Shown here piece after piece: positions 1 to 64,000 of a DNA stretch of 64,000 bases. The notes below the pieces were generated by a model. That model did no database searches. It saw only the letters and a program-made list of their open reading frames with translations, and was not told the DNA's origin. Every line of letters begins with the position of its first letter. Within the stretch, counting starts at the first letter, position 1. Where the stretch lies: contig NZ_CP095482.1 in the NCBI RefSeq assembly GCF_023028225.1, positions 1,116,001 through 1,180,000 on the forward strand, given 5' to 3'. A program made the translations under genes and the position numbers. The DNA is from Halorientalis litorea. GTDB lineage: Archaea > Halobacteriota > Halobacteria > Halobacteriales > Haloarculaceae.

Positions 1-2
1 AA

Positions 3-302
3 CAGTGTCTGGCCGACGTACGGATGCTGCGGGACCTGAACCCGGAGGTACTCTGTTACCCCCACTTCGGTGCGGCCGAGGCGGCGGGCCGCCTCGACGA
101 GTACGAGACGGTGCTCCCCGAGTGGGTCGAGCGCGTCGCCGAGAAGCGCGAGGAACTGGGAGACGACGAGGCGGTCGCCGACCACTTCGCGGCGGCGGCT
201 GACCTCGGGGACGTGTGGGGCGAGCGGAAGGCCCGGGAGGAGGCACGGCTGAACGTCCGGGGCGTGTTGGGGTATCTCGACGAGCGCGAGTCGGGCGAGT
301 GA
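3..302 (+). CDS. C-terminal part of a probable MBL-fold metallo-hydrolase (5' truncated by window edge)
   Basis: The frame is open from the window edge and ends at a stop at 300-302, so the gene starts upstream. The visible 99 residues contain a segment reading LNPEVLCYPHFGA, which resembles the last strand-plus-histidine region of haloarchaeal metallo-beta-lactamase-fold hydrolases, followed by a helical, acidic C-terminal tail. The metal-binding HxHxDH motif would lie outside the window, so the assignment is inferred from the tail only. An internal ATG at 24 is in frame but is not needed as a start. Confidence 0.55.
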   Translation, partial: QCLADVRMLRDLNPEVLCYPHFGAAEAAGRLDEYETVLPEWVERVAEKREELGDDEAVADHFAAAADLGDVWGERKAREEARLNVRGVLGYLDERESGE

Positions 303-401
303 CACCCGACAACCACGGGGACGGGACGTGACGCAGGAACGCGCAGTGTGGGTGTTTTAAGAACCGCCGATTCGTGTCCCCGGACGTATGGAGGGACTCC
401 C

Positions 402-2369
402 GTGAGCGCCAGCGGACTGATACCGCTCGTCGCGGCCATCATCGGCATCGGCGTCGCGGCGCAGTTACTGGCCGCACGGTTTCAGGTCCCCAGTATCATC
501 TTCCTCATCTCCGCCGGCGTCGTCCTCGGGCCCGAGGGACTGGGCCTGATAACACGGGCGTCGTTCGGGAACGCGCTCCCGGCCATCGTCGGCCTCTCGG
601 TGGCCATCATCGTCTTCGAGGGGGCCTTCCACCTGCGGGTCGGCCGCATCAAGGAGGCACCCGCGGCGACTATCAGACTGGTGACGGTCGGTGCGGCCAT
701 CGCGTTCGTCGGCACGGCACTCGCCGTCCACTTCGCGCTCGGCGCGGCGTGGGACATGTCGTTTCTCGTCGGTGCGTTGCTCGTCGCCACGGGGCCGACG
801 GTCATCACGCCGATTCTCGACGTCGTCCCGGTCCGTGACCGGGTGGCGACGGCACTGGAGACGGAGGGTATCATCAACGACGTGACGGCGGCCATCGTCG
901 CCGTCGTCGTCTTCGAGGTGGTCGTGTTGGGCGACCAATCGGGTGGCGCGTTCCTCCGTGAGTTCACCGAGCGGTTGGGCATCGGCCTGCTCGTCGGCCT
1001 CGTCGTCGCCGCCGCCGTCTTCTACCTGCTCCGGTACGTGGACCTCTCGCCGGGGAACGCCCCGCGGAACGCGCGTCTGTTGACGCTCGCCGGGGCGGTA
1101 ATCGCGTTCGGTGCGGCCGACACTATCGCCAGCGAGGCGGGCATCGCGGCCGTTGCCACCGCCGGTCTCGTCCTCGGGAACGCGGACGTGCCGTACGAGG
1201 ACGAAATCGAGGCGTTCAAGGGCGACATCACGCTGCTGGTCCTCTCGTTCGTGTTCATCGCGCTCGCGGCGTTACTGGAGTTCGAGGACCTGCTCCAGTT
1301 GGGACTGCCGGGGTTGGTCGTCGTCGCGGCGGTCATGCTCGCCGTCCGGCCGCTGTTGGTGTTCGTGTCGGCAGTCGGCGACCGCTTTACGCGGAACGAG
1401 AAGGTGTTCATGAGTTTCGTCGGCCCGCGCGGCATCATCCCGGCGTCCGTGGCGACGCTGTTCGCCGTCGAGTTGCAGTCCGAGGCCAGCACGCTCAGAG
1501 CCGAGGCCGCGACGCTCGCGGGCGCGGACCCGGCGACGGTCTGTGCGGGTGCGGTCAGCGGCACGGAAGTCGGACAACTGTGTACGGAGGCGGCCACGTC
1601 GAGCCAGCAGGCACAACTGCTCGTCGGGACCGTCTTCCTCGTCATCTTCGCGACAGTCGCACTAGAGGGCGGCTTCGCGCGCTACATCGCTGAATACCTG
1701 AACGTGATACCAATGCGAGTCATCATCGTCGGAGGCGGGAAGGTGGGCCGCGCGCTCGCCGACCGCCTCGAAGACCGAGGGGAGAACGTCGTCATCGTCG
1801 AAGAGGACGAAGGCGCCGTCGAAACGATCCGAAACGAGGGCTTCACCGCAGTCTGGGGTGACGGCACCGACACGGAGGTGTTACGCGAGGCCGGTGCGGA
1901 CAACGCAAAGACCATCGTCGCCGCCACCGGCGACGACGACGCGAACCTCCTCATCGCCCAACTGTCGGACTCGAAGTTCAGCGTGGACACCGTCATCGCC
2001 CGGGCGAACAACCCGGACAACGTGGAGGCCTTCGAGGACCTCGGCGTCCGCACCATCGACGCGGGGATGGCGACGGCGTGGGCCATCGACAACCAGATAG
2101 AACGGCCGGCACTGGCACACTGGATGACCGACGTGGGCCGGGTCGGCGACGTACAGGAGGTACCCGTCACGGCCGAGGCGTTCATCGGCCGGCCCGTCGA
2201 AGAACTCGGGCCGAAACTACCCGAGAGCTGTCTCATCGCGCTCGTCGCGCGCAACGGCGACGTGGACGTTCCAAACGCCGACATGGAACTGGAGAAGGGT
2301 GACCGGGTAACGCTGCTCGGGAACCGCGACTCGGTGCGCGAGGCGATGCAGATGGTCAACCCGGACTGA
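402..2369 (+). CDS. Na+/H+ antiporter (CPA family) with C-terminal TrkA-N and TrkA-C domains
   Basis: Membrane protein of about 655 residues. The first ~430 residues form roughly 12 hydrophobic segments typical of cation:proton antiporters; the segment LLVATGPTVITPIL near residue 130 is a CPA-type motif. The last ~220 residues carry a TrkA-N Rossmann domain (VIIVGGGKVGRALADRLE) and a TrkA-C domain, which in related proteins bind nucleotides and gate ion flux. The likely role is cytoplasmic pH and Na+ homeostasis. The GTG at 402 is preferred over the far upstream in-frame start at 348: it is preceded by a GGAGG-like site about 10 nt upstream and leads directly into the first membrane helix. 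A TATA-like TTTTAA lies at about 354. Confidence 0.9.
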   Translation: MSASGLIPLVAAIIGIGVAAQLLAARFQVPSIIFLISAGVVLGPEGLGLITRASFGNALPAIVGLSVAIIVFEGAFHLRVGRIKEAPAATIRLVTVGAAIAFVGTALAVHFALGAAWDMSFLVGALLVATGPTVITPILDVVPVRDRVATALETEGIINDVTAAIVAVVVFEVVVLGDQSGGAFLREFTERLGIGLLVGLVVAAAVFYLLRYVDLSPGNAPRNARLLTLAGAVIAFGAADTIASEAGIAAVATAGLVLGNADVPYEDEIEAFKGDITLLVLSFVFIALAALLEFEDLLQLGLPGLVVVAAVMLAVRPLLVFVSAVGDRFTRNEKVFMSFVGPRGIIPASVATLFAVELQSEASTLRAEAATLAGADPATVCAGAVSGTEVGQLCTEAATSSQQAQLLVGTVFLVIFATVALEGGFARYIAEYLNVIPMRVIIVGGGKVGRALADRLEDRGENVVIVEEDEGAVETIRNEGFTAVWGDGTDTEVLREAGADNAKTIVAATGDDDANLLIAQLSDSKFSVDTVIARANNPDNVEAFEDLGVRTIDAGMATAWAIDNQIERPALAHWMTDVGRVGDVQEVPVTAEAFIGRPVEELGPKLPESCLIALVARNGDVDVPNADMELEKGDRVTLLGNRDSVREAMQMVNPD

Positions 2370-2437
2370 GCAGGACTTCGGGTGACACCCCCGCGACGGG
2401 GAGACGCTTTTAGTACCAGCGGGGTGGAGTGGGGTGC

Positions 2438-3445
2438 ATGACGGACCTCGACCTCGTGTTGATGACACGGGACCACGACTCGGTGGATTCGGTCGCCCAA
2501 CAGGCAGTGCGCGCCGAGAACCACGGCTTCAGTCACGTGACGATGGGGGAGACGACCGGCTGGAACATCCTCCCCGTCCTGACGGTCATCGCCGAGCGGA
2601 CGGAGGACATCGGCATCACCGACGACGTCCTCTCGCCGTACTCGCGCGCGCCGACTGTCGTGGGCCAGAGCGCGCTCACGATGCACGACGTGACCGACGG
2701 CCGCTTCCGTCTGGGCCTCGGGACGAGTTCCCCCGCCATCGCGGAGGGGTGGCACGCCCAGTCGTTCGACCGGCCGCTCCGTCGCCTCCGCGAGACTATC
2801 GACGTCATCCGCGAGGTGTACGCGGGCGGTGACGTCGACTACGACGGCGAGATATTCGACGTGGGCGGGCTGAGTTACGAGGGGACGGTGCCGGACGACC
2901 CGCCGGCCGTCGACGTGGCCGCCCTCGGCCCGAAGGCCGCGGAACTCGCCGGTCGCTTCGCCGACGGCTGGATTCCACAACTGTTCACTCACGACGGACT
3001 GGCCGACCGGATGGCGGACCTCCACAGAGGGGCAGAACTGGGAGACCGCGACCCCTCGGCGTTGCGGGTGAGTCCCATCGTCCGGTGTTACGCGAGCGAG
3101 GACCGCGAGCGCGCCCGGTCGACCGTTCGGCAGATGGTCGCGTTCCTGCTCGGCGCGTACGGGCCATTCTACGGCGACTCGGTGGCCGAGCAGGGCTACG
3201 AGGCGGAAGTCGAAGAAATCCGCGGGGCGTGGGAAGAACGGGACACGGCCGCGATGGCCGAGGCACTCCCCGACGAACTCCTCGACGCCGTCGCCGCGGC
3301 GGGGACCCCCGACGAGGTCCGGGAGCGCGTCGAGCAGTTCGCGGCCGTCGACGGCGTGAGTGCCGTCCGCGTCGGCTTCGCCTCCGGCATGACACAGGAG
3401 GCAAAGGAGACGACGTTGGACGCACTCGGTGAACTGACCGGCTGA
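2438..3445 (+). CDS. mer: LLM-class F420-dependent oxidoreductase (methylene-tetrahydromethanopterin reductase-like)
   Basis: A 335-residue protein of the luciferase-like monooxygenase fold. Supporting stretches are DLVLMTRDHDS at the N terminus, LGLGTSSPAIAEGWH near residue 90 and VAALGPKAAELAGRFADGW near 165, all characteristic of F420-dependent TIM-barrel reductases. Haloarchaea use such proteins as Mer-like enzymes in C1 metabolism with coenzyme F420, but the substrate cannot be fixed from sequence. The ATG at 2438 is chosen; an in-frame GTG three codons earlier is less likely. A TATA-like TTTTAGTA lies 30 nt upstream, consistent with a leaderless or short-leader transcript. The gene is monocistronic between the antiporter and the aldehyde oxidoreductase. 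Confidence 0.82.
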   Translation: MTDLDLVLMTRDHDSVDSVAQQAVRAENHGFSHVTMGETTGWNILPVLTVIAERTEDIGITDDVLSPYSRAPTVVGQSALTMHDVTDGRFRLGLGTSSPAIAEGWHAQSFDRPLRRLRETIDVIREVYAGGDVDYDGEIFDVGGLSYEGTVPDDPPAVDVAALGPKAAELAGRFADGWIPQLFTHDGLADRMADLHRGAELGDRDPSALRVSPIVRCYASEDRERARSTVRQMVAFLLGAYGPFYGDSVAEQGYEAEVEEIRGAWEERDTAAMAEALPDELLDAVAAAGTPDEVRERVEQFAAVDGVSAVRVGFASGMTQEAKETTLDALGELTG

Positions 3446-3541
3446 ACGGGAACGGCGGTTTCCAATGGAAACGGATCGCCGGAGATTCGTGACCGCTATC
3501 TCCTGATTTTATTACCCCGGCTTCCAACGTATACCACGACA

Positions 3542-5227
3542 ATGATTCACGGGCGCGGACCGCTGTTGAGCATCGACGTGGGGGCGCGGGAGACGGAGAC
3601 GGAAAACATCGACGGCGTTCTCGAATCGTTCATCGGGGGCCGGGGCGTGGGGACGAAACTCGCACACGAGCGGATTCCGTTCGACGCGGACCCGCTGGGC
3701 CCGGAGAACCGGCTGGTGTTCGCCACCGGGCCGCTCCAAACCTCACAGATGAGTTTCACCGGCCGGATGAACTGCACGGGGCTGTCGCCGCTGACAGACG
3801 GCCTGCTCTCCTCGAACGCGGGTGGGTTCATGTCCCGGCCGTTCACCGACACCGGCTACGGCGCGGTCGAGATTACGGGCGCGAGCGACGCCCTCGTGGG
3901 CGTCCACGTCCGCGACGACGGCGTGACCTTCGAGGAAGTCGGCGACCTCGAAGAGGCCACTGTGGACGAGACCATCGAGTACGTCCAGTCCGAACACGAC
4001 CTCGGCGACGAACACACCGCCATCGTCGGCCCGGCCGGCGAGAACGAGGTGCGCTTCGGTGCCATCATCACCTCCGAACACCGCGCGTTCGGGCGCGGCG
4101 GCCTCGGTGCGGTGCTGGGGTCGAAGAACGTCAAGTTCGTCACGTTCGACGGCGACTCCCGGCGGGACGTGGAACTGGACGAGGAAGTGACACAGGCGAT
4201 TCATCAGGAGGCCGCCACCTCGGATAGCCCGATGAAGGACGCGGGGACCGTCTCCGTCTCCTCGTTCGCCAACGCCGTCGACGCGGTGCCGACGAAGTAC
4301 TTCGAGGAACTCTCCTACGACGGGTTGGAGAACATCGGGTCCTCGGCGGTCATCGACCACAAGTACAAGAAGGGGACCTGCTCGTCGTGTGCCTTCGCCT
4401 GCAAACTCCCGACCAAAGACGAATCCGACGGGTTCACCACCGAAGGCCCTGAGTGGGAGACGGTGATGGCCTTCGGGTCGAACGCACTGGTCGACGACTT
4501 CCGGACGGTCATGGAGGCAAACGACATGTGCGACAACCTCGGGATGGACACCATCTCCTGTGGAGACACCGTCTCGGCGTACCTCGCCAGCGAGGACGAG
4601 TTCGGCAACGAGGAGTTGCTGTTGGAACTGGTCGAGAAGATAGCCTACCGCGAGGACGAAGGTGACCTGCTCGCGGAGGGCATCGACCGCGTCCACGAGG
4701 AGCTGGGCGTCGAGAACTGGACCATGAAGGGCATGGAGTTCGCGGCCCACGACGGCCGGACGCTGAACGGGCAGGGCCTCTCGTACGCCACCTCGAACCG
4801 CGGCGCGGACCACATGTACGCCGTCGTCTACGACTACGAGTACCCGCTCGTCGCCCCGAACGAGGCGATGCCCAAGGAGGGCGTCGACGGCAAATCCGAG
4901 CGCGTCATCGAACTCGAAAACCGCAAGGCAATCAGGGACAGCGGCGTCCTCTGTCAGTTCTCCTCGTCCTACACCGAAGAGGAGCGCTACGAGAGGGTGT
5001 TCCAGACCGAGTACGACCACCTGATGGACGTGGGCAGTCGCATCGTCGAACTGGAGCGGCACTTCCACAACCAGCGCGGGAAAGACCGCGCGGACGACGA
5101 GTCACTCCCCTACGAGTTGGACGGCCTCAGCGAGGAACTCTCGAACTACTACGACCTGCGTGGCTGGAACGACGACGGCACCGTCCCCGACGAGTCCGTC
5201 ACCGGTGCGTCCGCCGTCGGTGACTGA
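3542..5227 (+). CDS. aor: Tungsten-containing aldehyde:ferredoxin oxidoreductase
   Basis: Full-length (561 residues) AOR-family enzyme oxidising aldehydes to carboxylates with ferredoxin as electron acceptor. N-terminal GGRGVGTKL and the GRGGLGAVLGSKN stretch near residue 185 match the tungstopterin-binding domain. The [4Fe-4S] ligands are visible as CxxCxxxC at Cys280, Cys283 and Cys287, with the distant fourth ligand at Cys471 inside DSGVLCQF, the expected pterin/cluster motif. Nothing essential appears missing. It stands alone; no tungstate transporter or cofactor gene adjoins it. A TATA-like element (ATTTTATTAC) at about 3506-3515 precedes the ATG. Which aldehyde it uses is unknown. Confidence 0.93.
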   Translation: MIHGRGPLLSIDVGARETETENIDGVLESFIGGRGVGTKLAHERIPFDADPLGPENRLVFATGPLQTSQMSFTGRMNCTGLSPLTDGLLSSNAGGFMSRPFTDTGYGAVEITGASDALVGVHVRDDGVTFEEVGDLEEATVDETIEYVQSEHDLGDEHTAIVGPAGENEVRFGAIITSEHRAFGRGGLGAVLGSKNVKFVTFDGDSRRDVELDEEVTQAIHQEAATSDSPMKDAGTVSVSSFANAVDAVPTKYFEELSYDGLENIGSSAVIDHKYKKGTCSSCAFACKLPTKDESDGFTTEGPEWETVMAFGSNALVDDFRTVMEANDMCDNLGMDTISCGDTVSAYLASEDEFGNEELLLELVEKIAYREDEGDLLAEGIDRVHEELGVENWTMKGMEFAAHDGRTLNGQGLSYATSNRGADHMYAVVYDYEYPLVAPNEAMPKEGVDGKSERVIELENRKAIRDSGVLCQFSSSYTEEERYERVFQTEYDHLMDVGSRIVELERHFHNQRGKDRADDESLPYELDGLSEELSNYYDLRGWNDDGTVPDESVTGASAVGD

Positions 5228-5246
5228 GCGTCCGGTCGGGCGAGGT

Positions 5247-5262
5247 CACGAGATTTATACCC
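5247..5262 (+). promoter_or_regulatory. TATA box upstream of the Tat lipoprotein gene
   Basis: The sequence GAGATTTATACCCG contains TTTATA about 30 nt before the ATG at 5287. This is the usual archaeal spacing for a leaderless or nearly leaderless transcript. Confidence 0.55.
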
Positions 5263-5286
5263 GACCTCGGCATACCGCCGGACACC

Positions 5287-6303
5287 ATGACCGACTCGCC
5301 ACTCTCTCGCCGCCACTTCCTTCGGTCCGGCGTCGCCGCGGGGACGCTCCTGCTCGCTGGCTGTGGAACCGACAGTGACACCGATGGGACCGAGACGGTC
5401 ACCGGAACCACCGTCGCCGGGGAGACGACGACGACGACGGCCGGGACCGCGACGCCGACGACGCGGCCGACGGCGGCCATCGGTGAGGTCGTCGGCGACG
5501 ACAGCCTCTCGATGGTGCTGCTCGGGGCGAGCCAGCGACAGTCCGTCGCGGGACGGACGGCAGACGACGGGAACACGATGGTCGTCGCCTTCTTCGAGAT
5601 GAAAAACGGGGCCACGGAGCGGTTCCTGTCGATGCAGGACTTCGGCGCGTTTCACCTCGCGGACGGCGGCGACGACTACCGCCGCGTCGTCGTCTCGGAG
5701 GAACCCGGCAACCAGTTTCGGAACGGCCTGCTCGCACCGGGCGAAGTCGTGCAGGGCTACCTCGCGTTCGAGACGCCGGCGACGCTCACCGAACCGGCAG
5801 TCGAGGTGGACATCGACTCCGACCACACGAGTCTCGAGCGCGCGACGTTCCGGCTCGACCAGTCCGCAGACAGCGTCGCTCGCCTCGAACAGACGTTGCA
5901 CGTCCCGGCCGCGGACATCGGGGAGAGCGTCACCGAGGGGTCGTTGACCGTGACGGTCACCGACTTCCGCACGACGGATGCCGTCGACGGGATTCGTTCG
6001 GGCGAGGAGACGACGTTCGCCATCCCAACCGTCCGTCTCGAGAACGACGCCGACGAGGGACAGATGGTCTTCTTGCGCGGGCAGGCTCTCCTCAAGAGCG
6101 ACACCGGGGAGGTGTACGCCACGAGTACCGAGACACAGCCGGCCCTCGACGAGGCACTCCGGTGGAATATGGAGGTGCAGACGAACGGTCGGGTCGAAGG
6201 CGAGGTGCCGTACAACGCCGGGGCCGACACGAGTCCGCTGTACTTCGTGTTCGACTTCTCGGGCATCAACGACGGCAGCCGGTACGTCTGGCAGGTGGCC
6301 TAG
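5287..6303 (+). CDS. Tat-exported lipoprotein with two DUF4352-like domains
   Basis: The N terminus reads SRRHFLRSGVAAG followed by LLLAGC: a twin-arginine signal ending in a lipobox whose Cys is the predicted lipidation site (residue ~26), as in most haloarchaeal lipoproteins. A Thr-rich linker (residues ~35-65) follows. The remainder contains two beta-rich repeats, roughly residues 68-180 and 200-338, each beginning with an IGE-V-like strand and resembling the DUF4352 immunoglobulin-like fold. The product should be anchored on the outer face of the membrane; its ligand is unknown. Its stop overlaps the stop of the convergent thioesterase gene. Confidence 0.8.
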   Translation: MTDSPLSRRHFLRSGVAAGTLLLAGCGTDSDTDGTETVTGTTVAGETTTTTAGTATPTTRPTAAIGEVVGDDSLSMVLLGASQRQSVAGRTADDGNTMVVAFFEMKNGATERFLSMQDFGAFHLADGGDDYRRVVVSEEPGNQFRNGLLAPGEVVQGYLAFETPATLTEPAVEVDIDSDHTSLERATFRLDQSADSVARLEQTLHVPAADIGESVTEGSLTVTVTDFRTTDAVDGIRSGEETTFAIPTVRLENDADEGQMVFLRGQALLKSDTGEVYATSTETQPALDEALRWNMEVQTNGRVEGEVPYNAGADTSPLYFVFDFSGINDGSRYVWQVA

Positions 6304-6716
6304 TCGGCCAGCCACGGCGTGTCTTCGCTCCGGCCGCCGGACTTGTAGACGCCACGCGCCGTGGCGACGTGGTGTCCGTCGGCGTCCCACACGTCGACGT
6401 CGACGACGACGACGTTCCCGCCGACCCGAACCACCTCGGCCTCGGCTTCGAGGTCGTCGGTCGCTGGGGCGATGTAGTCGATGCGCATGTCGATGGTCGG
6501 TGACACGTCCTCCGTTGCGGACATGACTGCCGCCCCGCCGACGGTGTCGGCCAGCGAGTAGGTGACGCCGCCGTGGGCCACGCCACCGCCGGGGACCGAC
6601 GAGAGTTCCTCCCGCATCTCGAGGGTCCCCTCGGCGTAGCCGTCGCCGACGTGTGTGATTTCGATGCCGAGAAGGTCCGCGAACGGCATCAGGTCGAATA
6701 TCTTCTCCAGTCCCAT
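6300..6716 (-). CDS. PaaI-type hotdog-fold thioesterase
   Basis: A 138-residue single hotdog domain. The segment VPGGGVAHGGVTYSLADTVGG carries the HGG motif and downstream acidic residue expected of the PaaI/4-hydroxybenzoyl-CoA thioesterase family, and the tail ATARGVYKSGG matches the final strand. It probably hydrolyses an acyl-CoA in the cytoplasm; the substrate is unknown. The start at 6716 (MGLEKIFD) fits the family better than the extended frame to 6752, which adds unrelated residues. Its stop overlaps the stop of the preceding convergent gene. Confidence 0.85.
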   Translation of the reverse strand: MGLEKIFDLMPFADLLGIEITHVGDGYAEGTLEMREELSSVPGGGVAHGGVTYSLADTVGGAAVMSATEDVSPTIDMRIDYIAPATDDLEAEAEVVRVGGNVVVVDVDVWDADGHHVATARGVYKSGGRSEDTPWLAD

Positions 6717-6906
6717 GGGTGACGATGCGACCACCGGGAAATAAGGGTTCACAAGACGAACGCCGTGACGACACCCGCTTTCCGGATGCCATATACCGCC
6801 CGGGAGGCGACTCTCGACCTATGCGACGCGCCACAGACACACACCGCACACGGCCAGACGACCGCCACGCAGACCGACACTCGGCGACGAGAGGGACCGC
6901 CTGAAG

Positions 6907-7560
6907 ATGCGGTACTTTACCTTCACGCTCGTCCCGTTGGACGACCGAGATTTCCACCCGGTCATCGCCGCGGTCAAGGCCGAACCGGCGGTCACGCTCG
7001 AACAGATAGCCTACATCAACCTCCTCGAAGACAGGACCGGCGTCTCGCTCATCGGCGGGTACGGCGACGAAAACGCGACGGCCGAGATACTCGAGGCCCA
7101 CCCGAGTGCCCTCGAGTGGGAACTCATCCCCGGCGACCCCGGACACTACACGTACATCCACTGGGCCGAGAGCGAACCGACGGTCGAGCTGCTCGAACTC
7201 GTCGACGACTACCGTCTCGTCCTCGAACTCCCCATCCAGTTCACCGGTCAGGGCAACCTCCGGGTGACCGTCGTCGGGAGCGACGACAACATCCAAGACG
7301 CGCTGGCGAACGTCCCCGAGACCATCGACGCCGAAGCGACCGAGATGGGGACCTACCGTCCCGACGACGAGCGCGCCATCGCCCGCCTCACCGACCGCCA
7401 GCGCGAGGTGCTCGAAGCCGCCGTCCGCCTCGGCTACTACGAGGTGCCGCGAGAGGCGACCTACGAGGACATCGCCGAGGTGTGTGACTGCACCGTCGGC
7501 ACCGTCGGCGAACACCTCAACCGCATCGAGGCGTCCATCATCGGCGCGACGGTGAACTGA
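6907..7560 (+). CDS. Bat-type HTH DNA-binding protein
   Basis: A 217-residue regulator of the bacterio-opsin-activator HTH family, very common in haloarchaea. Residues 1-155 form an alpha/beta sensor-like domain without a recognised ligand motif. Residues ~160-217 carry the HTH_10 domain beginning LTDRQREVLEAAVRLGYYEVP and ending with the recognition region DCTVGTVGEHLNRIEA. The start at 6907 gives the usual MRYFTFTLVP-like N terminus. The gene is monocistronic; its targets are unknown. The 190 bp upstream contains no gene. Confidence 0.82.
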   Translation: MRYFTFTLVPLDDRDFHPVIAAVKAEPAVTLEQIAYINLLEDRTGVSLIGGYGDENATAEILEAHPSALEWELIPGDPGHYTYIHWAESEPTVELLELVDDYRLVLELPIQFTGQGNLRVTVVGSDDNIQDALANVPETIDAEATEMGTYRPDDERAIARLTDRQREVLEAAVRLGYYEVPREATYEDIAEVCDCTVGTVGEHLNRIEASIIGATVN

Positions 7561-7566
7561 CGACAC

Positions 7567-8271
7567 TCACCGCGGTTCGGGGCTCGCCGCCGACCGGACG
7601 GTCACGCTGTCTACGTACACCAGTTGCTCCGCGGCGTCCTCGACGGCGTCCATCGCCCGGTCGAGCGTGAGTGCCAGCGCACGGACCACCAGTGCCGCCG
7701 CAGTGTCCGTCTCGGCGAACGCGTCCGAGAGGAGTTTGTCCCGCACGGTGTCACACCGCGACTCGGCCGCTATCACCGACTCGACACGCCGGTGGATGTC
7801 GTCGGTCCCGGCGTCGGTGCCACAGAGTACGTCACAGAGGTCGGCCGTCACCGACACCAGCGTCGCCATCGCGTCGGTCACGATATCGGCCATCCGAACG
7901 AAATCGGACAGGGCCGTCACCGACAGCGAGGGGGTCATCGCGGCCAGTTCCGTGAGGAACTGTTCGACGGCGTTGGGGACCGCATCGAGGCGGGCGAACA
8001 GTTCGAGCACCGGCCCGGGCTGGAAGAACACACCGGTGAAGTTGGGTTGCATCGACTCGGCGACCGAGAGGCGGAGGTCCTGTAACAGGTCGTCACAGTC
8101 GGATTCGAGACGGTGAACTGCTTCGAGTTCGTCCCAGAACGGGTCCGCGTCCTGTCCGTAGCACTCGAGCGCGGGCGAGAGACGTGCGGTACACTCCATC
8201 AGCGTGTCGAGGTACCGGTCCGTCTGGTCTTCGAACTCGCGCCGGAACCGCTCTGTCGGTGTCTCGGACAT
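7567..8271 (-). CDS. DUF47/PhoU-like helical protein
   Basis: A 234-residue, almost entirely alpha-helical protein resembling the DUF47 (PhoU-divergent) family: acidic residues recur at helix positions (ESDCDDLL, ESRCDTVRDKL), as in metal-cluster-binding PhoU-type bundles. Family members often sit next to PiT phosphate permeases and modulate them. None is adjacent here, so a link to phosphate is inferred from family only. It converges with the Bat-like gene, with 6 bp between the stops. Confidence 0.7.
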   Translation of the reverse strand: MSETPTERFRREFEDQTDRYLDTLMECTARLSPALECYGQDADPFWDELEAVHRLESDCDDLLQDLRLSVAESMQPNFTGVFFQPGPVLELFARLDAVPNAVEQFLTELAAMTPSLSVTALSDFVRMADIVTDAMATLVSVTADLCDVLCGTDAGTDDIHRRVESVIAAESRCDTVRDKLLSDAFAETDTAAALVVRALALTLDRAMDAVEDAAEQLVYVDSVTVRSAASPEPR

Positions 8272-8396
8272 TACCGAGCGGTTCGCGAACGGTCCGATAA
8301 GCGGTTGCTATGAGCACTATATGCGTCTCGGCAGCGGTACGTTCGCCGACTGTCTACAAAAGAACCGCCGAGAGTCGAGAGCAGTACGACTGGGTT

Positions 8397-9548
8397 TTAG
8401 GGCAGTTCGAAGTCGATTGCCGCGCCCTGACCGAAGCCGACACACTCGGTAGCGAGGCCGAGTTCGGCGTCGCGCTTGTTCATCTCGTGGATGAGCGTCA
8501 CGGGCAGGCGGGCACCGGAGGCACCGAGCGGGTGGCCGATGGCGATGGCACCGCCGTTGACGTTGTAGATGTCGTCGTCGAAGCCGAGTTCCTGCTGGCA
8601 GTAGTAACACTGGGAGGCGAAGGCCTCGTTGAGTTCGACGAGGTCGTAGTCCTCGGGGTCGCGGCCGGTGCGCTCACACAGGCCACGGACCGCGGGGACC
8701 GGCCCGATACCCATCACGGTCGGGTCGACGCCGGCGACGTTGTTGGCACCGACTTCCGCGAGGATGTCGAGACCCTGGTCCTCCGCGAACTCCTTGCTGG
8801 TGAGCATCGTCGCGGCCGCGCCGTCGGAAATCTGGCTGGAGTTGCCGGGCGAGACCGTCCCGTCGGCCTTGAACACGGTGGGGAGGCCCGAGAGTTTCTC
8901 TGCGGTGGTGCCGCGGCGCAGGCCCTCGTCTTCCTCGACGGTTATCTCGTTGCCGTCGTCGTCGTGGCCTTGCACGGGGATTATCTCGTCGTCGAAGCGA
9001 CCCTCGTCGGTCGCCTCGCAGGCGCGCTGCTGGGAGCGAGCGGCGTACTCGTCCTGCTGTTCCCGGGAGATGTCGTACTCCTCGGCCACCTTCTCGGCGG
9101 TCATGCCCATCTGCAGGTCCATGACGTTGTAGTGTTCGTTGAGCCGTGGGTGGACGTTGGCGGTGTTGGCACCCATCTCGACGCGAGACATGTTCTCGAC
9201 GCCGCCCGCGATGAGGACATCGCGCTGTCCCGCGCGGATGGCGTCGGCGGCCGAGATGATGGCCTGTGCCGAGGAGGCACACCATCGGTTGACCGTCGTC
9301 GCCGGGACGGACTCGCCCAGATCGGAGAGCAGAGAGATGACGCGCGCCATGTTGTTGCCCTGTTCGTCACGCTGCTGGGCACAGCCCCAGATGAGGTCGT
9401 CGACCTGGTCGCCCGAGAGGCCAGTCTCGGCGAGCATCTGGTTGATGAGCGGAATCGAGAGGTCCTCGCTGCGGACCTCCGAGTAGACGCCGTCCTCTTT
9501 CCCCTGCGGTGTCCGATACGCCTTGACAACGACTGGTGTGGATGCCAT
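8397..9548 (-). CDS. Acetyl-CoA C-acyltransferase (thiolase)
   Basis: A 383-residue thiolase catalysing thiolytic cleavage or condensation of acyl-CoA/acetyl-CoA. The nucleophilic cysteine is Cys90 in [11 protein letters not shown]; the second-half motif [17 protein letters not shown] supplies the catalytic His, and CVGFGQGAA holds the C-terminal catalytic Cys. Length and motif order are normal. Haloarchaea carry several paralogues, so beta-oxidation versus acetoacetyl-CoA synthesis cannot be separated here. It is transcribed divergently from the AAA+ ATPase gene. Confidence 0.93.
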
Positions 9549-9681
9549 ACAGTTTCAATCATGGTGGATAGTGATAAATCCAGTCGAACTGGTAGCACCG
9601 GTGTGTGCAGTTGTCGTGGACGGAACTGCGACGAGACGAGTTCGGGGGGCTTATATCCGGCCCGCTAAAATCCTACCGGGA

Positions 9682-11025
9682 ATGAGTAACCCGGAGCTTG
9701 ATATCGTCGAGTTCCTGCTCACCACGGCAGTCTACAACGGGGACCGTGAACTGGACGAGGACGACCTGCCGCCGAGCTATCGCGGGGTGTTCTGGAGCGA
9801 CGGCCGCATCGAACGGCCGCTGTCGACGACGAACACCACCGCCACCGAAGCGACCGGCGTCGAACGCCCGTGGGACGCCGTCTCCGGGTTGATGTTCACC
9901 GACCGCGACGACTTCTCGGGCGACATCACGTTCACCGACCGCGACATGGCCGAGGAGTGGTTCCTCGACCGGGCCGACGCCGAGCGTCTCCGCGCAAACC
10001 CGGTGCTGGCCGCCGCCTACGGCGAGGAGTTCGGCGTCGAGTACGAGCAAGCCCGGGAGGAGAACCGCCCGGCCCGTGCCGACCGTGCCTGGATAGACAG
10101 CCTGCTCGACGAGTACTTCGACGACGACGAGGAGGACGAGATGCTGGACCTCGTGGACATCCGCGCCCCGGAGGAGGTCGACATGCGGATGGACGACCTC
10201 GTGTTGACCTCGGATCAAGAGGGCGAGATTTACAAAATCGTCAAGGCCATCGAACACCGCGACTATCTCGCGGACATCGGCCTCCGTGAAATCGGGAAAC
10301 TCCTGTTCGTCGGCCCGCCGGGCACCGGGAAGACGAGCGTGGCGCGGGCACTGGCCCACGAGTTGGACCTCCCGTTCGTCGAGGTGAAACTGTCGATGAT
10401 AACCAGTCAATATCTCGGCGAGACGGCCAAGAACGTCGAGAAGTCCTTCGAGGTGGCCCGCCGACTCGCCCCCTGTATCTTCTTCATGGACGAGTTCGAC
10501 TTCGTGGCGAAGACGCGCTCGTCGGACGAACACGCCGCCATCAAGCGCGCGGTCAACACCCTGCTGAAGAGCATCGACGAAATCAGCCTCATCGACGACG
10601 AGGTCCTCCTCATCGGCGCGACCAACCACCCCGACCAACTGGACGCGGCGGCGTGGCGACGCTTCGACGAAATCGTCAACTTCCCCAAACCGGACACGGG
10701 GATGCGTGCCGACATCCTCCGAGTGGTCACCCGCGAGATGGACATCGTTGACTTCGACCCCGACACGCTCGCGGAGATTACCGAGGGACTGACGGGCAGC
10801 GACCTCCGCCTCGTCCTCCGGGAGGCCGTCCTCGACGCACTGACCGAGGAGCGCACGACGCTGACCCAACAGGACATGGAGGACGCCGTCGCCGACTTCG
10901 AGGAGCGAGACAACCTGAAGAACCTCGACATGATAGACGGGGACGCCGACGCGTTGGTCGCCGGGGGGACGCCCGGCGAGGACACGACGGACGGCGGCGA
11001 CGCGCACGACCACAGCCACGACTGA
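9682..11025 (+). CDS. AAA+ ATPase (CDC48/proteasome-regulatory type, single AAA domain)
   Basis: A 447-residue protein. Residues ~1-170 are a haloarchaeal, very acidic N-terminal region of unknown role. The AAA module begins near 180; Walker A is GPPGTGKTSVARA, Walker B is CIFFMDEFDF, followed by sensor-1 IGATNHPDQLD and an arginine-finger region AAWRRFDEIV. The C-terminal lid (GLTGSDLRLVLREAV) is typical of the ATPase family that includes proteasome-activating nucleotidases and CDC48. The tail is His/Asp-rich (HDHSHD), possibly metal-binding. The ATG at 9682 follows a purine-rich stretch; the open frame upstream to 9523 lacks protein character. Substrate unknown. Confidence 0.85.
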   Translation: MSNPELDIVEFLLTTAVYNGDRELDEDDLPPSYRGVFWSDGRIERPLSTTNTTATEATGVERPWDAVSGLMFTDRDDFSGDITFTDRDMAEEWFLDRADAERLRANPVLAAAYGEEFGVEYEQAREENRPARADRAWIDSLLDEYFDDDEEDEMLDLVDIRAPEEVDMRMDDLVLTSDQEGEIYKIVKAIEHRDYLADIGLREIGKLLFVGPPGTGKTSVARALAHELDLPFVEVKLSMITSQYLGETAKNVEKSFEVARRLAPCIFFMDEFDFVAKTRSSDEHAAIKRAVNTLLKSIDEISLIDDEVLLIGATNHPDQLDAAAWRRFDEIVNFPKPDTGMRADILRVVTREMDIVDFDPDTLAEITEGLTGSDLRLVLREAVLDALTEERTTLTQQDMEDAVADFEERDNLKNLDMIDGDADALVAGGTPGEDTTDGGDAHDHSHD

Positions 11026-11091
11026 CACCGCGTCGTGTCAGGTTCGCGGGAAGCACGACCTTTAGGCCGTCTCGGTTCCTTCCCCGACCTG

Positions 11092-11967
11092 ATGGAAGTC
11101 ACGCTGTTGGGGACGGGCGACACGACCGGAACGCCGACGCCGGGTTGTTCCTGTGACACCTGCGAGCGAGCGCGGAGTCCCGACGACGCGCTCCGCGAGC
11201 GTATCCGCGGCAGGGGCGTCGACCCGTCCGGCGGTATCGAGCGCACGCGCTTCTCGGTGCACGTCCACAACGAACGTACCGGCGAGGCACTGCTCGTCGA
11301 CGCCAGCCCGGACTTCCGCCACCAGTTCCTCCACCGAGACGTGGCCCTCCCCGACGCCGCCGTCGTCAGCCACATCCACTTCGACCACCTCGACGGGTTG
11401 GGCAACGCCTACCGCCTGCTCGCCGACTTCCCGGTCTACGCCGCCGACGAGACCGACCCCCAAACCGACGAGAGCGTCGCCGAGACGGTCCGGCGACGCT
11501 ACGACTACCTCGACGCAGTGACAGTTTCGGCCGAGTCCCCCTTCGAGTCCTTCGAGACGTGTGGCTTCGAGGTGACGCTCGTCCCCGTCGAACACCCGCC
11601 GCTGGTCTGTTACGGCCTCGCCATCGAAGACCCCGAAACCGGTGCGAAACTCTCGCTTTCGGGCGATACGAGCTACGGGATTCCCGAGGACTCACGGGAC
11701 GTGCTGGCGGACCCGGACCTCCTGCTCGCGGACGGCATCGTCACGGCCGACCTCTGTGAACACCACCCGCTCGGTGGCCGCCACGAGGACCCGGACGGCG
11801 TGCCCCGCACCTTCGGGACCAAACACATGACGGTCGAGGGCGCGCGGGCGTTGGGGGCGGACCTCGACGCCGACGAGACGCGAATCGTCCATCTGGCCCA
11901 CTTCATCCCGGCCGACGCGGCGTTCGCCGACGACATGGCCGTCGACGGCGAGCGGTTCGAGTTGTGA
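11092..11967 (+). CDS. MBL-fold hydrolase, PhnP-like
   Basis: A 291-residue metallo-beta-lactamase-fold protein. LLGTGDTTGTPTPGCSC near the N terminus includes a CxCxxC zinc-binding motif as in PhnP phosphodiesterases. SHIHFDHLDG is the HxHxDH di-metal site, and LSGDTSYG plus LAHF further on supply later metal ligands. PhnP cleaves cyclic phosphodiesters, but no phn genes are nearby, so only the fold and metal site are secure. The start at 11092 (MEVTLLGTG) is the family-typical N terminus. It follows the AAA+ gene by 66 bp on the same strand. Confidence 0.83.
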   Translation: MEVTLLGTGDTTGTPTPGCSCDTCERARSPDDALRERIRGRGVDPSGGIERTRFSVHVHNERTGEALLVDASPDFRHQFLHRDVALPDAAVVSHIHFDHLDGLGNAYRLLADFPVYAADETDPQTDESVAETVRRRYDYLDAVTVSAESPFESFETCGFEVTLVPVEHPPLVCYGLAIEDPETGAKLSLSGDTSYGIPEDSRDVLADPDLLLADGIVTADLCEHHPLGGRHEDPDGVPRTFGTKHMTVEGARALGADLDADETRIVHLAHFIPADAAFADDMAVDGERFEL

Positions 11968-12020
11968 CCGGCGGGGCGGCGACACAAGGGTTTTGACGTG
12001 AGGGCTGTCAGCATCGAGCG

Positions 12021-13313
12021 ATGCCCTCCATCAGCAGACGCCGCCTCCTCGCCGGCGGTGCCGCCGTCGGCGTGGCCGGTGGTCTCGGCCTCCTCCCCGC
12101 GAAGTACCTCCCCGCGTCGGTTGCACAGGCACGACTGTCGGTCCGTCCGGTACCGGAGGTGTCGGCGCGGCCGCCCGTGACCGACGGCCACGAAGCGTCC
12201 GCGCACGAGGCCTTGCAGTCCCTCGTGGACCGCGCCGAGTCGGAGTGGAGCCGCGTCGAGGACCAGCAGGCGGCCGTCGAGCGCCTGCCCGGCCTGGCGA
12301 ACCCCGAGCGGTCAATCGACAGCGCCCGGGACTACCTCGACGACATCCCGGGCGAATCCGGCTGGGAGGTGCTGTTCTCGTCCCGAATCGGCGCGCAGTT
12401 CGCGGGCGAAGCCATCGGCGGCACGCGCCTCGCGGTGGACGAGGCGTCGGGCGAGTCCCTCGCCGAACAGGCCCGCGAGATACAGGCGAACGTGGCCGAC
12501 GAGCGCGAGCGCGTCACCTACGAGGTGACCGACCCGGCGACGGACCTCGCGCGGCTCTACTGGGTCGAGAAGTGGCTCCACTCGGCGCAGTTGAACTCCT
12601 ACCGAACCGGCGTCTACGTCGGGCAGGACGAACCGACCGTGGAGTACGACGACCACGAGTTCGTCCGAACGTGGGGGTCACACATGCAGGCGCGGCGGTC
12701 GCTGGCCGACGCCGCACGGCTCTACGACGACTACCGCGACGGGGCCGACGGCGAGTGGCGCGACCTGACCGACCACGTCGAGACAGTCGAGTCCGAACTC
12801 TGGACCGAGGCCCGGGAGCGGTCGTTCACGACCGACGAGTTCGAGGAGCGCTCGGCCGCAATCGAGTCCCTCCCCGAGGGGCCGCTCCGGACGTACCGCT
12901 GGCAGGCGATGTTCTACGTCCAGAACGCGAACGTCGAGTTCGTCGACGACCTCTCGACGGGCCTCCCGCTGTACCGCGCCGTCGGGAACGCCGAGACGGT
13001 TCTCCGGGCGCGGGCACTCGCTGACGCGCCGGACGACCCGTTCGAGGACTCGGTGCCGGTGTCGTCGCTCGCGCGGACGAAACGCGACGGCCTCGCCCTG
13101 CTCCGGGACCACCTCGACGCCGTCCCCGAGCAGTCGGTCCGTGGCTTGTTGCTCCGGGAGGGCCGACGGCTACTGTGGGCCGGCGACACGCAACTGGACA
13201 ACGGCGGCGAGGTCGACCACCCGCGAGCACGGGCCTACGCCCGGTACCGGCTCGGCGTTGGCTATCTGCGACACGTCGACGAGGTGGCGGCGCGGCTCGA
13301 CCGGCCCACGTAG
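12021..13313 (+). CDS. Tat-exported helical protein of unknown function
   Basis: The N terminus SRRRLLAGGAAVGVAG is a twin-arginine signal without a lipobox Cys, so export in folded, non-lipidated form is expected (cleavage around residues 35-40). The mature ~390 residues are predominantly helical and acidic, with repeated spacing of Glu/Trp/Arg but no motif I recognise. It looks like a lineage-restricted haloarchaeal secreted or cell-surface-associated protein. Confidence 0.72.
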   Translation: MPSISRRRLLAGGAAVGVAGGLGLLPAKYLPASVAQARLSVRPVPEVSARPPVTDGHEASAHEALQSLVDRAESEWSRVEDQQAAVERLPGLANPERSIDSARDYLDDIPGESGWEVLFSSRIGAQFAGEAIGGTRLAVDEASGESLAEQAREIQANVADERERVTYEVTDPATDLARLYWVEKWLHSAQLNSYRTGVYVGQDEPTVEYDDHEFVRTWGSHMQARRSLADAARLYDDYRDGADGEWRDLTDHVETVESELWTEARERSFTTDEFEERSAAIESLPEGPLRTYRWQAMFYVQNANVEFVDDLSTGLPLYRAVGNAETVLRARALADAPDDPFEDSVPVSSLARTKRDGLALLRDHLDAVPEQSVRGLLLREGRRLLWAGDTQLDNGGEVDHPRARAYARYRLGVGYLRHVDEVAARLDRPT

Positions 13314-13356
13314 TCCGACAGTTACAAGCGCGCTCCGTCCCCGCTTCCGGACGATT

Positions 13357-14220
13357 GTGCTTGGCGTCGAGACGTGGGTGCTAGTCGCGCTGGCCGGTGC
13401 CGGGGTACAGGCGGGCTACGAGACACTCCAGAAGCGACTGACGAGCGACGTGGATACGCTCCGCCTGAGTTACGTCACGTCGGTGCTCGGGGCGGTCCTC
13501 CTCACGCCCGTCGCCGCGTGGGTGATAGCCACCGAGTCCGTGTCGGTCACACCCGTCGTCGCCGTCGCAGTCCTCGTCACGGTGGGAGCGAACGTCCTCG
13601 CACTGTACGCCTTCCTGACGGCACTTTCGCGGGCCGACCTCTCGCTCGTGTCGCCGCTCCGGCAGTCGACGCCGCTGCTGGTCGCGGGCCTCGAACCGCT
13701 CGTGCTGTCGGCCGGGTTCGCACCCGGCGTCCTGTTCGGGGCCGTCGCGGCCACCGTCGGCGGCTACGTGATACTGGCCGACGACGGTTTGTCGTCGCCG
13801 CTCTCGCGGGTCACGGACGCGGGGCCGCTGCTGGCTCTCGCGACGGCGGGGCTGTACGCCGTCGGGTCGGTCGCCGCCCGGTTCGCCGTCGTCCGGGTCC
13901 CCCCGCTTCTGTTCACGTTCCTGCTCTATCTCGGGATGGCCGTCGCCTTCGCCGCGGTGCTCGCACGGCGCGACGGAGCGTTGCCGACGAAGGAACTGGT
14001 CACGGGTCGCTTCCTCACGCTCGGGACGGCGACGACGCTGCGGAGCGTCCTGATATTCGCCGCGTTCTCGCTTGCGGCGGCGGCGCGGGTGACCGTCGTC
14101 CTGCGTGCCTCGCTGGTGCTGACCGTGCTGGCTGGCGGGGCACTGTTCGGGGAGCGGGGGGTCGGCCGCCGACTCGTCGGGGCCGGACTCGTCGCCGTGG
14201 GCGTGTGGCTGGCGGTTTAA
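13357..14220 (+). CDS. EamA/DMT-family transporter
   Basis: A 287-residue membrane protein with about ten hydrophobic segments arranged as two five-helix EamA repeats (first half ending ..YVILADDG, second beginning GPLLALATAGLYAVGS). The conserved final helix motif GALFGERGVGRRLVGAGLV matches drug/metabolite transporters. Substrate is unknown. The GTG at 13357 is chosen because it begins immediately before the first helix; the frame is open much further upstream but overlaps the preceding gene. The stop overlaps the convergent membrane protein by 4 bp. Confidence 0.82.
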   Translation: MLGVETWVLVALAGAGVQAGYETLQKRLTSDVDTLRLSYVTSVLGAVLLTPVAAWVIATESVSVTPVVAVAVLVTVGANVLALYAFLTALSRADLSLVSPLRQSTPLLVAGLEPLVLSAGFAPGVLFGAVAATVGGYVILADDGLSSPLSRVTDAGPLLALATAGLYAVGSVAARFAVVRVPPLLFTFLLYLGMAVAFAAVLARRDGALPTKELVTGRFLTLGTATTLRSVLIFAAFSLAAAARVTVVLRASLVLTVLAGGALFGERGVGRRLVGAGLVAVGVWLAV

Positions 14221-14552
14221 CGCGCCATCGCCGTCCCGGCGGCGGCCGCGAAGACGGCGAGGCCGAACACCGTCAGGGCGACGGCGAACCCGCGGTCGGG
14301 CGTTTCGAGTGCCTGCAACAGTGCCAGCGTCACGTACGTCACCACGCCCCCGAGTGCCGCGCTCCATCGGCTCCCGGCGTCGGTCACGGGAAGGGTCTCC
14401 CACTGCGTGACCACGGCGGCCGTCGCCGCGAACCACGCGACGGCGAAGGCCGACAACAGGAGGAAGTCGGTGACGAGGAACCACCCCACGAGGGCAGTTC
14501 CGACGGCGGCGACGAGGGCGGCGAGGGGCCACCGGGCGGCAGTGCTGTCCAT
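14217..14552 (-). CDS. Small haloarchaeal membrane protein
   Basis: A 111-residue protein with four hydrophobic segments (residues ~8-28, 30-50, 66-86, 92-110) and short loops. No conserved functional motif was recognised. The start MDSTAARW at 14552 is preferred to the in-frame ATG at 14576. The gene converges on the EamA transporter with overlapping stops. Confidence 0.65.
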   Translation of the reverse strand: MDSTAARWPLAALVAAVGTALVGWFLVTDFLLLSAFAVAWFAATAAVVTQWETLPVTDAGSRWSAALGGVVTYVTLALLQALETPDRGFAVALTVFGLAVFAAAAGTAMAR

Positions 14553-14582
14553 ACGAACACGGGGCGCGCCAGCCACTTCAAC

Positions 14583-15551
14583 TCAGGAGAAGCGGTCCAG
14601 TCCCGCCTGCCGCCGAGCGACGCCCTCGGGGTCGCGTTCCCACGGTTGGCGCGCGTCTCGGGCGGCCGCGAAGTCGGCGGCAGGCGGGTCGGCCGGGTCG
14701 TACCCCGGGCAGTCCGGCCCACACTCGCTGGCAGCGTCCACGAACCGGTCTTTCCACGCACAGTAGGGCAGTCCGTCGCTCCCGAACTGAGACTCGGCGC
14801 GGGCCTCGGTACACTCCGGGAGGTCGTAGGTCCGCCAGCCCTTGCCGTAGGCGCGTTCGGCCACGCGGCGGCGGTGGCGGCGTATCTCCGCGGCGGTGAC
14901 CGGTTCCACGTCGGTTCGAGCCGGCGTCTGCTCGCACACCTCGATACCCGGACCATCGGTGGGGAGCGGCGACGGCTCGCGGACGACGTCGCGCTCCCCG
15001 CTGTCTGGGTCGAACCGCCAGATGCCGACCGCGTCGGGGATGCGGTTGCGGTGCGCGCCCGTGACGTAGGACTCGGTGGCGACCACCACGGCGTCGAGCA
15101 GTCCGAGCGACACGTCGGTGCGGAGTTGCCGCTGGAGGTCGCCGGGCCGGGAGAGGTCCGGCTTGTTCTCGACGCCGAGGAGGTGGCCGAACCAGTCTTC
15201 GGGGTAGCGTGCCGTCTGGCGGACGTAGGTGCGGCCGCCGCGGCGTTCGCGCTCGAAGAACCCGAGGTCGACCGCTCGCTCGACGACCGACTCGGCACGG
15301 TCCGGGTGGATGTCGAAGGCCGGTTTCCAGTAGCGGGCCTCGCCCGGCCCCACGTCGCTCTCGATGGCCGGGTCGGGGATAGTCTCGGCCGTGATGGCGG
15401 CCCGGCGGTCGAAGCCGGGGCCGGGGTCGACGACGACCACGTCCATCACCCGACTGCCGTGGAGGGCAGTCCCGAGTTGCCGGGCGACGACGGCGTCACG
15501 CTCGGCTTCGAGGTGGGCACACAGTGCCAACTCGAACGCGAACTCTCGCAC
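14583..15551 (-). CDS. DUF5787-like haloarchaeal protein with possible nuclease-fold N-terminal domain
   Basis: A 322-residue protein resembling haloarchaeal DUF5787 members. The N-terminal half contains GVENKPDLSRPGDLQRQL; an E-x-K preceded by a separated Asp (VVVVDPGPGFD) is reminiscent of PD-(D/E)xK nuclease-like folds, but this is only a pattern similarity. The C-terminal part is Cys/Arg-rich (LPECTEA, LPYCAWKD, CGPDCPGYDP) and may bind metal. No partner gene suggests a pathway. Confidence 0.68.
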   Translation of the reverse strand: MREFAFELALCAHLEAERDAVVARQLGTALHGSRVMDVVVVDPGPGFDRRAAITAETIPDPAIESDVGPGEARYWKPAFDIHPDRAESVVERAVDLGFFERERRGGRTYVRQTARYPEDWFGHLLGVENKPDLSRPGDLQRQLRTDVSLGLLDAVVVATESYVTGAHRNRIPDAVGIWRFDPDSGERDVVREPSPLPTDGPGIEVCEQTPARTDVEPVTAAEIRRHRRRVAERAYGKGWRTYDLPECTEARAESQFGSDGLPYCAWKDRFVDAASECGPDCPGYDPADPPAADFAAARDARQPWERDPEGVARRQAGLDRFS

Positions 15552-15597
15552 GGACGACCGTGGGGGCTACACCGGCAAAAGCGTCGTGTCTCTCGGA

Positions 15598-15915
15598 CTA
15601 CCGGTCCAACACGCCGGCGACCGAGGGGACGAGTTCGAGGGCGCTCGCGGCGACGTACGTCCCGAAGGCGGCGAGCACGATGCCGGCGGCCACGGCCGAC
15701 GTGTCGAGCGCCCCGAAGGCGAGTTGGACGCCCACGAGGACGAGGACGCCACCGACGAACACGAGGAGGACGGTGCCGAGGACGTCGAGCATCGCGTCTT
15801 TCACCGCGGCACGGACCACCGGGAACAGGGCCGCCTCGTCGAAGCCAGGGTCCGCGCCGCCGTCAGGGGCGGTCCGGTCGTCGCCGTCGCTGTCTCGGTT
15901 CGGGAAGGGGACCAT
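15598..15915 (-). CDS. Small membrane protein (two helices)
   Basis: A 105-residue protein with an acidic N-terminal ~30 residues and two to three hydrophobic segments (VLGTVLLVFVGGVLVLVGVQ; VAAGIVLAAFGTYVAAS). The much longer open frame upstream overlaps the HAD gene and has no protein character, so the ATG at 15915 is the real start. Function unknown. Confidence 0.62.
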   Translation of the reverse strand: MVPFPNRDSDGDDRTAPDGGADPGFDEAALFPVVRAAVKDAMLDVLGTVLLVFVGGVLVLVGVQLAFGALDTSAVAAGIVLAAFGTYVAASALELVPSVAGVLDR

Positions 15916-15956
15916 AGGGACCGTCGACGCGCCGACGTGAGAAGTCTTGCGGGTGG

Positions 15957-16640
15957 TCACGCGCCGAGTTCGTCGGCGAACTCGTGGAGGTTCGTGGCTG
16001 TCAGCGACGGGTCGTCCCCGAAGGAGACCCACGGGTCGCCTTTCCGGTCCAGCCAGACGCCCTGCATCCCGGCGTGTTCGGCCCCCTGCACGTCGAACCA
16101 CCCGGCGGTAACGTGGGCGATTTCCTCGATGGGCGTCCCGACCCGGCCCGCGGCGTGGCGGTAGAGGTCGGCGGCGGGTTTGAACGTCGCAATCTCGTCG
16201 GCACTGACGGTGTCGGTCACGACGTCCGCGATGTCGGCGTGGTCGACCAGCGCGTCGAGCATCCGCGGGTCGCCGTTCGAGACGATGTAGCAGTCGTACC
16301 CCGCCTCGGTCAGCCGTTCCATCCCGTCGCGGATGTCGGGGAACACGTCGAGTTCCATGTAGACCGAGAGTACGTCGTCGCGTTCGGCCTCGGTGTAGTC
16401 CACACCGTGGGCGTCCAGTGCGTGGGTGAGTGCGTCGCGGTTCATCTCGTAGAACGGCTGGTAGGCGTCGACGTGGTTGGCGACCATCGTGTACATGAGC
16501 GAGTGAGCGCGCCACAGGTTCGAGACGGGTTCGGGGTCGGTCACGAAGTCGGTGAGCGCGTCGCCCGCGGCTTCGACGTCGACGACGGTGCTGTAGGAGT
16601 CGAACGTGACGGTGGTCACGCGCTCGGGGTCGAAGGGCAT
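15957..16640 (-). CDS. HAD hydrolase, haloacid dehalogenase type II-like
   Basis: A 227-residue HAD-superfamily protein. Motif I is FDSYSTVVD (nucleophile Asp), with the LWR arginine near residue 44, motif II YIVSNGDP, motif III Lys in TFKPAADLY, and motif IV GWFDVQGAEHAGM. These positions correspond to the L-2-haloacid dehalogenase subgroup, though many haloarchaeal members act on other substrates. The Gly of the canonical DAYGT is Ser here. The start at 16640 follows directly on the divergent aIF2-gamma promoter region. Confidence 0.82.
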   Translation of the reverse strand: MPFDPERVTTVTFDSYSTVVDVEAAGDALTDFVTDPEPVSNLWRAHSLMYTMVANHVDAYQPFYEMNRDALTHALDAHGVDYTEAERDDVLSVYMELDVFPDIRDGMERLTEAGYDCYIVSNGDPRMLDALVDHADIADVVTDTVSADEIATFKPAADLYRHAAGRVGTPIEEIAHVTAGWFDVQGAEHAGMQGVWLDRKGDPWVSFGDDPSLTATNLHEFADELGA

Positions 16641-16762
16641 AGTCGGGTGGACGGGAGGGAGTCACAAGAAGGTGCGCGGCGGTGGTTGGCGGGTCGATGG
16701 CGGGCGAGAACAGTAACTTTATCAGCGGCAGGCGGCGAAGAGACGGTACGATTACTCCCGAG

Positions 16763-17995
16763 ATGACAAGCGAACACCGACAACCGGAGGTGAACATCGG
16801 CCTCGTCGGCCACGTCGACCACGGCAAGACGACGCTGGTTCAGGCACTCTCAGGCGAATGGACGGACCAGCACTCAGAGGAGATGAAACGCGGTATCTCC
16901 ATCAGACTGGGGTACGCCGACGCGACGTTCCGGGAGTGCCCGGACGAGGACGAACCCGACCGGTACACGGTCGAGGAGGAGTGCGACGACGGGACGCCGA
17001 GCGAGCCGCTGCGGACCGTCTCGTTCGTCGACGCCCCCGGTCACGAGACGCTGATGGCAACGATGCTCTCCGGCGCGTCCATCATGGACGGGGCGGTCCT
17101 GGTCATCTCGGCCAGCGAACCCGTCCCGCAGGCCCAGACCGAGGAACACCTGATGGCACTGGACATCATCGGCATCGACAACATCGTCATCGCACAGAAC
17201 AAGATAGACCTCGTCGACCGCGACCGAGCGGCCGAGAACTACGAGGAGATACAGGAGTTCGTCTCGGGGACGGTCGCCGAGGGCGCGCCCGTCGTTCCGG
17301 TCAGCGCCCAGCAGGGCGTCAACATGGACCTGTTGATGCAGGCCATCGAGGAGGAGATTCCCACGCCCGAACGAGACCCCGACGCCGACGCACGGATGTT
17401 CGTCGCACGGAGTTTCGACATCAACCGGCCGGGCACGACGTGGGACTCGCTCTCGGGCGGCGTGCTGGGCGGCAGTCTGGTGCAGGGCTCGCTCGACGAG
17501 GGCGACGACATCGAACTCCGGCCCGGGCGCGAAGTCGAAGAGGGCGGCCAGACGGAGTGGCGGCCGGTCGAGACGACCGTCCGCTCGCTTCAGGCCGGTG
17601 GCGAGGACGTGGCGTCGGCCACGCCGGGCGGGTTGCTCGGCGTCGGGACGGGGTTGGACCCGTCGCTGACGAAGGGCGACGCGCTGGCCGGACAGGTTGC
17701 CGGACCCTCCGGGTCCCTCCCGCCGGTCCACGAGGAGTTCACGATGGACGTGGACCTGCTGGAACGCATCGTCGGCGACGTCGAGGAGGAAGTCGAGGAG
17801 ATTTCGACGGGCGAACCGCTGATGCTCACTGTCGGGACGGCCACAACGGTCGGGTCGGTCACGAGTGCCCGCGGCGGCGAGTGTGAGGTCGCGCTGAAGC
17901 GGCCCATCTGTGCCGAGGAGGGTGCCGCAATCGCCATCAACCGCCGGGTCGGCGCGCGCTGGCGACTCATCGGTGTCGGGACGCTCAGGGGATGA
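16763..17995 (+). CDS. eif2g: Translation initiation factor aIF2 gamma subunit
   Basis: A 410-residue GTPase that forms the core of the ternary complex delivering initiator Met-tRNA to the ribosome. G1 is GHVDHGKT (residues 16-23), G3 DAPGHE, G4 NKID, G5 VSAQQG; domains II and III follow. The zinc-knuckle region is reduced to two Cys (RECPDED and EEECDDG), as is usual in haloarchaea. It opens the cluster aIF2-gamma, PIN, Rpo7, Spt4; its TGA overlaps the next ATG. The ATG at 16763 is preferred over 16682 because the extra upstream residues are not family-like. Confidence 0.96.
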
Positions 17996-18369
17996 GAGTC
18001 GCCATGGACACGAGCGCGCTGATGCTGCCGGTCGAAGCCGACGTGCGCGTGTTCGAGGAACTCGACCGACTGCTGGGCACGTACGAGACAGTCGTCCCCG
18101 AAGCCGTCGTCGCGGAGTTGGAGAAACTCGCCGAGGGCAACGGTGCGGAGGGGACGGCCGCGAGCGTCGGTCGCGACCTCGCCGAGCGATGTCGGACTGT
18201 CGACCACGAGGAATCGTACGCCGACGACGCGTTGCTCGAACTCGCCCGCGAGGACGAGGCCGACTGTGTCGTCACGAACGACCGCCCCCTGCGTGACCGC
18301 CTGCTCGACTCGGGCGTTCCAGTAATTGGTTTAAGGGGCCGGAACAAACTCGCTGTTACTCAACCATAA
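17992..18369 (+). CDS. PIN-domain protein of the aIF2-gamma/Rpo7 cluster
   Basis: A 125-residue PIN nuclease domain (VapC9/Fcf1-like). Acidic metal ligands are visible: Asp in VAMDTSALM, Glu in [13 protein letters not shown], and two Asp in YADDALLEL and [12 protein letters not shown]. It overlaps the aIF2-gamma stop by 4 bp (ATGA), so it is translationally coupled. The position beside aIF2-gamma and RNA polymerase genes is conserved in many archaea and suggests an RNA-processing or ribosome-related task rather than a free toxin. Confidence 0.85.
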
Positions 18370-18370
18370 C

Positions 18371-18940
18371 ATGTACAAACGGGTCACACTGCGCGATACG
18401 GTAGAGGTGCCCCCGGAGCACCTTGCGGACGTGAATCCGGACCTTGTCAAGCAGTTGCTGCAGGACAAGTTGGAAGGACTCATGGACGAGGACGTGGGGA
18501 GCGTCGTCTCGGTCATCGAAGTACACGACATCGGCGACGGTGCCGTCCTCCCGAACAGACCGGGAGTCTACTACGAAGCCGAGTTCGACGCGCTGACCTT
18601 CGACCCACAGATGCAGGAGGTCGTCGACGGCGAAATCGTCGAAGTCGTCAACTTCGGTGCCTTCGTGGGAATCGGTCCGGTCGACGGGCTTCTCCACGTC
18701 AGCCAGATTTCCGACGAGTACCTCGCCTACGACGGCGAGAACAACATGCTCGCCTCCCGGGACTCGGACCAGACCATCGGGGAGGGCGACGCCGTCCGGG
18801 CACGCATCGTCACCAAGAGCATCGACGAGCGCAACCCGCGGGACAGCAAAATCGGCCTGACGGCCAAACAGGTCGGCCTCGGCAAGCACGGCTGGCTCGA
18901 CGAGGAGCGCAAAGAGCGCGAGGCGACGGCGGGTGAGTAG
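18371..18940 (+). CDS. rpo7: DNA-directed RNA polymerase subunit E' (Rpo7)
   Basis: A 189-residue Rpo7 with the N-terminal RNP-like domain (residues 1-80) and a C-terminal S1 domain (DGEIVEVVNFGAFVGIGPVDGLLHV). With Rpo4 it forms the polymerase stalk that binds nascent RNA. A TATA-like GGTTTAAGG lies at about 18328-18336 inside the end of the PIN gene, so it may have its own promoter besides read-through. The spt4 start follows 3 bp after its stop. Confidence 0.96.
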   Translation: MYKRVTLRDTVEVPPEHLADVNPDLVKQLLQDKLEGLMDEDVGSVVSVIEVHDIGDGAVLPNRPGVYYEAEFDALTFDPQMQEVVDGEIVEVVNFGAFVGIGPVDGLLHVSQISDEYLAYDGENNMLASRDSDQTIGEGDAVRARIVTKSIDERNPRDSKIGLTAKQVGLGKHGWLDEERKEREATAGE

Positions 18941-18942
18941 CG

Positions 18943-19140
18943 ATGGCCGATAGACTCGTCTGTCGCGAGTGCCACCGCGTGCAGGACGCCGAACAGGAGG
19001 AAGCCTGTGTCGCCTGCGGGTCGACGTCGCTGACCGAGGACTGGGCCGGCTACGTCATCATCACCCATCCCGAGGAGAGCGAGGTTGCCGCGGAGATGCA
19101 GGTCGAAGAGCCCGGCAAGTACGCACTGAAGGTCCGTTGA
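18943..19140 (+). CDS. spt4: Transcription elongation factor Spt4 (RNA polymerase subunit E'')
   Basis: A 65-residue protein with a zinc ribbon formed by LVCRECHRV and EACVACGS. It pairs with Spt5 to increase RNA polymerase processivity. The length and the downstream ITHPEESEVAAEM segment are typical. It starts 2 bp after rpo7 and is followed 4 bp later by the DUF359 gene, forming a tight operon. Confidence 0.94.
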   Translation: MADRLVCRECHRVQDAEQEEACVACGSTSLTEDWAGYVIITHPEESEVAAEMQVEEPGKYALKVR

Positions 19141-19144
19141 GTCC

Positions 19145-19753
19145 GTGACCGACGAACCAGACGAGACGGCCACGGGGGACACGGCCGACGACGAAGAGCC
19201 GTCGGCGGATGTCGTCGTCACACTCCAGCAGTCCCTCCGTGGCGAACTGAAAGAGCCGTTCGGGCCGCTCTACACCGACGCGGAGACGCTGTTGGCCGAC
19301 GCCGACGACCCGCTCGTCGCAGTCGGAGACATCGTGACGTACCACCTCGTGCGCGCCGGGCAGGTGCCGGACGTGGCACTGGTCGACGGCCACACCAAAC
19401 GCTCGACGGTCGAAGACCACGTACAGGAGGCCATCGACAGTGGCGTGTTCGACCGCGAGGTGCGGGTGCCGAACCCGCCAGCGACGCTGTCGGCCGACCT
19501 GTTGACCGCGCTCCGCGACGCGCTCGACGCCGACGGGTCGACGGTCGTCGTCGTGGACGGCGAGGAGGACTTGGGGGCACTCCCCGCTATCGTCGCCGCG
19601 CCGGACGCCGCAAGCGTCGTCTACGGACAGCCAGACGAAGGGATGGTATTGGTCACCTGTGACGCGGAGACGGTCGATGTGGTGCGTGACCTCCTCACAC
19701 GGATGGACGGGGACACCGGCCGTCTGTGGGGACTCCTCGGACTCGCCGACTGA
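19145..19753 (+). CDS. GTP-dependent dephospho-CoA kinase (DUF359)
   Basis: A 202-residue protein of the archaeal DUF359 family, which phosphorylates dephospho-CoA with GTP, the last step of CoA biosynthesis. Diagnostic stretches are KEPFGPLYTD, AVGDIVTYHLV, VDGHTKR and VVDGEEDLGALPA. The N terminus has an extra acidic ~20 residues, a common haloarchaeal feature. The GTG start at 19145 leaves 4 bp after spt4. The 3' end overlaps the promoter region of rps24e. Confidence 0.9.
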   Translation: MTDEPDETATGDTADDEEPSADVVVTLQQSLRGELKEPFGPLYTDAETLLADADDPLVAVGDIVTYHLVRAGQVPDVALVDGHTKRSTVEDHVQEAIDSGVFDREVRVPNPPATLSADLLTALRDALDADGSTVVVVDGEEDLGALPAIVAAPDAASVVYGQPDEGMVLVTCDAETVDVVRDLLTRMDGDTGRLWGLLGLAD

Positions 19754-19765
19754 GTGCGGGCTTCG

Positions 19766-19795
19766 AAATCCTTTTACTCGCTTCGCAGGGAGGTA
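19766..19795 (+). promoter_or_regulatory. Promoter and Shine-Dalgarno of rps24e
   Basis: A T-rich TATA-like element (ATCCTTTTACTCG, ~19769-19781) lies about 28 nt upstream of an AGGGAGGT ribosome-binding site that precedes the ATG at 19804. This indicates separate transcription of the ribosomal protein genes within the cluster. Confidence 0.45.
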
Positions 19796-19803
19796 GAGGT
19801 ATC

Positions 19804-20121
19804 ATGGATATCGATATCGTCGAGGAAGCCGAGAACCCGATGCTACACCGGACCGACGTGCGCTTCGAGATGGTCCACGAGGACGCCACGCCCTCCCGAC
19901 TCTCCGTGCGTGACAGTCTCGCCGCCAAACTCAACAAGGAGGCCGAAGAGGTCGTCGTCCACGAACTCGACACGAAGTTCGGGATGCGCAAGACCGTCGG
20001 CTACGCGAAGGTCTACGAGACGCCCGAGCACGCGCAGGACGTCGAGCAGGACCACATGCTCGAACGCAACAAGATTACGGCCGACGGCGAGGAGGCCGAG
20101 GAAGAGGCGGAGGAGGCATAG
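19804..20121 (+). CDS. rps24e: 30S ribosomal protein S24e
   Basis: A 105-residue archaeal S24e. DIDIVEEAENPMLHRTDV at the N terminus and LDTKFGMRKTVGYAKVYET are the diagnostic segments; the tail is a Glu/Ala-rich acidic extension typical of halophiles. The ATG at 19804 has a GGAGG site upstream. The stop directly abuts the rps27ae start, so the two are co-translated. Confidence 0.95.
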   Translation: MDIDIVEEAENPMLHRTDVRFEMVHEDATPSRLSVRDSLAAKLNKEAEEVVVHELDTKFGMRKTVGYAKVYETPEHAQDVEQDHMLERNKITADGEEAEEEAEEA

Positions 20122-20256
20122 ATGCCCCGTCACGAGTTCTACGACGACGACGGCACCACCGAGAAGGAGATGTGCCCACGCTGTGGCGACGCCTTCCTCG
20201 CGGACCACGGCGACCGCCAGCACTGCGGCCGGTGTGGCTACACCGAGTGGCAGTAG
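20122..20256 (+). CDS. rps27ae: 30S ribosomal protein S27ae
   Basis: A 44-residue protein beginning [11 protein letters not shown]. It carries a CPRCG...CGRCG zinc ribbon (Cys18, Cys21, Cys35, Cys38), which defines archaeal S27ae. Its ATG starts on the base immediately after the rps24e stop. Confidence 0.95.
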
Positions 20257-20304
20257 GGCGATGGACCGTGCGGGGCCGGGCCGAGTGACGATGTGTGACC
20301 AGCC

Positions 20305-21951
20305 GTGAGTTCCTCGCTTCGCGTCCTCGGCATCGAAGGGACCGCGTGGGCGGCCAGCGCGGCCGTCTACGACGCCGACACCGACGACGTTCACATCGAG
20401 ACGGAGGCGTACGAACCGGAGAGCGGCGGCATCCATCCGCGCGAGGCCGCCGAACACATGGGCGAACACGTCCCGCAGGTCATCGAGCGGGCACTCGCTC
20501 ACGCCCGGTCGCTGGCCGACGACGACCCGACGCGTGACCTGTCGGCCGGCGACCCGCCAGTCGACGCCGTGGCGTTCTCGCGTGGGCCGGGACTGGGGCC
20601 GTGTCTGCGCATCGTCGGGACGGCCGCCCGCGCCCTCGCCCAGCGGTTCGACGTACCGCTGGTGGGCGTCAACCACATGGTCGCACATCTGGAAATCGGC
20701 CGCCACCGCTCGGGGTTTTCCTCGCCAGTCTGTTTGAACGCGAGCGGCGCGAACGCCCACGTCCTCGCGTACCGGAACGGCCGCTATCGCGTCCTCGGGG
20801 AGACGATGGACACCGGTGTCGGCAACGCACTCGACAAGTTCACGCGCCACGTCGGGTGGTCCCATCCCGGCGGGCCGAAGGTCGAAGCGGCCGCCGCCGA
20901 GGGCGAGTACCACGAACTCCCGTACGTCGTCAAGGGGATGGACTTCTCGTTTTCCGGTATCATGAGCGCGGCCAAGCAGGCGTCCGACGACGGCGTCCCC
21001 GTCGAGGACGTTTGCTGTGGGTTACAGGAGAACGTCTTCGCCATGCTGACCGAAGTCACGGAGCGCGCGCTGTCGCTGACCGGGAGCGACGAACTCGTCC
21101 TCGGCGGCGGCGTCGGGCAGAACGAGCGACTCCGCGAGATGCTCGAAGCGGTGTGTGCCCAGCGCGGGGCGGAGTTTTTCGCCCCCGAGGACCGCTTCCT
21201 CCGGGACAACGCCGGGATGATAGCGGTGCTGGGTGCGACGATGTACGAGGCGGGCGACACCATCCCAATCGAGGAGTCGGCCGTCGACCCGGACTTCCGC
21301 CCGGACGAGGTGCCCGTGACGTGGCGGCGCGGGGAGACGACGAACCCGTCGACTGCCGACGACGGGACGGTGCAGGGTGCAGAGGCGACGGTCGAAATCG
21401 GGGCCAACCGCGTGGTCAAGACACGCAACCCGCGGACGTACCGCCACCCCACCCTCGACGAGCGGTTACGGGTCGAGCGGACGCGGGAGGAGGCACGGCT
21501 GACGACCGACGCGCGCCGCCACGGCGTTCCGACACCGGTGGTTCTGGACGTGGACCCCGCGGCGGGTCGGTTGGTCTTCGAGACGGTGGGCGACGCCGAC
21601 TTGCGGGACCAGTTGACCGCGGACCGCGTGCGTGCGGTCGCACGACACCTCGCCGCCGTCCACGGGGCCGGGTTCGTCCACGGCGACCCGACGACCCGGA
21701 ACGTCCGGGTGAGCCGTTCGGATGCGGGCGACGACGGGCGGACGTACCTCATCGACTTCGGCCTCGGCTACTACACCGACGACGTGGAGGACTACGCGAT
21801 GGACCTCCACGTCCTCGGCCAGTCGCTCGCGGGGACGGCCGACGACGCGGAGGCGTTGTTCGCCGCCGCCGCGGACGCCTACCGGACGGCGGGTGACCCG
21901 GCCGTCGTCGACCACCTGCGGGACATCGAGGGCCGCGGTCGCTACCAGTGA
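20305..21951 (+). CDS. kae1-bud32: Kae1-Bud32 fusion: tRNA threonylcarbamoyladenosine biosynthesis (KEOPS)
   Basis: A 548-residue fusion. Residues 1-~335 are Kae1/TsaD, the ASKHA-fold transferase that installs t6A at position 37 of ANN-decoding tRNAs; metal ligands are His124 and His128 in NHMVAH, with the phosphate loop GGGVGQNERL. Residues ~345-548 are the Bud32 kinase/ATPase; the catalytic loop is VHGDPTTRNVRV and the metal loop is LIDFGLG. The fusion is known from several euryarchaea. Start is GTG at 20305, 48 bp after rps27ae. Confidence 0.96.
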   Translation: MSSSLRVLGIEGTAWAASAAVYDADTDDVHIETEAYEPESGGIHPREAAEHMGEHVPQVIERALAHARSLADDDPTRDLSAGDPPVDAVAFSRGPGLGPCLRIVGTAARALAQRFDVPLVGVNHMVAHLEIGRHRSGFSSPVCLNASGANAHVLAYRNGRYRVLGETMDTGVGNALDKFTRHVGWSHPGGPKVEAAAAEGEYHELPYVVKGMDFSFSGIMSAAKQASDDGVPVEDVCCGLQENVFAMLTEVTERALSLTGSDELVLGGGVGQNERLREMLEAVCAQRGAEFFAPEDRFLRDNAGMIAVLGATMYEAGDTIPIEESAVDPDFRPDEVPVTWRRGETTNPSTADDGTVQGAEATVEIGANRVVKTRNPRTYRHPTLDERLRVERTREEARLTTDARRHGVPTPVVLDVDPAAGRLVFETVGDADLRDQLTADRVRAVARHLAAVHGAGFVHGDPTTRNVRVSRSDAGDDGRTYLIDFGLGYYTDDVEDYAMDLHVLGQSLAGTADDAEALFAAAADAYRTAGDPAVVDHLRDIEGRGRYQ

Positions 21952-21993
21952 CGCGGGGTAAACGACTTAACGCCGCCAGTCGAACGGACAGGC

Positions 21994-22263
21994 ATGGCAG
22001 ACAAGCCGCAGTCCGGCGAACTCTTCGGCGTGCCGTACAACTTCGAGCGACCGAGTGTCAGACGGCTCCTGTCGTCGTACTGGCGACCCGACGAGGGGAT
22101 GCTCGTGGAGAAGCCCTTCGGCATCGGGTACACGCTGAACCTCGCCAACTGGCGGTCGTGGGTCGTGCTGGCCGTCGCCGCCGTCCTCTTCTGGCAACAG
22201 CGCGACGGCGGCGAGGGCGGTGACCGCGAGGAGGACGAACCCGTCGAAGTCGTCGTGGACTAA
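21994..22263 (+). CDS. DUF5808-like small membrane-anchored protein
   Basis: An 89-residue protein beginning with a soluble region (GELFGVPYNFERPSVRRL, YWRPDEGMLVEKPFGIGYTLNL) resembling DUF5808, followed by one transmembrane helix (SWVVLAVAAVLFW) and an acidic tail. Function unknown. A TATA-like motif (CGACTTAACG) lies about 28 bp upstream. The ITPase gene follows 37 bp later on the same strand. Confidence 0.72.
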   Translation: MADKPQSGELFGVPYNFERPSVRRLLSSYWRPDEGMLVEKPFGIGYTLNLANWRSWVVLAVAAVLFWQQRDGGEGGDREEDEPVEVVVD

Positions 22264-22300
22264 TCGACGCGCATTTCTCCGGCCCGGCCCCAGCGGGCGT

Positions 22301-22954
22301 ATGCTCCGGTTCGTCACGACGAACGAGGGGAAGGTCCGCGAGGCCCGCGAGTATCTGGACGGTGTCGAGCAGTTGGACTTCGACTACACGGAGGTGCAGG
22401 CCGAGGACTTGCGAACCGTCGCGGCCCACGGCGCGCGGGAGGCGTATCGCTACGCGGGCGAACCGGTCCTCGTCGACGACGCGGGCCTGTTCGTCGACGC
22501 CTTCGACGGATTTCCCGGCCCATACTCCTCGTACGTCGAGGACACCGTCGGCGTCGAGCGCGTCTGGCGGCTGGTCGCGGACGAGGACGACCGCTCGGCG
22601 GCGTTCAAGACGGTGCTTGCGTACTGCGACGGTGCCGAGTTCGACGCGTCACCGGAACCGGTCGACCGTGACGACGCGACGCCCGAGCGACGCGGACAGG
22701 ACCGAACCGTCGACGAGCGAGCGGCGGCGACGACGGACGACCAGGTGGCCGAGGGCGACCTCCCGGTGAAGATATTCGAGGGGTACGTCCCGGGGGAACT
22801 CGTCGCGCCCCGCGGCGACGGCGGGTTCGGCTACGACCCCATCTTCGAACACGACGGGCGGACATTCGCGGAGATGACGCCCGCCGAGAAGAACGCAGTC
22901 TCACACCGCGGACGGGCACTGGCGAAGTTCGGGGAGTGGTTTCAGGAGCGGTAG
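22301..22954 (+). CDS. Non-canonical purine NTP pyrophosphatase (ITPase/HAM1)
   Basis: A 217-residue HAM1/RdgB-family enzyme hydrolysing ITP/XTP/dITP to monophosphates. The substrate loop is TTNEGKVREARE, the catalytic region VDDAGLFVDAFDGFPGPYS, and the C-terminal motifs GFGYDPIF and SHRGRAL are intact. An acidic, Arg/Thr-rich segment of about 40 residues (~105-145) with no family counterpart lies between two central strands and looks like a lineage-specific insertion. The start MLRFVTTNEGK at 22301 is family-typical. The stop lies inside the first copy of a 29-bp direct repeat. Confidence 0.9.
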   Translation: MLRFVTTNEGKVREAREYLDGVEQLDFDYTEVQAEDLRTVAAHGAREAYRYAGEPVLVDDAGLFVDAFDGFPGPYSSYVEDTVGVERVWRLVADEDDRSAAFKTVLAYCDGAEFDASPEPVDRDDATPERRGQDRTVDERAAATTDDQVAEGDLPVKIFEGYVPGELVAPRGDGGFGYDPIFEHDGRTFAEMTPAEKNAVSHRGRALAKFGEWFQER

Positions 22955-22964
22955 CGACTGAAAC
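22936..22964 (+). repeat. 29-bp direct repeat, copy 1 (also a hairpin)
   Basis: This copy is identical to 23078-23106. Within it GTTTCAG and CTGAAAC form a 7-bp stem with a 12-nt loop. The copy overlaps the last codons and the stop of the ITPase gene, so it could act as a terminator. Confidence 0.8.
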
Positions 22965-23077
22965 GTCGAACGACGAGCGAAGCGAGTCTGTCGGGAGTAC
23001 GCCGAGCGGTAGCGAGGCGTCCCGGACCAGTCGCAGTCCGGGCGCGCAGCGCGAGAAGCACCCCGAACCGTCTGGGC

Positions 23078-23106
23078 GTGGTTTCAGGAGCGGTAGCGAC
23101 TGAAAC
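23078..23106 (+). repeat. 29-bp direct repeat, copy 2
   Basis: Exact second copy of the 29-mer at 22936-22964, with 113 bp between the two. The intervening DNA has another hairpin (CCCGGAC/GTCCGGG) and low-complexity GCGAG-type sequence and no gene. Confidence 0.8.
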
Positions 23107-23133
23107 CCGCCGGACAGTGCGGCGGCTGAACCG

Positions 23134-23610
23134 TCACGCCCGTGGGTCGCGGTCCGGGCCGGGGAAGGTGCCGCCCTCTGTCAGTTCGTACATCGACTCG
23201 GGGTCGAACAGCGAGACGAACGCCCGCGGTTCGCGGACGCTCACGTCGGCGTAGGCCCGGAGGGAGGCCCCGGTTTCGACGCTCGTCAGCGCGTCGTCGA
23301 ACGAGAGGACGTGTGCGGCGTCGCCGCGGTACGCCGAGGCGAGAGCCGGGTGGTCGCCCTCGGGATGGGACACCGAGTCGCGGAGGTTCTCGATTTTCTC
23401 GCGCCAGTCGGCCGCGAGCGTGGCGTCCGCACACGTCGCGACGACGGCTTCGGCGTCGGCCAGTAGCGGGTCACTCGCCACGAGCGTGACCCACGAGTGT
23501 GCGCGGGCGAGGTCGATAGCCTCGCGTGCGGGGCCGCCGACGAGGAGGTCGGCGGCGAGTACGTCGGCGTCGGCGACGAACCGCGCCGGGGTCGGTCGGG
23601 CGTCAGGCAT
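23134..23610 (-). CDS. PIN-like domain protein
   Basis: A 158-residue protein with the acidic pattern of a PIN nuclease fold: FVADADVLAADL near the N terminus, DPLLADAEAVV in the middle, and HVLSFDDAL toward the end. No toxin family was recognised with certainty. Its ATG overlaps the end of a tiny upstream ORF (23603-23701) by 8 bp, which implies translational coupling. It could be a ribonuclease, either a housekeeping protein or the effector of a two-gene module. Confidence 0.65.
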   Translation of the reverse strand: MPDARPTPARFVADADVLAADLLVGGPAREAIDLARAHSWVTLVASDPLLADAEAVVATCADATLAADWREKIENLRDSVSHPEGDHPALASAYRGDAAHVLSFDDALTSVETGASLRAYADVSVREPRAFVSLFDPESMYELTEGGTFPGPDRDPRA

Positions 23611-23701
23611 CGTCGCTCCGTCGCTCCGCGAGCGTCGTGCGGACGGTTTCGAGGTCCGTCTCGTACTCGCTCGCTCGCTCGAACAGGTCGGCCCACGTCA
23701 T
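23603..23701 (-). CDS. 32-residue ORF overlapping the PIN-like gene
   Basis: The ORF starts at MTWADLFERASEYE and ends in ERRSDDA, 32 residues, amphipathic and acidic. It overlaps the PIN-like gene start by 8 bp and shares strand and codon bias with it, so it is probably expressed as the first gene of a two-gene operon. Its size is far below normal VapB antitoxins; function unknown. Confidence 0.5.
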   Translation of the reverse strand: MTWADLFERASEYETDLETVRTTLAERRSDDA

Positions 23702-23739
23702 ACCCGTCGGTCGGAGCGCGAGCCGTGAAAAGCCACCGT

Positions 23740-24828
23740 TCAGGCGAGCCAGCGGGTGTGGACCAGCCAGTAGGCTGTCCCGGCGAGGAACGCGACGCCG
23801 ACGTTGGTCACGACGGCGAGCAGACCGATGGCCGCAACCACCCACGGGTGGTCGGTGTCGAAGGCGACACGGCCCAACTGGGCGGCGACGACGGCCAAGA
23901 GGACGCCGAGCACCGCCATAGGGAAGGCGAGCCAGACGGTCGCAACCACCGCCGCGCCGGCGTACAACACACCCAACAGGAGGTTCGCCGTCCCGGTTCG
24001 CGCGCCGAAGGCGTACTTTCCGGCCAAGCCGCCGCTCCCGTGGCACATCGGGAGGCCACCCAGCGGGACGGCCGCGAGCGTCATCACGCCCATGCTGAGC
24101 GAGAGGCTGTCGGTCGACACGTCGGCGTCGAACAGGTCCGAGAGGAGCAAGGAGGTGGCGACGGCGGCGTTGCCGACGGTCATCGCGAGTTGTGCGGCCG
24201 TCCCTTCGAGCGCGGCGACGGAGAGGACGGGGCGGCCGGTGGGGAACACCGCCACGGCGGGAACCGAGAGGCTCGGAAGCCCACTGCTCGTGAGTGCCAC
24301 GACGGTTCCGGCGGCGAGGACGGCGAGGGCGACGCTGCGTCGGTAGCCCGCGGCGGCGGCCACGAGGGCGACGACGGCACCGAGTGCCGCCATCAAGGGG
24401 GTGCCGGCCGCGAGGCCAACCCCAGTCTCCAGCAACAGGAGGGCAACGGCCAACTGGACGCCGCGGACGACTGGGCGACCCACGGCGCGTTCGACGCGCC
24501 CGAGCGTGCCGGTGAGGCCGACGGCCAACAGGACAGCCCCGGCGAGGAGGCCGGCAGCGAGGAACTCGCCGTATCCGAGCGTGCCGGCGATGGCCAGCCC
24601 CGCGAGTGCCTTCATGGGTTCGACCGACATCGGGAGGCCGTAGCCGACGCCCCAGACGATTTGAAAGAGCGCGAACAGCAGGAGGACGTGGGAGAGCGAG
24701 GCGGGCGTCAACACGCCGAGCGCGACGACGATGGGGAGGACCGTAATCGAATCCCCTAGCGCGCCGGTGAGTTCGCCGTATCGGAGTTCGAACGCCCGAG
24801 ACGGCGGTAGGTAGTTCGAGACGGCCAC
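23740..24828 (-). CDS. Putative molybdate/sulfate transporter (MOT1 type)
   Basis: A 362-residue membrane protein with about ten hydrophobic segments. The duplicated motif is visible: YGELTGALGDSITVLP in the first half and LPMCHGSGGLAGKYAFGARTG in the second; both are signatures of the MOT1/SulP-like transporters. Specificity for molybdate or sulfate cannot be separated. The GTG at 24828 (AVSNYLPPSRAFELRYGEL) is chosen; the frame extends upstream to 25005 without family similarity. Confidence 0.85.
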   Translation of the reverse strand: MAVSNYLPPSRAFELRYGELTGALGDSITVLPIVVALGVLTPASLSHVLLLFALFQIVWGVGYGLPMSVEPMKALAGLAIAGTLGYGEFLAAGLLAGAVLLAVGLTGTLGRVERAVGRPVVRGVQLAVALLLLETGVGLAAGTPLMAALGAVVALVAAAAGYRRSVALAVLAAGTVVALTSSGLPSLSVPAVAVFPTGRPVLSVAALEGTAAQLAMTVGNAAVATSLLLSDLFDADVSTDSLSLSMGVMTLAAVPLGGLPMCHGSGGLAGKYAFGARTGTANLLLGVLYAGAAVVATVWLAFPMAVLGVLLAVVAAQLGRVAFDTDHPWVVAAIGLLAVVTNVGVAFLAGTAYWLVHTRWLA

Positions 24829-25079
24829 ATCGAACGATACAGGTCCGAGAACATGAGGGTTGCTAGAAACCGGAAACTGTTCCTTCACGGACGAGCGGTA
24901 ACGCGCTAGTGTTACGCCGACGCTCGGCGGGCGTGGTGAATCGATGACAGGTGTCTGACGCGATTTTAAGTCCCCACCTCCCGTCGCTTCCGATAGGGCG
25001 CGCACTAGACGGCCTCAGTCTCCCATCCTCCCTGCGCGCCCGGCTTTCCGTTAGACCCCCAACCCCTCGGGCCTCACTT
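24829..25079. other. Intergenic region with a 9-bp-stem hairpin
   Basis: No gene is seen in these 251 bp. GGGCGCGCA and TGCGCGCCC form a perfect 9-bp inverted repeat separated by about 33 nt, near 24996-25045. A TATA-like GATTTTAAG lies at about 24963 on the plus strand. A short plus-strand RNA is possible but unproven. Confidence 0.35.
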
Positions 25080-25742
25080 TCAGGCCGCTTCGCCGCGGAA
25101 CTGGGCGCGCACGTCTTCGAGTGCCTCGGGTGGGGCGATGAGCGCGACGCTGTCGTCGGCCTCGATGACAGTTCGGGGGAGCGGGATGGTCATCGCTTCG
25201 TTCTCGCGGCCGTGCGCGTAGATACGGGCGTCTCCGGGCAGTTGGACCTCGACCACTCGGGTCCCGACGAGTGGAGAGTCCGGGGGGACGTGGACTGTCG
25301 CGGCAGTGAGGTGTTCCGTAATCTCCGCGAGGACGTTGAAGTCGCCGCCGAGCAGTGCCGTCTTCGCGCCGGCCGCCCCCAGCCGTTCCGGGTAGATTAT
25401 CTCGTCGACGTCCTCGGCGTACTTCTCGTATATTTCCTCGCGGTAGTCCTCGTCGATGCGGAGGACGGTCCGGCACCCGTGCTGACTGCCGACCATACAG
25501 GCCGCGAAGTTCGTGTTCAGGTCACCCGTCAGTGCGGCGATGGCGTCCGCGGTGTCGAGAGCCGTCTGTTCCAGCACGCTCTCCTCGGCACCGTCACCCT
25601 CGACGACGTCGAAGCCGTCTGCTTCGGCCCGCTCGACCTTGTCCGGGTCGTTCTCGACGACGACAACAGTGTGGCCCTCGGACCGGAGCGTCTGGGCCGT
25701 GCGCATTCCAACCCGACCGAAGCCGATGATGACGAATCGCAT
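25080..25742 (-). CDS. trkA: TrkA-type K+ channel/transporter regulatory protein
   Basis: A 220-residue protein with a TrkA-N (RCK) Rossmann domain starting MRFVIIGFGRVGMRTAQTL, the acidic ribose-binding residue in VVVENDPDK, and a TrkA-C domain from about residue 140 (VHVPPDSPLVGTRV). Such proteins bind NAD(H) or nucleotides and gate Trk/Kch potassium uptake. No membrane subunit is adjacent. The ATG at 25742 gives the exact family N terminus; it is divergent from the next gene across 100 bp. Confidence 0.88.
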   Translation of the reverse strand: MRFVIIGFGRVGMRTAQTLRSEGHTVVVVENDPDKVERAEADGFDVVEGDGAEESVLEQTALDTADAIAALTGDLNTNFAACMVGSQHGCRTVLRIDEDYREEIYEKYAEDVDEIIYPERLGAAGAKTALLGGDFNVLAEITEHLTAATVHVPPDSPLVGTRVVEVQLPGDARIYAHGRENEAMTIPLPRTVIEADDSVALIAPPEALEDVRAQFRGEAA

Positions 25743-25842
25743 ACCGTGTGGTATGTCACCAAGGATAAAAACGCTGTCCCACCCCACGAACCGGCCAGAC
25801 GGGCCGGGACCGCGATTCTTATGCGTCGTGCTCACTACCCCC

Positions 25843-26241
25843 ATGCTGATGTCGGACCGCGATTCAGTCCGCGACGCCCTGTTCCAGCACTCTGACAGCC
25901 GCCCGTGTCGTCTCGTCTGGGCAGCGGTCGACGACACGCAGACGACGCCGGACGACATCGGCCCCCGTGACTACGTCGAGGTGTTGCGGGTCACCGATGG
26001 GGCCGTCTGTCTGGTCGGGAGCGAGGACCAAGCGGACCTGTACGTCCGCTGGGACGGGAGTCGGGGGCAGTTCGTCTACGTGGCGTTTTGGCCGCCGTGG
26101 GGTGTCGTCGACGCTGGCGCGACCGACCGGGATGGGGCCGTTGCCCTCGTCACGGAGCGTGACGGCCCGGCCCCGGTCCACGTCACGGAGACGCCGTTCG
26201 GAAACGGTGGGCCTGCGGCGGACCTGAGCGGTCTCGTCTGA
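25843..26241 (+). CDS. Conserved haloarchaeal hypothetical protein
   Basis: A 132-residue acidic protein, no transmembrane segment, with a Trp-rich middle (YVRWDGSRGQFVYVAFWPPWG). No domain was recognised. A second ATG two codons later (25849) is an equally good start. Codon bias is normal for the region, so it is likely a real gene. It lies between trkA (divergent) and aceB (convergent). Confidence 0.6.
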   Translation: MLMSDRDSVRDALFQHSDSRPCRLVWAAVDDTQTTPDDIGPRDYVEVLRVTDGAVCLVGSEDQADLYVRWDGSRGQFVYVAFWPPWGVVDAGATDRDGAVALVTERDGPAPVHVTETPFGNGGPAADLSGLV

Positions 26242-26298
26242 GCGGCGTCGTGACTCACGACGAGCGTCGAAAAGAAACGAGAGACTGGTGTCAGACGG

Positions 26299-27612
26299 TT
26301 AGTTGCCGACGTCCATCGCGCGGTCGACGACGTCCTCACCGTAGAGGTCAGCGAGGTCGTCGTGCTGGTCGGGACGGTTCTCGTACACGTCCTGGAACAG
26401 CGCGACGGGCGTCATGAGGGCCTGATAGGTTGCTTCGTCCCACATACGGTCGCTACTGACCTCGACCTGCACGCCGTCGATTTCGATGGTTGCCGCGCGG
26501 GTCATCGCGATGGCACCCTGCCCGGCCTCCTTGGCCGCCTCGAACTCCTCCATGGAGTCGACGATGTCGTCCATGCTCGGGACGTAGTCGACCAAGTCCA
26601 GCAGTTCGTCGGCGAGGTCCTCCTCGGACTCGACGAATATTTCGTCGCTGCCGACTTCGAGTTCGTAGCCGCCGTCCTCCGCTTCGAGTTCGATGCGGTC
26701 GCCGCTGTAGACTTCGACGCCGTCCTGGCTGTCGAGTTCGACCTCGCGGCCGTCGGCGTCGATGAGCCAGTAACCCGCTTCCGGCGGGAGCGGACTCTTG
26801 TTGGCTTCGACGACCTGACCCGGCGTCAGCGACCAGATGCCGAGCATCCCCATCGCGTTGTTGGCCGTGATGCGGTCGTGGTAGCCCTCGACGTCGCGGA
26901 TGTCGTCGTACGGGCCGTCAACGGCGATACAGCCGGCCGCGCTCGCGGCGCGCGAGGTATTGTGGCGCAGTTCCTTCCACTCGGGGAGGCCGCCGGTCGG
27001 CGTGATGGCGCGCATGTCCTTCGTGTAGTCGACCTCGCCGTCGACCAGCAGGAACAGGCGTTCGAGGTTGTTGTCGGCCTTGCCCATCTCCTCGCGGAGT
27101 TTGCCCATGGCCAGTTCGGCGGACCCGGATTCGATGATGACGGACATGGCGAGACTGCCCTCTTCGAGGCCGTGTTCGTTCTCGACGATGGTGATGAACT
27201 CGTCGGCCTTCTTCCAGTCGTCGATGTCACCGACCTCGGGGATGACGAACCCGTCGATGTTCTCGACGGCTCCGTTCTCCGGGTCCGCGATTTCGAGCAT
27301 GTGCTGGAAGCCCTTGTAGCGGGTCTCGGGGCTGTCGCGGTGCCAGACGACGCGGGGGTGAATCTCGCCGGGGAACTCGTCACCGCTTTCGGCGACGACT
27401 TCGGCGATGTTTTCGGCACCCTCGTCGCGCATGTTCGGTGCCGTCGCGTCCTCGTTGTCCGGCACCCACACGTCCGGTGCTTCCATGCCGCGGAGTTCGA
27501 TGGACTTCCGCAGCATCTCCGCGGTGTCGTCCTTCTCGCTGACGGCTGTCGGCGTCGTGAAGAACGTCCGCACGAACTTTCGGTCGTGGAGACGCTCGTC
27601 GATTGCAGTCAT
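26299..27612 (-). CDS. aceB: Malate synthase (haloarchaeal type)
   Basis: A 437-residue enzyme condensing glyoxylate with acetyl-CoA to malate, the second step of the glyoxylate shunt. It belongs to the short halophilic isoform, which resembles the HpcH/citrate-lyase-like barrel: VWVPDNEDATAPNMRDEG near residue 50, HPRVVWHRDSPETRYKGF near 85, and FVIPEVGDIDDW near 125 carry the acidic metal ligands and arginines. The start MTAIDERLHD at 27612 has its own TATA (TTTAATAAT, minus strand, about 27640-27650), so it can be transcribed separately from aceA 166 bp upstream. Confidence 0.94.
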   Translation of the reverse strand: MTAIDERLHDRKFVRTFFTTPTAVSEKDDTAEMLRKSIELRGMEAPDVWVPDNEDATAPNMRDEGAENIAEVVAESGDEFPGEIHPRVVWHRDSPETRYKGFQHMLEIADPENGAVENIDGFVIPEVGDIDDWKKADEFITIVENEHGLEEGSLAMSVIIESGSAELAMGKLREEMGKADNNLERLFLLVDGEVDYTKDMRAITPTGGLPEWKELRHNTSRAASAAGCIAVDGPYDDIRDVEGYHDRITANNAMGMLGIWSLTPGQVVEANKSPLPPEAGYWLIDADGREVELDSQDGVEVYSGDRIELEAEDGGYELEVGSDEIFVESEEDLADELLDLVDYVPSMDDIVDSMEEFEAAKEAGQGAIAMTRAATIEIDGVQVEVSSDRMWDEATYQALMTPVALFQDVYENRPDQHDDLADLYGEDVVDRAMDVGN

Positions 27613-27637
27613 TGTAGTCACTCGTACGGATTACTCC

Positions 27638-27651
27638 ACGATTATTAAAGG
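27638..27651 (-). promoter_or_regulatory. TATA box of aceB
   Basis: On the minus strand CCTTTAATAATCG lies about 30 nt upstream of the aceB ATG, predicting a leader of only a few nucleotides. Confidence 0.55.
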
Positions 27652-27778
27652 TGGTAGAATCGAGTCGACAGACAGCGTCGGCCGCGTTTACACAGCCACG
27701 GCTCGGCGGCGACACGAAAGAAAAATCGAACTCAGAGACGCGGTCCGGCGTCGGAAGACGCCGACTGCGGTGGGCCGA

Positions 27779-28846
27779 TCAGTCGTCGTTGTCCGACTTG
27801 ATGACCGTCTCGCCTTCCTCGGAGAAGCCGGCCGACTCTTCCTGGCGCTGCTGGGCCTCGGGGTCGAATTCGGCTTCGATCTCTTGGAACCGCGGGACGA
27901 ACGAGAGCTCGTGGTGGCTCTCGGTCTCGTGACCCAGGTAGCGGTCTTCGAGGTCCCACTGCGCCTGCTCGTCGTTCTCCGCGATGTTCTTCATGTCCTC
28001 GTAGACGGCGTGGGCACCCGAGTGCAGGGCGTACAGCGTGATGAACTGGTACTTGTAGCCCAGGTCGCCGAGTTCCTGGAACGTGAGCGGGTCCTCTTCC
28101 TCGGACCACGCGAAGGAACTGGAGTAGTTGAACGCGAGGTCGATTTCGGGGTGGGTCTCGTGAAGCGTCTCGGCGTAGTTGACGGCGTCCTCGCGGGACG
28201 GGTCGGGCATCTCGGGCCAGACCAGGTCGACGCCGGCGTCCGCGTAGATGCGGCCGCGTTCGAGGTGTTCCTCCCAGTCGCCGTTGGCCGAGCCGTAGGC
28301 GTCGGTCCGGGCGATGATGACGGTGTCCTCGTCCTGCTTGGCGTCGACGGCCGCGCTGAAGCGGGCCTCTGCCTCCTCGCGGGAGACGATCTTCTTGCCG
28401 GCGATGTGACCACAGCGCTTGGGCGACGTCTGGTCCTCGATGTGGACCGCGGCGACGCCAGCCTTCTCGTACTCGCGGACGGCACGGCGGACGTTGTGGA
28501 CGCCACCGTAGCCGGTGTCACAGTCGGCGATGACCGGCAGTTCGGTCGCTTCGACGATGCGCTTTGCGTTCTCGACCATCTCGGTCATCGTGACCATCTC
28601 GAGGTCCGGGAAGCCGAACTGGCCCAGCACCGTCGAGTACCCCGACATGTACGCGGCGTCGAGACCCGCCATCTCGGCGAGACGGGCGTCGAGCGCGTGG
28701 TAGAGACCGGGTGCGAACACGAAGTCCTGCGTGTTCAGCATCTCGCGCAGTTCGCGCGCTTTCTTGTTGTCGACATCGCGAATCATCGTGTCTGTACTCC
28801 GAACGTTGCTCGCAACAGGGTCTTCCCCGTCTGAGTCGTGTCCCAT
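27779..28846 (-). CDS. aceA: Isocitrate lyase
   Basis: A 355-residue enzyme cleaving isocitrate into succinate and glyoxylate, the first step of the glyoxylate bypass used for growth on acetate or fatty acids. The catalytic loop [12 protein letters not shown] holds Cys145; the metal-binding DTGYGG motif is at residue ~110 and IARTDAYG at ~190. Length is normal for the shorter archaeal form. It is immediately upstream of aceB on the same strand, giving a complete shunt. A weak TATA-like GATAAACC lies at about 28878-28886. Confidence 0.95.
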
Positions 28847-28880
28847 GGTTAATGCGTATAGATTCTGCTCAAGGGGCGGT

Positions 28881-29135
28881 TTATCTCTGTCGAAACGGCC
28901 GCGCCAACGCGTGGTAACGTCTCACGCGGGCGTTCCACGTTCCGCCGCCACGTCGATGGACCCCGGATGCCCAACCGGAACCGGACGGACGCCGAGGCGG
29001 TCGCTTTCGACCCGGTATCCGACCGGAAGCCTCGTCGTCCAACGGTGGCACGTCCGCCACCTCGTGTGGTACCGTGTAGCATCTGAGTCCGTCCGTAGGC
29101 CGCGGTTTCTGTTCGTACGCATTCGCCACCACCAT
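28881..29135 (-). CDS. Possible small leaderless ORF of unknown function
   Basis: An 84-codon ORF beginning [18 protein letters not shown] minus-strand TATA-like TTATAAAC at 29158-29165 sits almost exactly 26 nt before its ATG, as expected for a leaderless haloarchaeal gene. Against it: third-position G+C is lower than in neighbours and the second half is Arg/Gly-rich and not protein-like. An overlapping frame starts 4 nt earlier. Confidence 0.22.
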
Positions 29136-29320
29136 ACATCAGCAGAAAAATGTTATGGTTTATAATGTTAATACTCATTAATGCGCTTGCGGACTCTAGA
29201 GCGGGCTTACGAGTATAAGGGAGAGAGGTTGTCTAGCACGGAGCGACCGGCGTGGGACGGAGCAGGCGACCAGTAACGACCGGACGGTGCAACCGCTGGC
29301 AGGGAAGAAAGCAAAGAGGT

Positions 29321-29345
29321 GGGGTGGGGGGTGGGGGAAAGGGGG
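29321..29345 (+). repeat. G-quadruplex-forming tract
   Basis: Four runs of 4-6 guanines (29321-29324, 29326-29331, 29333-29337, 29341-29345) are separated by loops of 1, 1 and 3 nt. This is a textbook intramolecular G4 pattern, here in a non-coding stretch. Confidence 0.8.
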
Positions 29346-29628
29346 TGGCACCATAACGGTGCCTACGCTCGGCTAACGTTGGCATGGATAAATAGTTTGT
29401 GTTCGTATCGGTTCGTCCACCGACAGGAGCGGTGGTCCGGAGCGAACAGATGTGCTTTGAGCAGGTACTCGCGTGCGAGGGTGACGGTGCCGACGTGTAG
29501 CCATCCGGCTGCCGAGGTATCAGTGACCCAGTCGCTATCCGAGTTGTCGAAACCCATCGATGGGTTCGTCCCGGCAGCGGACCGCGCTCGGTACTATCCG
29601 AGCGGTCGTCCCGTATCCATCACTGTAG

Positions 29629-29724
29629 TCAGAATAGTCCAGCGAGTAACAAAAACGAAGACAGGAGGACGACGAGAACGTACAACCAGAGAGCGACGTG
29701 GTGCAACGCCGAGACACGTCTCAT
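29629..29724 (-). CDS. Possible 31-residue single-helix membrane peptide
   Basis: Starts MRRVSALHHVALW and continues into one hydrophobic helix ending LLLAGLF: a positively charged N terminus plus one transmembrane segment. No clear promoter or RBS is seen and no homologue is recalled, so it may be chance. Confidence 0.25.
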   Translation of the reverse strand: MRRVSALHHVALWLYVLVVLLSSFLLLAGLF

Positions 29725-30101
29725 ACGGTGTGACTCCACGTACCCGTCCGGGTCGGATTCCCGCTGTCCCTGCCGGAGAGACCCGCGGTAAACTGGCGCG
29801 TTATCACTTCCCGCTCCGAGCTCATCGCTCCGTTCTCCGGGTTCGCACTTTGTCTCCAGTGGACGTAGTTGCGCATGCGTACTACAATTAGCACTCGTTC
29901 CATCAAGACGCTCATTGGTGTGTACATCGTCGAGCAGAAGCGCGTGCCGATGTACAACGGTGTCCCGACACCGGTGGCCATCCGGCAGGTAGGCCCTACC
30001 TAGAAGACGCATAGTTTCGACGAGTGGGGGTGGTGCTACACGCCGACGGAGAGCCGTACCGGGGATGATATGCCAACTGCCGGACGGGACCGTATCGGTG
30101 C

Positions 30102-32816
30102 CTACAAGAACAGTCCTTCGAGGAGTTTGCGTTCCGCGGCGCGTAAGTGCTGGCTGAACGTCGACTGTGCGATTCCGAGTTCGGCGGCGACGCTGTCCGC
30201 GTCCGTGCTTCGCGGCTGGTCGAAGTAGCCCGCGTGAAACGCCATCTGGAGAGTTTCACGCTGCCGGTCGGTCAGTCGTGCGTCGGTAGTTCCGACGGCC
30301 CGCTGATTCGGTTGCTGGTCGCTAGCGTCGTCGTACTTGCCCACCAGTTCGATGTCGCCGAGGGCATCCGTGACAGCGTCGGCGTACTCCCGGACCACGG
30401 TGTCAGAGGGTAACCGCACAGTCGCGGTGAAACTCTCCGAGTCGGACCGGGCCGTTACCTGCTCGAGTGTCCCGCCGTGTCTGACCATCTGCCGGAGCGG
30501 CGACGCTGTCTCCAGTGTTACGACACACGTCAGTCCGTCCGTATCGTCACGGAGCGTAGATACACTCGGTCTGTTCTTGACTTGTCGCGTTATTCGGTCG
30601 CGGTCGTGGCTGGCATCGAGTTCGACCCGCGTGAAAACTGCACACGTGCCGTCGCCCCAGCGTGAGACATCCGTCACCCTGAGCGGGGCGTCGATGTCCG
30701 TCGTCAGGCGAGACAACGGTGAGTCTGCATCGATGCGGAAGGTGAGGGTCGTCGCACCGCCCGACAGGAGTGCGTTCCGCTGTCGAATCGCACCGATAGC
30801 GTGCCCGATAGTCACGCCGAGTTCCGCGAGTGCGTCGACTGCATCGTCGGAGAGCCCACCCGGACGGTCGAGGTGTACCTCTATCGCACCGAAGATTGTG
30901 CCGTCCTGAACGACCGGAACTGCCACGATAGTGTTGGTCCCCTGTTCGAGCGCTCGGTCGCGCCACCACACGCCGGAATCGACTGTCACGAGGTCTGTCA
31001 CGGACACGGTCGACCGCGCATCGTACGCTTCTCTCGCCGGAAGCGTCGGCGTCGTTTCGACGCGTCGAGAGCTTTCGGTCTCCGAACTCGATTGTTTTAT
31101 TCGTGATAGGTACTCGTCGAGGCTGCCGGCGGAGGCCCGACAGACGGTCCGAGTACTCGGTACGTCGACGCTTGCGACCCACGCACCTGTTACTGGGCCG
31201 GTACGAAGCAGACGGCGGCAGACTGCCGTTTCGATTTCCCCGCGGGTGTCCGCGCTCGTCACGGCCACGTTGAGGGAGCGGATGAGCCGGTTGATCCGGT
31301 CGAGCCGCAACAGCCGCTCGTTCTGCCGTTCCAGTTGTCGGTCGCGGTCTTTGAGGTGTCGAGTGCGGGCCACCTGCTCGAGTGCCTGTCGCGTACTCGC
31401 GGCCCACGTCTGTGCGAGGCTCTGCTTGGTGGCCGGGAGTGGTTCCCCGTCTGTCGTCGCCGCGAGGAACACGCCTCGGTGGCCGAGCGGGCAAATCAAC
31501 CAGTCGTCGAACGCCTCGTCGAGCCACTCCTCAGACGTGCCGTCCCCTCGGTAGCTGTCGGCCGTCAAGCGTCCCGTCCGGTCGGCGAACGCCGTCCAGA
31601 CTGGGCCCGAACCGCCGGAGCGTGTCGGGAGGTCCGGGTCTGTGTCGGGAGCTGTCGTCTCGCTTGCCATCGGTACGAGGTCGCCGGTACCCGTGTCCCT
31701 GACAAACACTGCCGCGTACGGCAAGTCCAGTTCGTCTGTCGCGGTCGTGACTGCGTGTGTCGTGACAGCCTCGTCCGTCTCGGCGGTCAGTAGCTCTCGC
31801 GTCGCGTGGTGGAGCACTTGGAGGTACTGTTCGCGTCTGTACCGGCCCGTCACGTCGTGGTAGTGTTCGATCCGTCCGCCAGCGTACAGTCCAGTCTCGA
31901 CTGGCGCGCTCCAGTATTCGAGCCACCGCTCGGCCCGTGTTCCGTCTTCGGGAACGTGGACGGTTGCGTCGATTTCGCTCCGCCGATTCGCAAGTCCCTC
32001 TCGTATCAGCGACACGAGCGACGCGTCCTCGGCTTCGATACTACCGAACTGTTCCGCCGCGACTGCCGCGTACTCGCGTCCACGAGCGTCCGCCCGGTCG
32101 AGTCCGAGTAACGTCTCCGTCGCCGTGTTCGCGAACACGACCGACCCGTCGGCGTCGATAACGACTGTCGCCTCCTTCGCACTGTCGAGTACGTCCGCTG
32201 TGAGTGATTCGTATCGTCGCTCGCTGGCCCGTTCAGCCGCCGTCCGCTGCAGACGCTCGACCGCAACGCGGAAATCATCGTCCGGGAGGCCAGTCAGCAG
32301 TTCCTCGACAGCCGTCTGTTTGGCTTCGAGCCGAGCGGTGAGCGAGTGGTACTCCTCGCTCGTTTCGAGTTCCGTCGTACTCTTGACCGCTTCGAGTGTG
32401 TCCTGTCGCTCGATCAGTGAGAACAGTTCCTGAACCTTCTCGTCGTAGTCTGCGCGGGTCAACATCCGGTCGACCGTCTCGTGTAACACGTCGGCGTCGA
32501 CCGGCTTCTCCAAGTACGCGTCGAACCCCATCTGGACGATGTCGAGGCCGGGCGTAACCGCAGAAACCATCACCACCCGTGGGTCGACCGACGCGTCCCT
32601 GACCGCCTCGAGGACCTCACTCCCGGAGAGTCCGGGCATCATCCGGTCTAGCAACACGACGTCGACCGTCTCGTCCAGTCGTTCGAGGGCTTGGCTCCCG
32701 TCGTACGCTATTTCGACCACGTACGATTCTTCGAGCCACTCTGCGTACAGGTCGGCCAGGTTCCGGTCGTCCTCGACGACGAGTATCGAAGGCGAATCCA
32801 GCTGCGTTGCACCCAT
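30102..32816 (-). CDS. Response regulator with REC-HalX-PAS-GAF-GAF and Bat-type HTH output
   Basis: A 904-residue transcription regulator. Order: receiver domain (~8-125; phospho-acceptor Asp57 in VVLLDRMMPG, Lys104 in YLEKPVDADV), HalX helical domain (~125-195), PAS (~210-325), two GAF regions (~330-480 and ~510-670), the Bat-associated domain (~680-840) and a C-terminal HTH_10 (LTDRQRETLQMAFHAGYFDQ...QSTFSQHLRAAERKLLEG). The central and C-terminal parts match the bacterio-opsin activator Bat, here preceded by a receiver, so output should be phosphorylation-controlled. It starts 1 bp after the stop of the giant kinase gene, its evident partner. Confidence 0.88.
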   Translation of the reverse strand: MGATQLDSPSILVVEDDRNLADLYAEWLEESYVVEIAYDGSQALERLDETVDVVLLDRMMPGLSGSEVLEAVRDASVDPRVVMVSAVTPGLDIVQMGFDAYLEKPVDADVLHETVDRMLTRADYDEKVQELFSLIERQDTLEAVKSTTELETSEEYHSLTARLEAKQTAVEELLTGLPDDDFRVAVERLQRTAAERASERRYESLTADVLDSAKEATVVIDADGSVVFANTATETLLGLDRADARGREYAAVAAEQFGSIEAEDASLVSLIREGLANRRSEIDATVHVPEDGTRAERWLEYWSAPVETGLYAGGRIEHYHDVTGRYRREQYLQVLHHATRELLTAETDEAVTTHAVTTATDELDLPYAAVFVRDTGTGDLVPMASETTAPDTDPDLPTRSGGSGPVWTAFADRTGRLTADSYRGDGTSEEWLDEAFDDWLICPLGHRGVFLAATTDGEPLPATKQSLAQTWAASTRQALEQVARTRHLKDRDRQLERQNERLLRLDRINRLIRSLNVAVTSADTRGEIETAVCRRLLRTGPVTGAWVASVDVPSTRTVCRASAGSLDEYLSRIKQSSSETESSRRVETTPTLPAREAYDARSTVSVTDLVTVDSGVWWRDRALEQGTNTIVAVPVVQDGTIFGAIEVHLDRPGGLSDDAVDALAELGVTIGHAIGAIRQRNALLSGGATTLTFRIDADSPLSRLTTDIDAPLRVTDVSRWGDGTCAVFTRVELDASHDRDRITRQVKNRPSVSTLRDDTDGLTCVVTLETASPLRQMVRHGGTLEQVTARSDSESFTATVRLPSDTVVREYADAVTDALGDIELVGKYDDASDQQPNQRAVGTTDARLTDRQRETLQMAFHAGYFDQPRSTDADSVAAELGIAQSTFSQHLRAAERKLLEGLFL

Positions 32817-32817
32817 A

Positions 32818-35800
32818 CTACCGTCCCGGTACCCCCTTATCCGAGCGTGCCGTTTCGGTCGGCAGACGCACGCACACCTCGGTCCCGTCCGGTCCGGTGT
32901 CGACCGATACGTCGCCGCCGGCCTGTCTCACGATTGTCCGGGCCATCCACAGGCCCAACCCCTGTCCGTGCCGGAGTGACGTCTCTTCACCCTTCTCGAG
33001 TACCTCGGCTTCCATCTCCGGCATCCCCGGACCGTCGTCGCTCACGCTGAGCTCGACCCACCCACCCTCCGGCGCGGCGAGTTCGATCTCAACTGTCGAG
33101 TGGTTCGACGCATCTATCCCGTTCTCGACCAGCTCACGGACCGCCTCGAAGGTCTCTACCGGAACTTGGGCCGACTCGCCATCCGGCACGTCGGTCACAA
33201 CCGTCGCATCGGGGTACGTGTCTTTGACCGAGTGTTCCACGTCCAGTAGCAGTGATTCGTACCCCGTCGTCGCCTGCTGTTTCTCCTGTTTCCCGAGTAC
33301 CTGCCGTATTTCCGATATCTTGTTGCTCATCGCGTCCCACTTGTCGAGCACCGTCTCTATCGTCTCGAACTGCTCGGCCCGGGCGTCCGCGTCCGCCGTC
33401 TCGGACATGAGCTGTGTCCAGCCGCGAATCTTGGTCAGGTCGTTTCGCATATTGTGCCGTAGTACCCGCTGCATGACCTCTAGATGCTGTCTGTACTGCT
33501 GTCGCGCGGTGACGTCACGACCCTCTGTGACGAGGAGGGAGACGGTGCCGTCCTCGTCGGTCACGGGTTTTATCGAGAAGTCTATCGTCGCGAGGCCGTT
33601 GGCACCGCGTGCCTCTGTCTCGTACCGGACGAACTCGCCGTTCGCAGCCCGGGCGATGGCGTCTCGGACGCCGTTTCTGGCCGTCTCGGAGTGTCCCCAC
33701 CACGGAGCCTCCGGGAGCGGCTTCCCAATGATACTGTCGCGTTCGACGCCTGCGAACTCGAGGGTCGCGTCGTTAGCTTCGGCGAGTGTGCCATCCGGTT
33801 TCAAGAGGCCCGTGAACTGGAACGTCTGGTTGAAGATGCTCTCGAACCGCCGGGCGCGCTCCGTGCGTTCGGTCACGTTCCGGAGGTAGACGAGTATCCC
33901 GTCGATAGCCTCGTCGTCGAGCATGTTTCGATAGTGGCCTTCGACGTTGAACCACCCGCCGTCCGGGGACGCGAGACGGCATTCGGCAGTGACGTCTTTC
34001 GCGCCATCGACACAGTCGTAGAACATCTTCAGTGCGTGTTCTCGCCCGTCCGGGTGGAGGTAGTCGAAGAGGTTCTCGCCGACGAGGTCGTCGGGGTCGT
34101 AGTCAAAGACCCGTTCGGCCGAGCCACTGGCGTACGCGACAGTGCCGTCCGCTTCGAGGATGGTCACTACGTCGTCGGACTCCTCGACGAACCGCTCGGT
34201 TCGGCGTCGCTGTCGGCGTCGGTCTGTCATGTCGCGGACAATCATCGCGTACCCACGGAACTCGCCGTCGTCGGCTTCGAGCGGCGCGAACTGAGTGTCA
34301 CCGTAGAACGTCGTCCCGTCCACACGAGCGCACTGCCCCTCGTGGGCACTCTCGCCGGCGATACGCGCCTGCTGGAGCAACCGTTCCGGCAGTCCCGACT
34401 CCCGGTCACTGTCGGGGTACAGTTCGGCCATCGCCATCCCGACGGCCGCCTCGGCGTCGTAACCGAACGTGTTCTCGGCACTGTCGTCCCACGTCTGGAT
34501 GGTCCCGTCCTCGCCGATGGCGAGAAACACGTACTCGTCGACACTTTCTGTCAGCAGACGGAACCGCTCGCGCTCGGCTCTCAGTTCCCGCTCGCGTCGT
34601 ACCTCCTCTGTCACGTCCTGTGCCAGCAGCAATCCGTGGGTCTCGGTCGACTGGCCGTCACTGTAGTCGACCGGAACGATCTGAATCCGGACTGTCCGGT
34701 CGTCGAGTTGGACCCGGCGGTCCGTGCGCTCGCCATCGAGGGCTGCTCGGGAGCGTGCCACGAGCTCGTCTCGGGCGTCGACATCGGGGAAGACCGTCCC
34801 CACAGCCATCCCGGAAATGTCCGACGCGTCGCGGTCGAACGCCGACAGGAGTTCGCCTGCGGCCAAGTCGTATTCGAGGTCCGTGTCGAACGTGAGAACG
34901 GCACCGTTCGGGATGTTCTCTGCGAGGCGCCGGTAGCGTCGTTCGTTTCGCTCGCGCTGTCGTTCCGCGTTCTTCCGGTCGGTGATATCCATCCCGGTGG
35001 CGAGGACCCGAGTCAAGTTCCCCTCGTCGTCGTACGTCGGGACGGCTCGCGTCCCGAGCCAGCGAACGGTGCCGTCGCCGTCGGTCGTCCGGAACTCATC
35101 GACCCACGACTCGCCGGTCTCGGTTATCCGCTCTAAGTTCTCCCGGACCCGGGCCCGGTCGTCCGGGTGGACCGTCTCTACGAATCCCTCGACGGATTCG
35201 ACATCCCGGCCGACGATGTCGACGAGTGTCTCGTTCCACGTTACTGTGTCCGTCTCCACGTCCCACTCTGCGAGGCCGGTGTTCGTCCCCGAGAGCGTCA
35301 GTTCGAGTCGTTGGCGCTGTTCTCGCAGGTCGTCGTGGGTCTCTCGTCGGTCCATCTCGTAGCCGATCCACTGTCCGACCAGACTGATGAACGACCGCTC
35401 GAACTCGTCGAAGGGGTCCGCACGGGGTTCGGTCGCGGCGAAGCACAGTGTCCCGTACAGGTCGCCACTGGCGGCGACATCAGCCCCGAGGTACGTCTCT
35501 AGCTCGAACGTCTCGTAGGCTGGGTCGTCCGCCCAACCGTCCTCGGTGGCGTGTATGAGTGCCATGGGCTCGTCTCGCTCTATCGTCTCTCGGCAGTACG
35601 ACTGTGAGAGCGGGACCGATTCGTCCGGCTGGAGGCGGTCGTGTGACCCGAAGCTGTCGACGATGGTCTGTGTGCCGGCCGCCGGTTCGGCGTCCGTCTC
35701 GATACGCGTCAAGAAGCCGTAGGGGAGGTCGAGATGGTCACTGACGGCGTCCAGAAGCATCGAAATCTTTTCCTCGAACGCCGTCTCGGGGTCGGTCGTG

Positions 35801-38640
35801 ACCTCGTAGACACGCTCTATGAGGTCGATTCTCGCCTTGTTCTGTCGTTCGCGCTGCTTGCGCTCCGAGATGTCCACGAAAAGGGCGTTCGTTCCGGTCG
35901 TCTCGTCTCGTCGCGGGACCGCACGCAGAAGCGTATCCACCTGTTCGCCGTTCGCGCCCAGGAGCCGTCGCTCGGCCACCTCGAACTCGCCCGTGAGTGC
36001 GTCCTCGTACCCGCCGCCGGTGAGTTTGGACGTGGACAGGGCGGTGTAGAAGTGTTCGAGCGGTTCTCCCACTATCTCTCCGCGGTCGTATCCGAGTCGG
36101 GTCCGGAACTGCTCGTTGCACGACGCTACGACCGCCTCTCCGTCGACTTCCCGTGTTTGGACGAACAGTAGCGGTCCGTGGCTCAGGAACTGTTGTAGCC
36201 ACTGGCTTCGCTCTCGGCGTTCGGTGACGTCCTGACTGATGCCGACGAAGTTCTGAACGGTCCCCTCCTCATCGGTGACCGGCGTGAGCGAGAGCCGCGT
36301 CCAGTACTCCGTTCCGTCTTTCCGGTAGTTACGGAGTTCGAGTGACACCGGCTCTTCGGCGTCGACGGCCTCGCGGAGCCGCGCTTCCTTCGCTGGGTCT
36401 GTGTTCGGTCCTTGGAGGAACCGCGGGTTGCGGCCGAGTACCTCCTCGCTGGTGTAGCCGGTCACGCGCTCGAAGCCGTCGTTGACGTAGACCAGTGGAT
36501 TGTCGGCCCGTGTCGGGTCGGTAATCTGGATGCCGACGGTAGCCTCGTTCATGGCCTGTTCTTTGAGTTCGAGTTCACGTTCCCGGGTCTGGCGTTCGGT
36601 TTCGTCGCGGACGGTACAGACGAGTCGCCCGTCCTCGACCATCGTCAGGGAGAGTTCGGCGGGAAACGTCGACCCGTCGGGTCGGCTCCCCGTCACCATC
36701 CCACGCCAGTAGCCGTCCGCCTCGAGCGTCGGGAACGCCTCCGCTTGAAGCCGTTCGACCTCGTCCTCGTCGTACAGTTCGCGCCACGAGTGTCCGAGCA
36801 GTTGTTGTTTGTCCTCGAAACCGTACATGTCCACGTGGGACTGGTCGATGAAAACGTACTCCCCGTCCTCGAGCACCGCGACGCCGTCCCTCGCCGATTC
36901 GATGGCCTGCTGGAACGACTCCAACTGTTGTCGCCGCTCGTTCCGGGCGGTAATGTCCCGGAGTACCCCGGCCGTCCCACGGAACTCGTCGTTATCGATC
37001 AGTGCAAGCTGGTTCTCGACGACCAGCCGGCTACCGTCGACCGTTTCGAGGGTGAACTCCGCAGTCGTCGACCGGTCGTCTGTGGCGAGCAGGTCCGCTA
37101 TCTGGTTGCGGATTCGTTCGACGTCCGAATCGTCCATCGTGGCCGACGGTCGCTTCCCGATTATCTCGCTGTCGTACCCGAACTCGCGTTTCGCCGCGTC
37201 GTTGACGAAAGTGAACCTGCCTTCGGTATCGAGCGCGTACACCGGGTCGTCGACGGCCTCGAGAATCGCTTCGTATCGCTCCAGTTCCTCGAACCGGTGG
37301 CGGCGTTCGATTTCTGTACCGACCCACTGTGCGACGAGTTTGGCGAACTCTCGTTCCCCCGGACTGAACGGCTCCGGTCGCGGTTTCGCCATCGAGAAGT
37401 TCACCGTTCCGTACGTCCTGCCGTCGACGACGACGGGCACTCCGATGTATGCACGGACGTTCTCCGCCGCCGGGTGACTCTCGTAGTCGGTATCCGCGGC
37501 ATCGGCGAACGCGAGCGTCTCGGTCGTCTCGTTGGCGAGCGTCGCGTGACACATCGTCTCTTGGAGTTCGTACACGGCACCGGCCCGGTGTGTCCCGGTC
37601 GCGTCGACGACGGCCTCGACCTCGTAGTCGTCCTCGTCTACGTGTGAGAGGATTCCCGTATCGAGGCCGAGATGGTCACACCCCAGTGACAGCAGTCGCT
37701 CGATTGTTTCGTCGAACGCCTCGGCAGCCACGGTGAGTTCGTTCAGTCGACGGAGTAAACCTGCGTCAAGCTTTGGCTCCGCCGCGGTTTGTCGTGGGTC
37801 CGTCTGTGTGGTGCGGGATAGCTCCTGCACTGTCGTGCGGACGTAGCTCGACCCGTCGACTTCCACCGTTGTACTCGTGAGTTCGACCGTCACGTCACTC
37901 TCGTCTGCACGTTCGAGGGTCGTTCTGAGTGGGTCCGGCGTCCCGGCGACGCTGGTGTCGAGATACTCTCGAACAGCCCCGGTTGCCGGTTCGTGAGCGA
38001 TATCGGCTACGTTTCTCCCCAGTAGCGTTTCGCGGTCGTACCCGGTCATCTCACGGGCCGCGGGACTGACCGCGACGATGACTCCGTCGTCGTCGCTGAG
38101 GAACGCGGCGTCGTCCGCCTCCTCGAACAACGCCCGGGCGGCGTGGTCTACCGACTGGTGCCCGTCGATACGAGCTAGTGCCGTTTCGAGGTGTGCTGCG
38201 ATGGCTTCGGTGACGGTTACCCCTTCGTCGTCTAGCTCTGCCGGGTCCGTGACACCGAGGTGTAACGTTCGGTTGCAGCCGGCGGGAACGAAGACTTCTG
38301 CCTCAGTGCTTCCCGGAGGGTCGGTGTCGACTGTCGCTTCGGGCGTCGCGTCGGCCGAGAGTTCGCCCCCGCGTTCGCCGGACTGCTGGATGACCGACTC
38401 CGGTATTCGGTCCGGCGCAGTAACCGGATTGTCCGAACTCCGGCCCGACGAGGCGAGGGTGGACACCGTGTCCGTATTCGAGTCGTAGTCACAGACGCTC
38501 ACGGCGGGTTGGTCGAACGCTGTCTCGGCCAACTCGACTGCACGAGTGACGGCGGCCGACACCGTCTCGGCCTGGCCGATCTCGGCCGACAGAAAGAGCA
38601 GCGAGGCAGAACTTGCAGAAGAGGGGTGAGTGTTTACCAT
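32818..38640 (-). CDS. Giant multi-PAS/GAF sensor histidine kinase with a Cys-less LOV-like domain
   Basis: A soluble 1,940-residue kinase with no transmembrane segment. Approximate order: N-terminal GAF-like (15-160), PAS1 (165-280), GAF (290-448), PAS2 (453-570), PAS3 (573-690), PAS4 LOV-like (693-810), PAS5 (813-930), GAF (935-1100), PAS6 (1110-1225), PAS7 (1234-1350), PAS8 (1358-1475), PAS9 (1483-1595), PAS10 (1597-1715), kinase core (1716-1930). Phospho-acceptor His1729 is in VLRHNMRNDL; N box RELVENGID (Asn1840), G1 SDDGPGM and G2 GQGLGLWMA are intact. PAS4 contains GRNPRFLQGPNTDPA (from 736): a LOV signature with Pro739 in place of the photoactive Cys. It is first in an operon with the Bat-type response regulator. 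The ATG at 38640 lies ~26 nt after a TATA box (leaderless). Confidence 0.9.
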   Translation of the reverse strand: MVNTHPSSASSASLLFLSAEIGQAETVSAAVTRAVELAETAFDQPAVSVCDYDSNTDTVSTLASSGRSSDNPVTAPDRIPESVIQQSGERGGELSADATPEATVDTDPPGSTEAEVFVPAGCNRTLHLGVTDPAELDDEGVTVTEAIAAHLETALARIDGHQSVDHAARALFEEADDAAFLSDDDGVIVAVSPAAREMTGYDRETLLGRNVADIAHEPATGAVREYLDTSVAGTPDPLRTTLERADESDVTVELTSTTVEVDGSSYVRTTVQELSRTTQTDPRQTAAEPKLDAGLLRRLNELTVAAEAFDETIERLLSLGCDHLGLDTGILSHVDEDDYEVEAVVDATGTHRAGAVYELQETMCHATLANETTETLAFADAADTDYESHPAAENVRAYIGVPVVVDGRTYGTVNFSMAKPRPEPFSPGEREFAKLVAQWVGTEIERRHRFEELERYEAILEAVDDPVYALDTEGRFTFVNDAAKREFGYDSEIIGKRPSATMDDSDVERIRNQIADLLATDDRSTTAEFTLETVDGSRLVVENQLALIDNDEFRGTAGVLRDITARNERRQQLESFQQAIESARDGVAVLEDGEYVFIDQSHVDMYGFEDKQQLLGHSWRELYDEDEVERLQAEAFPTLEADGYWRGMVTGSRPDGSTFPAELSLTMVEDGRLVCTVRDETERQTRERELELKEQAMNEATVGIQITDPTRADNPLVYVNDGFERVTGYTSEEVLGRNPRFLQGPNTDPAKEARLREAVDAEEPVSLELRNYRKDGTEYWTRLSLTPVTDEEGTVQNFVGISQDVTERRERSQWLQQFLSHGPLLFVQTREVDGEAVVASCNEQFRTRLGYDRGEIVGEPLEHFYTALSTSKLTGGGYEDALTGEFEVAERRLLGANGEQVDTLLRAVPRRDETTGTNALFVDISERKQRERQNKARIDLIERVYEVTTDPETAFEEKISMLLDAVSDHLDLPYGFLTRIETDAEPAAGTQTIVDSFGSHDRLQPDESVPLSQSYCRETIERDEPMALIHATEDGWADDPAYETFELETYLGADVAASGDLYGTLCFAATEPRADPFDEFERSFISLVGQWIGYEMDRRETHDDLREQRQRLELTLSGTNTGLAEWDVETDTVTWNETLVDIVGRDVESVEGFVETVHPDDRARVRENLERITETGESWVDEFRTTDGDGTVRWLGTRAVPTYDDEGNLTRVLATGMDITDRKNAERQRERNERRYRRLAENIPNGAVLTFDTDLEYDLAAGELLSAFDRDASDISGMAVGTVFPDVDARDELVARSRAALDGERTDRRVQLDDRTVRIQIVPVDYSDGQSTETHGLLLAQDVTEEVRRERELRAERERFRLLTESVDEYVFLAIGEDGTIQTWDDSAENTFGYDAEAAVGMAMAELYPDSDRESGLPERLLQQARIAGESAHEGQCARVDGTTFYGDTQFAPLEADDGEFRGYAMIVRDMTDRRRQRRRTERFVEESDDVVTILEADGTVAYASGSAERVFDYDPDDLVGENLFDYLHPDGREHALKMFYDCVDGAKDVTAECRLASPDGGWFNVEGHYRNMLDDEAIDGILVYLRNVTERTERARRFESIFNQTFQFTGLLKPDGTLAEANDATLEFAGVERDSIIGKPLPEAPWWGHSETARNGVRDAIARAANGEFVRYETEARGANGLATIDFSIKPVTDEDGTVSLLVTEGRDVTARQQYRQHLEVMQRVLRHNMRNDLTKIRGWTQLMSETADADARAEQFETIETVLDKWDAMSNKISEIRQVLGKQEKQQATTGYESLLLDVEHSVKDTYPDATVVTDVPDGESAQVPVETFEAVRELVENGIDASNHSTVEIELAAPEGGWVELSVSDDGPGMPEMEAEVLEKGEETSLRHGQGLGLWMARTIVRQAGGDVSVDTGPDGTEVCVRLPTETARSDKGVPGR

Positions 38641-38982
38641 GCAATACTATATGATCATGTAGTAATAAATCCCCCGTCACCAGTTTTTATTATTGATTCC
38701 AGTGGCCCGGCCGCTGAGTGGCTTGAATCCAGCTTCGAGTGCTTTCAAACCGGGTTTTTTACGTATACCTTCCCCGGAGCGGGCGAACTCCGCCCCTAAT
38801 CTCACTTCTGAAACTTCCTTATCGGCGGCCAGAGCCGTATCTTTTTCAGTACGCTTGATACATTTCCACCGCTTCGAACGACTACCCGAGACTACTGACA
38901 ACGAGTAATGTGTCACAGATTCGGGCCGCGGTGGCGGCCCACACGCTCACGTGTTTGTACGAGATTATGGTTTGCGCGGAGA
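38641..38982. other. AT-richer intergenic region between kinase operon and tRNA-Thr
   Basis: Base composition is clearly lower in G+C than the flanking genes. Besides the kinase promoter, a 79-codon minus-strand ORF (38677-38916) is open; its Lys-rich, low-GC3 composition is unlike neighbours and no homologue was recognised. No other gene is seen. Confidence 0.45.
38646..38670 (-). promoter_or_regulatory. Promoter and 18-bp near-palindromic operator of the kinase operon
   Basis: On the minus strand a TATA box (ATTTATTA, 38663-38670) lies about 26 nt before the ATG at 38640. Between them, 38646-38663 (plus strand ACTATATGATCATGTAGT) is a palindrome matching its own reverse complement at 16 of 18 positions, with core ATGATCAT. 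A dimeric regulator bound here would block transcription start. Confidence 0.6.
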
Positions 38983-39053
38983 GCCTAGGCCGGAATTTGA
39001 ATCCGGGGTCTCGTCCTTACCAAGGACGCGCTTTACCGCTAAGCTACCCAGGC
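38983..39053 (-). tRNA. tRNA-Thr (anticodon GGT)
   Basis: A 71-nt cloverleaf on the minus strand: acceptor GCCTGGG/CCTAGGC with one G-T pair, D arm GCTT...AAGC, anticodon stem CGTCC/GGACG with loop TTGGTAA (anticodon GGT), variable loop AGACC, T arm CCGGA-TTCAAAT-TCCGG. CCA is not encoded and no intron is present. It borders the mobile-element remnant on the right. Confidence 0.95.
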
Positions 39054-39269
39054 ACTCAGGGTGCGTACACCCCGCTTTTCCGCCTTCTGCGCTCGAATTT
39101 ACTACACAGCCGTATAAGAATGTGGTGAAAGCCACCGACTGTGCCGTACCGTGACGTGCCAAAGCAGTAATTGAAACCCTTCCGAAACTCGCCTCCTCGA
39201 TGAAGCGAACCCCAATCGAAGCGTAGATTTAGTTGTCCATCAGGCAATACTGAGAGCGACGAAGCTCGG
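39054..39269. other. Intergenic sequence upstream of tRNA-Thr
   Basis: No gene is seen. A minus-strand TATA-like TTCTTATACG at about 39110-39120 may drive the tRNA. The lower G+C here continues into the element remnant. Confidence 0.4.
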
Positions 39270-40055
39270 TTAGAAATCCGAAAGTGAAGCTACTTCGCCA
39301 CCCTGTTTGTTTTCTTCAATCTGGACATCCGTATCCTCTACGGGGTTATGTGACACCTCGTACCCCTCCTCGGTTTCTCGAATATCCGAGACAGAGTAGA
39401 ACTGAATCGGTTTCTCTTGCTTCGTCGTGACGGGGAAGTCGTAGTTATCAGCCTGATATTTAAACTCCTTCCCCTCGGGCAGACGCTCCTCAACGAACTC
39501 TTTGTGGTCGTCTAACCGTTGTTTGACGACTTCACGCGAGTATTCTGGAATATCTTCGACTCGTTGCTTGAACAACTGCACGAATTCCTCATCCAGTTCA
39601 TATCCGACGGAGTTTCGCCCCGCGACCATCGCGGCGAACGAGGTCGTCCCTGTTCCCCAGAACGGGTCAAGCACAGTATCTCCATAGACAGAATACATAT
39701 TGATGAGTCGATACGGAATCTCAAATGGGTACGCCGCAGAACGCTCTCTTAATTCGCTTTGTCCAAGAGCTTGAAGCACCCCTTTAATCTCCATCCAAAC
39801 GTCGGAAAACCACTGGTTCCTTTCTTCGCAAAAGTACGCCGAATTGTAGCGTCGTTCCGACCCCGGCTCGAAGGTTCGACTATCCTTCCCGTTACGGAAG
39901 ACGAGGATATACTCGTGTTCAAGCGTTACGTAGGCGTTGGGCGGGAGCATACCTGAACCCATAAACTTGGCTCCCGAATTGACGGGTTTGCGCCACAGAA
40001 GTTCAGGTAGAGGCTCGAATCCGAGGTCTTCGAAAGCGTTGATAATTCGAGACAT
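39270..40055 (-). pseudogene. N-terminally truncated DNA (N4-cytosine/N6-adenine) methyltransferase
   Basis: The 261-codon frame matches the second part of a beta-type DNA methyltransferase: [33 protein letters not shown], and the SAM-binding motif I region [19 protein letters not shown] followed by VGYELDEEF. In this motif order the catalytic TSPPY (motif IV) precedes this region, and it is absent. An in-frame TAA lies only four codons upstream of the ATG at 40055, and the integrase fragment ends 94 bp further upstream, so the first ~90 residues are deleted rather than frameshifted. Base composition is lower in G+C than neighbours. It is probably inactive, although the ORF itself is intact. 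Confidence 0.8.
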
Positions 40056-40148
40056 ATGCGAGGATGATTAGTGTAATCCCCATTACTCTACCGACACCCG
40101 CTATTTCGACCAATCTCTGACGAAAAATGTGAAAGACTGCTAATCAGC

Positions 40149-40463
40149 CTACCAGATTTGTTCTACCGCCGACGACCGCGTTTCCGAGTCTGAATGTAGA
40201 TACTTCATCGTCGTCGTCACGCTCTTGTGGCGAAGTTGCTCCTTGGCATAGTGTGGCCCGACGTGATTCGCCCAATGAGTCGCCACGCCGTGCCGAATCG
40301 AGTACCACGTCACGTCCTTGTTCTTCGGGATTGAGACGTTCCCCTCCTCGATGAGTCGGCGCAGGAGATAGTTACACGACTTCGAGCTGTATCGCGTGCC
40401 CTTCTTCGTGAGCCACAGCTCGTCGCGGTCTTGGTACTTCTCGTAGATCGCAGTTCCATCGAA
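40149..40463 (-). pseudogene. C-terminal fragment of a tyrosine recombinase/integrase
   Basis: An open frame of 104 codons without a start, bounded upstream by an in-frame TGA at 40464-40466. It encodes the catalytic end of a phage-type integrase: VTWYSIRHGVATHWANHVG (box II Arg) and LRHKSVTTTMKYLH (His/Lys and the nucleophilic Tyr), ending SSAVEQIW. All N-terminal core-binding sequence is missing; chromosomal DNA of the next gene begins within about 20 bp. Together with the methyltransferase it marks the remnant of an integrated plasmid or virus beside tRNA-Thr. Confidence 0.85.
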
Positions 40464-40480
40464 TCAGAGGTCAAAACGAT

Positions 40481-41200
40481 TCAGTGGTCGGCGGAGGTAC
40501 GCGCACCGCCGGGCGGCGTCGGGTCCGTCCCAACCAACCCGGCCAGTCGCTCAACCGTCGCCTCCGCGAGCGCGGTTTCGGCGGCCGGCAGGTCGGCGGT
40601 GCCGACGGCCAGACCGGTAGCGAACTCCCGCAGACGGGCGGGCGCGCTCCCGCCGGCGGCAGTCGTCCCCGCGACGACGGCCAACTCGAACACGTCGGCT
40701 TCGAGATTCCCGTCGAGCGACGGGTCGTCGGTCTCCCGGCGGACGGTCTGGTCGCCACCGAACGACCGGACGACGGCGACGGCGGCCTCGGCGGCCTCCG
40801 TTCGGGCCAGCAGGTAGAACCCGCGTGCCACGAGGATGTCGGCGACGAGGACGTCCACGTCGGCGGCCGCCGCCGAAGCGGACTTCCCGGCCGTCTCGCC
40901 GTTCGTCGTCGCAGTCTCTCCCGGTGGCCACGCTTCGGGTCCCCCGTTCCACGGTTCTTCGTGTGCGAGTGTCCGTGTCAGCCGGAGCCCCTCGTAAATG
41001 AGTTGGACGGCCGCGGCGCGCTCGGACACCCCGTCCAGGCCGACTCGCTCGTCGACCGCACGCGCACTGAGTAGCGTCAGCGCGCCGGGCGCCATCGACC
41101 CACCTTCGAGGCGTTGCTCGACGCGCTCGAAGAGGCGGGCAGGGTCGACATCGTCGACGGCTTCCAGCGCCGCTTGCCGGACCGCAGCGGCTTCCTCCAT
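40481..41200 (-). CDS. Conserved haloarchaeal helical protein
   Basis: A 239-residue, Ala-rich, predominantly helical protein starting MEEAAAVRQAALEAVDDVDP. No catalytic motif was recognised; the pattern ARGFYLLARTEAAEAAVAVVRSFG recalls the helical bundles of polyprenyl synthetase-like proteins but lacks their DDxxD motifs. It is divergent from the enoyl-CoA hydratase gene and ends just beside the truncated integrase, yet appears complete. Confidence 0.6.
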   Translation of the reverse strand: MEEAAAVRQAALEAVDDVDPARLFERVEQRLEGGSMAPGALTLLSARAVDERVGLDGVSERAAAVQLIYEGLRLTRTLAHEEPWNGGPEAWPPGETATTNGETAGKSASAAAADVDVLVADILVARGFYLLARTEAAEAAVAVVRSFGGDQTVRRETDDPSLDGNLEADVFELAVVAGTTAAGGSAPARLREFATGLAVGTADLPAAETALAEATVERLAGLVGTDPTPPGGARTSADH

Positions 41201-41260
41201 TGACACGTAATAGCGGCGGGAAAGGCAAAGACCTTTGGAAACGACAGACCACGCCCACCC

Positions 41261-41947
41261 GTGATTACCACTGCCCGCGACGGGGATGTTCTCGTCGTCA
41301 CGCTCGACCGACCCGACCGGCGGAACGCGCTCACGCTCGACGGCCTCGACGCCCTCGAAACGGCCGTCGCCGACGCCGACGCGCCCGTCGTCCTGCTTCG
41401 CGGTGCCGGTCCGGCGTTCTGTGCCGGGGCCGACCTCGACGTGGTCGCCGACATCGACCCCGAGGACGCAGAGCCGTTCGTCCGACAGGGCCAGCGCGTC
41501 GCCCGGAACATCGAGACGGCGGACAGCGTCGTCGTCGCCGGCGTCGACGGGGCGGCGCGGGGCGGTGGCGTCGAACTCGCCTTGGCCTGTGACCTGCGAG
41601 TCGCAACCGACCGCGCCACGTTCGCCGAGAACGGCGTCGCGCTCGGCCTGTTCGGCGCGTGGGGCGGCACCGTCCGTCTCCCGCGCATCGTCGGCGAGGG
41701 CGAGGCGATGGACATCGCACTCTCCGGGCGAACCCTCGACGCCGAAGACGCGCTCCGAACGGGACTCGTCTCCCGAATCGTCGACGACCCGCGGACGGTC
41801 GCACAGTCTATCGCGGCCAACGACGAGCGGGCACTGAGCGTGCTGGCGGCGCGACTGCGCGACGACGCCGACGCCCAGACCCAAGAGCGACGGGAGGCAG
41901 AGGCGTTCGCGGACTTGCTCGCACACGCCGACATCGTGGGGTCGTGA
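41261..41947 (+). CDS. Enoyl-CoA hydratase/isomerase family protein
   Basis: A 228-residue crotonase-fold protein. LDRPDRRNALT at the N terminus, the oxyanion-hole segment AFCAGADLDVV, and DGAARGGGVELALACDLRVA are diagnostic. The catalytic-region residue in AENGVALGLFGAWGGTVRLPR fits hydratase/isomerase members. The GTG at 41261 starts the usual ITTARDGDVLVVTLDRP. Substrate unknown; likely fatty-acid or amino-acid catabolism. Confidence 0.86.
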   Translation: MITTARDGDVLVVTLDRPDRRNALTLDGLDALETAVADADAPVVLLRGAGPAFCAGADLDVVADIDPEDAEPFVRQGQRVARNIETADSVVVAGVDGAARGGGVELALACDLRVATDRATFAENGVALGLFGAWGGTVRLPRIVGEGEAMDIALSGRTLDAEDALRTGLVSRIVDDPRTVAQSIAANDERALSVLAARLRDDADAQTQERREAEAFADLLAHADIVGS

Positions 41948-42018
41948 GTCGAGCGACCTGTCGCGAGAACCGAAAAGGTTGAATCACCGACTGTCCTACC
42001 AAGTCGAGTCAGGGGACA

Positions 42019-42681
42019 ATGCCGGACTGTAACTACTGTGGGGAGTCGTTCGGGGACGAACAGTCGTATCTTCAACACTTACACGACGCCCACGAGGAGT
42101 CGGAGTTGAGTCGTATCGACCGCCGTCGCGTCGCGTCGGAAATCGAGGACAGTGGGGGTGGGTTCCCGACGGGGCCGGTCATTCTCGTCGGCCTCGTCCT
42201 GTTCACCCTCGCGATTACGGTGTACGTCGCCTTCTTCCTCGGCGGGGGCAACGGCAGTGCCGCGGCCGACAATCTCGCCGGGGACATCCAGCAGACGCCG
42301 ACCGGCGTCGGAACGGTCCACGAACACGGCCCAATCGACGTGACTATCGACGGCCAGGCACTCGACTTCAGCCGCGGCGAGTTCCAGAACCCGCGGGAGT
42401 ACCCCGCCTTCCACTTCGAGGGCGGGAACGGCGACATCTGGCACGTCCACGCCCGAGGCGTCACGCTCGAATACGCGATGTCGACGCTCGGCATCCGGGT
42501 CAACGAGACAGCCGTCGCCTACGACGGAACGGTCTACCGGGACAGCGACCCGAACACCTCGGTCACCGTCACGGTGAACGGCGAACCGGTCGACCCGCAG
42601 ACGTACGTCCTCGACGGCACGGAGTCGACCGCCGACGCCGGACAGGGCGACTACATCCGCATCGAAGTGACCACGCAGTGA
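42019..42681 (+). CDS. Membrane-anchored protein with N-terminal C2H2-like zinc finger
   Basis: A 220-residue protein. Residues 4-25 (CNYCGESFGDEQSYLQHLHDAH) form a CxxC...HxxxxH zinc finger; one transmembrane helix follows (~52-75), then a ~145-residue extracytoplasmic domain with FHFEGGNGDIWHVHARGVTLEYAM. By topology the finger would be cytoplasmic and the globular domain outside. The combination suggests a membrane-tethered factor, but no partner or target is evident. Start ATG 42019. Confidence 0.7.
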   Translation: MPDCNYCGESFGDEQSYLQHLHDAHEESELSRIDRRRVASEIEDSGGGFPTGPVILVGLVLFTLAITVYVAFFLGGGNGSAAADNLAGDIQQTPTGVGTVHEHGPIDVTIDGQALDFSRGEFQNPREYPAFHFEGGNGDIWHVHARGVTLEYAMSTLGIRVNETAVAYDGTVYRDSDPNTSVTVTVNGEPVDPQTYVLDGTESTADAGQGDYIRIEVTTQ

Positions 42682-42700
42682 CGGGGCGGTCGCCCCGTCC

Positions 42701-43549
42701 TCAGTAGAGCGGCGTCGGCCCGGGCGGCATCCGCCGTTTGTGCGCGCTTCCCTCGTAGAGTTCCCGGACCCTATCGACGGTCGCCGGGTCGACGCCGAGC
42801 GTCTCCGCCGTGACCGACTTCGAGAGCCGGCCGTCGATGTGGAGTGCCAGAATCGAGTCCAGCGTGTCGTAGTCCATCCCGAGTTCAGTCTCGTCGGTCT
42901 GGCCCGACCACATCTCCGCGCTGGCGGTCTTCTCCGCGAGGTCGTCGGCCACGCCGAGGTGTTTCGCCAGCTGCCGGACCTGCCCCTTGTAGAGGTTCGC
43001 GATGGGGTTGCAGTCGACGGCCTGGTCGCCGTACTTCGTGAAGTACCCCACCAGAGCCTCGGCGCGGTTCCCCGTCCCCAACACGATGGCGTCCTCGCGG
43101 TTCGCGTAGAAGTAGTTGAGGACCCCCCGAGCCCGGACCCGGACGTTCCCGACGGCCATCCGAAGCGCGTCGGTCTCGGTGTCGGAGTCGGAGTCGATGC
43201 CCGGCACCGCGTCGAGGAACGCGTCCACGATGGGTTCGATTTCGACGACGTCGTAGGACATGCCGAGCGTCTCCGCGACGTGTTCGGCATCGCTCATGTT
43301 CTCCTCGCGGTTGGCCTCGCTGGGCATCACGAGCCCGTGGACGTTCTCGGCCCCCAGTGCCTCCACGGCGAGATAGGCCGTCGTCGTGCTGTCGATGCCC
43401 CCCGAGAGCCCGAGAATCGCCGTCTCGACACCCGCCGCGTCCACTTGGTCGCGAATGAACTCCGTGATGTGCTCGCGGTGGGCCGTCAACTCTGCCTCCG
43501 AGAGGGTCAAATCGAGCGGTCGGTCCGCGCGCGCTATCGCCTGTGACAT
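42701..43549 (-). CDS. nadE: NH3-dependent NAD+ synthetase
   Basis: A 282-residue adenylate-forming synthetase converting deamido-NAD to NAD+. The PP-loop LGLSGGIDSTTTAYLA is intact; GTGNRAEALVGYFTKYGD and CNPIANLYKGQVRQLAKHL are family signatures. No glutaminase domain is present, so ammonia is the likely nitrogen donor. The C terminus RRMPPGPTPLY is typical of the archaeal form. Monocistronic, convergent with the zinc-finger membrane protein. Confidence 0.95.
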   Translation of the reverse strand: MSQAIARADRPLDLTLSEAELTAHREHITEFIRDQVDAAGVETAILGLSGGIDSTTTAYLAVEALGAENVHGLVMPSEANREENMSDAEHVAETLGMSYDVVEIEPIVDAFLDAVPGIDSDSDTETDALRMAVGNVRVRARGVLNYFYANREDAIVLGTGNRAEALVGYFTKYGDQAVDCNPIANLYKGQVRQLAKHLGVADDLAEKTASAEMWSGQTDETELGMDYDTLDSILALHIDGRLSKSVTAETLGVDPATVDRVRELYEGSAHKRRMPPGPTPLY

Positions 43550-43815
43550 ACACGAACAGAGGGACGGAACGGACTAATACCCTCTCATCGCGTGAACGGT
43601 TCGAGGTCGTTGCCGCTCGGGAGTGAACACGCGTCCAGAACGTGTGCCGGTCGCTCACCGAACACAAAGCGGTGACCGGTGGGTGTCGGGTGACAACAGG
43701 GACCGCGCCGGTCGGGAATCGAACCGGATGAAGATGGGCGGCCTCGCCCCGCTCGGCCGCTACGACTTCCGGGGTTCAATCCTTGGCCTGCTCGTTCGTC
43801 GCTTCGCTCCTCACT
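43550..43815. other. Intergenic region with a partial tRNA 3' end
   Basis: No protein gene. Position 43705-43725 matches the 3' end of the adjacent tRNA-Gly at 19 of 21 positions, same orientation. The remainder is GC-rich without structure I can name. Confidence 0.5.
43705..43725 (-). repeat. Partial copy of a tRNA 3' end (acceptor plus T arm)
   Basis: On the minus strand it reads as a T-loop TTCGATT plus acceptor strand CCGGCGC, differing from the tRNA-Gly 3' end at two positions. The 5' half of a tRNA is missing. It resembles the att duplications left by tRNA-targeting integrases, or a decayed tRNA copy. Confidence 0.55.
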
Positions 43816-43885
43816 GCGCCGGCCGGGAATTGAACCCGGGCTATGAGCTTGGGAAGCTCATGTCCTACCACTAGACCACCGGCGC
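43816..43885 (-). tRNA. tRNA-Gly (anticodon CCC)
   Basis: A 70-nt cloverleaf on the minus strand: acceptor GCGCCGG/CCGGCGC fully paired, anticodon stem TGAGC/GCTCA with loop TTCCCAA (anticodon CCC), T arm CCGGG-TTCAATT-CCCGG. No intron and no encoded CCA. Confidence 0.95.
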
Positions 43886-43992
43886 TCGCGTCCCACGCTG
43901 CTCGGTGAGACTTCGGCACGTGCCCCGCGCGGCGGGACACCGGCGCGTCAGCCGGTTGTTCCCCGCCGTCGTACTTCAACGTAGCGTTTCGG

Positions 43993-45876
43993 TCAGTCGC
44001 GCCGTCGCGCGAGCAGCGCGATTGACAACAGCGCGAGGACGGCGGCGGCGACACCGAAGCCGGGACCGGAGCCGCCCGTCTCCGCCTCGACGCCGAGGTA
44101 GTCGGCGGCGCGTTGCGTGTCCATCTCGGGGAACTCGCGGTCGTAGTCGCCCGGCATGTGGATGTCCGTCTCGTCGTCGACACCGGCGAGGTTACGCACG
44201 TCGTCCTCGCTGGCGTCGCTGTCGACGGCGTTCCGTACTCTGACGTAACTGTGGAGAGTGTCGTCCTCGGTGCGGCCGACGACACTCTCGACCGAGTCGG
44301 GGAAGTCACCGGTCGCGGCGATGGCCCCGCCGAGCGCGCTCAGGTTCTGGAACTGCGCGCCGGCTTCGACGGTCACGTTCTCGTCGTCGAGCGTGACGTC
44401 AGTCCGGGCGCGAGTGAAGTTGGCCCGCTGCAGGCCTTCGAGGAACTCGACGGTCTCCTCGTCGGTGGACGGGTTCGCCTGCGAGGCGTTGAGCAACTGG
44501 CCGACCGTCTCGTCGACGAGGCTCTCTCCTTCTACCGACATGGTCCCCTCGGCGTCGATGACGCCGTCGTCGGTTTCGGCGGTGAAGTCGTACGTCGTCT
44601 CGGACGTGGAGATGCCGCGTGATTCGAGTTCCTGCACGTAGGCGTCGTAGTTCTCGGTCCGGTACCGGAGTTCGGCGTCGACCGCCCCCGTCTGTGCGTC
44701 GGGTTGGTCGTACTCGATGGACCACTCGAACCGCTGGGAGAGGTCCGAGGCGTCCTGTGCCTCGAACTGCGCGCGCAGCTGTTCGATTTGCTCCTCGCTG
44801 GCCCCCCCGCCTTCGGTGGCGGTGGCCACGTCGAGCGCGGCGAGTGCGGCCTCGTCGTAGTTCCGGAGGCCGAGGTTGTAGCTCGCGGTTATTTTACCGT
44901 CGGTGCTCTCCATCTCGAACGACGCCCCGTCGAGCGAGAGTTGTTGGACGCGCTCGGCGACGCTATCGATTTCCGACTGGCTCATGTCGACGGTTTCGCT
45001 CTCCGAGAGGTCGCTTGCGATGGTGTCGGACAGCCCCTCTTTGATGTTCTCGTACTGGACGGTGTACGCGATGTCGAGGCGTGCGGAGCCGTCGGATTGC
45101 TCCTCGAAGTCGTAGGCCGAGACGGTCACGTCCGCCGACCCGCCGAACTCCGCGGCCGCGTCGGCGAACTGACGTTCTATCGTCGCGACGGCCTGTTCGC
45201 GGGAGTTCCAGTCGCCGGTCTGGAACGACGAGAGCGTCTCCTCGCGTTCGGCTTCGAGGGTGTAGTCACCGTCGGACTCCGAGAGCGTGTACGACATCCG
45301 CGTCGATTGCTCGGAGCCGGTCCGGAGCTGTGCGGTCACGGACCCGGCAGTCTGGAAGGAGGAGGCTGTCGTCGTCACGTTGCCGGCGACAGTCGCCGAC
45401 TCCGACAGTCCGGCGGGTCCGGCCGCGCCGAGGGAGAACGTCGTCGCGAGCGTGGCGTCCATCCGGGCGTTCTCACTCGTCGACTGCCCCGAGATGTCGG
45501 CAGACAGCGTGTCGAGGGACTCCGGCGTCGGAACCGAGAAGGTCCCGTTCGCCGTCAGTTCCGAGTCGGTCAGCATCGCGGTGGCGTTACCGGTGGCTGC
45601 GGTTGCACCCGGGTCCTCGACCGGTTCGATGGCGAGGAAGTACAGGAGGTTCGACCCCACTTCGGCACCGTACTCCGTCCGTGCGTCCTCGTCGAGTTCT
45701 TCCTCACTCTCGTAGACGAGGACGACACTCCCGTCGTCTTGGACGAAGGCGTCGTCGGCCGTCTCGGGCGGGTCCGTCGGTTCCGAGTCCAACTGCGCGC
45801 CTGCTACCCCGACGAAGAGACTCGTCGTGAGGAGGGCAACGCAGACGACGGCGAGGAGGGGATTGCTACGACTCAT
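43993..45876 (-). CDS. PGF-CTERM surface protein
   Basis: A 627-residue secreted protein: N-terminal Sec signal (PLLAVVCVALLTTSLFVGVAGA), a Glu/Asp/Ser/Thr-rich ectodomain, and a C terminus with PGF, a hydrophobic helix and RRRD (GPGFGVAAAVLALLSIALLA). This tripartite tail is the archaeosortase A signal; such proteins are cleaved and lipid-anchored to the haloarchaeal envelope. The ectodomain is beta/alpha repetitive with many NxS/T sequons and no recognised enzymatic motif. Confidence 0.85.
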   Translation of the reverse strand: MSRSNPLLAVVCVALLTTSLFVGVAGAQLDSEPTDPPETADDAFVQDDGSVVLVYESEEELDEDARTEYGAEVGSNLLYFLAIEPVEDPGATAATGNATAMLTDSELTANGTFSVPTPESLDTLSADISGQSTSENARMDATLATTFSLGAAGPAGLSESATVAGNVTTTASSFQTAGSVTAQLRTGSEQSTRMSYTLSESDGDYTLEAEREETLSSFQTGDWNSREQAVATIERQFADAAAEFGGSADVTVSAYDFEEQSDGSARLDIAYTVQYENIKEGLSDTIASDLSESETVDMSQSEIDSVAERVQQLSLDGASFEMESTDGKITASYNLGLRNYDEAALAALDVATATEGGGASEEQIEQLRAQFEAQDASDLSQRFEWSIEYDQPDAQTGAVDAELRYRTENYDAYVQELESRGISTSETTYDFTAETDDGVIDAEGTMSVEGESLVDETVGQLLNASQANPSTDEETVEFLEGLQRANFTRARTDVTLDDENVTVEAGAQFQNLSALGGAIAATGDFPDSVESVVGRTEDDTLHSYVRVRNAVDSDASEDDVRNLAGVDDETDIHMPGDYDREFPEMDTQRAADYLGVEAETGGSGPGFGVAAAVLALLSIALLARRRD

Positions 45877-46034
45877 CCGTCTGTCGTTCGGGGGGAGAGG
45901 CGTTCACTGACTGTACAGCGGGCGTGTTCGGGCGGAATGCGCATCACATTCCGGACTAGTATTGCGGGTAAATAATTGTTGATACTGCGGACTGTCCCGT
46001 CGAAACAAGCAGGCGGCCGACGGCGTCGCGTCGA

Positions 46035-46757
46035 CTACGTGCCGTCGAAACAGGAGTCGTAGTCGCCCGTCTCACGGACCGACAACACCTCGCGGGTCGC
46101 GTCGGCGTCGAACCGGAGCGGGCGCCGCCACCACGGCCCCTTCCCCGAATCGGCCGAGAGTCCGGTGACGAGTCGGTTCGGGTCACTCCCGGCGGTTCGG
46201 GTACTCAGCGGGACGGCGGTGTCGTACAGGGCCGACCCGCCGGGGTCGCCGAGCACGAGGACGCGGGCGTCGAACTGCTCGCGGTTGACGTGAGCGTTGT
46301 TCGCGAACGGCGCGCGGTCCGCCGGGGGGAGGTCCCGGTACGCCTCGCCGGTGAGGGCGTCGCGAGCGAGGCGGAAGTGACCGACGAGGAACGCCCCCCA
46401 CTCCGGGGCGGCCCAGTCGGGGCGGTCGGTGCCCGTCGAGAGCGTGGCGTAGAAAAGGAGGTAGTCGCCAGCCGCCAACTCCGAGAGTGGCCCGGCCTTC
46501 ACGCCGTGTTCGTCGCCGTAGGTGTACCGCTCACAGTGAGGGTACTCGGGGAACTCCGGGTCGAGGTGGACCGGCGTGTCCGCGTAGCCGTCGGGCAGGT
46601 CCGTGTCGAGGGAGAGGTCGGCGTACGTCGGAACGTCCCCGCTCGTCGGTTCGGACTCGGGGATGGGGATGTACTCGAAGGAGCCGTCGGGGTAGAGCGG
46701 CCCGCGGACGCCCGGTTCGTTGGTGTTGGCGGCGACGTTGATGGCGATGCTCCGCAT
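46035..46757 (-). CDS. Conserved protein, Nmad3-like
   Basis: A 240-residue protein whose N terminus IAINVAANTNEPGVRGPLYPDGSFEYIPIPE resembles, in pattern, the Nmad3 (nucleotide modification associated) family found in archaea and phages. A conserved His/Tyr-rich region (EYPHCERYTYGDEHG) follows and could form an active site. The link to nucleotide modification rests on my memory of that family and should be treated as tentative. No methylase or restriction gene is adjacent. Confidence 0.5.
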   Translation of the reverse strand: MRSIAINVAANTNEPGVRGPLYPDGSFEYIPIPESEPTSGDVPTYADLSLDTDLPDGYADTPVHLDPEFPEYPHCERYTYGDEHGVKAGPLSELAAGDYLLFYATLSTGTDRPDWAAPEWGAFLVGHFRLARDALTGEAYRDLPPADRAPFANNAHVNREQFDARVLVLGDPGGSALYDTAVPLSTRTAGSDPNRLVTGLSADSGKGPWWRRPLRFDADATREVLSVRETGDYDSCFDGT

Positions 46758-46793
46758 ACCGGTGCTGGACGCGCGCTGGACAAAAGCGACTCG

Positions 46794-47048
46794 CTACCCC
46801 AGCGGCGTGAGACACTGCTTGCAGTAGCGATACGTGGAGACGCGTTCGTTGTGCGTGCCGCAGTTGCGGCAGTAGATGCCCGTCTCGTCGGCGGCCGGGA
46901 CGCCCTCCCGGTCGACGCCGACGGCCCGTTGGTCACCGACGCCCGGCCCCTCGACCGAGGGGTCGCTGTCCCGGACGTACCGGTAGACCAGCAACTGGAG
47001 GAGGGCGAAGCCGACGATGTAGGCGACTATCCACGTCCACACCTCCAT
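46794..47048 (-). CDS. Small membrane protein with C-terminal zinc ribbon
   Basis: An 84-residue protein: one transmembrane helix (WTWIVAYIVGFALLQLLVY), an acidic linker, and a zinc ribbon with YCRNCGTHN and YCKQCLTPLG (two CxxC pairs). The ribbon should face the cytoplasm. Function unknown; this helix-plus-ribbon layout is common among haloarchaeal small proteins. Confidence 0.72.
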   Translation of the reverse strand: MEVWTWIVAYIVGFALLQLLVYRYVRDSDPSVEGPGVGDQRAVGVDREGVPAADETGIYCRNCGTHNERVSTYRYCKQCLTPLG

Positions 47049-47126
47049 ACCATGTGGTACGTTGTCACGATACTTGGCTTTTCGGTCAGTGTACTAACAT
47101 TGAGACCACCCGAGGTAGACGCGAAG

Positions 47127-48041
47127 TTACTGCTCGGTGGGTGACGAACGGTCGCGGTGGAACTCGTCGAACTGCTCGAAGTCCTCGGGGAGGTCGTACT
47201 CGACGACGCGCTCTGCGCGGCGGTCGACGTTTCCGTCCTCCAACGGGGCCGCCGTGGATTCCCACCCGTCCTTGACGGCGATGGATTCGGCTGGTTGGCC
47301 GGCCGCGATGTGGTGGGCTGGAACGTCCGCCCCGGCGATGGATTTGGCCGCGAGGATGGAGTTCTCGCCCATGCGAACGCCCGCCCGGACCATCGAATCG
47401 TAGGTGACGCGCACGTCGTCTTCGATGATTGTGTGGTAGTTCGTGACGTGGGTCTGGTCGGTGGCGTCGTGGTCGTGGGAGTAGACGTGGGCGTCGTCGG
47501 AGATGGAGACGCGGTCGCCGATTGTGAGGTGGCCGCGGTCGTCGAGGTGAACGTCGTCGTGGACGACCACGTTGTCGCCCATCTCGATGTTGTGGCCGTA
47601 GGTGAAGGAGATGCTCTTGAACAGGCGGAGGCCGTCTCCGGCTTCGGCGAAGAGGTGGTCGGCGAGCATCTGCCGGAACCGGAGCGCGAAGGCGATGTTG
47701 TCGGCCATCGGCGTGGCGTCGAACTGCCGCCAGAGCCACTGGAGGTGCTTCGAACGCTCGAACTGACCCTCGGGCATCGTCTCGATTTCGGCGTAGTACT
47801 CGCTCTCGAGCGTGGCGTTGCAGGGGTCGTACCCCTGCAGACGGACGCGTTCGGCGGGGGAAACGTCCGCGCCCGACTGCCACCGCTCGTATGCCTCCCG
47901 GTCGCCGTGGAGGTCGACGAGCACGTCCTCGACGACCTGACAGGTGTCCTCGTCGCTGCTGAGGCGGCGGTCGACGTCGTCGAGGAACGCCTGTAATCCC
48001 TCCTCGGCGAGCGGCGGCAACGAGACGTGTCGCTTCGTCAT
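47127..48041 (-). CDS. Left-handed beta-helix acyltransferase (maltose/galactoside O-acetyltransferase type)
   Basis: A 304-residue protein. After a helical N-terminal ~130 residues come hexapeptide repeats (ITFTYGHNIEMGDNVVVHDDV, LTIGDRVSISDDAHVYSH, TIIEDDVRVTYDSMVRAGV, MGENSILAAKSI), the signature of LbH acetyltransferases; His residues in DHDATDQTHVTNYH may be catalytic. Acceptor unknown. The N-terminal extension is longer than in typical maltose acetyltransferases. Confidence 0.82.
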   Translation of the reverse strand: MTKRHVSLPPLAEEGLQAFLDDVDRRLSSDEDTCQVVEDVLVDLHGDREAYERWQSGADVSPAERVRLQGYDPCNATLESEYYAEIETMPEGQFERSKHLQWLWRQFDATPMADNIAFALRFRQMLADHLFAEAGDGLRLFKSISFTYGHNIEMGDNVVVHDDVHLDDRGHLTIGDRVSISDDAHVYSHDHDATDQTHVTNYHTIIEDDVRVTYDSMVRAGVRMGENSILAAKSIAGADVPAHHIAAGQPAESIAVKDGWESTAAPLEDGNVDRRAERVVEYDLPEDFEQFDEFHRDRSSPTEQ

Positions 48042-48205
48042 GTACCACTCTCATCACACCCGGCGTTACAAAGGGGTTGTCGTTACTCTCGCGTCCGTTA
48101 CCTCGCGGTAACCGCGCACGTTCGGGCAGGTGCTCGGGGACGGGAACGACCAGTCTACACCGCCGAACCGCACGGGCTAAGTGAGCGACGCCCCAACTGT
48201 GGGGT

Positions 48206-49285
48206 ATGAACGAGCGCGAACTCGGAACCTCGGGCGTCGACGTGTCGGAAGTCGGCTTCGGCGCGTGGGTCGTCGGAACGGACTGGTGGGGCGACCGCTC
48301 CCGCGAGCAGGCAATCGACATGGTACAGCACGCCGTCGACGCAGGCATCACGTTCTTCGACACCGGCGACGTGTATGGCCACGGCGACAGCGAGGAACTC
48401 GTCGGCGACGCCCTCGCCGAGTACCGCGACGAGGTGACCGTCTCTACGAAAGTCGGCTACGACTTCTACAACAACCCGCAGGCAGGCCACGGCGAACTCC
48501 CGAAGCGCGTCGACCCCGAGTGGATTCGGACGGCACTCGACCGCTCGCTCGACCGACTCGACATGGACTACGTGGACGTGTTGATGCTCCACAACGCCAA
48601 CGTCGACGAGGTGACCCCCGACGTGCTGGAGACGCTGGACGAACTCCGAGAGGAAGGCAAGATAGAGGCCGTCGGTTGGGCACTCGGCCCCTCCATCGGG
48701 TGGCTGGCAGAGGCCGAACAGACCGTCGCCGAGGAGTTCGACGCCCTCCAACTCGTCTTCAACGTGTTCGAGCAGGTGCCCGGCCGCCACGCCATCGACA
48801 CCGTCCGTGAGATGGACGCCGACACGAGCGTCCTCCCGCGTGTCCCCCACTCCTCGGGGCTGTTGAACGAACAGGTCACGCCCGAGACGGAACTCGGCGA
48901 GGGCGACCACCGCGCTCACCGCCCGCAGGAGTGGTACGAGACCGGTTGGGAGAAAGTCGAGAGCCTGCGGTTCCTCGAACGCGCGGAACGTAGTTCCGCG
49001 GAGGGCGCGAGCGGGGAGCGGACGATGGGACAGGCGGCCATCCAGTGGCTCCTGAGCTTCGACGAAGTCGCCAGCGTCACCCCGACCTTCCGCACCACCG
49101 ACGACATCGACGAGTGGGCCGGCGCGCCCGACACGCCCGCGCTCTCCGAGGAGGAGGTCCAGCGCGTCGAAGAACTGTACGAGGACAACTTCGGCATCGA
49201 CCGCGACGACGGGATGGACGCCCTGCGGTCCTCCGTCGGCGGGTCGGACCTCGAAGGAATCGACAAGCAGGCGGCTGGCGACTAA
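48206..49285 (+). CDS. Aldo/keto reductase
   Basis: A 359-residue NADPH-dependent AKR of the YdjG/general-stress subgroup. FDTGDVYGHGDSEELVGDAL holds the catalytic Asp and Tyr, TKVGYDF the Lys, and VDVLMLHNANV the His; LPRVPHSSGLLNEQ and the C-terminal TPTFRTTDDIDEWA are family-like. Around residues 257-275 a Ser/Ala/Glu-rich insertion is encoded by a hairpin (48982-49000). The stop codon lies in the left arm of a 79-bp palindrome. Confidence 0.88.
   Translation: MNERELGTSGVDVSEVGFGAWVVGTDWWGDRSREQAIDMVQHAVDAGITFFDTGDVYGHGDSEELVGDALAEYRDEVTVSTKVGYDFYNNPQAGHGELPKRVDPEWIRTALDRSLDRLDMDYVDVLMLHNANVDEVTPDVLETLDELREEGKIEAVGWALGPSIGWLAEAEQTVAEEFDALQLVFNVFEQVPGRHAIDTVREMDADTSVLPRVPHSSGLLNEQVTPETELGEGDHRAHRPQEWYETGWEKVESLRFLERAERSSAEGASGERTMGQAAIQWLLSFDEVASVTPTFRTTDDIDEWAGAPDTPALSEEEVQRVEELYEDNFGIDRDDGMDALRSSVGGSDLEGIDKQAAGD
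48982..49000 (+). repeat. Perfect hairpin inside the aldo/keto reductase gene
   Basis: CGCGGAAC and GTTCCGCG pair perfectly over 8 bp around a GTA loop. The hairpin and the following GCGAGCGGGG-type sequence encode a low-complexity insertion that keeps the frame, like the small GC-rich palindromes often seen inserted in haloarchaeal genes. Confidence 0.65.
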
Positions 49286-49359
49286 ATTTTACTCCCTCGG
49301 GTTTCCTCGGCCGGCGCGTCGCGCCGGCCTGCGGGAACCACTCGGTCGCAAAATTTAGT
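49281..49359. repeat. 79-bp imperfect palindrome at the 3' end of the AKR gene
   Basis: Perfect 10-bp outer arms (ACTAAATTTT at 49281-49290 and AAAATTTAGT at 49350-49359) and a perfect 10-bp core stem (GGCCGGCGCG/CGCGCCGGCC around 49319) share one centre; the ~18-20 nt between them pair imperfectly. The left arm supplies the TAA stop of the AKR. It could be a bidirectional terminator or a MITE-like element. Confidence 0.75.
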
Positions 49360-49649
49360 ACAAAACTACCCGCGAGCGCGTCCTGCGGGCGCGCTCGCGG
49401 TGAACCGCGCTCACTCCGTTCGCGCGGATGCTGGTCTCACAGCGGCGGCTGGGAGCGCGTTTCATCGCGCGACTCGGGGGAGGGCAGGCCTGCTGTGGGC
49501 ATCGAGCCACGAGTTCGCGCGGCGCGTTCATGCGCCGCGCCGGGAACCGCGTGTTCGCCGCCGGAGAACCGCGGAAGACCCCTTGTGGGTCCACCTGGTT
49601 AGGAATACTAAGGGCGAGGCCCGCCTGCCAAGGCGGGCCGAGGGCTTAG
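49286..49649. other. Intergenic region rich in hairpins
   Basis: No convincing protein gene. Beyond the 79-bp palindrome there are GC-rich palindromes (e.g. GCGCGGCGCG/CGCCGCGC near 49517-49540) and a strong stem GCCCGCCT/AGGCGGGC at ~49619-49638 followed by CCGAGGGCTTAG, terminator-like for either flanking gene. The plus strand could encode a structured RNA, but no known RNA family was recognised. Confidence 0.45.
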
Positions 49650-49997
49650 TCACAGGAAGTCACGCACGTCGCTGTACCACATGTCGTGGTGGTCGACGGC
49701 GTCGATGGCGCGGGCGATCTTGACGGCGATGACGTGCCAGCAGAGGTCGGTTGGGTCCTCGGGGTCGAGGTTGTACTCGCTGTCGGCACAGTTGCAGGAG
49801 TCGCCCTCGACGATGTACTCGTCCTCGTGGCCGACGACGACGGTGAAGTCGCGGTACTCCTTGACGCGACGCTCGCCGACGGCGTCGATGGCCCGCCGGC
49901 CGCGCTCGCCGTGGAGTGAGACGAGACGGTCGACTGCCTCGGGCGTGAGTTCGCCCGCCTCCGAGAGCGTCGCCACCCAGTCCTCGACCGCTGTCAC
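49650..49997 (-). CDS. SWIM zinc-finger protein
   Basis: About 115 residues. [21 protein letters not shown] is a CxC...CxH SWIM zinc-binding motif, preceded by [25 protein letters not shown] domains bind DNA or proteins. The start is uncertain: GTG at 49997 is chosen, but the frame continues upstream through CRRCPKCG toward 50075 (GTG), which would add a second Cys cluster and bring the start near the divergent trm1 promoter. Confidence 0.68.
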
Positions 49998-50090
49998 GAG
50001 TCCACACTTCGGACACCGCCGACAAAACAGGTTCGATGGGTCGGGGACGGGACCGTGCCGCTTTTTTCCCGTGGTCACACCGGATACGGT

Positions 50091-51194
50091 ATGCTCGTCG
50101 AGGAGGGCGGTGTCGAACTCGAAGTGCCCGGGGAGGCGACCGACGGGAAACAGGACGGGGTGTTCTACAACCCCGACATGGAACTCAACCGGGACGTGAC
50201 GGTGGCGACGCTGCGGGCCTACCGCGATTCGGGGGTCGGTCCGGCCGCCTCCTACCTCGACGCGACGGCCGCGAGCGGCGCGCGCGGCGTCCGCGCGGCC
50301 GCCGACGGGTGGGACGTGACGCTGTGTGACGTGGACCCCGACGCGGTGGCCCTCGGGGAGGAGAACCTCGCCCGCAACGACCTGTCGGGCACGGCCGTCC
50401 ACCGGGACGCGAACGCGCTCATGCACGAGGCGCGGTTCGACGTGGTCGACGTGGACCCGTTCGGGACGCCGATGCCGTTCGCCGACGCCGCCGTCAGGAG
50501 CGCGGGCGGACTGCTCTGCGTGACGGCCACCGACACCGCGCCGCTGTGTGGCGCGCACTTCATGAGCGGCGTCCGCAAGTACGAGACGGTCCCGCGCAAC
50601 ACGGAGTACCACGCCGAGATGGGACTGCGCGTCCTCCTGTCGGCACTTGTCCGGACTGCGGCCCGCCACGACGTGGCCGCGACGCCCATCTTGAGCCACG
50701 TCTCCGACCACTACGTCCGGACGTACCTCGACGTGGACAGCGGGGCACGGGCGGCCAACGACTGCATCGAGCAGTTGGGCTACGTGGACCACTGCCAGCG
50801 GTGTCTCTACCGCGAGGCGACGACCGGACTCGTCCCGGACCCGCTTTCGGAGTGTCCCCACTGTGGCGAACACATCCAGACGGCCGGCCCGCTCTGGCTC
50901 GGCCCGGCCCACGACGCCGACTTCGTGACCGCCGTCCGCGAACGGGTCACCGACGGCTTCGGCACCGCGGCGCGGGCGCGCCGTCTGCTCGACACGATTG
51001 CGGGCGAACTCCACACGCCGACCCACTACGACCAGCACAGGCTGGCGAAGCGGTGGGGCGAGTCCGCCGTCGGGATGGCGGAGTTCGTCGACACGCTCCG
51101 GGACGCGGGCCACGAGGCGACCCGGACGCACTACGGCGGGACGACGTTCAAGACGACGGCGGACGTGACAGAAATCGAGGCCGCGACGCGCTAG
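50091..51194 (+). CDS. trm1: tRNA (guanine26-N2)-dimethyltransferase
   Basis: A 367-residue SAM-dependent enzyme making m2,2G26 in tRNA. The N-terminal [24 protein letters not shown]-binding [15 protein letters not shown] and catalytic [12 protein letters not shown] are diagnostic. The C-terminal domain holds a zinc-type Cys set ([20 protein letters not shown]). The ATG at 50091 matches the family N terminus. The stop overlaps the convergent membrane protein gene by 4 bp. Confidence 0.95.
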
Positions 51195-51595
51195 GACCGC
51201 TCTTCCTGTATCTCACGGCCGACTTGAGCGACGGTCCCGAGGACGTACGAGAGCAGGCGGTAGACGGGGCGCAGGAACAGGTTGACCACGCCGAGGAGGC
51301 CGACGAGGCCGCCGATAGCCTGCAGTTCACCGGCCGTCCACCCTTCGAGGACGCCGACGACTGCGGCGGCGGCGGCGACGGCCGGGCCGACCCAGAGCCA
51401 GTCGAGATACGGTGCGAGCGACGCGGACGCGTCGAGACGCCGGAGCGAGACGGTGGCTCCAGCGAGGAGCGTGAGCAAGCCAGCGACCGGCAGCGACGCG
51501 CCGAACCCGAGGAACCCGAGTGCTATCGAGAGCGCGGCGGCGACGAGCAGAACGGTCGACGAGACGAGGACGAACCGCTCGAATCGGGTCTCCAT
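51191..51595 (-). CDS. Small haloarchaeal membrane protein
   Basis: A 134-residue protein with four hydrophobic segments (residues ~8-30, 35-50, 66-85, 90-115) and a charged C-terminal tail (GREIQEERS). No conserved functional motif recognised. Convergent with trm1; its start faces the promoter of the BrkB-family gene. Confidence 0.65.
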
Positions 51596-51691
51596 ACCAC
51601 CGCTGGCGTGGCGGACCCTAATGACGTTTCGGTGTCGGCAGTCCGTGACTAGGCCCCACGGCTATGTGTCCCCGAATGGTATCGCTCTGAC

Positions 51692-52960
51692 GTGTCCCGG
51701 AACGCAGACCTACTCGAGGTGCTACGGTCGGTGGCCGTGGCCGCCCGCTCCGAGCAGATAACGTTCCTCGCGGCCAGCCTCGCCTACTACGCCTTCGTCT
51801 CCATGTTGCCGCTCCTGTTGCTCGCGCTGGCCGTCGGGTCCGCCATCGGCGGTGCGGCCTTGGCGTCGCGACTCGTCAGCCAACTCGGGACGGTCCTCTC
51901 GCCGAGCGGCCAGCAACTCGTTATTGGCGTGTTGACCGACGCGAGCGGACGCGGGGGTGCTACCGTCTTCGGCGTCCTCGTTCTGCTGTGGGGCGGATTG
52001 AAACTGTTTCGCGGGTTGGACGTGGCGTTCGCGTCGGTGTACGGGAGAGAGACGAGCCTCGGCTTCCTCCAGCAGGTGAAAGACGCACTCGTGACGCTGT
52101 TGGCCGTCGCCGCCGGGGTGGGCGTCACCGTCGCGGCCGGACTCGTCGTCAGTCTCGCACGCGTCCCACTCGTCGGTATCGTGGGGACACTCGCGACGAC
52201 TGCCGGGTTGACGTTGACCTTCCTCCCGCTGTACGTCCTGTTGCCGAACCCTCGGGTACCGGTCCGGGACGCGATACCGGGTGCGGTGCTCGCGGCCGGT
52301 GGCTGGACGATACTGGGGACCGGATTCCGCATCTACGCGGCCAACGCGGGTGGGTTTCAGCTCTACGGCGTCGTCGGCGGTGTCCTCCTGTTGGTGACGT
52401 GGTTCTACTTCGGCGGCATCGTGTTGCTCCTCGGCGTCGTGTTGAACGCGGTGTTGGCGAACCGTGCCGGACTGTCCGACAACCGGCAACTACAACAGGT
52501 GTCACGCCGACGTGGCGCACAACCGATGACCGACGAGCACGGGGACCGGGACCCGTCGGCGACCGGGGAGCGGGCCGACGACGGTGACCACGGCGAGGCG
52601 GCGGGCGACCGACACCCAACGGACGAGGACATCGCACAACTCCGGGCGGAACTCGAAGAGATGGAAGACCGCACTGTTCACCGCGACGAAATCGAGCGGG
52701 AGTTGAAACAGTACGTCCGCCGCCGCGTCCGGCGCGGCCACGCAACCGGGTGGGGTCCCTACCTCGTCCTGCTGTACGGCACCGCCATGACGCTCGGGGC
52801 CTTCTCCTTCCTCTCGGGCGGGTGGGCGATTCTGGCCATGCTCATCGTCTGGCTCTCGACGCTGGGGCTGTACGCGCTGATGCTCGTCGTGGGCATCACC
52901 GTCACGGCCGCGGGCCTCCCGGGACGCCTGCGGGACGCCGTCGGGAACTTCCGGCGATGA
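51692..52960 (+). CDS. YihY/BrkB-family membrane protein with cytoplasmic tail
   Basis: A 422-residue protein. Residues 1-~270 are the six-helix YihY/BrkB domain: ITFLAASLAYYAFVSMLPLLLLAL near the start and GFQLYGVVGGVLLLVTWFYFGG near 230 are its signatures. An acidic linker, a charged helical segment (DIAQLRAELEEMEDRTVHRDEIE), and two further transmembrane helices make up a C-terminal extension not present in the basic family. Function is uncertain. GTG start at 51692. The stop overlaps the start of the PAP2 gene (ATGA). Confidence 0.8.
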   Translation: MSRNADLLEVLRSVAVAARSEQITFLAASLAYYAFVSMLPLLLLALAVGSAIGGAALASRLVSQLGTVLSPSGQQLVIGVLTDASGRGGATVFGVLVLLWGGLKLFRGLDVAFASVYGRETSLGFLQQVKDALVTLLAVAAGVGVTVAAGLVVSLARVPLVGIVGTLATTAGLTLTFLPLYVLLPNPRVPVRDAIPGAVLAAGGWTILGTGFRIYAANAGGFQLYGVVGGVLLLVTWFYFGGIVLLLGVVLNAVLANRAGLSDNRQLQQVSRRRGAQPMTDEHGDRDPSATGERADDGDHGEAAGDRHPTDEDIAQLRAELEEMEDRTVHRDEIERELKQYVRRRVRRGHATGWGPYLVLLYGTAMTLGAFSFLSGGWAILAMLIVWLSTLGLYALMLVVGITVTAAGLPGRLRDAVGNFRR

Positions 52961-53868
52961 CGCTCGGCGGTGGCGAAATCGAGGCGGTCCAGTCACTGCT
53001 CGGCGAGTTCGTCGTCGTCTTCGCGCTGGTCACCCAACTGGGCGACATCTGGTTTTACTTCACGGTGCTCGGGACGTGGTACTGGCTCGGGGACCGAACG
53101 CCCGTCCTCGGCCCCCTCGCCGACCGCCGCCTCACCGCCGGAATCGTCGGCCTCGGCGTCGGCGCGATGGCGGTGACCCTCGCGCTGAAGGGGGCGTTCG
53201 CACTGGAGCGACCGCCGGGCGCGGAGGCGGCCGTCGCGGCCGAGGCCGTCCCGCGGGCACTTCGCAGTCTCTACGCGGCGGCGGCCACCGGCGACGGCTT
53301 CGGGTTCCCCAGCGGCCACGCCATCGGGACGACGGCCATCTGGGGCGGCGTCGCGTGGTTCGCCCGCGGCGGCAACCGACGGCGACGGCTCGCCGTCGCG
53401 GGGAGTATCGTCGCCGTCGTCGGGTTCTCTCGGGTCGCGCTCGGCGTCCACTACGCCGTCAGCGTCGTCGCCGGCGTCGGTATCGGCCTCGCGTACCTCC
53501 TCGCCGTCACCCGTCTGGGAAGCGACCCGGCGCGGACGTTCGGCGTCGCGCTCGTCGTCGCCGTGTGTGCCGCCGTCGTGACGGGGGGCGGCGAGGACGC
53601 GGCAGTCGCGTTGGGGCTGGCCGGCGGGAGCCTCCTCGCGTGGCTGGCTCTCGGCGCGCGCGTCCCGGCACAGCCGACGACGGGACGGGAAGCGGCCGTG
53701 ACGGCACTGCTCGGCGTGGTCGTCTGTGGTGGGCTGTTCGGGGCGACGCTGGCACTCGACCCACCGGTTTCGGTCGCAGTCGCTCTCTCGGGGCTGGTCG
53801 GCGCGACGGTGCTGGTGCTCCCGGTCGTGACACACGGCGTCGAAAAAGCGGAAGGTGAGCCGACTTAG
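52957..53868 (+). CDS. PAP2-superfamily membrane phosphatase
   Basis: A 303-residue protein with about nine hydrophobic segments. PAP2 motifs: KGAFALERP (KxxxxxxRP), [11 protein letters not shown] (PSGH) and SRVALGVHY (SRxxxxxH). The Asp normally four residues after this His is Ser in HYAVSVVAG, which may weaken the catalytic charge relay. It probably acts on a polyprenyl or lipid phosphate. It is translationally coupled to the BrkB-family gene by a 4-bp overlap. Confidence 0.85.
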
Positions 53869-55235
53869 AACGTTTCGAGGTACCGGTCGAGTTCCCACTG
53901 GGAGACGTCGACGAGGTAGTCGGTGTGTTCCTCGGTCTTGGCCTCGACGAACTTCGGCCCGACGTGTTCGCCGAGCGCGCCGTAGACCGTCTCGTCGGCT
54001 TCGAGGGCGTCGATAGCCTCGCCGAGGTTCTCCGGGAGCGTGTCGATGCCGTACTCCTCGCGTTTCTCCTCGTCGAACTCGTAGATGTTCTCACGGACCG
54101 GGTCGGGACAGTCGAGGTCACGCTCGATGCCGTCCAGACCGGCGTGGAGGAGTGCGGCGAAGGCGAGGTACGGGTTACACGACGGGTCGGGGAAGCGTGC
54201 CTCGATGCGGCTCGCGGCCGGGATGCGCGCGGCGGGCTTGCGGATGAGTGCCGAGCGGTTCCGGTCGGACCACGCGACGTAGACGGGTGCTTCGTAGCCG
54301 GGCACCAGACGCTTGTAGGAGTTCACCGTCGGGTTGGTGACGGCCGCGAGGGCCGGGGCGTGTTCGAGGATGCCCGCGATGAAGCTGTGGGCCTCGTCGC
54401 TCAGGTCGAACTCGTCGTCTTCGTCGTGGAAGGCGTTCTCGCCGTCCTCGAACAGCGAGATGTGGGTGTGCATCCCGGAGCCGTTGATTTTCGGGATGGG
54501 TTTGGGCATGAACGTCGCGTGCAGGTCGTGTTCGGCCGCGATGGCGCGAACGACCGTGCGGAAGGTGGCGACGTTGTCTGCCGTCGAGAGCACGTCGTCG
54601 TACTCGAAGTTAATCTCGTGCTGGCCCTGTGCAACTTCGTGGTGGCTGGCTTCGATTTCGAAGCCCATCTCCTCCAGTCCGTAGATGATGTCGCGGCGCA
54701 CGTCGGAGGCGAGGTCCTTGGGTGCGACGTCGAAGTAGCCGCCGGCGTCGCTCGTCTTCGTCGTCGCGCGGCCGTCCTCGTCCTCCTCGAACAGGAAGAA
54801 CTCGGGTTCGGGGGCGCAGTTGACGGTGTAGCCCAGTTCCTCCGCGCGTTCGAGTGCCTGCTTCAGGACGTAGCGCGGGTCACCCTCGAACGGTTCGCCC
54901 GTCGAGGTGTTGATAACGTCACAGATGAGGCGGGCACTCGCGTGGTCCTCGCTGTTGCGCCACGGGAGGACGGCGAACGTCGAGGCGTCGGGGACGAGGC
55001 GCATGTCCGACTCCTGAATCCGGACGAAGCCCTCGATGGAGGACCCGTCGAAGTAGATGCCCTCGGTGAAGGCCTTCTCGACCTGTTCGGCCGGGACCGA
55101 GACGTTTTTGACGGTGCCGAGGATGTCCGTGAACTGTAGTCGGAGGAAATCGACGTTCTGCTCTTCGATCTCGTCTACCACTTCCTGTGCCTCTTCAGTG
55201 AGGCCGCCGTCCGCTTTGACGTTCGGGTTTGTCAT
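53865..55235 (-). CDS. glnA: Glutamine synthetase (type I)
   Basis: A 456-residue GS making glutamine from glutamate, ammonia and ATP. Diagnostic segments: [59 protein letters not shown] and [14 protein letters not shown]. Length and order are complete. The ATG at 55235 ([13 protein letters not shown]) is preferred over an in-frame GTG at 55247. A minus-strand TATA (GTTTTAGTATC, ~55265-55275) lies about 35 nt upstream. It is divergent from the Lrp-type regulator, which is the likely nitrogen-responsive neighbour. Confidence 0.96.
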
Positions 55236-55264
55236 ATTTCTCGACACGCGATGGGAATACCCGA

Positions 55265-55340
55265 GATACTAAAACCCTACTGATTTGCGCAAAGATTCCA
55301 CCTCTACAGATAGAATTGGATGTTCGTAAAATTCTAATAC
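55265..55340. promoter_or_regulatory. Divergent glnA/lrp promoter region
   Basis: The 127-bp intergenic space holds a minus-strand TATA for glnA (~55265-55275) and a plus-strand TATA for lrp (AATTCTAATAC, ~55330-55340, ~27 nt before its ATG, so leaderless). Lrp-type proteins often bind such shared regions; no clear palindrome was found. Confidence 0.5.
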
Positions 55341-55362
55341 CCGGGACGAGTGTCACGAAACG

Positions 55363-55818
55363 ATGACGTACGAAAATCTCGACCGGAAGTTAGTAAATGC
55401 CCTGCTGGGGGATGGTCGCGCCAGCCTGCGAAGCCTCGGAGAAGACCTCGACGTGTCGGTGACGACCGTCTCGAACCACCTGAGTGACTTGGAGGAGGAC
55501 AACATCATTCAGGGGTACACACCCAAGATAGATTACGACGCGCTCGGGTACGACGTGACTGCTATCCTCCAGTTGAAAGTGGAGGGGTCGGCACTCGTCG
55601 ACGTCACGGAGCGGCTCAGGGAACACGACCAGATGATAAGCGTCTACGAAGTCACCGGCGACTACGACATCATCGCCATCGGGAAGTTCACCGACACCGA
55701 CGGCATGAACAACCAAATCAAGGAACTGCTCACCGAACCCGACATCAACGAGTCGAACACCAGCGTCGTCCTCAACGCCGCCAAAGAACACGAGCAGTTC
55801 ACGCTGGACTTGGAGTGA
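55363..55818 (+). CDS. lrp: Lrp/AsnC-family transcriptional regulator
   Basis: A 151-residue regulator: N-terminal winged HTH ([28 protein letters not shown], residues ~20-50) and a C-terminal RAM ligand-binding domain ([13 protein letters not shown]...[16 protein letters not shown]). Its divergent position next to glnA is conserved in haloarchaea and suggests control of glutamine synthetase and amino-acid metabolism. The leaderless promoter places transcription at or near the ATG. Confidence 0.9.
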
Positions 55819-55910
55819 ACCGCACGCGGGCACCACACAGGTCCCAGTGACGCCACGTCAGGCCGATGAGAGATAGTGACACGGCTACCGTCCGGCGTTC
55901 CCAACCCTTT

Positions 55911-55924
55911 TGACTGACCAGTCA
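55911..55924 (+). promoter_or_regulatory. Probable TetR operator
   Basis: TGACTGACCAGTCA is a palindrome (TGACTG/CAGTCA around AC) 17 nt before the tetR ATG, immediately after a T-rich CCCTTTT element. Position and symmetry fit autorepression of the tetR-MATE operon. Confidence 0.6.
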
Positions 55925-55941
55925 GTTAGTTACGGTACTAG

Positions 55942-56550
55942 ATGGCCGACGACGTGACGGGCGATATTCTGGACGCGACGTACGTCGCACTCTGTGAGCG
56001 CGGCTACGCCGACGTGACGATGCAGGACATCGCCGACCACACGGACAAGAGCAAAGCGACGCTACACTACCACTACGACAGCAAGCGTGACCTCATGGTC
56101 GCGTTTCTGGACTACCTCTACGAGGAGTTCACCGGCCGCGTCGGGGACCCGCCGGGCGAGACGGCTCCGGAGCGACTCGACGCGTTCATCGAGCGCGCGC
56201 TGTCCCCGCCTGAGACGGACCCCGAACGCAGACAGGCGTTCGAAACCGCCCTCCTCGAACTGAAGGCACAGGCACCGTACGACGAGGCGATTCGTGAGCG
56301 ACTGGTCGCCTTCGACCAGTTCCTCGTCACGCGGGTCCGCGACATCGTCGCGGACGGCATCGAATCGGGAGCCTTCCGCGACGTGGACCCCGCGGACACG
56401 GCCCGGTTCGTCGCGACGACGCTCGACGGCGCGCACACGAAGCGGGTAGCTGTCGGACAGGACATCGACTGCACGCACCGGATGCTGCGGTCCTACGTCC
56501 AGACGCATCTGGTCGCCGGGCGGTCCGACGCGGAGGTCGTGCCCGAATGA
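55942..56550 (+). CDS. TetR/AcrR-family transcriptional regulator
   Basis: A 202-residue regulator with the N-terminal HTH VTMQDIADHTDKSKATLHYHYDSKRDLMVAFL (residues ~25-55), followed by an all-helical ligand-binding domain. Its stop overlaps the MATE transporter start (ATGA), so it is the first gene of an efflux operon and probably represses it until a substrate is bound. A palindrome just upstream (55911-55924) is the likely operator. Confidence 0.9.
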   Translation: MADDVTGDILDATYVALCERGYADVTMQDIADHTDKSKATLHYHYDSKRDLMVAFLDYLYEEFTGRVGDPPGETAPERLDAFIERALSPPETDPERRQAFETALLELKAQAPYDEAIRERLVAFDQFLVTRVRDIVADGIESGAFRDVDPADTARFVATTLDGAHTKRVAVGQDIDCTHRMLRSYVQTHLVAGRSDAEVVPE

Positions 56551-57995
56551 AACTCCTCAAAGGACAGGACGAACTGAACCTGACCGACGGGAGCATCGCC
56601 AAGCCGCTGTTCTACCTCTCGTTGCCCATCATCGTCACGAACCTCCTGCAGGTGGCGTACAACCTCGCGGACACGTTCTGGCTCGGCCAGTTCGACGAAC
56701 CCGAACCGCTGGCGGCCATCACCTTCGGGTTCCCGCTGGTCTTCCTGCTCATCTCGCTCGGCATGGGACTGTCCGTCGCGGGGAGCGTCCTCGTGGCCCA
56801 GCACACCGGGGCCGACGAGAAGCGGGAAGCCGAGTACGCCGCCTCCCAGACGGTGACGTTCGCGTTCATCGCCTCCACACTGCTCGGCCTCGGGGGCTAT
56901 TTCGTCGTCGCGGACTTCATGGCCCTGCTCGGCGCGGAGGGGGAGGTCCTGACGCTGGCCACCGAGTACATGGAGGTCATCGCGCTCGGGTTGCCGTTCA
57001 TGTTCGGCTTCTTCGTGTTCATCTCGCTGATGCGCGGGTCCGGGGACACCATCACGCCGATGCTCGTGATGTTCGGCACCGTCGTGTTGAACATCACCTT
57101 GGACCCGTTCCTCATCTTCGGGTGGGGACCGTTCCCGGCACTCGGTGTCCAAGGAGCGGCCGTCGCCACCGTGTTCTCTCGGGGGTTGGCGATGCTCGTC
57201 GGGATGGGAATCATGCTGGCCGGGACACGCGGCATCCGCATCCGTCTCACGGAGATGGCACCGGACCTGACCTACATCCGGAAACTCCTCCGTATCGGCA
57301 TCCCGGCGTCCATCGAGGGGACCGGGCGTGCCCTCTCGGTGAACTTCCTGCTGGTCATCGTCGCCACCTTCTCCGTGACCATCGAAGCGGCCTTCGGCGT
57401 GGGTATCCGGGTGTTCTCGCTCGTGTTCATGCCCGCCATCGCCGTCGACCGCGGCGTCGAGACGATGACCGGCCAGAACATCGGGGCCGACAAGCCCGAG
57501 CGGGCGGCCGCGACCAACCACTTCGCGGCCCGGGTGTCGTTCCTCGTGCTCGCCGCATTCGGCGTCGTCATCTTCGTCACCGCACCCGCGATTATGAACG
57601 TCTTCACCGACCAACCGGACGTCGTCGCGGAAGGCGCGACGTTCCTCCGGTGGGTCGCCCCCACCTTCGGGTTCATCGGCATCGTCCGCGCCTACTCCGG
57701 CGGGTTCCGCGGCGCGGGCAAGACGCTGACGGCCGCGGCCATCTCCATCACGATGCTTGCGGTCATCCGCCTCCCCGTGGCCTTCGTGGCCTCACAGGGC
57801 TTCGCCCCGCCGGGATGGTGGATTCTCTCCAGTCCCGACCCGCGCGGTATCTGGCTCGCGTTCGCCGTCTCGAACGTCCTCGCGGCCGGCATCGCGTTCC
57901 TCTGGTTCGAGCGCGGGACGTGGCGCGAGGCCGACCTCACCGAGGACGAGGGCGACAGCGAGGCCGGCGGTACGCCGACGCCCACCGACGACTAA
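56547..57995 (+). CDS. MATE-family multidrug efflux transporter
   Basis: A 482-residue, 12-helix transporter. LPIIVTNLLQVAYNLADTFW at the N terminus and the repeated second-half segment RIGIPASIEGTGRALSVNFL are characteristic; ETMTGQNIGADKPERAAATN is the conserved cytoplasmic loop. It extrudes cationic drugs or metabolites in exchange for Na+ or H+. It overlaps tetR by 4 bp and should be induced with it. Confidence 0.92.
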   Translation: MKLLKGQDELNLTDGSIAKPLFYLSLPIIVTNLLQVAYNLADTFWLGQFDEPEPLAAITFGFPLVFLLISLGMGLSVAGSVLVAQHTGADEKREAEYAASQTVTFAFIASTLLGLGGYFVVADFMALLGAEGEVLTLATEYMEVIALGLPFMFGFFVFISLMRGSGDTITPMLVMFGTVVLNITLDPFLIFGWGPFPALGVQGAAVATVFSRGLAMLVGMGIMLAGTRGIRIRLTEMAPDLTYIRKLLRIGIPASIEGTGRALSVNFLLVIVATFSVTIEAAFGVGIRVFSLVFMPAIAVDRGVETMTGQNIGADKPERAAATNHFAARVSFLVLAAFGVVIFVTAPAIMNVFTDQPDVVAEGATFLRWVAPTFGFIGIVRAYSGGFRGAGKTLTAAAISITMLAVIRLPVAFVASQGFAPPGWWILSSPDPRGIWLAFAVSNVLAAGIAFLWFERGTWREADLTEDEGDSEAGGTPTPTDD

Positions 57996-58127
57996 GCACT
58001 ACTTTTCCCTCGTGAGAAGCGGTTTCGCGACGACAGCCGTGGCTCCCCGGGGAGCGTCGAAAGAAATCGAGTGTCTGTTAGCAGGCGGTGCGACCGACGA
58101 GCGAGCGTGGCGTGTGGTTGGCCGGGC

Positions 58128-59819
58128 TTACATCGCGCCGCCCATGCCACCCATGCCGCCCATGCCACCCATGCCGCCGCCCATGCCGCCGCCGGGACCG
58201 CCGGCGGGTGGTCCTTCGTCGTCGTCGTCGGAGCCGCCGCCCTTGAGGTCGCCGGCCGCGATGACGTCGTCGATGCGGAGAATCATCACGGCGGCCTCCG
58301 TGGCGGACTCGACTGCCTGCGTCTTGACGCGGAGGGGTTCGACGACGCCGTCCTCCTGCATGTCGACGACATCGCCCGTGTAGGCGTCCAGCCCGGCGGT
58401 CGTCGCGCCGCCGTCGTGCTGTGAGCGGAGGTCGACCAGCGAGTCGATGGGGTCGAGTCCGGCGTTCTCGGCGAGCGTGCGCGGGACGACGTCGATGGCG
58501 TCGGCGAAGGCCTCGACGGCCAGCTGTTCGCGGCCACCGACGGAGTCGGCGTGGTCACGCAGACCGAGCGCGAGTTCCGTCTCGGGAGCACCGCCGCCGG
58601 GGAGGACCTTGCCGTCCTCCAGCGTGACGCTCACGACGCCGAGCGAGTCCTCGATGGCGCGCTCGACTTCGTCGACGACGTGGTCGGTGCCGCCGCGGAG
58701 AATCATCGTGACGGCCTTCGCGTCCTCGACGTCCTCGACGAAGATGCGCTGGTCGCCACCGATGTCCTTCTCGGCGACGGAGCCAGCGAAGCCGAGGTCT
58801 TCCTCGGTGACGTCGTCGATGTTCGAGATGACGCGGGCACCCGTCGAGCGGGCCAGCGCCTGAATGTCGGAGGACTTGCCGCGGCGCACCGCGAGGATGC
58901 CCTCCTCTGCGAGGTAGTGCTGGGCCATGTCGTCGATGCCCTTCTGGCAGAAGACCACGTCGGCACCGGCGTCGGCGAGTTTGTCGACCATCTCCTTGAG
59001 CTGTTTCTCCTCTTGGTCGAGGAACTGCTGGAGCTGGTCGGGGTCGGTGACGTTGACCTCGGTGTCGAGTTCGGTCTCGGGGACCTCGATGGCCGTGTCG
59101 AGCAGCGCGACGTCCGCGTCCTCGACGGCGTAGGGCATATTATCGTGGACGCGTTCCTTGTCGACGATGACGCCCTCGACGAGTTCGGACTCGTCGATGG
59201 AACCGCCGACGACCTTCTCGACTTTGATGTTGTCCGTGTCGATGCCCTCGTCGTCAGCGACGGCGCGGACGGCGTCGACGACGAGGCCCGCGAGGGTGTC
59301 CTTCGCGGCCTCGGCACCCTTGCCGGTCATCGCCGTCGCGGCGATCTGTTCGAGGATGTCGGTGTCGTCCTCGCTGACCTCGATGGCCATGTCCTCGAGA
59401 ATCTCCTTTGCCTTCTCGGCGGCCTGTCGGTACCCTTGCGCGAGGATGGAGGCGTGGATGTCCTGGTCCAGCAGGTCCTCGGCCTTGCCGAGCAGTTCAC
59501 CGGAGATGACGACCGCAGTCGTGGTCCCGTCGCCCACCTCGTCCTCTTGGGTCTGGGCGACTTCGACGATCATGTTCGCCGCGGGGTGCTCGATGTCCAT
59601 CTCGTCGAGGATGGTGACGCCGTCGTTCGTGACGACGACGCTGCCCGTGTCGCCCACGAGCATCTTGTCCATCCCTTTCGGGCCGAGTGTCGTCCGTACC
59701 GCCTCGGCCACGGCCTTCCCGGCCGTGATGTTCATCGACTGTGCGTCTTTGCCCGAGGTTCGCTGACTCTCCTCGGAAAGTACGATGAGGGGCTGGTTGC
59801 CCATCTGCTGTTGAGCCAT
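58128..59819 (-). CDS. thsA: Thermosome subunit (group II chaperonin)
   Basis: A 563-residue chaperonin subunit. [26 protein letters not shown] and [13 protein letters not shown] are the ATPase motifs; [18 protein letters not shown] and the final [11 protein letters not shown] are equally typical. The C terminus ends in a Gly/Met repeat (GGMGG units, DNA ~58131-58195) that projects into the folding cavity. A strong TATA (CTTTTATATAG, minus, ~59846-59857) precedes the ATG at 59819; the in-frame GTG at 59825 is less likely. Confidence 0.97.
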
Positions 59820-59845
59820 AGTCACTCAAAGGTTGTATTGCCATT

Positions 59846-59857
59846 CTATATAAAAGT
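59846..59857 (-). promoter_or_regulatory. Strong TATA box of the thermosome gene
   Basis: On the minus strand CTTTTATATAGA is centred about 32 nt before the ATG at 59819, predicting a leader of about 6 nt and high expression. Confidence 0.65.
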
Positions 59858-60007
59858 TGTGTCCACAGCGTGCCGGAACCACCACAGGGAAGCGTCGCCC
59901 TTTACCATGACAAACCGTGCCACGAACGGGTTTAAACGCACACAGGGAGCGGGGTCGGACCGGGCAGTGTGCAACAAATTTACGTATCGGGTTCTCGACG
60001 TGTAGCC

Positions 60008-60448
60008 ATGGAAGTCGGCGTCGACCTCGACGAGGAGACCGTCGAGGAACTGCGGGTAGAGGCCCGGCGGCAGGGGTTCGACGGCATCGAGGCGTACCTG
60101 CGCTGGATAGTCACGCACCGTCCGGCCTCGGACCTCACCGGGACTCAGGCACCAGCCATCGCCAGCCGCGTCTCCGACATCGACCAACGGCTCACGGTCC
60201 TCGAACGCTACCTGAACGTCGAACGGGGCGAGGACGGGACGCTCGACGTGTCGGGGGACACCGACGGGGCGTTCGGGTCGACGGCGGCGGAGACCGAGGA
60301 CCCCGACGAGACAGCACCCGACGCGGACGAGGAAGGGGACACGGGCACCGACGACGAGGTGATTCCCGACGAGGAGGCCGAAGCGGGGGCCGACGACGAA
60401 GACATCGCGGCCGCTGTCGACGAGGTGCCGTTGGACGACGAAGACTGA
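60008..60448 (+). CDS. Conserved haloarchaeal acidic protein with RHH-like N terminus
   Basis: A 146-residue protein. Residues 1-35 (MEVGVDLDEETVEELRVEAR...EAYLRWIV) fit a strand-helix-helix pattern similar to ribbon-helix-helix proteins; residues ~50-75 are a short coiled-coil-like helix; the rest is an extremely acidic disordered tail. DNA binding is only a guess. A TATA-like AATTTACGTA lies ~30 nt upstream of the ATG at 60008. Confidence 0.6.
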   Translation: MEVGVDLDEETVEELRVEARRQGFDGIEAYLRWIVTHRPASDLTGTQAPAIASRVSDIDQRLTVLERYLNVERGEDGTLDVSGDTDGAFGSTAAETEDPDETAPDADEEGDTGTDDEVIPDEEAEAGADDEDIAAAVDEVPLDDED

Positions 60449-60503
60449 GGACGAGAACGGACGAGGGAATCAGCGGCTCCTCGATTCCAGTTTTTGCACC
60501 GAG

Positions 60504-61052
60504 TTACCCGGTGAACTGGTGGTACTCCATCCCCTCGCGTTTCATCTCGTTGTGGCGGCGTTCGAGGAACGAGTAGACGGCACCGTGGGGCGCGCCGTCG
60601 AGTATCATCTCGGCGGCCTCCCGGACGGTGTCGACCTGTTCCGGTTGGCCGATGACACCCAGCGTCGACCCGTAGATGACGACTGCCGCCCCCGAGAGTT
60701 CCTCCATCAGTTCACGGGTCCGCCCGTCCTCGCCGATGAGGCGGCCCTTGTTCCGGCGCATGTCCTTCTTGTTCCGGGAGGCCGCCTTCAGGTCGACGAC
60801 GTCGAACATCATCATGTCGTCGGCTAGCAGTTCGAGCGCGTCCTCCGGGGCGAACCCACGACCGATGGCCTTCACGATGTCGGGACCCTTCAGTCCGGTG
60901 ATGGGGTCACCCACCTTCTCGATGCGGACCGACCCGGTCTCGCTGTCGATGTCGAGACGCACCTCGGCGCGGGACTCGATTTCGCGCATCGTCTCGCCGC
61001 CCTCGCCGACGAGTACGCCGATGCGGTCCTGCGGAATCTTCACGTGCTGCAT
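60504..61052 (-). CDS. KH-domain RNA-processing protein (Dim2/Krr1 type)
   Basis: A 182-residue protein with two KH domains: residues ~1-75 with VLVGEGGETMREIESRAEV, and ~90-160 with GRLIGEDGRTRELMEELSGA (GxxG loops). This two-KH layout matches archaeal homologues of Dim2/Pno1, which bind the 3' end of pre-16S rRNA. It lies in the same neighbourhood as Rio1 and aIF1A, with which such genes often cluster in archaea. Start at 61052 (MQHVKIPQDRIG). Confidence 0.9.
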   Translation of the reverse strand: MQHVKIPQDRIGVLVGEGGETMREIESRAEVRLDIDSETGSVRIEKVGDPITGLKGPDIVKAIGRGFAPEDALELLADDMMMFDVVDLKAASRNKKDMRRNKGRLIGEDGRTRELMEELSGAAVVIYGSTLGVIGQPEQVDTVREAAEMILDGAPHGAVYSFLERRHNEMKREGMEYHQFTG

Positions 61053-61334
61053 AATATACACGACGATACGGCACCGCGCCGTTTTAAGCCTTCGCACGGC
61101 GGGGCCGCTAGCAGGCACGCCACTCTGTCACTTTGTCAATTTTATCGTGTTCTTTTACAATTTTCCTCGTATATTATGCGGTTACTGGTTGGTACACCTA
61201 CAAAAGTGCCGGTACGTTTTTCACGTGTCGAAATGAGTTCAAGACGTGATATGTGATAGCCGTCCCGTGGTTGGTCCAACCACAACAGAGAGTACGTTGC
61301 CTGTGAATCGATACCCGACTGCCGGAACGTATCG
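61053..61334. other. AT-richer intergenic region
   Basis: No gene seen. A TATA-like GGCTTAAAAC on the minus strand (~61080-61090) probably serves the KH gene; the AT-rich stretch 61130-61200 may hold the promoter of the downstream kinase. Confidence 0.4.
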
Positions 61335-62342
61335 ATGAGGTGTGATTCGCGGTTCGGCCTCCTCTTCGAGTTGATAGAGGACGCCGTCGTGGACGTGGAA
61401 CTCGTCGACGGCGTCCCCGTCGTCAGGGAGGTCAATCCGGCGTTCGTCGACATCTTCGGCTACGACCCCGAGACGATAGTCGGCGAGTCGCTGAACGAGT
61501 TCATCGTCCCGGAGACGCAGGTGCGGGAGGCCACGAAGTTCGACAAGCGGACGGAGCGCGGTGAGGTCAACCGCGCCGTCGTCTCCCGCCGGACGGCCGC
61601 CGGCGTTCGGCGTTTCCGCTACCGTGGCGTCCCCTACACCCGCGACGGCGGTCGGCACGGCCTCGCTATCTACACCGACATCACCGACCAGCGGCGGCGG
61701 GAACAGCACCACCGGGTCCTCCACCGCGTCCTCCGGCACAACCTCCGCAACCGACTGACGCGAATCATCGGCTCGGCCGAACGGTTGCACAAACCCGACG
61801 CGGACGTGGAGCGACACGCCGACGACATCCTACAGGCCGCCCTCGGCCTCAGTGAGTTGAGCGACCGCGCGGGAAACGTCGAGGATATCCTCGATTCGAC
61901 CAGACCCGAGCGACACGAACTCGACCTGAGTGACGTCCTCGGCGGCGTCGTCGAACGGGCACGCGAGCAGTACCCCGGCGCGACGTTCGAAGCGGAACTT
62001 CCCGACACCCGTCCCGTCCTCGCGGACGACCGCGTCGCCGTCGCGTTCACGAACCTCGTGGAGAACGCCGTCGAACACGCCGGTGGGTCACCGGTAGTGA
62101 CCGTCACTGCCGAACGCGAGGGTGCGGACGTGGTCGTCACCGTCACCGACGACGGCCCCGGGATTCCCGACCACGAACGGGCGGTCATCTTCGACGGCCA
62201 GCGAGTGTCCCAGCACACCCACAGTACGGGCCTCGGCCTGTGGGTGACGAAGTGGCTCGTCGAGGGGTTCGGGGGGCGACTGGACTACGGGAGAGCGGAC
62301 GGCAGGACACACGTCTCGGTCCGGCTCCCGACCGCCGCGTGA
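61335..62342 (+). CDS. PAS-domain sensor histidine kinase
   Basis: A 335-residue soluble kinase. Residues ~5-120 form a PAS domain (NPAFVDIFGYDPETIVGESL...GLAIYTDITDQRRRE). The phospho-acceptor is His135 in VLRHNLRNRL; N box FTNLVENAVEHA, G1 VTDDGPGIP and G2 TGLGLWVTKW are intact. No response regulator adjoins it, so its partner is elsewhere, as is common for haloarchaeal kinases. The signal is unknown. Confidence 0.9.
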   Translation: MRCDSRFGLLFELIEDAVVDVELVDGVPVVREVNPAFVDIFGYDPETIVGESLNEFIVPETQVREATKFDKRTERGEVNRAVVSRRTAAGVRRFRYRGVPYTRDGGRHGLAIYTDITDQRRREQHHRVLHRVLRHNLRNRLTRIIGSAERLHKPDADVERHADDILQAALGLSELSDRAGNVEDILDSTRPERHELDLSDVLGGVVERAREQYPGATFEAELPDTRPVLADDRVAVAFTNLVENAVEHAGGSPVVTVTAEREGADVVVTVTDDGPGIPDHERAVIFDGQRVSQHTHSTGLGLWVTKWLVEGFGGRLDYGRADGRTHVSVRLPTAA

Positions 62343-62499
62343 CCCGACTGTGGGTGTTGCCCGCGCGTTTCGTTCACTCGCTACCATCCCGCGGGTCGTT
62401 TCTCCCCGCTCCGCACGGGCCTTCGCTCACGCCGTTCGTTCGCTCTCGCCCTGCTCGCGGCTCACGCCGCTCGCTTTTCCGGTGGCTCGCGCGCTTCGC

Positions 62500-63399
62500 T
62501 TACTCGCCACCGCCGACCACGAACTCGAACAGGTCGTCGTCGCGCACGTCCATGCCCTGCCGCCGGAAGAACGCCGCCACGTTGTGACAGTCCCGTTCGA
62601 GGAACTCCCGGCTGTTGGGGTGGTGGACCGTCACCGCCTGCCCGAGGTCGATGACGACGAGTTCCGACCCGTGGAGCAGGATGTTGTACTCCGAGAGGTC
62701 GCCGTGGACCAGTCCCGCGTCGTGGAGACGGCGCATGTACTCCCGAACGACTTCGTAGGCCGTCTCCGGGTTCTCGACGTGGACCTCGCCCAACCGTTTC
62801 GCCCGGTCGTCGGCGAGGCCGAGCAGTTCCATCACGAGGACGTTCCGTTCGACGGCGATGGGTGTCGGGACGCGCACACCGGCCGCCCGGGCGCGCGAGA
62901 GGTTCGCGAACTCCTTGCGGACCCACGCCTTGACGACTTCCCCTTTGTCCTGCCCGATGCCCTCGAACCGCGGGTCGCCGTCGAGGTAGCCCCGCATGTC
63001 GCGGAAGTCGGAGGCGTTGATGCGGTACACTTTGACCGCCACCTCCCGGTTCTCGCCGGGCCGTGGCGAGTCCTCGGGGAGGTGTTCCACCGCCGTCGCA
63101 CCGCCGAGTGCCTGATAGACGTTGGCCTCCTTACCCGTGGAGATGGGGCCACCGAACGCGTCGATGTACCCGTCCTGAACGAGTTTGTAGAGGGCGGCGA
63201 AGGTGGCGTCGTCGAAGACCGAGGCCTCGACCTTGAACTGGTCGGCGTCCTTGATTCGCTCGCGGAACTGGTCGAACTCCCGGTCGCGCTTGCGGGCGAT
63301 GCGGTCGGCGTCCGTGTCCGAGACGTCGACTTCCTCCCACTCGTCGCCCGGCGAATCCACGTCGTCGGTGTCCACGAGGTCGAACTCGGTCACGGCCAC
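62500..63399 (-). CDS. rio1: RIO1-type serine/threonine protein kinase
   Basis: A 299-residue atypical kinase acting in late small-subunit ribosome maturation. The nucleotide loop GPISTGKEANVYQALG, the Lys in VAVKVYRINASDFRDM, catalytic LVHGDLSEYNIL and metal loop VVIDLGQAV are intact. The N-terminal ~50 residues are acidic. GTG start at 63399. aIF1A lies 72 bp upstream on the same strand and the KH gene downstream beyond the kinase, fitting a ribosome-biogenesis neighbourhood. Confidence 0.95.
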   Translation of the reverse strand: MAVTEFDLVDTDDVDSPGDEWEEVDVSDTDADRIARKRDREFDQFRERIKDADQFKVEASVFDDATFAALYKLVQDGYIDAFGGPISTGKEANVYQALGGATAVEHLPEDSPRPGENREVAVKVYRINASDFRDMRGYLDGDPRFEGIGQDKGEVVKAWVRKEFANLSRARAAGVRVPTPIAVERNVLVMELLGLADDRAKRLGEVHVENPETAYEVVREYMRRLHDAGLVHGDLSEYNILLHGSELVVIDLGQAVTVHHPNSREFLERDCHNVAAFFRRQGMDVRDDDLFEFVVGGGE

Positions 63400-63471
63400 A
63401 TCCCCCCGGGTGTTGGCCGGTCGACTGTCGGGACCACACGACGCGATACGACGGACCGCATTAGGGGTGAG

Positions 63472-63759
63472 TCACTCCCGGATGTGCCCCTCCTCCCGGA
63501 GTTGGTCGGCTTCCTGTTTCTCGTAACGCCACGTGATGTCCCCCTTCTCGTCCTGCCAGTCCCACGGTTCGACCAGTACCACGTCGTCCTCGCGTATCCA
63601 GATGCGCTTTTGCATCTTGCCCGGGATGCGGGCTGTCCGTGTCTCACCGTCCATACACCGGACGCGAACCCGGTTGGCCCCCAGCATGTCCTCGACGACG
63701 GCGAACACTTCGTCCTCGTCGGGCATGCGGAGGTCAGTGCGGCCCTCGTTGTCGCTCAT
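63472..63759 (-). CDS. eif1A: Translation initiation factor aIF1A
   Basis: A 95-residue OB-fold initiation factor that binds the ribosomal A site and scans for the start codon. Diagnostic: [55 protein letters not shown]. The ATG at 63759 ([10 protein letters not shown]) gives the normal length; the in-frame extension to 63831 is not family-like. It is in a likely operon with rio1. Confidence 0.95.
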
Positions 63760-63940
63760 GGCCGGTGGTTCGGCCGCGGGACGGTTTAACTTTTGCACAA
63801 TCGCGCCGAACGCGCGCGAGCGACGAGGCACCCACCGAACCCCGATTTTCCGGTGGAATCGTCCACTCGACGGGCAGTCGTGCGGTTCCCCCTATAACCG
63901 CGCCCCCTGAAAGAACGGGGTGCTAAAGTAGAGGACCAAT

Positions 63941-63951
63941 GATTTATTATG
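63941..63951 (+). promoter_or_regulatory. TATA box of the final partial gene
   Basis: GATTTATTATG lies about 28 nt upstream of the ATG at 63975, the expected spacing for a leaderless transcript. Confidence 0.55.
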
Positions 63952-63974
63952 ATGTCTTTGCTGGGTAGGGGTGC

Positions 63975-64000
63975 ATGAAAGCCGCAGTTTTCCACGGGGT
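63975..64000 (+). CDS. Start of a probable zinc-dependent alcohol dehydrogenase (3' truncated by window edge)
   Basis: Only the first eight codons are visible, MKAAVFHG. This is the almost invariant N terminus of medium-chain zinc alcohol/threonine dehydrogenases, and it is preceded by a well-placed TATA box. The assignment rests on these few residues and could be changed by the sequence beyond the window. Confidence 0.5.

Follow-up and report, generated by a model that had tools for sequence, protein, structure and literature searches.

A soluble multi-PAS histidine kinase and an adjoining HalX-containing Bat-type regulator in Halorientalis litorea: a probable two-component pair

Archaea have few response regulators with a DNA-binding output, and these have received little study. 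More than 250 BAT/HTH_10 proteins have been described, typically built as REC-PAS-GAF-BAT-HTH_10, and the REC of Bat is stated to be divergent; the archaeal two-component census gives HalX only as HalX, REC-HalX and HxlR-REC-HalX (PMC5847659). In a halobacterial Bat, the LOV domain carries Pro in place of the Cys, binds flavin and shifts its conformation on reduction, a Pro-LOV location in the regulator that is a feature of the Bat studied and is not known to be shared by the whole class (PMC4682037); Pro variants have also been reported among archaeal LOV sequences from Lake Diamante (PMC12202551). Here, we describe a locus in a window of 64,000 nucleotides of Halorientalis litorea (contig NZ_CP095482.1, positions 1,116,001 to 1,180,000), where a histidine kinase (HK) and a response regulator (RR) are encoded side by side. 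Judged by their sequences, the two most probably form a dedicated two-component system in which HK phosphorylates the neighbouring RR (probability about 0.75).

Architecture of the locus

The initial annotation was exact in the coordinates and lengths of both genes and in their spacing, with one base between the HK stop and the RR ATG (Table 1); since both frames are conserved at full length in other genomes, they are not chance frames. In HK, Pfam recognises ten PAS, two GAF (residues ~310-444 and ~960-1093), HisKA and HATPase, with the phospho-acceptor His and the HATPase N and G boxes expected of a HisKA-type kinase. The N-terminal region (1-158) is GAF-like, no Pfam model matching the region alone, and is probably a third GAF, so the count of about thirteen sensory modules made earlier corresponds to twelve recognised plus one probable. 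HK was rightly called cytoplasmic, as none of its segments has the hydrophobicity of a typical membrane helix, and inspection of the hydrophobic segments gave no membrane-helix candidate in either protein.

RR has the acidic pocket, phospho-Asp, Ser/Thr and Lys of a receiver, directly followed by HalX and then by PAS, GAF, BAT and HTH_10 in the Bat-type order. The reading of RR as a Bat-like PAS-GAF-GAF-HTH protein with a receiver holds overall, but one of the two GAFs is only GAF-like, and HalX and BAT had been missed; across HK and RR, the sensory domains are nearer 14 recognised plus 2 probable than the seventeen proposed. The statement that Bat homologues usually lack a receiver fails as a general rule, REC-PAS-GAF-BAT-HTH_10 being a described class (PMC5847659), and stands locally, where 7/7 other large HTH_10 proteins scanned in the window genome are without a Pfam REC.

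Table 1. Features of the kinase-regulator operon (positions in the window)
Feature	Residues	Position	Strand	Basis
Response regulator (RR): REC-HalX-PAS-(GAF-like)-GAF-BAT-HTH_10	904 aa	30102..32816	(-)	ORF + Pfam
HTH_10 DNA-binding domain	RR 848-900	30117..30275	(-)	Pfam E=6e-22
BAT	RR 690-835	30312..30749	(-)	Pfam E=7e-16
GAF	RR 526-674	30795..31241	(-)	Pfam
GAF-like region, unrecognised by Pfam	RR 335-495	31332-31814	(-)	conserved in relatives
PAS, not reported LOV-like	RR 209-327	31836..32192	(-)	Pfam
HalX	RR 120-185	32262..32459	(-)	Pfam E=5e-18
REC; D16, D17, D57 (phospho-acceptor), S85, K104 present	RR 11-115	32472..32786	(-)	Pfam + residue check
Histidine kinase (HK): GAF1?-PAS1-GAF2-PAS2-PAS3-PAS4(LOV-like)-PAS5-GAF3-PAS6..PAS10-HisKA-HATPase	1,940 aa	32818..38640	(-)	ORF + Pfam
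HATPase_c, N/G1/G2 boxes intact	HK 1831-1929	32854..33150	(-)	Pfam + residue check
HisKA, phospho-acceptor His1729	HK 1716-1790	33271..33495	(-)	Pfam + residue check
PAS4, LOV homologue, Cys->Pro739	HK 688-813	36202..36579	(-)	YtvA match E=1e-35
PAS3, best-conserved sensor module	HK 572-684	36589..36927	(-)	clade A vs B identity
Putative leaderless promoter region just before HK ATG: TATA-like TTTATTA (38663-38669) and imperfect palindrome ACTACATGATCATATAGT (38646-38663)		38646..38669	(-)	

Just upstream of the operon, a minus-strand trio (window 38981-40474) comprises tRNA-Thr (ggt), an N6/N4 DNA methylase frame matching its profile only in part and a tyrosine-recombinase C-terminal fragment; the group is likely the remnant of an integrated element, and a search of the window for an att repeat matching the 3' end of tRNA-Thr found none.

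Pairing of kinase and regulator

When 146 family genomes were searched with the regulator and the kinase C-terminus as queries, the two repeatedly matched neighbouring places, and the genes are adjacent in all 24 loci in which both could be measured, distributed over clade A, clade B and lineage L114; the search for co-conserved adjacent pairs in other haloarchaea suggested at the outset has found them at every readable locus. Each of the seven further clade-A loci read has a 4-bp overlap of stop and start (ATGA), and most of clade B has a 3-bp gap, the spacing across loci being mostly an ATGA overlap or 1-5 bp. The REC acid pocket, Asp57, Ser85 and Lys104 are invariant in 25/25 regulators, as are His1729, Asn1840 and the G-box residues in 24/24 kinases. 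Distances between kinase cores correlate with those between regulators over clades A and B together (r=0.976, Mantel p=0.0005), a value mostly reflecting the clade split and shared descent, and within clade A (r=0.82, Mantel p=0.008). Adjacency, invariant catalytic residues and correlated divergence together bear out the operon and the kinase-regulator pairing, and from gene order, domain content and co-inheritance we infer phosphotransfer between the two proteins.

The operon might instead be no insulated pair but a neighbourhood of regulatory genes, with HK mainly serving other receivers, among them perhaps the stand-alone REC-HalX proteins, and RR responding chiefly to its own PAS/GAF ligands. 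HalOD1, REC-HalX and DUF5658 genes do lie downstream of most clade-B operons and a HalOD1 gene downstream of several of clade A, and three kinases with related cores (L088-L090) occur with no regulator gene adjoining; nevertheless, the strict co-inheritance of HK and RR, their near-overlapping genes and their correlated divergence, together with the absence of any HalOD1 or REC-HalX gene downstream of the window operon, make this arrangement unlikely. The small-protein gene encoding DUF5658 is conserved after the REC-HalX gene (L092 13794-14174 and the clade-B equivalents).

As a dedicated pair, the soluble HK would sense intracellular signals through its tandem PAS/GAF array, autophosphorylate at His1729 and pass the phosphate to Asp57 of RR, whose phosphorylation may be modulated by its own PAS/GAF/BAT modules. 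The phospho-signal would be carried through the HalX helical segment, altering DNA binding by HTH_10, so that the pair would combine a Bat-like action with kinase input.

Sensor modules and the LOV homologue PAS4

Mapping of the window modules onto the relatives found the full fifteen-module order of HK also in A07HB70 and Halorientalis LUM.68. PAS1 and PAS5 are frequently missing, the L070 kinase is devoid of PAS4-PAS6 and GAF3, and the clade-B kinases have a shorter sensor array, while a relative in genome G020 is longer; as that relative reaches 2,306 aa, the number of domains in HK is not unique. Several modules are lost or gained among relatives, and the earlier suggestion that all sensory domains feed one promoter switch is an inference. 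Mean identity between clades A and B is highest for PAS3 (69%), followed by REC (62%), PAS4 (58%), HalX (57%) and HTH (55%), and is only 38-42% for HisKA/HATPase and 20% for BAT. That a sensor domain, PAS3, is better conserved than the kinase part suggests that PAS3-PAS4 is the specific input and that the remaining modules serve for tuning; the main signal would probably enter at this core, the other modules being interchangeable. The input of PAS3 may be a ligand, and that of the relatives' Pro-LOV the flavin redox state or light. Comparison of PAS3 with PDB sequences gave no meaningful ligand clue, and the structure predictions for the regulator and for PAS3-PAS4 (mean pLDDT 51 and 56, respectively) were too weak for use.

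The window PAS4 carries the motif NPRFLQ with Pro739, in place of the GxNCRFLQ with adduct-forming Cys of LOV photoreceptors, and two further changes, N104->T and Q123->S (YtvA numbering). It retains seven of the nine residues (G59, N61, R63, F64, L65, Q66, N94, N104 and Q123) of which a Cys-less LOV* keeps all or nearly all (PMC4682037), and thus falls outside that class; N104T and Q123S make flavin binding by the window copy doubtful. The light/oxygen response cited for Bat at the outset is not borne out for this copy, whose LOV-type PAS has neither the adduct Cys nor two further flavin residues. All nine are kept in L076 and in most clade-B copies, where the other flavin residues examined are all present except for Q66H in L083, and Pro occupies the adduct-Cys position in every paired kinase read that has PAS4. 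A search of the window genome with the Pro-LOV as query (E<=1e-15) returned five places; the motif was read in four, corresponding to the two paired kinases (Pro) and two Cys-LOV proteins.

A canonical NCRFLQ Cys-LOV is present in kinases L085, L088, L089, L090 and L091, whose cores group in the tree among clade A, not clade B. The idea that Cys-LOV occurs only in unpaired kinases was dropped, since the L091 kinase gene precedes, where its contig ends, the initial 41 residues of a REC related to the window regulator. The L091 kinase (1-4536) has both Cys-LOV and Pro-LOV, and its genome (G081) holds a window-type pair on another contig; L088 (5032-11949) also combines both types in a 2,306-aa kinase relative with no adjoining regulator. 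A broader scenario may be sketched only tentatively, and we do not favour it: the flavin redox/light sensor of Bat would have moved into a partner kinase, turning a one-component into a two-component activator, Cys-LOV (light) kinases, in which the Cys-LOV accompanies or replaces the Pro-LOV, and Pro-LOV (redox) kinases would feed one Bat-type regulator family, and the cassette would spread horizontally.

Spread, possible targets and comparison with known systems

Of 392 genomes drawn evenly across the order, 16 have the full-length regulator fusion, all of them in two families, and the next matches were mostly stand-alone REC-HalX-like frames of ~200 aa. Regulator identity to the window is 54-74% in clade A and ~44% in clade B, with L114 as one deeper lineage (the regulator tree being a quick tree), and the window genome holds one pair of each clade. 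The clade-B copies are plasmid-borne in Haloplanus, Halorientalis and Halorubrum and are nearly identical across genera, with TnpB and transposase genes beside three of the four plasmid copies. This rare and patchy occurrence, together with the plasmid-borne sister clade, indicates that the pair moves horizontally. It is most unlikely, nevertheless, that the pair is carried by mobile DNA as a selfish or decaying element and serves no maintained function in its host: the patchy spread, the plasmid/IS context of the sister clade, the lower GC content of the operon (0.638 vs 0.671 in its surroundings), the integrase and methylase remnants by the upstream tRNA-Thr and the degraded copies at L066 and L074 would all fit, but neither window frame is interrupted over 8.5 kb, and none of the catalytic residues is lost.

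On the Haloplanus rallus plasmid (L092 5521-9994), the kinase is annotated in two frames, which form one frame in near-identical plasmids, reflecting either a sequencing error or a disruption. Elsewhere in the window genome (L102 982-3913; contig C2 ~28981-31912), a kinase-like frame lies directly upstream of a GAF-BAT-HTH_10 frame devoid of REC, and the opposite strand holds a REC-HalX-like gene; the group is apparently an unfused version of the HK and RR parts.

Regarding the target genes, the HTH_10/BAT homology of RR, the Cys-LOV of the sister kinases and the bacteriorhodopsin gene that in Haloplanus rallus lies beyond the HalOD1, REC-HalX and DUF5658 genes downstream of the clade-B operon could suggest a light-driven, Bat-like regulator of opsin genes. 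This is very unlikely: the nearest opsin lies ~105 kb from the window operon in the same genome, the other clade-B plasmids read have TnpB/transposase genes and no opsin at the equivalent place, and opsins are present in 129/146 family genomes, so that their presence is uninformative. Opsin linkage is ruled out as a general rule. Moreover, HTH_10 regulators also control denitrification (NarO) and DMSO respiration (DmsR) (PMC11218638), which makes anaerobic or redox adaptation as likely a role as opsin control. The palindrome ACTACATGATCATATAGT before HK is single copy in the window genome and was not seen in the relatives, which share no conserved operator upstream of the kinase with the window; it is possibly an autoregulatory operator.

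The initial annotation put this arrangement forward as not known to have been described, and the HK/RR arrangement is absent from the archaeal two-component census (PMC5847659). A limited literature search found neither cognate kinases for Bat-type regulators nor the HalX-containing fusion, the conserved kinase partner or the kinase-side LOV. The conserved, horizontally spreading HK and RR offer a concrete phosphotransfer pair for testing, and natural variation among the relatives, in the domains lost and in the Cys/Pro-LOV swap, indicates which sensor modules matter. In comparison with the Bat of Halobacterium and the REC-PAS-GAF-BAT-HTH_10 class (PMC5847659), RR is likewise soluble and haloarchaeal and shares the order REC, PAS, GAF, BAT and HTH_10, but has HalX inserted after REC and before PAS, one more GAF-like region and canonical REC residues; the window pair also has a dedicated adjacent kinase, and its Pro-LOV is in the kinase and not in the regulator. 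Like BAT-LOV* (PMC4682037), PAS4 is a PAS of the LOV type in which Pro replaces the adduct Cys, although it sits in a kinase, and the window copy has no equivalents of Asn104 and Gln123, both of which the clade-B copies keep. HK resembles the haloarchaeal cytoplasmic multi-PAS/GAF kinases (PMC5847659) in being soluble, with many PAS/GAF modules before HisKA-HATPase, and differs in having many more modules than usual and a conserved transcription-factor partner adjoining. As in the REC-HalX regulators (PMC5847659), HalX follows REC in RR, with ~50% identity over the N-terminal 200 aa to the stand-alone forms, but here REC-HalX is fused to a complete Bat-type regulator. In summary, the kinds of parts are known, and the HalX-containing fusion, the kinase partner and the kinase-side LOV are the new details.

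Follow-up and report, generated by a model that had tools for sequence, protein, structure and literature searches.

A cysteine-less LOV-type domain with a further altered flavin pocket in a giant haloarchaeal histidine kinase paired with a Bat-type regulator

The window analysed here, a stretch of 64,000 nucleotides of Halorientalis litorea DNA, carries the genes for a giant cytoplasmic sensor histidine kinase and a response regulator, the start codon of the latter lying 1 bp past the kinase stop (Table 1). The kinase comprises ~10 PAS and 2–3 GAF modules followed by HisKA/HATPase_c; in Pfam, PAS_9 matches it in 9 stretches (E 5e-101), and GAF and HATPase_c are matched too. The interval 36090–36560, in which a LOV-like PAS domain had been predicted, does fall within this kinase, but its coding strand is the minus strand, the plus strand being broken by stops.

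Judged by their motifs, the two proteins have the components of a two-component pair: His1729 and HATPase_c in the kinase, and the receiver Asp57, BAT and HTH_10 in the regulator. The kinase and receiver motifs are intact, and we infer phosphotransfer from kinase to regulator, as we do flavin binding, a redox input and the target genes of the regulator. The link to a Bat-type regulator in the original prediction is well founded, as a BAT-HTH_10 protein adjoins the kinase and the pairing is kept in relatives. The same gene order is found in five clade relatives and in others besides, where the overlaps listed between the two genes derive from stop-to-stop ends of the open reading frames. It is seen again in a paralogous pair of ~1507-residue kinase and 903-residue regulator, on contig C4 of the same genome and on plasmids of other genera.

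Table 1. Genes, domains and residues of the kinase–regulator locus (positions in the window).
Feature	Position	Strand	Basis
Giant cytoplasmic sensor histidine kinase, 1940 aa	32818..38640	minus	ORF; Pfam
Cys-less LOV-like PAS domain (LOV*), residues 690-815	36196..36573	minus	phmmer, AlphaFold2, Foldseek
Gln705 on strand Aβ (YtvA V28, AsLOV2 V416, CagFbFP I52)	36526..36528	minus	alignment
Motif GRNPRFLQ, residues 736-743	36412..36435	minus	translation
Pro739 (CCG) at adduct-Cys position (YtvA C62)	36424..36426	minus	alignment
Arg756, retained equivalent of YtvA R79 (second Arg contacting the phosphate)	36373..36375	minus	alignment
Asn771 (YtvA N94), kept	36328..36330	minus	alignment
Thr781 replacing flavin-contacting Asn (YtvA N104)	36298..36300	minus	alignment
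Ser802 (AGT) replacing signalling Gln (YtvA Q123)	36235..36237	minus	alignment
His1729, presumed phospho-acceptor, in LRHNMRND	33454..33456	minus	motif
HATPase_c catalytic domain, residues 1831-1929; N, G1, G2 boxes present	32854..33150	minus	Pfam + motifs
Response regulator, 904 aa, REC-HalX-PAS-GAF-BAT-HTH_10	30102..32816	minus	ORF, Pfam
Asp57, presumed receiver phospho-acceptor (LLDRMMP)	32646..32648	minus	motif
HTH_10 DNA-binding domain of the regulator	30117..30275	minus	Pfam

The close match to LOV domains that had been claimed is evident in both sequence and model. The LOV* domain matches the YtvA LOV domain (2pr5) with a phmmer E-value of 4.8e-34, and its best 60 matches among solved structures are nearly all LOV domains, with YtvA, CagFbFP, MrLOV, the Brucella LOV-HK and phototropins at the top (E 4.8e-34 and weaker). 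The motifs NPLVYVNDGFERVTGY, GRNPRFLQGPNTDPA and RNYRKDG, cited in support of the assignment, are found in the translation. A ligand-free AlphaFold2 model (mean pLDDT 93.9) has the LOV-type fold, superimposing on the LOV structure 9vf7 with a TM-score of 0.96 and an rmsd of 0.8 Å. The domain combines a PAS fold with the GXNCRFLQ context in all but the Cys. A chance match or artefact is rejected, given the E-value and the recurrence of GxNPRFLQ in 41 of 392 Halobacteriales genomes (13 of 95 genera), where the reversed pattern gives a single match. Two other PAS types are ruled out by the absence of their determinants. The FAD-binding PAS domains of NifL and Aer, which share the common PAS fold and the redox logic of a flavin PAS, are defined by a Trp in helix Fα (PMC10468136), but in this domain that helix reads AKEARLREAVDAEE and contains no Trp. 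FixL-type heme PAS domains carry a heme-ligating His in the same helix, and there is no His anywhere in the domain.

The flavin pocket is only partly preserved. As predicted, a Pro (Pro739, codon CCG) occupies the site of the adduct-forming Cys, and no photoadduct is possible because this Cys is missing. The YtvA contacts N61, R63, Q66, R79, N94, T30 and N37 are conserved as Asn738, Arg740, Gln743, Arg756, Asn771, Thr707 and Asn714, so that the ribityl and phosphate side is kept together with one of the two pteridine Asn residues. The predicted retention of most FMN contacts holds for Asn738, Arg740, Gln743, Arg756 and Asn771 but fails for the equivalents of N104 and Q123, both of which are lost; the second flavin-contacting Asn is in fact Thr781. 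Of three polar contacts to the isoalloxazine ring, only one is left, and a charged residue, Glu752, stands at a helix F position that is usually hydrophobic. What sets this domain apart from a canonical LOV domain is the absence of the adduct Cys, of one member of the pteridine Asn pair and of the Gln on strand Iβ.

The Gln that had been noted in the last strand is not the LOV Gln. The strand aligns without gaps (FVGI-S-QDVT here, FVGI-Q-NDIT in YtvA and YIGI-Q-QDVT in the closest relatives), and the LOV position is therefore Ser802, with Gln803 one residue out of register; a register shift that would make Gln803 the LOV Gln is rejected, since no gap aligns it. Codon 802 is AGT here and CAA or CAG in relatives, so that all three bases differ, and the change would represent either a three-base substitution or a one-base deletion combined with a one-base insertion. 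A sequencing error at this codon, which is read from one assembly, is unlikely.

Comparison with homologues places these changes in a family context. Among 108 distinct LOV-like domains collected, 70 have Pro at the adduct site; Gln123 and Asn94 (YtvA numbering) are each present in 68 of these and Asn104 in 50, the other residues at position 104 (Ser, Ala, Val, Thr) occurring mainly in the giant-kinase group. Ser123 is found in the H. litorea domain only; one weak outlier has Asn123, with Val104, and that outlier aside the joint loss of Cys, N104 and Q123 is likewise confined to the H. litorea domain among the 70. Two extra scans, of 146 genomes of the family and 392 of the order, gave no further relative with Ser123. 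In an unrooted tree from which columns 62, 104 and 123 were left out, the domain falls in an all-Pro clade of 21 domains from giant kinases (support 97/93), with whose members it shares Pro62, Gln28 and a kinase adjoining a REC-HalX-BAT regulator. The Pro is thus conserved across this clade, as a check proposed at the outset had asked of homologues. Variable pocket residues, which would have told against the assignment, are found in part: the clade has Asn, Ser, Ala, Thr or Val at position 104, and several of its members have a charged residue at position 75. The domains known as BAT-LOV* form a separate, supported all-Pro clade of 24, and Cys-bearing LOV domains lie between and around the two clades. 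We do not claim independent loss of the Cys in the two clades, because although the tree separates them, a single common Pro clade is not rejected by the AU test (p-AU 0.198).

The haloarchaeal class of LOV* domains with Pro for Cys is already known. Yee et al. (2015) described ~70 Cys-less LOV domains with Pro among the replacements, and the P188C variant of their BAT-LOV* formed no adduct (PMC4682037); two Pro-LOV sequences from Lake Diamante were reported in 2025 (PMC12202551). The BAT-LOV* domains of Yee et al. can be recognised through Y163, W172, P188, Y247 and N252 as ~675-residue proteins of one genus. They resemble the domain described here in their haloarchaeal origin, the Pro, the motif GRNPRFLQ and the tie to a BAT/HTH_10 regulator. 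They differ in lying within the regulator itself and in having N104, Q123, Ser28 and Trp172, whereas the H. litorea domain belongs to a separate giant kinase, has Thr104, Ser123, Gln28 and a Phe in place of Trp172, and occupies a different clade (although a common Pro clade is not rejected, p-AU 0.198). Since the two sit apart in the tree, the biochemistry of BAT-LOV* is only an analogy for this domain. The 2015 screen demanded the absence of Cys and the presence of G59, N61, R63, F64, L65, Q66, N94, N104 and Q123 with at most one missing (PMC4682037); the H. litorea domain would fail it because two of the nine residues differ (N104 and Q123), and clade relatives with both Asn104 and Gln123 pass.

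Other systems share parts of this arrangement. YtvA (2pr5/2pr6, and YF1) has the same fold, 48% identity in Foldseek, the phosphate-binding Arg pair and N61, Q66 and N94, but its Cys62, N104 and Q123 are Pro, Thr and Ser here. The LOV-deltaQ receptors likewise lack the active-site Gln; LOV signalling widely tolerates its replacement, with Ser among the natural substitutes (Dietler et al. 2022, PMC9098866), but these are put forward as receptors of blue light, and the examples tested retain the adduct Cys that is missing here. The ~1507-residue LOV* kinases, on contig C4 and at four further loci among others, have the same two-gene layout and a Pro-LOV*, but keep N104 and Q123, have Met28 and carry a shorter sensor array. 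In the literature searched we found no description of a LOV domain that lacks Cys, Asn104 and Gln and has Gln28.

These observations lead us to favour, with moderate confidence, the view that the giant-kinase clade represents a haloarchaeal family of Pro-bearing, Cys-less LOV* domains, set within giant PAS/GAF kinases and co-encoded with a REC-HalX-PAS-GAF-BAT-HTH_10 regulator, which would sense redox rather than light through bound flavin, and that the H. litorea member may retain this capacity in a weakened or altered form. The analogy is with purified haloarchaeal BAT-LOV*, which binds flavin modestly and changes shape on chemical reduction (PMC4682037). Such evidence lends weight to the redox half of the original prediction of a redox or unconventional light sensor, in that haloarchaeal BAT-LOV* binds flavin and responds to redox without an adduct, but the loss of N104 and Q123 counts against it in this protein, where the pocket has drifted further (N104T, Q123S) and flavin binding would be expected to be weaker or changed. 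A redox-sensing family is consistent with the sequence match to LOV domains, the LOV fold of the model, the well supported 21-member Pro clade, the retention of Gln123 and Asn94 in 68 of 70 Pro-domains and the conserved gene pairing. Also in its favour, the LOV* domain is among the best-conserved modules of the kinase: it is 76% identical to its counterpart in a same-genus relative (G007), the second highest value of 14 modules with boundaries set in this analysis, compared with 61.5% for the whole protein. On the other side are the loss of two of the three polar isoalloxazine contacts and two changes, Q802S and D698N, at columns invariant in all 20 other clade members; in total, of 48 columns at which 18 or more of those 20 agree, the domain departs at 5. 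The tolerance of LOV proteins to loss of the Gln speaks for the redox reading, but it was demonstrated in proteins that have the Cys.

Somewhat less probable, though still a substantial possibility, is that the domain has lost its flavin and now serves as a cofactor-free spacer, or as a dimerisation or relay element, among the ~10 other PAS and GAF modules of the kinase. The combined loss of Cys, N104 and Q123, which only the weak Val104/Asn123 outlier approaches, is what such a retired sensor would show, as are the two altered invariant columns and the charge of Glu752 in helix F. The same genome also encodes the LOV* paralogue on contig C4 that keeps Gln123 and Asn104, and three Cys-LOV domains, so that the function of this domain could be covered elsewhere. 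Conservation equal to or better than that of neighbouring modules argues against retirement, as do the retention of both Arg residues, Asn738, Gln743 and Asn771 and the tolerance of LOV domains to replacement of the Gln. Position 104 is already variable in relatives that keep Gln123, so N104T alone need not signal decay.

An unconventional blue-light sensor, in which flavin photoreduced to the neutral semiquinone would drive the kinase and its Bat-type regulator, is improbable, and the light half of the original prediction fares correspondingly. Photoreduced Cys-less LOV proteins are able to signal (PMC4682037). Trp172 quenches BAT-LOV*, and the BAT-III variant with Phe at that site is fast-reducing (PMC4682037); the H. 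litorea domain also has Phe there. Four rhodopsin genes in the genome indicate that light matters to the organism, but none lies within the window, which leaves no bacteriorhodopsin link at this locus, and proper Cys-LOV domains are encoded elsewhere in the genome. Moreover, natural BAT-LOV* is poorly photoreduced and shows no light shift (PMC4682037), and in the H. litorea domain the Gln through which N5 protonation is sensed is missing. With N104 and Q123 lost as well, either a redox sensor or a retired sensor is therefore likelier than a working light sensor. Least credible of all is an ordinary S-box PAS domain in which the Pro is a usual PAS residue and the LOV likeness superficial: Pro does occur at this site in bacterial LOV-like PAS domains, the Balneolales G(K/E)(T/S)PRILQG domains, but its closest relatives of known structure are genuine LOV domains, RFLQ, both Arg residues, Asn738 and Asn771 are LOV features, and the clade sits amid haloarchaeal Cys-LOVs in the unrooted tree.

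Gln705 on strand Aβ, which lines the flavin pocket, is a signature of the giant-kinase clade. Gln occupies position 28 in all 21 giant-kinase clade members and in none of the 87 other domains, which have Thr, Ser, Met, Val, Ile, Ala or Tyr there. In the AsLOV2 pocket the equivalent V416 has its Cα 8.2 Å from C4a, compared with 7.6 Å for that of Q513 (PMC10751770), and in CagFbFP a Thr introduced at the I52 site holds the Gln-position residue beside N5 (PMC8131319). The contact described for V416 is with the dimethylbenzene side of the flavin, which counts against direct contact between Gln705 and N5. Gln705 could possibly stand in for the lost Gln123. That the sensor Gln was relocated, the clade having gained a flavin-facing Gln on Aβ, adjacent to the missing Cys, that in this domain replaces the Iβ Gln (now Ser802), we consider speculative and rather unlikely; were it so, the domain would sense redox through flavin and relay N5 protonation directly to strand Aβ and helix A′. 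The Gln28/Ser123 pair found here stands opposite Ser28/Gln123 in BAT-LOV*. LOV light sensors have been proposed to have evolved from flavin redox sensors (Yee et al. 2015, PMC4682037). Together with its relatives the domain completes a natural series, from Cys with Gln in the Cys-LOVs of this genome, through Pro with Gln in the clade relatives and the paralogue, to Pro with Ser and Gln28 in the giant kinase. With its members drawn from one family, and some of them from one genome, this series would make it possible to test step by step which residues of the pocket are required for redox signalling when the photochemical Cys is gone.

Near-alike copies of a ∼1507-residue histidine kinase carrying a Cys-less LOV domain, each with a ∼903-residue BAT regulator, are present at eight of the collected LOV-like loci: L111, which lies on contig C4 of the H. 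litorea genome itself, L112, L113, L114, L119, L127, L142 and L157. This pair recurs in several haloarchaeal genera, is frequently plasmid-borne and has the appearance of a mobile two-component module. In several cases an extra receiver protein of ∼197 residues, resembling the first ∼160 residues of the regulator, is encoded near the pair.

Relatives of the giant kinase, namely L057/L109 (from a same-genus relative, G007:C44), L053, L136 (G219:C9) and L060, contain two LOV domains per chain, the first having Pro at the position of the adduct-forming Cys. The second domain, which lies further towards the C-terminus than the first, has the motif GRNCRFLQ, with a genuine Cys, in L057/L109, L053 and L136, and Arg in place of this Cys in L060.

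Bacterial LOV-like PAS domains from Balneolales (L068–L070, L072 and L073) have the motif G(K/E)(T/S)PRILQG; they retain Asn94, Asn104 and Gln123 (YtvA numbering) and lack both Asn61 and Cys62. These possible relatives could be used to root the Cys/Pro changes.

Other genes upstream of the kinase or downstream of its regulator
Feature	Window position	Strand	Location
N6/N4 DNA methylase domain	39270-40055	-	upstream of kinase
Nmad3 (nucleotide-modification-associated) protein	46035-46757	-	upstream of kinase
Isocitrate-lyase/PEP-mutase family	27779-28846	-	downstream of regulator
HpcH/HpaI aldolase family	26299-27621	-	downstream of regulator

The methylase and Nmad3 genes are a few kilobases apart, and the isocitrate-lyase/PEP-mutase and aldolase family genes adjoin one another. 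The G+C content falls to 0.593 at 36001-40000, in the region of the methylase gene and the kinase gene's 5′ end, compared with ∼0.66 across most of the window. Elsewhere, the genome carries four bacteriorhodopsin-family genes (G000:C1 391789, 626736, 1260247 and 1978118), one of them within an open frame of 497 residues, above the usual length.
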